A stretch of DNA of 15,978 nucleotides, from positions 1-15,978 of the forward strand of contig CAMCQX010000004.1 of assembly GCA_945876985.1 (NCBI GenBank), in the 5' to 3' direction. Shown here piece after piece: positions 1 to 15,978 of this stretch; positions within the stretch are counted from its first letter, which is position 1; every line of letters starts with the position of its first letter. The notes beneath the pieces are model-generated. The model was not told the origin of the DNA. It saw nothing but the letters and a program-made list of their open reading frames with translations, and ran no database searches. Made by a program: the position numbers and the translations under genes. Source of the DNA: Chitinophaga pinensis. GTDB taxonomy: Bacteria; Bacteroidota; Bacteroidia; UKL13-3.

Positions 1-984
1 GGAAGTTGGGCAACAGCTATTGTAAAAATGTTGATTGAACACCGTGAATTACCTGAACCAACCATGAAAAGTTTAAAGTGGTGGGTTCGTTCGGAAGAAA
101 AAGCAACTTATATTAGAGAAAAACACCACAATCCTGATTATTTAAGCACCGTTGAAATTCATCCGCAATCAATAGAAGTTGGAAGTAATTTGAAGCAAAT
201 TATTAGCACCAGCGATATATTAGTAATTGCCATTCCATCAGCTTTTTTATTAAATAGTTTAGAAGGAATTACAGCTGAAGACTTAAAAGGTAAAACCATT
301 GTTTCGGCAGTGAAAGGTTTGGTTCCTCATACCAAACAAATTGTTGGTGATTTTTTTATGAATGATTATCAAATTCCAGAAGATCAAATTGTGGTAATTT
401 CTGGACCTTGTCATGCCGAAGAAGTGGCTTCCGAAAAATTATCTTACTTAACCATTGCAAGTGCAAACCAAACCATTGCAAGGCATTTTGCGGGTATGCT
501 TGCCAATAAGCATATTAGAACAGTTATTTCAAAAGATGTTCGTGGAACAGAATATGGTGCAGTTTTAAAGAACATATATGCAGTTGCAGCTGGAATGTGT
601 AATGGATTAGGCTATGGCGATAATTTTCAAGCGGTACTAATGAGTAATGCGATTAGAGAAATGAAACGTTTTTTACGCACCATTACCGATGCTGATAGAA
701 AAATAAATCACTCTGCATATCTTGGCGATTTATTGGTAACAGGTTACTCTCAACATAGCCGTAACCGTACCTTTGGAACCATGATTGGTAAAGGTTATTC
801 CGTTAAATCAGCACAGTTAGAAATGAAAATGATAGCAGAAGGATATTATGCCACCAAAACAGTTTTTGAATTGAACCAAATCATGAACATTAAAATGCCA
901 ATTATGGATGCCATGTATAATATTATTTACCTTAATCTTCCAGCTAAATTTGAAATAGAAAAGCTAAGTGAAAAATTGGTATAA
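1..984 (+). CDS. gpsA: Glycerol-3-phosphate dehydrogenase [NAD(P)+], 5' end cut by window edge
   Basis: Cytoplasmic enzyme that reduces dihydroxyacetone phosphate to sn-glycerol 3-phosphate for phospholipid synthesis. The frame is open from base 1 and reads GSWATAIVKM before the first visible ATG at 28, so that ATG is internal; GSWATA is the second half of the N-terminal GxGxxA/G dinucleotide-binding loop. Only about ten residues should be missing. Further family landmarks, numbered from base 1: SAVKGL (about residues 102-107), SGPCHAEE (134-141), the catalytic-type lysine in GAVLKNIYA (about 190), GDLLVT and the SRNRTFG substrate-phosphate/nucleotide region. The 327 visible residues fit the usual length of about 330. 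The ABC transporter follows 14 bases later and is probably co-transcribed. Family assignment is near certain; NADH versus NADPH preference cannot be read. Confidence 0.96.
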   Translation, partial: GSWATAIVKMLIEHRELPEPTMKSLKWWVRSEEKATYIREKHHNPDYLSTVEIHPQSIEVGSNLKQIISTSDILVIAIPSAFLLNSLEGITAEDLKGKTIVSAVKGLVPHTKQIVGDFFMNDYQIPEDQIVVISGPCHAEEVASEKLSYLTIASANQTIARHFAGMLANKHIRTVISKDVRGTEYGAVLKNIYAVAAGMCNGLGYGDNFQAVLMSNAIREMKRFLRTITDADRKINHSAYLGDLLVTGYSQHSRNRTFGTMIGKGYSVKSAQLEMKMIAEGYYATKTVFELNQIMNIKMPIMDAMYNIIYLNLPAKFEIEKLSEKLV

Positions 985-998
985 TCTCTAAAAAATAA

Positions 999-2750
999 AT
1001 GCAAAAAAGCAAGCCAAGTTCGTTTGATAACAATGTTTTAAAACGATTATTTAAGTTATCAAATCCTTATGCAAAACTGTTTTGGTTTACTTTTTTATTC
1101 ACCATTTTATTTGCACTTTTATCTACCATAAGGCCTTACCTAATTCAACATGTTATTGATAATTTTTTGCCAACAAAGGATTTCAGAAACATTTATATTT
1201 ACTCCGCAATTATTTTTGGACTGTTAATTATTTCAACAGTTTTTCAGTTGCTTTCAAGTTATTTGGGTGCATTGCTGGGGCAATTAATTATTAAAGATTT
1301 ACGCGCAAAAGTATTTTCACATTTAAGTAAATTACGTTTAAAATTTTTCGACAATACGCCTGTTGGAACGCTTGTAACACGCTGTATCAGCGATATTGAA
1401 ACCATTACCGAAGTTTTCAGCGAAGGATTTATTAGCATCATGGGCGATTTATTGCAAATCATTTTCATCCTTGGTTTTATGTTTTACGAAAGTTGGAAAT
1501 TAACATTGGTAAGTTTGGCTGTTTTCCCTTTTTTACTCATGGCTGCTTATTGGTTCAAAGAGCGTGTAAGGGTTTCGTTTGAAGAAGTAAGAAACAAAGT
1601 TTCGGAGCTAAATACTTTTGTGCAAGAACATATTATAGGCATGCAAATCGTTCAAATTTTTAACAAGCAAGACGAAGAATTTGAAAAGTTTAATGCTATC
1701 AATAAACAACACAGAGATGCAAATATTAAAGGTGTTTTTTATTACTCAGTTTTCTTTCCAATTGTTGAAATTATTTCAAGTATTGCCATTGGTTTAGTGG
1801 TTTGGTATGGTGCCAAAGAAACCATTATTGGCGAAGCTTCAGCTGGTGTTATTGTGGCATTTATTATGTACATCACCATGTTTTTCAGGCCCATTAGGCA
1901 AATAGCTGATAAGTTCAATACTTTGCAAATGGGAATGGTGGCTAGCAAGCGTATTTTTGCTTTAATTGACGATGAATCACATGTTGAAATAAGTGGAGAT
2001 TTACCTTTAGAAACGCTTCAAAATCAAATTGAATTGAAGAACATCAGCTTTGCATACATTGATGAGGATTATGTATTAAAAAATATTTCTTTTAACATAA
2101 ACAAAGGAAAAAACATGGCTTTGGTGGGTGCAACTGGTGCGGGAAAATCATCCATTATTAATTTATTGAGCCGCTTTTATGATTATCAAAAAGGCGAAAT
2201 TTTAGTTGATGGAATTGAGCTAAAGCAATACCAAACCGATAGTTTAAGAAGTCATATTGCAGTAGTTTTACAAGATGTTTTTTTATTCAGCGGATCCATT
2301 TATGATAACATTACTTTGTTTAATAAAAACATTACCATGGAACAAGTAGTGGCCACTTCAAAACTTTTAGGGGCACATGAGTTCATCAGTCGTTTGCCAG
2401 ATGGCTATCACCAATCGGTGCAAGAACGTGGCTTAACCTTAAGTATGGGCCAAAGACAATTGATATCTTTTGTTAGGGCCATGGTGGTAAATCCAACAGT
2501 GTTGGTATTAGATGAAGCCACCTCAAGCATTGACCAAGAAACAGAAGATATTATTCAATATGCCATTGCTAAAATGATGGAAGGCCGCACCAGTATTGTT
2601 ATTGCACACCGACTTTCAACCATTCAAAAAGCCAACGAAATTTTGGTGTTAGACAAAGGCGAAATAAAAGAACGCGGCACCCACGAAAGTTTATTGCAAA
2701 TAAAAGATGGTTTTTATACTGCACTATACGAAACGCAGTTTAAGAAGTAG
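999..2750 (+). CDS. ABC exporter half-transporter (MsbA/lipid exporter type)
   Basis: Inner-membrane ATP-driven exporter with fused membrane and ATPase domains, 583 aa, the normal size of a half-transporter that works as a dimer. The membrane domain covers about residues 25-315 with six hydrophobic segments (near 28-48, 65-92, 143-162, 166-187, 250-270 and 282-297). The nucleotide-binding domain shows Walker A GATGAGKS (377-384), Q-loop Q425, signature LSMGQ (481-485), Walker B VLVLDE (501-506) with catalytic E506, and switch H537. The signature has Met where LSGGQ has Gly; all catalytic residues remain, so the protein looks active. MsbA-like lipid flippases and multidrug exporters share this layout, and the substrate cannot be told from sequence. 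Placement after gpsA, a phospholipid-precursor gene, is weakly consistent with lipid export. The ATG at 999 is the first in frame after the gpsA stop. Confidence 0.92.
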   Translation: MQKSKPSSFDNNVLKRLFKLSNPYAKLFWFTFLFTILFALLSTIRPYLIQHVIDNFLPTKDFRNIYIYSAIIFGLLIISTVFQLLSSYLGALLGQLIIKDLRAKVFSHLSKLRLKFFDNTPVGTLVTRCISDIETITEVFSEGFISIMGDLLQIIFILGFMFYESWKLTLVSLAVFPFLLMAAYWFKERVRVSFEEVRNKVSELNTFVQEHIIGMQIVQIFNKQDEEFEKFNAINKQHRDANIKGVFYYSVFFPIVEIISSIAIGLVVWYGAKETIIGEASAGVIVAFIMYITMFFRPIRQIADKFNTLQMGMVASKRIFALIDDESHVEISGDLPLETLQNQIELKNISFAYIDEDYVLKNISFNINKGKNMALVGATGAGKSSIINLLSRFYDYQKGEILVDGIELKQYQTDSLRSHIAVVLQDVFLFSGSIYDNITLFNKNITMEQVVATSKLLGAHEFISRLPDGYHQSVQERGLTLSMGQRQLISFVRAMVVNPTVLVLDEATSSIDQETEDIIQYAIAKMMEGRTSIVIAHRLSTIQKANEILVLDKGEIKERGTHESLLQIKDGFYTALYETQFKK

Positions 2751-2802
2751 AAAACTATTTTTATATTCAGAATTCCAACCAACCATATTTCACAAATAAT
2801 TT

Positions 2803-2810
2803 TATATTTG
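2803..2810 (+). promoter_or_regulatory. Candidate promoter -7 box (TAnnTTTG) for the serine hydrolase gene
   Basis: TATATTTG matches the Bacteroidota -7 consensus TAnnTTTG exactly and lies 31 bases before the ATG at 2842, inside the 91-base gap after the ABC transporter gene. I see no good TTG -33 box at the usual distance upstream. The gap 2751-2841 otherwise holds a CCAACCAACC run (2774-2783) and no clear terminator hairpin. Confidence 0.45.
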
Positions 2811-2841
2811 GAATCTTAATCAGTTAATCAATCCTCAAAAT

Positions 2842-3996
2842 ATGAAATTCATCAAATGGTTTTTAATTGCAATCATTACATTGCTTTTTATAAGCGAAGC
2901 AGCCATATTAATTAGTGGCAAAACCTTCTTAAACCGTGTTTTTGCCATGACTATTTTTAGTGGTAAATTAAGTCCAGATATTGATGAACTAAATTCATTT
3001 CCTTTCAGAGAAATGAAAGTTACAAAACCACAGCCATGGCCAGTTTCGGTAAATTATAACAAAGCAAAAATTGATGACTCCTTGATGAGAAAAATGGAAG
3101 ATTTTAAAACTACTTCTTATTTGGTTATCAAAAACGATTCAATTATTTATGAAAATTATTGGGAACAATACAACAATAAAAGTGTGACCAATTCTTTCAG
3201 CATGGCCAAAAGTTTTACGGCTGCTTTAATTGGCATTGCCATCAAACAAGGTTTAATAAAAAATGTAGACGAGCCCGTTGGAAATTATATTGATAGTTAT
3301 AAGGAAGGCGAGAAAGCAAAAATTACCATCAAACATTTATTAACCATGAGCAGTGGCGTTGATTTTGACGAAACTTATTCAAGTCCGTGGGCATGGCCAA
3401 GCGAAGCCTACTATGGCGATGACGTAAATGCGTTAACTTTAAAATCAGAAGTGAAAGAAGCGCCTGGAATTACCTGGAAATATAAAGGTGGTGATTCGCA
3501 ATTATTGGGAATTATTTTGAAAAAAGTTTTGGGAAATAAAAGTATTTCTGATTTTGCTGCTGAAAATTTATGGCAAAAAATGGGTGCGGAACAACCTGCT
3601 TTTTGGAGCATAGATAAAGTTGGAATGGAAAAAGTAAGTTGCTGTTGGTATGCTACCGCCCGAGATTTTGCGCGTTTTGCGAAGCTTTATAGAGATAAAG
3701 GTAATTGGAATGGGGAACAACTTTTGGATTCTTCATACGTGAATGAATCCATTCAATTGGCTAGTTTAAAAGATACAGAAGGCAAAGCAAATGATAAATA
3801 TGGTTATCAATGGTGGATGATGAAACACAAAGGCTATGATATATTTTATTGCCGTGGCATTCGCGGACAATACATTTTTGCGGTGCCAGACAGCCATTTA
3901 ATTATAGTAAGAACCGGACACAAACGTGCCACCAAAAAAGGGGATGAATTACCAGAAGATATTTATGTTTATTTAGACATTGCTTTAGTATTATAA
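2842..3996 (+). CDS. Membrane-anchored serine hydrolase, beta-lactamase class C fold
   Basis: A 384-aa member of the beta-lactamase-fold serine hydrolases (Beta-lactamase PF00144 type: esterases, DD-peptidases, NylB-like amidases). An N-terminal hydrophobic segment (about residues 6-26) should be an uncleaved anchor or signal peptide, placing the domain in the periplasm. The nucleophile motif SxxK is S120-M-A-K123. The second motif is Y214-K-G, in WKYKGGDSQLLG, instead of the YxN of true class C beta-lactamases. A conserved RGIRGQYIFAVP segment (338-349) sits where the third active-site motif lies. The YxG variant and the WxKYKGGDSQ context are more like 6-aminohexanoate-dimer hydrolase/esterase relatives than beta-lactamases. 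The natural substrate is unknown. The carbonic-anhydrase-like gene starts 3 bases after the stop, so the two are surely co-transcribed. Confidence 0.88.
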   Translation: MKFIKWFLIAIITLLFISEAAILISGKTFLNRVFAMTIFSGKLSPDIDELNSFPFREMKVTKPQPWPVSVNYNKAKIDDSLMRKMEDFKTTSYLVIKNDSIIYENYWEQYNNKSVTNSFSMAKSFTAALIGIAIKQGLIKNVDEPVGNYIDSYKEGEKAKITIKHLLTMSSGVDFDETYSSPWAWPSEAYYGDDVNALTLKSEVKEAPGITWKYKGGDSQLLGIILKKVLGNKSISDFAAENLWQKMGAEQPAFWSIDKVGMEKVSCCWYATARDFARFAKLYRDKGNWNGEQLLDSSYVNESIQLASLKDTEGKANDKYGYQWWMMKHKGYDIFYCRGIRGQYIFAVPDSHLIIVRTGHKRATKKGDELPEDIYVYLDIALVL

Positions 3997-3999
3997 ACC

Positions 4000-4530
4000 A
4001 TGTTGGATAAAGAAAAAATGAAACAAACTTTAACCAAAACCAATGTTAAAGGCAAAGATGTTTTTATAGCAAACAACGCAACTGTTTTTGGAAATATAAA
4101 TCTAGGAAATGAAGTTTCTATTTGGTTTGGTGCAGTTCTCCGTGGTGATAATGATGACATTATTATTGGCGACAGAAGTAATGTTCAAGACAACGCTGTT
4201 ATTCATGTAGACCCTAATTGTCCGGTGCATATTGGCCATGATTGTATCATTGGTCATTCGGCCATTGTACATGGAGCAAAAATTGGAAACCATGTGTTAA
4301 TTGGCATGCATTCTACCATTTTAAACAATGCGGTTATTGGCGATTTTAGCATCGTAGGTGCTAATGCATTAGTGACAGAAGGCATGCAAATTCCACCATA
4401 TTCTTTGGTGCTTGGTTCTCCAGCAAAAGTGGTGAAGCAAATTACTCCCGAGCAGGTTGAAAAAATTAAATTAAACGCCCAAAGTTATGTTGACTTAAGT
4501 AAGGTTTATTTGGATGTTTTTGGGGAATAA
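4000..4530 (+). CDS. Gamma-carbonic-anhydrase-like hexapeptide (left-handed beta-helix) protein
   Basis: A 176-aa left-handed beta-helix protein of the gamma-class carbonic anhydrase/YrdA/PaaY family, probably a cytoplasmic trimer. Hexapeptide repeats run over about residues 20-140 (for example IGDRSN, IGHDCI, IGNHVL, IGDFSI). The three metal-ligand histidines are in place: H69 (AVIHV), H86 (IIGHS) and H91 (VHGAK), with the 5-residue spacing between the last two seen in the family. FGAVLRGD (43-50) is the usual family signature, with R48 and D50, and Q63 is in the expected NVQD context. Many family members bind metal but have weak or no carbonic anhydrase activity, so the function stays open. 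It follows the serine hydrolase gene by 3 bases. Met7 (4018) is an alternative start that keeps the whole domain. Confidence 0.9.
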   Translation: MLDKEKMKQTLTKTNVKGKDVFIANNATVFGNINLGNEVSIWFGAVLRGDNDDIIIGDRSNVQDNAVIHVDPNCPVHIGHDCIIGHSAIVHGAKIGNHVLIGMHSTILNNAVIGDFSIVGANALVTEGMQIPPYSLVLGSPAKVVKQITPEQVEKIKLNAQSYVDLSKVYLDVFGE

Positions 4531-4539
4531 TTGTAACCT

Positions 4540-4584
4540 CTGTCAGACGCTTAATTAGCCATAACTAGGCCAAGCGTCAGACGG
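4540..4584. repeat. Imperfect inverted repeat between convergent genes; possible terminator or small repeat element
   Basis: Arms 4540-4552 (CTGTCAGACGCTT) and 4572-4584 (AAGCGTCAGACGG) pair over 13 positions with one A-A mismatch and one T-G wobble, around a 19-base loop. It is the most GC-rich spot in an otherwise AT-rich gap and lies between genes that converge, so a two-way terminator is likely. Neither side has a U-tract, so it is not a textbook intrinsic terminator. The word GTCAGACG occurs in both arms in direct orientation because the core is itself nearly palindromic. This makes a dispersed intergenic repeat an alternative. I did not see another copy in the window. Confidence 0.6.
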
Positions 4585-4617
4585 ATAAAAGCAAGTTCCG
4601 AAATCAAAAACACTTAC

Positions 4618-5886
4618 CTATTTCACCCAAAATGGAAAGTTAGCACAAGCTACTTGGTCGTGGGTATCGTAAATATAAACAAATATGCGGTATGCTCCTT
4701 TTTGAAATGGTGCTTTAAAATTATAACCATTTACTCCATTTCCTTTTACGTTAATGGGCATAGCATCGGGCCTTTTTTCAGCATCTCCACCGGTTCCAGT
4801 AAATTCACTTTCGGGTAAAAGTTCCCATTTATAAGTTAAGCTTGCCAAATCAGAATGAGTTATTTTTAGTTTCAAATTCACATTTACACCTTTTTTAAAT
4901 TCTAAACTTTTTGTTGGCAATTCATTATTGAGTAAAAAAGAATCAATTTGTGGCGCCCAAAACTGAGGTGCTTTTCCGCTCCAAACTTCTTGCAATACAT
5001 TTACCGCTTCCGTTTGTTTTTTATCTACAAAAACTCCATACCAAGTAGGTGTAGTTTCTTGTTTTTGTCCCCATAAAAATGCGTAAGAACCTACACATTG
5101 ATTACTATCACTGATAATATTTTCATTATATCTTTTTCGATAGGTAATGGCTTTTTCAGTAGAAGTTTGTTCAATGGCAGCGCCCCATTTTACTTTGGCT
5201 ACTTCCCAATGACCGTTTGGACCCCATTCAGTAACCAAGTATGGTTTTTTCCAACCAAAAAGTTTTATTTTCTCTGCCAATGCTGGCAAATCGCCATAAG
5301 TATTCACACCTAAAATATCAATGTCGGGACAAATTTCATTGATTAAATGAACTTCGGGTGCATCTATTCCCGCGGTAACAGTAGAAGTAGGGTGATTCTT
5401 ATCTTCTTCATGAATCATTGCGGCAATGGCTTGTACATTTTTCCAAACCGAAAAATCGGTATAGTCCAAATCTACTTCATTTCCAATTCCCCAAAGCAAT
5501 AAAGCAGGATGGTTTTTAAACCGATTTACAACCGATTTAAATTGCTCCACTTGATCCTGGCAAGCCCATTTATCACTGTAATCAAAACCTGTTCTTTCTG
5601 GCGGCATCCAAAGGCCAAGCATTACTGTTAATCCATGTTTTTGAGCTTCGTCTAAAACTTCTTGCGCATTTTCTGCACCCCAAATTCTCACTGAATTTCC
5701 TCCAGCAGCTTCGGTTTTATCCATAAACACATCGCCACCCGCACCTTTTACATAATAAGGTAAATTGTTGCGTAGCAATTGGAAATTCCCATTTGAATTT
5801 TGAGAGATTTCAACTTTGATTACTTGCGAAAAAATGGGTTGAAAACCAAAACAAAAAAGCAGTAAACCAAGAATTTTATTTTTCAT
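4618..5886 (-). CDS. Glycoside hydrolase, TIM barrel plus Ig-like domain; probable GH158-type endo-beta-1,3-glucanase
   Basis: A 422-aa secreted clan-A-type retaining glycosidase. Residues 1-21 are a signal peptide ending IFSQ. The TIM barrel covers about 25-305, with NSVRIWG (64-70), the acid/base motif WGIGNEVD with E137, and the nucleophile motif VTEWGPNG with E220. A beta-rich Ig-like C-terminal domain (about 310-422) ends in CANFPFWVK. It also resembles the TIM barrel of GH2, but the GH2 sugar-binding and sandwich domains are missing. The short barrel-plus-Ig layout and the GH16/GH3 neighbours fit GH158, a family described in the beta-1,3-glucan locus of Bacteroides uniformis; this assignment is from recall. 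There is no T9SS sorting domain or lipobox, so it is probably periplasmic. It is the last gene of the operon, 3 bases after GH16. Confidence 0.8.
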   Translation of the reverse strand: MKNKILGLLLFCFGFQPIFSQVIKVEISQNSNGNFQLLRNNLPYYVKGAGGDVFMDKTEAAGGNSVRIWGAENAQEVLDEAQKHGLTVMLGLWMPPERTGFDYSDKWACQDQVEQFKSVVNRFKNHPALLLWGIGNEVDLDYTDFSVWKNVQAIAAMIHEEDKNHPTSTVTAGIDAPEVHLINEICPDIDILGVNTYGDLPALAEKIKLFGWKKPYLVTEWGPNGHWEVAKVKWGAAIEQTSTEKAITYRKRYNENIISDSNQCVGSYAFLWGQKQETTPTWYGVFVDKKQTEAVNVLQEVWSGKAPQFWAPQIDSFLLNNELPTKSLEFKKGVNVNLKLKITHSDLASLTYKWELLPESEFTGTGGDAEKRPDAMPINVKGNGVNGYNFKAPFQKGAYRIFVYIYDTHDQVACANFPFWVK

Positions 5887-5889
5887 AAA

Positions 5890-7707
5890 TTATGGATTGG
5901 TTTTTACAATTTTAAAATAATAATGACGCTCATTATTTGTAATCCTAACAATATAACTTCCTGTATTTAACGAAGGGATTTGCTTGTTAACTTCGTCAAT
6001 ATTTTTAGCAGCAATCAATTCTTTTCCTGTTAAATCAAACAAAGTAATTTGAGAAGGAACAAAAGCTGCATCTATACTTATTTGATTGGTAAATGGATTT
6101 GGATAAATATTAATTTTATTATTTAAAATCTCACTTTCATTGATGCTACTGGTAGCAGTTTTACAAGGTGTTTCCACTAAACTAAATTCATCAAAATAAA
6201 ACACGTCAGAGTTATTAGAATTAGGAGCAAATAAAATCACCAATTGATTAATGCTTCCTTCAGGCGTATTGCCGTCAGGCTTCAAAATCAATTTGAAAGT
6301 TAACTCTTCCCAAGCTCTTGTTTTAGAAGTTTTACCTTGCAAAACACAACGTCTTCCTGAAGGATAATTTAATCCAGATAAAGCCCTATTTTCAAAATTT
6401 ATATTTACATCAGTTCCAATAGGAGCTGTGGTATAAAGTTTCATTTTCATTAAAAGCGTACCATCCTCAAATGCTTTTGCATTGCGAATTACATCAGAAA
6501 AAACCACCAATGCATCGTAAGTGGTAGAACCGCTTCTGTAATACCTATTACAAATTAAAGTACTGTTCACACTGTCTTTTGAAGGATTATTAACTGCAGC
6601 TTTATAAGTTCCATTTCCACCTACCCAAAATACATTTCTGAGCGATTCAACATTATCAAAAACACCTTCACAAGTATCGGGTAAGGTCCTAATAAATTTG
6701 CTAATAGTTTTTGTGTTTGACAGATAAGTAATAGTCACTTTTATGCTATCACTTTTTAAACCCCAATTTGCTTTAATGGCTGCAGTTCCTTGTCCTTGCG
6801 TAATTTTACAATTTGCCGGAACTTGCCACAAATAAGTGGCTCCAGCAATTTTTTGAGTATAAAAATCTTTTTGTTGATCAGCTCTTAAAATAGCATCAGG
6901 ACTGGTAATATATACATCGTTTAAATTCTGATAAACACGAATATAATCAACTTGTAAAGAAGCAGTATCTGGAGTTGTTCCATTTGGATAACCAAGAAAA
7001 TATCCACCAACGGCTATGTTAATAATGCAATGAAAATTTCGGTTATATGGCCACCAAAAATCAGGTAAATCTTTTTTTGTTTTAGTGCTAAAAACTACAT
7101 TGTCAACCAACCATTGAATGGTATCTTTTTTCCAATTTAACGAGAAAACATGAAAATCAGAGGTAAACGAACCCGTTGGCAAAGTGTAATTAGATCCTGT
7201 ATATTTATTATTTGGTGAATGCGCGCCATAATGTATGGTTCCATAAGTATTTTTAGGTTCTTGTCCTTTGCCTTCCATCAGGTCTATTTCGCCACTTAAT
7301 GGCCAAGTTCCATAATAATTTTCAGTAGGTAAAAACCATATTGCGGGCCAATATGCTTGCCCAATGGGTAATCGTGCTCTTACGTCAATTCTACCCGAAG
7401 AAAAATCAAATTTATTCATGGTTCTAATTCTTCCAGAACTGTAAGAACTATTGCCAATTGTTTCTTTTTTAGCATTGATATTTAGCATACCATTTATTAC
7501 TGAAATGTTACCTTTTTGATACGACTGACGTTCATCATTTCCCCATCCACAAAGGTTTGGGCAGCCATCACCAATTTGATATTCCCAATAATTAGTGTCT
7601 AAATTACTTCCATTAAATTCATCGGACCAACGCAAAAAATCTTGCGAAAAAACTGGAGTGGAAATGGAGAGTATTAATATTAAAAAGATGGTTTTATAAT
7701 TTTGCAT
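5890..7707 (-). CDS. T9SS-secreted GH16 beta-glucanase (laminarinase type) with accessory domains
   Basis: A 605-aa multidomain enzyme that should hydrolyse internal beta-1,3 (or mixed 1,3/1,4) glucan bonds outside the cell. Residues 1-21 are a signal peptide. The GH16 domain spans about 24-260; catalytic residues are E140, D142 and E145 in GEIDLME. The ExDxxE spacing is that of laminarinases rather than lichenases, and WPAIWFLP (119-126) precedes it. About 265-345 is a PKD-like/Ig-like domain (TYLWQVPANC). About 346-515 is a jelly-roll, carbohydrate-binding-like domain ending VFYFDEFSL. About 532-605 is a type A T9SS sorting domain: IYPNPF, then LFDLTGKEL, then LNTGSYIVRI and a lysine-containing end. 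It would be carried across the outer membrane by the T9SS and attached to the surface or released. It starts 7 bases after the GH3 gene. Confidence 0.94.
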   Translation of the reverse strand: MQNYKTIFLILILSISTPVFSQDFLRWSDEFNGSNLDTNYWEYQIGDGCPNLCGWGNDERQSYQKGNISVINGMLNINAKKETIGNSSYSSGRIRTMNKFDFSSGRIDVRARLPIGQAYWPAIWFLPTENYYGTWPLSGEIDLMEGKGQEPKNTYGTIHYGAHSPNNKYTGSNYTLPTGSFTSDFHVFSLNWKKDTIQWLVDNVVFSTKTKKDLPDFWWPYNRNFHCIINIAVGGYFLGYPNGTTPDTASLQVDYIRVYQNLNDVYITSPDAILRADQQKDFYTQKIAGATYLWQVPANCKITQGQGTAAIKANWGLKSDSIKVTITYLSNTKTISKFIRTLPDTCEGVFDNVESLRNVFWVGGNGTYKAAVNNPSKDSVNSTLICNRYYRSGSTTYDALVVFSDVIRNAKAFEDGTLLMKMKLYTTAPIGTDVNINFENRALSGLNYPSGRRCVLQGKTSKTRAWEELTFKLILKPDGNTPEGSINQLVILFAPNSNNSDVFYFDEFSLVETPCKTATSSINESEILNNKINIYPNPFTNQISIDAAFVPSQITLFDLTGKELIAAKNIDEVNKQIPSLNTGSYIVRITNNERHYYFKIVKTNP

Positions 7708-7714
7708 ACATGGT

Positions 7715-9955
7715 TTATTTAACGGTAATAGAATCTTTTAAATTAGCAATACTAAAATAAAACTTACCCGGCTCTACTATAAATTTATTATCTAATCCCA
7801 CAAAAGCTAAATCAGTAACAGCTATTTTAAATTGCACTTCTTTGCCTTCATATTTATCCAAAGGTACACGTTTAAATGCGCGTAATCTTTTTACTGATGG
7901 AGTAATGCTGGCATAAACATCGGAGGCAAATACCAACACTGTTTCTGAACCAGCAATTGCACTAGTATTATTCAATTGAACAGTAATAGAAACTGTATCT
8001 TTTACAGTAACATCTCTGTTCTCAATTTTCATATTAGCATAATTAAAATTTGAATAACTTAAACCCTGTCCAAAATGGAATAATGGATCAAAACCAATAG
8101 GTTTAAAATCGTTGTTTAAAGTTTCAGTATATTTACAATCGTAAGTGGTGTGAACACCAGCAAAACGAGGAAAAGTAAATGGCAATTTGCCACTAGGATT
8201 TACTTTACCAACCATGATATCTGCTATGGCTAATGCACCTTCATTTCCGGGTAAGTAAGCATCTAAAATTGCATCGCAAAGCGATTCAGTTTTAGCAAAA
8301 GTTCTAGGTCTTCCTTCTAATAAAATTACTACTACTTTTTTACCCGCTTTTTTATACATTTTTATCAAATTTTGTTGTGATTCATCTAACTCTAAATCGT
8401 TGATGTCACCAGGTTTTTCAGTATAAGTATCTTCACCCAAACAAAGCACCACAGTATTTACATTTTGCGCAGCATTTAACAACACATTTTCAGGTAAATT
8501 TTGTGTGTAAGTATTCCCTTTTAAATAACTCACATTTCCATTCGCAAAAACATTTTTCAACGCATTTACAACTGTTAAAACTTTAGGATTGTAACTAGTA
8601 TCTCTTCCTTGCCAAGTATGACTCCAACCACCATTCAAGGCATTGATATAATCAGCATTAGGACCGGTTACTAATATTTTTTCATTCATTGAAAATGGCA
8701 AAATATTACCTTCATTTTTTAATAAAGTAATGCTTTGGCATGCCAATTCATAACTCAGTTTTTTGCTTTCAATTTGTTCTGGTTCTTTAAAATTTTCAGG
8801 TTTGGCATTAGGTTCGTCAAACAATCCCAACTCGTATTTTAAAGTTAAAATTCTAAGCACCGCTTCATCTATTCTTTCCTTTTTTATTTTACCTTCATTT
8901 ACATTTTCAATCAAGTATTTTGTAAAGTCTAAATCAAGCGGAACCATTGCTAAATCAATACCTGCGTTAATAGCAAGTGCAACTGCTTCCTTATATGTTT
9001 CAGCAACTTTATGGCGTTCCGTTAGGTTTTTTATATCCTCCCAATCAGTAACTGTTATTCCCTCAAATTTCAATTCATTGCGAAGCACCGTTTGCAATAA
9101 AAATTTACTGGCATGAACAGGTTCTCCGTTCCATTCACCTGAATTTATCATTATGGTTTTTGCGCCTGCGGCAATTGCCTTAGCAAAAGGTAACAAATAA
9201 ATTTCACGTAATTGGCGCTCTGGAATATAAGCAGGAGTTCTATCATGTCCACTTTGCGGATTACTATAAGCCACATAATGTTTTAAGCAAGCTGCAAATG
9301 GTTTTACAGTTCCATTATTGGTGTTTTGATAACCGTTAACAATGGCTACTCCCATTTGCGAAACTAAAAAAGGATCTTCACCAAATGTTTCCCAAAACCT
9401 TGGCCACATGGGATTTCTTCCCACATCTAACACAGGAGAAAAGTTCCATGGAATGCCACTTCCTCTTACATCGTTGGCCACAAATTGTGCCATTTTATAA
9501 GCCATTTCAGGATTAAAAGTTGCCGCTAATCCAATTTGTTGTGGATATAAAGTAGCTCCCACCGTATAATTTGCACCATGAATGGCATCAATTCCATACA
9601 ATACGGGAATTTTTAAACGTGATTGTTGACTGTATTTTTCTATGCTGGTTATAATTTCTTTCCAATGATTCACATCGTAAGTATGTCCGCCAACATTTAA
9701 AATTGAACCAATTCCCAAATTCACAATTACATTTTGCAATTTAGTGGTATCTAAAGCATGTGGTTTTTCCAAATTAAAACCTTCCCCTTTTGAAATCATT
9801 TCAATGGTTAATTGTGTCATTTGCCCAGCTTTTTCTTCTAAAGTCATTTGGCTTAATAATGCTTGTGCTTTCGATTTTGCCGAGTCGTTGGTTTTAGTCC
9901 CACATTGCCAAAGCAAGAAAGAAAAAGGTATAAAAAGTAAAATTGTTTTATTCAT
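7715..9955 (-). CDS. GH3 beta-glucosidase (BglX type)
   Basis: A 746-aa exo-acting glycosidase that should remove terminal glucose from beta-gluco-oligosaccharides. The layout is a TIM barrel (about 25-385), an alpha/beta sandwich (about 400-615) and a fibronectin-III-like end (about 650-746). GH3 landmarks are FSPVLDVGRNPMWPRFWETF (172-191), the KH motif at 225-226, and nucleophile D304 in GITVTDWED. The GEDTYTE segment (507-513) lies where the GH3 acid/base glutamate is expected. The N-terminus is a short hydrophobic stretch with Cys18 in LLWQCG. This looks like a lipoprotein signal, though Gln before the Cys is unusual. With no acidic run after Cys18, a periplasmic-facing lipoprotein is more likely than a surface one. 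The start overlaps the upstream gene by 8 bases. Exact linkage preference (1,3 versus 1,4 or 1,6) cannot be read; the neighbours suggest 1,3. Confidence 0.94.
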   Translation of the reverse strand: MNKTILLFIPFSFLLWQCGTKTNDSAKSKAQALLSQMTLEEKAGQMTQLTIEMISKGEGFNLEKPHALDTTKLQNVIVNLGIGSILNVGGHTYDVNHWKEIITSIEKYSQQSRLKIPVLYGIDAIHGANYTVGATLYPQQIGLAATFNPEMAYKMAQFVANDVRGSGIPWNFSPVLDVGRNPMWPRFWETFGEDPFLVSQMGVAIVNGYQNTNNGTVKPFAACLKHYVAYSNPQSGHDRTPAYIPERQLREIYLLPFAKAIAAGAKTIMINSGEWNGEPVHASKFLLQTVLRNELKFEGITVTDWEDIKNLTERHKVAETYKEAVALAINAGIDLAMVPLDLDFTKYLIENVNEGKIKKERIDEAVLRILTLKYELGLFDEPNAKPENFKEPEQIESKKLSYELACQSITLLKNEGNILPFSMNEKILVTGPNADYINALNGGWSHTWQGRDTSYNPKVLTVVNALKNVFANGNVSYLKGNTYTQNLPENVLLNAAQNVNTVVLCLGEDTYTEKPGDINDLELDESQQNLIKMYKKAGKKVVVILLEGRPRTFAKTESLCDAILDAYLPGNEGALAIADIMVGKVNPSGKLPFTFPRFAGVHTTYDCKYTETLNNDFKPIGFDPLFHFGQGLSYSNFNYANMKIENRDVTVKDTVSITVQLNNTSAIAGSETVLVFASDVYASITPSVKRLRAFKRVPLDKYEGKEVQFKIAVTDLAFVGLDNKFIVEPGKFYFSIANLKDSITVK

Positions 9956-11135
9956 AATTTATGTTTTGTTCTATTGTAATTTCATCCAACCAAAGCTCTC
10001 CTGAATTGTTAAATTCTATGATTAATTGTTTGAATCTTGTTATATCAAATCCATCTTTTGTAAAGTCAAATTCTTTGAACGGAATTGTTATCATTTGCCA
10101 ATTATTATTAGTTGGTAAACTGGCTAAATATTCTTTTTTTATTGGAATCATCACTGTTTTGCCATTATAACTTTCAAAGCCTATACTTAAATTTTTATTG
10201 GCATTTATATCAACATAATTAATATAAAATTTTAGCGCATAATTTTTCAAAGAGTCAGGAAATGAAATGGCTTGCCAATGTTCCCAATTCATTCCAATTT
10301 TTCGAGTTTGTTTTCCACTTTCTTGTTCATTCCATTTTAGGTAAATAGATTTACTTCCAGCATAATTTTTAGTACTATCTAATAATATATTTTTACCAGT
10401 ATAATTACCCAATCCCCAAGCAAAAGGAAGTTCATCATGAAATATTGTTGCAGGGAAATTTTGCGTAATTGCTACACCAAATTTTTTAGAATTTATGTTT
10501 TTGGAATTAGCTCCTCCAATTTCAATTTTATCAATTAAAAAAGCACCTGAACCCTGACATTCTATATTCAAACTTTTAATATTACTAAAATCGCATAATG
10601 GCTTGGCTGATTTCAAAAATGTATTTAAGGGAATACTTACTTTTTGCCATTCTTCATCTATTGGATAATTTGATAACTGACTTGCTTTAAGCACGGTTGC
10701 ACTTTGAACTCCTGAATAATCTTCTAATAAAAAAATTAAGGTTGGAATATATTGTTTACCTTTTAAAGCTCTCATGTAAAATTCAATACTTCCGCTTTCC
10801 ATTACATCGGTTAAATCTTTTGAAGCATAGCCGTTCCAACCAATTCCAAAGCCTATCCACGGGCAATTACCTGTTCTATTCCAACTAACACTTAAACACG
10901 ATTTACCACTGTATGAAAGGGAATCAAGTCGAGTAAAATTCTTACAATCTGTTTTTTCCATTCCCCAAACATCCACCGTTAAATCCTTATAAATTTCTCT
11001 GTCTTGAAATTCCTTAACGGCAGTATTTGCATAAGTTCCTCCCCATTCATCTGTTAATTGTGTTTTTTGCATGCGAATGCCACAATTACTCAAAGTAAAA
11101 ATTAATAAAAAAAGGTATATGGTAAACTTTCTCAT
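9948..11135 (-). CDS. Probable lipoprotein with two tandem jelly-roll (carbohydrate-binding-like) repeats
   Basis: I do not recognise a named family. This 395-aa protein has a lipoprotein-type N-terminus (hydrophobic 5-15, then LSNCG with Cys18). The rest is an internal duplication of about 185 residues. YSGKSCLSVSWN (75-86) matches YAGSKSIYLKWN (258-269), EEWQKVSIPLNTF (161-173) matches NNWQMITIPFKEF (344-356), and the segment ending FLIDKIEI (199-206) matches LWLDEITI (381-388). The closing pattern, a W-rich strand, a D-I/F turn and a final LDxIxI strand, is typical of CBM11/CIA30-like jelly rolls, so I infer glucan binding. No catalytic motif is seen. Its start shares one base with the upstream stop (TAATG), and its end overlaps the GH3 start by 8 bases. 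It could be a glycan-binding protein or a periplasmic partner of GH3. Confidence 0.75.
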   Translation of the reverse strand: MRKFTIYLFLLIFTLSNCGIRMQKTQLTDEWGGTYANTAVKEFQDREIYKDLTVDVWGMEKTDCKNFTRLDSLSYSGKSCLSVSWNRTGNCPWIGFGIGWNGYASKDLTDVMESGSIEFYMRALKGKQYIPTLIFLLEDYSGVQSATVLKASQLSNYPIDEEWQKVSIPLNTFLKSAKPLCDFSNIKSLNIECQGSGAFLIDKIEIGGANSKNINSKKFGVAITQNFPATIFHDELPFAWGLGNYTGKNILLDSTKNYAGSKSIYLKWNEQESGKQTRKIGMNWEHWQAISFPDSLKNYALKFYINYVDINANKNLSIGFESYNGKTVMIPIKKEYLASLPTNNNWQMITIPFKEFDFTKDGFDITRFKQLIIEFNNSGELWLDEITIEQNINYE

Positions 11136-12169
11136 TATGGTTGAAATGGCGCTGAATAAGTGAATGAAGCGAAGTCAAGTCCAACACGAGTAGCACCTGA
11201 AGTTCCAGGTTGAGCCAATAATAAAAACTGCGCATTTATTATTCTGTCTAATTCTTTTTTTCCATTTCTATCGGTATTTCCAAATCCACCAGAAGTAGAA
11301 ATACTTGTTTCATCGTATGAAAAACTAACCAATTTCCAACCTTTCCAATTCACGTTCATTCTATAGTTATAAGTTCCTTCTTCAGCTGGTTGATAAACTC
11401 CATCTAAATTATCATCTTCCTGAAATTCTACATTTAATTGTGCATTTTTATCACCCCAACCGTATACATAAGCGTTAAAGAAAACTTTCTTCGGATTATC
11501 GGTACTAAAAACAAAATAATTGTTAGCAGTACCTTGACTAATTTTGGCACTTAATGCCATTCCGCAAATAAATAAACTAGCTGTTGGACCATGGTTACCG
11601 GCCATTACAAAGAACCTTGTTTTTTCTGCTGAGGATATTCCAGAATAATTTACTGAAGTAGAATTGTATGATTGTTGACCTTCGGTAAATGTATTATAAG
11701 CACGTTGTGGACTTTCAAAATCATCAATTAAAATATCAACTGAAGGAGTTGGTCTTGCAGCTGCAATTATAATAGTATCGGAGTATAAAGTATCAGGGTA
11801 ATTTTCAAAACTCATGCGTGCAACTACAGGTTCGTTTTTTCTAAAAAATGGTGCAAAAGAAATACTTCCATTCCATGCTAATTGATTCAATGAAAAATCT
11901 TTATCGTTTCCGGTAAATATTTTCAATGCGCCACTATTTAACCCAATTATTTCAACAGTCCAATTGGTTCTTATTGAAAGTTTGGTATTGTAAATTACAA
12001 TGTCGCCAGTAGCAAAATTTGGTGATTTTATGGATGCTTTTAATGGCGCTAAAATTTTAAAATCACCAAATATATCTACCAATTCTGGACCTTCAATTTT
12101 TGTTTCTTTTTTACACGATGAAATAATTGCAATGGCAATAATTCCTATATATAGCAATGTTTTTTTCAT
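11135..12169 (-). CDS. Lipoprotein with Ig-like and jelly-roll domains; candidate surface glycan-binding protein
   Basis: A 344-aa protein with a clear lipoprotein signal: MKKTLLYIGIIAIAIISSC, Cys19, followed by KKETK. A charged, partly acidic stretch right after Cys is the kind of signal that sends Bacteroidota lipoproteins to the cell surface. About residues 30-138 look like an Ig-like/beta-sandwich domain (LSIRTNWTVEI, ARMSFENYPD). About 145-344 look like a jelly-roll starting VDILIDDFES and ending VGLDFASFTY. It has aromatic residues suited to sugar stacking (VNWKGWKL, 273-280) and a possible calcium loop EDDNLDG (251-257). SusE/SusF-like surface binding proteins have comparable roles but I see no specific homology. 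It sits in the operon place where surface glycan-binding proteins usually sit, 9 bases after the barrel gene. Binding of beta-glucan is inference. Confidence 0.75.
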   Translation of the reverse strand: MKKTLLYIGIIAIAIISSCKKETKIEGPELVDIFGDFKILAPLKASIKSPNFATGDIVIYNTKLSIRTNWTVEIIGLNSGALKIFTGNDKDFSLNQLAWNGSISFAPFFRKNEPVVARMSFENYPDTLYSDTIIIAAARPTPSVDILIDDFESPQRAYNTFTEGQQSYNSTSVNYSGISSAEKTRFFVMAGNHGPTASLFICGMALSAKISQGTANNYFVFSTDNPKKVFFNAYVYGWGDKNAQLNVEFQEDDNLDGVYQPAEEGTYNYRMNVNWKGWKLVSFSYDETSISTSGGFGNTDRNGKKELDRIINAQFLLLAQPGTSGATRVGLDFASFTYSAPFQP

Positions 12170-12178
12170 GTTAGTTTT

Positions 12179-13900
12179 TTAAAAAAATAAGTTATAAATA
12201 ATAGCTAATCTGTTTATAGCATATTGGTTTTCTGCTAATAATTTATTGTTCCAATCAGCTTGTTGATACTGAATTTTTAAGCAATTATATTTGCTGAATT
12301 GATAGTTAATTCCTCCCAATAAAATGGTTTCTTGTAAATCTGCGTTATACGATTTATAAAAAATAATTTCATTGAATGAATTGCGTTGCGCTAAAAACTC
12401 ATTTCCCTTGGCATTTAGTATAATTCCTGCTAATTGAATTTCTAAATTTGGAATAATTTCATACTCCACTCCTAATTTTATTTGCGTACTTATAAAATCA
12501 ATTTTGTCAATTCCTTCAGTTCCATTTCTTGAAGTATTTTGTTGTTTTACAAACAAGTCAACATGCACTTTCTTTTTTCCTTTATATAATTCATTTATGC
12601 CTAAATCGGCCAGTATTTCAAAATTTGTAAAGTCTCTAATTTCAGTAGTTCCTTGCCCTGTAATTTCATTGTACATAGATGCATTTCCGCTTATTTTCAA
12701 AAGATTTTTATTGCTATGATTCCATGTCAATTTTACATCAGCACCTTGGCGATTTGGAGTTGCTTTTCCGTATGGTAACATGTTTTCATAAGCAGGGTTG
12801 TAATCTTTTAAAGTTGGACTTAAAAACATGTTGTAATAATTTCCATCTGTTAATACAGAAAGCATATTTGCTGGTCTTGCCGATTCTCGATTGGTATAAT
12901 AGGGATATTCGCTAGCCACAGCATTAAAATCTACTCTTCTACTTTGAGCACCAACACTTCTAAAATTAGTTTCTACACTACGTAAATCAATACCAAAATT
13001 CCAGTTTTTCTTTCTGTTATCAATGGTAATTCCTCCATCTATAAACATACCATCGTTTATTGAAGGTGCGTTTGCAGTGTTTTCATATGTCACATTCGAT
13101 TTACCAAATTCTCCACCCAATACTACTTTTAAATCTTTTACTTTTAAATCTTCTTTTACTTCAAAACTGTTAACAGTATTGTTGAATAAAGCATTAGAAA
13201 ACATAGCAGTTTTTTGCACGTCAAAAGCATTGGTATAATTATAAGCTATGCTTAATTGGTTAAACATTTTTGCCTGAATGGTGCTTCCAGCAAAAAGTCT
13301 GTCGGGAGAACTGAAATAGTCGGTTTGTTTATTTTTAGTAATTAATCCTGTTACATGAATATGGTTCACATATTTATTAAAATCAAAACCAATATCTGCA
13401 GTTGCTCCTTGTTGACGCCAAGAATTTTGACCATAAAATTTATCGTATGCAATTACTTCTGTGAATGTATTAAAAGCAGCAGGATTATTTTGACTTAGTT
13501 CACCTTGATTATTAAATAAAGTAAAAGCCGTCATTCGAGTATTTAAGTCGCCAACTTGGTATTTTATTCTGTTAAACATTAAGCCTCGTAAGTATAATTC
13601 ACGTAAATTGAAAATGATTCCACCACCCCAAAATCCTGTCATTTCATTTTGCACACGTGTGGTAACTTTTATTTCAGTATTTTCTGAAGGACGAATATGT
13701 AATCCAAAATCAAATAAAGTAGCACCAGTCATTTGTTTTCTCGCGGTGGTGGTGTCTTTATTGATAAGGTTTCCACTCAAACTACTGTTGTTAAAAGTAA
13801 ATCGTCCAGAACCAAAAAAATCAATCTTTTTTTCCTGCGCTTGTATTGCCAAAGGCAACAAACCAAGACATAATAATAAGTATGTGTATATATGCTTCAT
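12179..13900 (-). CDS. Outer-membrane beta-barrel protein, porin-like
   Basis: A 573-aa protein with a signal peptide (1-22, ending IQAQ) and, after it, strand-sized alternating segments joined by polar turns, ending in RLAIIYNLFF. A terminal Phe is typical of barrels inserted by BamA. The stretch LRELYLRGLMFNRIKYQVGD (99-118) resembles the LREAYxxL..xxGxx strand pair of carbohydrate-type and DcaP-type porins. There is no plug domain, TonB box or carboxypeptidase-like N-terminal domain, so it is not SusC or another TonB-dependent receptor. It could be a passive oligosaccharide porin, or an anchor for the lipoproteins or enzymes. A segment MFLSPTLKDYN (358-368) faintly recalls FYMSPQFVNYY in the upstream barrel. 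The gene begins one base after the 641-aa barrel gene ends. The outer-membrane call is secure; the function is inferred from context. Confidence 0.78.
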   Translation of the reverse strand: MKHIYTYLLLCLGLLPLAIQAQEKKIDFFGSGRFTFNNSSLSGNLINKDTTTARKQMTGATLFDFGLHIRPSENTEIKVTTRVQNEMTGFWGGGIIFNLRELYLRGLMFNRIKYQVGDLNTRMTAFTLFNNQGELSQNNPAAFNTFTEVIAYDKFYGQNSWRQQGATADIGFDFNKYVNHIHVTGLITKNKQTDYFSSPDRLFAGSTIQAKMFNQLSIAYNYTNAFDVQKTAMFSNALFNNTVNSFEVKEDLKVKDLKVVLGGEFGKSNVTYENTANAPSINDGMFIDGGITIDNRKKNWNFGIDLRSVETNFRSVGAQSRRVDFNAVASEYPYYTNRESARPANMLSVLTDGNYYNMFLSPTLKDYNPAYENMLPYGKATPNRQGADVKLTWNHSNKNLLKISGNASMYNEITGQGTTEIRDFTNFEILADLGINELYKGKKKVHVDLFVKQQNTSRNGTEGIDKIDFISTQIKLGVEYEIIPNLEIQLAGIILNAKGNEFLAQRNSFNEIIFYKSYNADLQETILLGGINYQFSKYNCLKIQYQQADWNNKLLAENQYAINRLAIIYNLFF

Positions 13901-13901
13901 G

Positions 13902-15827
13902 TTAAAAATATAGTTTAAGTTCTATGGTTGTTTCTGTTCCTTTAATATTGTCTTTTACAAAACTTTTGTCTTCTTGGCTAAACCATCGTCTTCTAAAATA
14001 TAAATTTGTGTTTTTAGCAATGGCTAAATCTAAACCCAATCCAAACAAATTAGATTCTTGGTTAATGGCATTATTTAAAGTACTTCCAAGTTTGCCATCT
14101 ACATTATCACCTTTGTTTAATTGGCTATTACCTGTAATGTATTCTTTACCAAACGATGTAATTAAACTCACTTCTTTATTGATCATAAAAACAGCATCAA
14201 ATTCATGGTAAAAAGTTCGTAAATAAGCATTACTGCTAAAGGTTGGAATGATGTTAAAATCGCTTTGCGCTGAACCAAATGAACCAACATAAAGTAAGTA
14301 AAAAGGAATATAACTAAAATTTACTTTTTGTTTTAATTGCACTTGTAGCATGTTAAAATTGGTCAATGTTTTGGGCATTCCTAAAGAATTTGTATCTGTA
14401 ATTTCAATCGATTGAGAAAAGCCACGGAAGTATGATGTCCAATTGCTGTAAGCTCCCACATTATTTACAAAAGGAACAAAACGAGAAAAAGGCAAAGCAT
14501 TTATTTTATGGCCAAAAGCCAAAGTACGTCCCATTGATTTAATTTCACTAGAAACCATATTTCCAATGTTTAATTTGGTAGATTTTGTAATATCTAACCA
14601 AAAATTAAAACTAAAACCCTTACGGTTATTACTAATTTGACCAACGTCTGTTATTGATCCAGCAAAATTACTAATGCCTCCACTTCCTCCTGCCGAATTA
14701 CCAGTTTGATTAACAGATGACGTACTTAAAAAAGCTGTATTTGAACTTAAAAAATTTCCGTAATAATTTACGAATTGCGGACTCATATAAAATCCTTCAA
14801 CATCAAAAGGAATTTTTGTAATTTTAGCAGGTGTTTTTATTTTTACTCTTATTGCTTCGCCCCAACCTTCTTTTTGAGTATTTGAATAAAGTTGGCCTCT
14901 TCCCATTTCCGCTGATAAATCAAATCCATTCCAAACCAAGTCGTATGAAAAAGTTTGTAATTGAATTCCAGCTTCTTCAGTTGCTAATGAATCTAAGAAT
15001 GAAGTATAATTCATCATATTAAATCCAATGGTTTGATTGTTTATTTTTTTTCTAACTCTTAGTCCAAAAGTATAAGATGGAATTTTACTGCCAATAATTG
15101 ATTGAACGGGTGTAACGCCATATAATAATCGGAACGACATGTTACCCGGAAGTTCATTTCCATCAATCATCATTCCTTTAAAAGCTTGCATTCCAAAGCG
15201 CATGTCTCTGCTAATATTTCCATATTCAAAATAGTTAGAAGCCCTATCGTATGACACAGAATTATTTTCCCAAGGATAACGTTCAAAAATACTATAACGT
15301 TGGTAACCAATAAAACTACTAAAAAGCATTCCGCTCATGTCAGTCCAATTAATACCACCCATATGTGCTGTAAATTTTCCAACATCTGTTTGAATACTTC
15401 CAGTTAAGTTAATACCTAAATTTAAATTGATAGGACTATTGCCAATATTTCCAGTAAAATTATGGTATAAGGCATAATCCATTCCTATATAAGTTTTAGA
15501 AGTTGGCTGAGCGGAAATATTAATCAACATCAAAGGTGGATCTCGATATACATCGCCAGCACCAAGCACAAAATTTGGTGCATTTGCAAATTGATTCCCT
15601 GGAATTACTACAAAAGAGTTTTCTAAGTCACGGTTAATTCCAAAAAAACGATAATATCCATTAACACTAATTTTTTTTAGTGGAATTAATCCCAAAGGAC
15701 CAGTATAAATTGGTCTTATAACAAAGCCTGAATCAACATCTTGAGCATTTATTTTGGAAATATTAAATCCAAAAAACGTAAGTATTAACAAGCAAAAAAA
15801 TCGGTTGAATAGGTAATATTTTTTCAA
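13902..15827 (-). CDS. Large outer-membrane beta-barrel protein, first gene of the glucan operon, TTG start
   Basis: A 641-aa protein I cannot assign to a named family. Residues 1-29 form a signal peptide ending KINAQ. The mature part shows many amphipathic strands separated by Asn/Gly/Ser-rich turns and ends TTIELKLYF with a terminal Phe, as in outer-membrane barrels. Residues 361-400 are a Ser/Thr/Asn/Gly-rich low-complexity stretch (including GNSAGGSGG), probably a long outer loop. There is no plug domain or TonB box. The start codon is TTG at 15827-15825. Reading upstream in frame, a stop (TAG at 15860-15858) is reached with no ATG or GTG between, and TTG gives an intact signal peptide. 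It leads the operon, where SusC would be expected, so a role in glycan uptake or surface display is inferred from context only. Confidence 0.75.
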   Translation of the reverse strand: MKKYYLFNRFFCLLILTFFGFNISKINAQDVDSGFVIRPIYTGPLGLIPLKKISVNGYYRFFGINRDLENSFVVIPGNQFANAPNFVLGAGDVYRDPPLMLINISAQPTSKTYIGMDYALYHNFTGNIGNSPINLNLGINLTGSIQTDVGKFTAHMGGINWTDMSGMLFSSFIGYQRYSIFERYPWENNSVSYDRASNYFEYGNISRDMRFGMQAFKGMMIDGNELPGNMSFRLLYGVTPVQSIIGSKIPSYTFGLRVRKKINNQTIGFNMMNYTSFLDSLATEEAGIQLQTFSYDLVWNGFDLSAEMGRGQLYSNTQKEGWGEAIRVKIKTPAKITKIPFDVEGFYMSPQFVNYYGNFLSSNTAFLSTSSVNQTGNSAGGSGGISNFAGSITDVGQISNNRKGFSFNFWLDITKSTKLNIGNMVSSEIKSMGRTLAFGHKINALPFSRFVPFVNNVGAYSNWTSYFRGFSQSIEITDTNSLGMPKTLTNFNMLQVQLKQKVNFSYIPFYLLYVGSFGSAQSDFNIIPTFSSNAYLRTFYHEFDAVFMINKEVSLITSFGKEYITGNSQLNKGDNVDGKLGSTLNNAINQESNLFGLGLDLAIAKNTNLYFRRRWFSQEDKSFVKDNIKGTETTIELKLYF

Positions 15828-15845
15828 ATCTGTTTTATTGTAAAA

Positions 15846-15875
15846 CGAAAGTATGTACTAAGTTTAGAATACCAA
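15846..15875 (-). promoter_or_regulatory. Candidate promoter of the seven-gene glucan operon
   Basis: On the minus strand, TTG at 15875-15873 is followed 19 bases later by TACTTTCG at 15853-15846. The second box differs at one position from the Bacteroidota -7 consensus TAnnTTTG, and the spacing suits a -33/-7 pair. Transcription would start only some 5-15 bases before the TTG start codon, giving a very short leader. That, and the mismatch, keep this tentative. Confidence 0.35.
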
Positions 15876-15927
15876 TATTATTTGCCCCAACTCACATACT
15901 ACATTAAGATTTAATTTGCTATTATTA

Positions 15928-15946
15928 CTACAACACAGCTACAACA
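15928..15946. promoter_or_regulatory. 8-bp direct repeat with 11-bp period upstream of the operon
   Basis: CTACAACA occurs at 15928-15935 and again at 15939-15946, separated by CAG. A period of 11 bp puts both copies on about the same face of the helix, as expected for tandem binding by a dimeric activator. It lies about 50 bp upstream of the candidate -33 box. No regulator gene is in the window, so binding is inference. Confidence 0.35.
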
Positions 15947-15953
15947 AAAATTT

Positions 15954-15966
15954 ATAAGTAACTTAT
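15954..15966. promoter_or_regulatory. 13-bp palindrome near the window edge, possible operator
   Basis: ATAAGT (15954-15959) and ACTTAT (15961-15966) form a perfect inverted repeat around a central A. In AT-rich sequence short palindromes arise by chance, so this is weak. It may instead belong to a neighbouring gene beyond the right edge. The rest of 15828-15978 is AT-rich with no ORF or RNA that I recognise. Confidence 0.25.
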
Positions 15967-15978
15967 GTAAAACAATTT

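Follow-up and report, generated by a model that had tools for sequence, protein, structure and literature searches.

Laminarin, a major storage glycan of algae, is assumed to be imported by Bacteroidota via SusC/SusD. In the 1,3GUL of Bacteroides uniformis, GH16, GH158 and GH3 enzymes and an SGBP-B-type protein are reported together with a SusC-like TBDT, a SusD-like SGBP-A and an HTCS (PMC7157763). Laminarin PUL variants described for marine Flavobacteriia also contain beta-glucan enzymes, including GH16, GH158 and GH3, the candidates being defined by susCD gene tandems (PMC10877868). Cytophaga hutchinsonii provides a published precedent for an architecture lacking SusC/SusD, its cellulose "atypical PUL" (PMC12016534), of which chu_1276, chu_1277, chu_1279 and chu_1280 are reported to matter for cellulose use, whereas SusC/D does not (PMC12016534, PMC5553014). 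Within this cluster, CHU_1277 was called a porin and linked to cello-oligosaccharide assimilation, loss of CHU_1276 or CHU_1277 was reported to lower cell-associated beta-glucosidase activity (PMC5553014), and CHU_1279 was described as still required with its cellulose binding impaired (PMC12016534). Here, a seven-gene operon was compared with these systems.

Operon layout and enzymes

The window, i.e., the whole stretch of 15,978 nucleotides that was analyzed, is an entire contig of a metagenome-assembled genome (MAG) that is 66% complete. Seven co-directional open reading frames occupy positions 4618..15827 of the minus strand in the order B1, B2, LP1, LP2, GH3, GH16 and GH158 (Table 1), separated by gaps of 1, 9, 7 and 3 bases or overlapping by 1 and 8 bases. 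A scan of positions 4400-4700 found no promoter or terminator.

Table 1 Features of the operon and its upstream flank.
Feature	Position	Strand	Basis
B1, barrel one, CHU_1276 homologue, 641 aa, TTG start	13902..15827	-	Barrel model, without Plug
B2, barrel two, CHU_1277 homologue, 573 aa	12179..13900	-	22-strand barrel model and CHU_1277 identity
LP1, lipoprotein, CHU_1278 homologue, 344 aa	11135..12169	-	Cys19 and hhalign to CHU_1278
LP2, lipoprotein, 395 aa, two CBM30/SGBP-B-like stretches, presumed glucan-binding	9948..11135	-	Pfam
GH3 exo-beta-glucosidase, putative lipoprotein, 746 aa	7715..9955	-	Pfam, BoGH3B match
GH16 laminarinase-type endo-glucanase, PKD-like domain, T9SS sorting tail, 605 aa	5890..7707	-	Pfam, PDB
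GH158 endo-beta-1,3-glucanase, 422 aa	4618..5886	-	PDB match, aligned catalytic stretches
Presumed promoter region, 151 bases between B1 and contig end	15828..15978	-	Position upstream of B1

Pfam resolved the GH16 enzyme into GH16, PKD_6 and Por_Secre_tail domains; its best matches are laminarinases (PDB 3azx, E 4e-55), and SprA, which bears on its T9SS tail, was found in the source genome. The GH3 enzyme comprises GH3 N and C domains with an Fn3-like domain and matches BoGH3B (PDB 5jp0, E 4e-174). The last gene (4618..5886) gave a weak GH2_C match in Pfam and nothing else, and was assigned to GH158 by its PDB matches (9oro, "GH158(Pro)", E 4e-95; 6pal, E 1e-68). Its N-E and T-E-W-G-P stretches are recovered in the alignment, and the catalytic Asn-Glu and Glu are present; in BuGH158, N136, E137 and E220 are reported to be essential, and GH158 of known activity is described as endo-beta-1,3-glucanase (PMC7157763). 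The GH16, GH158 and GH3 trio thus supports assignment of the operon, as judged from sequence, to beta-1,3-glucan. An earlier sequence-only reading had proposed such a locus, with seven co-directional, tightly spaced genes combining GH16, GH3 and a GH158-like enzyme with two lipoproteins and two barrels. The reading frame coordinates agree with its layout, Pfam, PDB matches and models with its gene content, and the enzyme trio reported for the 1,3GUL (PMC7157763) with its proposed substrate.

A plug-less barrel pair and its lipoproteins

The model of B2 is a 22-strand barrel (pLDDT 89.4); that of B1, likewise a barrel, has roughly two dozen strands (pLDDT 77.9, with some stretches below 50). 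B1 aligned to CHU_1276 with 27% identity over 632 columns (E 6e-49), B2 to CHU_1277 with 28% identity over 587 columns (E 7e-65), and LP1 to CHU_1278 using hhalign (E 3.5e-39). These alignments establish B1, B2 and LP1 as homologues of the three C. hutchinsonii proteins, with gene order preserved. LP2 and the enzymes are different. This homology of the outer-membrane part to chu_1276-chu_1280 had been missed by the sequence-only reading.

B1, B2 and LP1 reached no family above cut-off in Pfam, received no name from NCBIfam or PHROGs, and their profiles gave no match to PDB sequences; known porin families (OprD/Occ, MOMP, AlgE, ushers) showed no sequence match to either barrel. In fold comparisons many unrelated barrels tied, and the ranking gave generic barrels among the families listed. 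TonB receptors, aligned over the part that follows their plug, were among these matches, but porins and ushers were too. Pfam detected neither Plug nor SusD in any of the seven proteins, and the same library recovered both from positive controls (Plug from a SusC, SusD_RagB from a SusD). As no Plug was found and the modeled strands start soon after the signal peptide, B1 and B2 were rejected as TonB receptors. The suggestion that the first two genes encode plug-less barrels therefore held, and the plug domain named beforehand as refuting it was found in neither.

Cys19 of LP1 is invariant across 12 sequences. In two sets, which share some genomes, a lipobox pattern occurred in 21/22 and 64/65 LP1, 21/21 and 42/61 LP2, and 11/16 and 26/38 GH3 sequences, although the pattern is loose and also matches 10/25 B1 and 7/25 B2 of the family set. 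LP2 carries CBM30 and SGBP_B_XBD domains in Pfam; CBM30 is a family associated with cellulose and with mixed-linkage glucans. No sequence match was found between LP2 and CHU_1279, though both share operon position and two CBM-like stretches.

Compared with chu_1276-chu_1280, the operon thus retains the order of the two barrels and LP1, a tandem-CBM SGBP in fourth place and a glucanase next, and both clusters lack a SusD homologue, with CHU_1276 and CHU_1277 being plug-less as well. In contrast, the C. hutchinsonii cluster has GH9 and targets cellulose whereas GH16, GH158 and GH3 are found here, LP2 is without sequence homology to CHU_1279, barrel identity is only 27-28%, and the taxa differ. 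The 1,3GUL as reported (PMC7157763) shares the three enzyme families, an SGBP-B-type protein and a sensor-regulator beside the operon, which here is seen in relatives; unlike the operon, it has the TBDT, SGBP-A and HTCS in place of a plug-less barrel pair with LP1. The regulator in relatives is instead of propeller and LuxR type (Reg_prop and a LuxR-type HTH in L034), and the GH16 here bears a T9SS tail. The marine Flavobacteriia variants resemble the operon in their enzymes, but not in the susCD tandems by which those candidates were defined (PMC10877868).

Conservation and spread

Among 64 genomes of the order, B1 was found in 27 and B2 in the same 27; a strong GH158 was present in 26 of these and in none of the remaining 37. 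In a class-level sample of 395 genomes, GH158 occurred in 62, B2 in 49 and both in 42, with related genomes treated as independent in the Fisher test applied. GH158 is not dependent on the barrel pair, since 26 of 71 GH158 loci came from genomes without B2. Of 125 loci, 124 have B1 immediately 5' of B2; B1 served as bait in fetching 71 of the 125, and the arrangement holds in 53 of the 54 fetched without it. This set omits the window, L033-L059 (whose genomes are shared with part of L060-L137), L156 and L157. Gene order was conserved in related genomes, as the sequence-only reading would predict, and its recurrence there argues against chance. Elsewhere in the phylum, the B1-B2-LP1 core adjoins GH9, GH18, GH16 or GH13/GH97, and, by record titles, many carriers are mostly uncultured, largely aquatic Bacteroidota. 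The beta-1,3-glucan version, its wide spread and the core beside other glycan enzymes are new; no description of this version or its spread was found in the open-access papers searched.

Proposed function and alternatives

We place at roughly 70% the probability that the operon serves beta-1,3-glucan (laminarin-type) utilization as an "atypical PUL" without SusC/SusD, with entry through the barrels. Glucan would be captured at the surface by LP2 and LP1 and cut by T9SS-exported GH16, and the oligosaccharides would enter via plug-less B1 and B2 in complex with LP1. Periplasmic GH158 and GH3 may then finish them to glucose, the operon presumably being switched on by the sensor-regulator encoded divergently upstream in relatives.

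An ordinary PUL with susC/susD just past the contig end would fit a contig that stops 151 bases upstream of B1 in an incomplete MAG, and in one locus (L095) SusD heads a co-directional run preceding GH158-B1. We nevertheless consider it very improbable. Pfam detected no SusC/SusD on the whole contig, in agreement with the proposed absence of the pair, and the DNA beyond was judged from relatives. Three of these on longer contigs (L034-L036, B1 92-97% identical) carry, upstream of B1, a divergently oriented regulator gene together with a T9SS protein rich in CBMs, and no SusC/SusD adjoins the operon start; in L072, L073 and L068 the divergent regulator gene starts about 150-190 bases upstream of B1. 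On the basis of these relatives and the wider set of loci, susC/susD just outside the window was rejected. SusC, SusD or a plug receptor was found anywhere in the fetched locus (at most about 20-22 kb, many shorter) in only 6 of 125 B2 loci and never between operon genes. The SusC, SusD and plug models behind this count, like those for enzymes and lipoproteins, were custom-built from few sequences (SusC from 4). Of 20 control GH158 loci, they recovered SusC/SusD from 4; the 16 with neither may be canonical loci that were missed or lone GH158 genes.

Alternatively, the barrels could serve as a platform in the outer membrane on which lipoproteins and glucanases are displayed or anchored, with oligosaccharides entering by general porins or a SusC/TonB receptor encoded elsewhere. 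The lowered cell-associated beta-glucosidase activity on loss of CHU_1277 or CHU_1276 (PMC5553014) fits such a surface-organizing role too, as does the reported need for CHU_1279 even with damaged cellulose binding (PMC12016534). Help in trans is possible, since SusD is found elsewhere in 47 of the 64 genomes of the order; the source MAG has 15 Plug matches, all outside the operon contig, and no SusD_RagB match in the 66% recovered. In L072 and L073, a co-directional TonB receptor follows GH158 with one 187-aa gene between. Conversely, two wide plug-less barrels, side by side in nearly all independently fetched loci (53/54), seem excessive for an anchor, the pair adjoins enzymes for differing glycans, and the porin assignment of CHU_1277 with its link to cello-oligosaccharide assimilation (PMC5553014) points to transport. 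A platform is therefore unlikely, if worth serious consideration. Full TonB independence, raised as a possibility in the sequence-only reading, is nonetheless weakened by the receptor after the operon in two relatives and the SusD before it in one; that reading is thus supported in part. A different beta-glucan as substrate (mixed-linkage, or from fungal or oomycete walls) is also rather unlikely: GH16 and GH3 are broad families and LP2 resembles CBM30, but the GH16 is nearest to laminarinases and GH158 of known activity is reported as endo-beta-1,3-glucanase (PMC7157763).

More tentatively, and at somewhat less than even odds, B1-B2-LP1 may be a second glycan importer of general use in the outer membrane of Bacteroidota, combining two plug-less barrels with a lipoprotein at the surface and working without SusC/SusD and TonB, an exchangeable cassette beside beta-1,3-glucan, cellulose, chitin or alpha-glucan enzymes that susC/susD-based PUL finders overlook. 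C. hutchinsonii uses cellulose independently of SusCD, and the outer-membrane part responsible is homologous to that of this beta-1,3-glucan operon. Should the two barrels import oligosaccharides, the pair would represent a parallel to SusCD. PUL counts demanding susCD tandems would miss B1-B2 operons, and the question of cellulose-product uptake in C. hutchinsonii may be approachable through a version of the machine that handles a soluble glycan.

Operon layout and enzyme set

The operon lies on a contig (C4) of 15,978 bases, equal to the window; the metagenome-assembled genome to which the contig belongs totals 1.86 Mb over 309 contigs and is 66% complete. Seven consecutive minus-strand ORFs are separated by gaps of 1, 9, 7 and 3 bases or overlap by 1 and 8 bases, which bears out the operon of seven co-directional genes proposed in the sequence-only reading. 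Convergent to it are genes for a hexapeptide-repeat protein, a beta-lactamase-family hydrolase and an ABC exporter, followed by a truncated gene that we take to be gpsA.

Genes of the operon (B1 and B2, outer-membrane barrels; LP1 and LP2, lipoproteins)
Gene	Length (aa)	Strand	Position in operon
B1	641	minus	1
B2	573	minus	2
LP1	344	minus	3
LP2	395	minus	4
GH3	746	minus	5
GH16	605	minus	6
GH158	422	minus	7

The predicted trio of GH16, GH3 and a GH158-like enzyme was likewise confirmed. According to family profile searches, GH16 combines a PKD-like domain with a T9SS sorting tail, and its structural matches are laminarinases (3azx, E 4e-55). A T9SS is plausible in the source genome because SprA matches above cut-off were present, split in two pieces. 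BoGH3B (5jp0) was closest to the operon GH3, and the last gene encodes a GH158 (9oro, E 4e-95; 6pal, E 1e-68) whose N-E and T-E-W-G-P stretches align with known GH158. An excerpt of PMC7157763 gives N136, E137 and E220 as essential in BuGH158 and describes the same enzyme set (GH16, GH158 and GH3) in the beta(1,3)-glucan locus of Bacteroides uniformis.

Plug-less barrels and TonB receptors near the operon

No Pfam, NCBIfam or PHROGs family scored above cut-off for B1, B2 or LP1. AlphaFold models built on alignments of 35 sequences produced a 22-strand barrel for B2 (pLDDT 89.4); B1 was likewise modeled as a barrel, with roughly two dozen strands (pLDDT 77.9). As the first modeled strands begin at residues 26 (B2) and 52 (B1), there is no room for a plug ahead of either barrel, in agreement with their earlier description as plug-less. 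In the fold comparison, porins, ushers and TonB-receptor barrel regions came out as near-ties. LP1 has a lipobox with a Cys invariant across 12 diverse sequences, and LP2 contains two CBM30/SGBP-B-like stretches.

SusD_RagB matches occurred in 47 of 64 genomes of the order, with none in the 66%-complete source genome and none inside the order's operons; the closest one, in G001, is ~10.7 kb upstream of B1. Across 125 B2 loci, SusC, SusD or a plug receptor was detected anywhere in the locus in six and between operon genes in none. The same models can see canonical loci, since SusC or SusD was detected in 4 of 20 control GH158 loci (19 from genomes without B2), most controls showing neither. In two near relatives without GH3, GH158 is succeeded by a 187-aa gene and then a TonB-dependent receptor, both co-oriented with it (L072:17102-19967, L073:19037-21902) and near enough to share one transcript. 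In L095 a run of co-directional genes leading into GH158-B1-B2 starts with a SusD. In L068, L093 and L244 the receptor is more distant or on the opposite strand. Such neighbors weigh against strict TonB independence, a reading drawn solely from the missing plug.

Conservation, spread and reuse of the barrel core

B1 was present in 27 of the 64 genomes of the order and B2 in the same 27; GH158 (E < 1e-100) was found in 26 of these versus 0 of the other 37. The single exception (G017) is 68% complete, with B2 split across two contigs. Fetched loci of the order show two arrangements: the close clade has B1-B2-LP1-LP2-(GH3)-GH16-GH158, and a more distant clade has GH158-B1-B2-LP1-LP2-GH3. Gene order, whose conservation had been proposed as a check, recurs in relatives. 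Where contigs extend far enough, a divergent gene of ~960 aa lies upstream of the close-clade operon (propeller repeat and LuxR-type HTH in one representative, L034), and past it there is usually a long T9SS protein that carries CBM48-like modules. In L034 the T9SS protein past the divergent regulator has 978 aa and repeated modules, those near its end being CBM48/AMPK1-like (L034:16193-19129); most close relatives have it too. In the distant clade, LP2 or GH3 is repeatedly followed by a lipoprotein-like gene of ~270-295 aa (L095:15192-16031 and similar). A same-genus genome without B1/B2 retains a stretch of 33 residues with 85% identity to the window GH158 terminus (G036:C45:166358-166456, the end of the protein), apparently a remnant of an operon since lost.

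When GTDB genome contigs were scanned, 168 stretches were confirmed and 78 distinct loci kept from them, mostly in MAGs with titles such as Flavobacteriales, Crocinitomicaceae, Cryomorphaceae and Chitinophagaceae. The operon was also seen in a record titled Euryarchaeota archaeon (L127), which was most likely misbinned or misnamed. Among 395 genomes sampled from the class, 62 had GH158 (E <= 1e-60), 49 had B2 (E <= 1e-20) and 42 had both; of 71 GH158 loci, 37 had a B2 no more than 15 kb away, 8 lay elsewhere in genomes with B2 and 26 in B2-less genomes. B1 lay directly upstream of B2 (median gap 1 base) in 124 of 125 distinct B2 loci, 71 of them fetched with B1 as bait, and in 53 of the 54 fetched without it. 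LP1 followed B2 directly in 106 of the 125, with a contig end in 9 and no LP1 seen in 10. Outside the class, the B1-B2 pair was found in L222 and L224, B1 with LP1 in L223 and B2 with LP1 in L221. A membrane protein of 545-590 aa between GH158 or GH16 and B1 (L178:739-2511, L180:16321-18012, L183:5228-6871, L193:6337-7974) looks, by eye, like a sodium-solute symporter.

The B1-B2-LP1 core also stands beside GH9 (L138, L143, L146), GH18 with NagB-like genes (L139, L144, L153, L154), a small GH16 with GH3 (L141, L142, L145, L148, L149) and GH97 with GH13 (L147), where ten of the neighboring proteins were searched with Pfam and the remainder assigned by similarity to those ten. Paralogous cassettes (L138-L150, L153-L155) were seen in G073, G153, G185, G215, G244, G270, G296 and G342, at most three per genome, and G215 holds three versions of the core. 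At twenty Cytophagales-order loci fetched with CHU_1277 (the order of G343, named here from its including C. hutchinsonii), the neighbors were again GH9, GH18, GH16, GH13 and GH158. A tree of B2 was built with 105 rows (77 GH158, 14 without recognized enzyme, 5 chitin-type, 5 small-GH16, 3 GH9 and 1 alpha-glucan, substrate names being inferred from enzyme families). Its enzyme labels require 17 changes, whereas shuffled labels require 27.0 on average and none of 200 shuffles needed so few; near-copies add to the clustering.

Relationship to the Cytophaga hutchinsonii locus

A search with the B2 of GH9-bearing L143 retrieved C. hutchinsonii CHU_1277 (P0275), 28% identical to the window B2 over 587 columns (E 7e-65). 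Genome G843 encodes P0275 at 100% and, two genes 3' of it, a 375-aa protein with Y253, F256 and F343, the residues given for CHU_1279 in a portion of PMC12016534; on both grounds this locus (L229) was taken as chu_1276-chu_1280. Its order is B1 (747 aa), B2, LP1, the 375-aa SGBP and GH9, whereas the window has GH3, GH16 and GH158 in place of GH9. CHU_1276 matched the window B1 (27% identity, 632 columns, window residues 97-640, E 6e-49) and CHU_1278 matched LP1 (hhalign E 3.5e-39). LP2 and CHU_1279 are both tandem-CBM proteins in the same operon place, but no match was found between them (E 0.99), nor in profile comparison with GH9-type relatives. Passages of PMC12016534 report that CHU_1279 is required and chu_1276, chu_1277 and chu_1280 are important for growth on cellulose, that the SusC/D pair is uninvolved, and that Cytophaga aurantiaca and Sporocytophaga myxococcoides have similar clusters.

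Homology, gene order, domain content and co-inheritance were established here. The window operon is best explained as a beta-1,3-glucan form of the SusCD-less C. hutchinsonii PUL. LP2 and LP1 would capture glucan at the surface for cutting by exported GH16, products may enter via the B1/B2 pair, and GH158 and GH3 would complete degradation in the periplasm; the putative sodium-solute symporter before B1 in several loci would be in keeping with glucose uptake through the inner membrane. The main rival, based on C. hutchinsonii passages in PMC5553014, is that the barrels organize surface enzymes while import runs elsewhere. The SusC/SusD-less glucan operon first noticed in the sequence is real and informative, but has a precedent in chu_1276-chu_1280. 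As a beta-1,3-glucan form of that PUL, it is evidence that the SusCD-less architecture extends far beyond the three cellulolytic species to which those passages of PMC12016534 refer.
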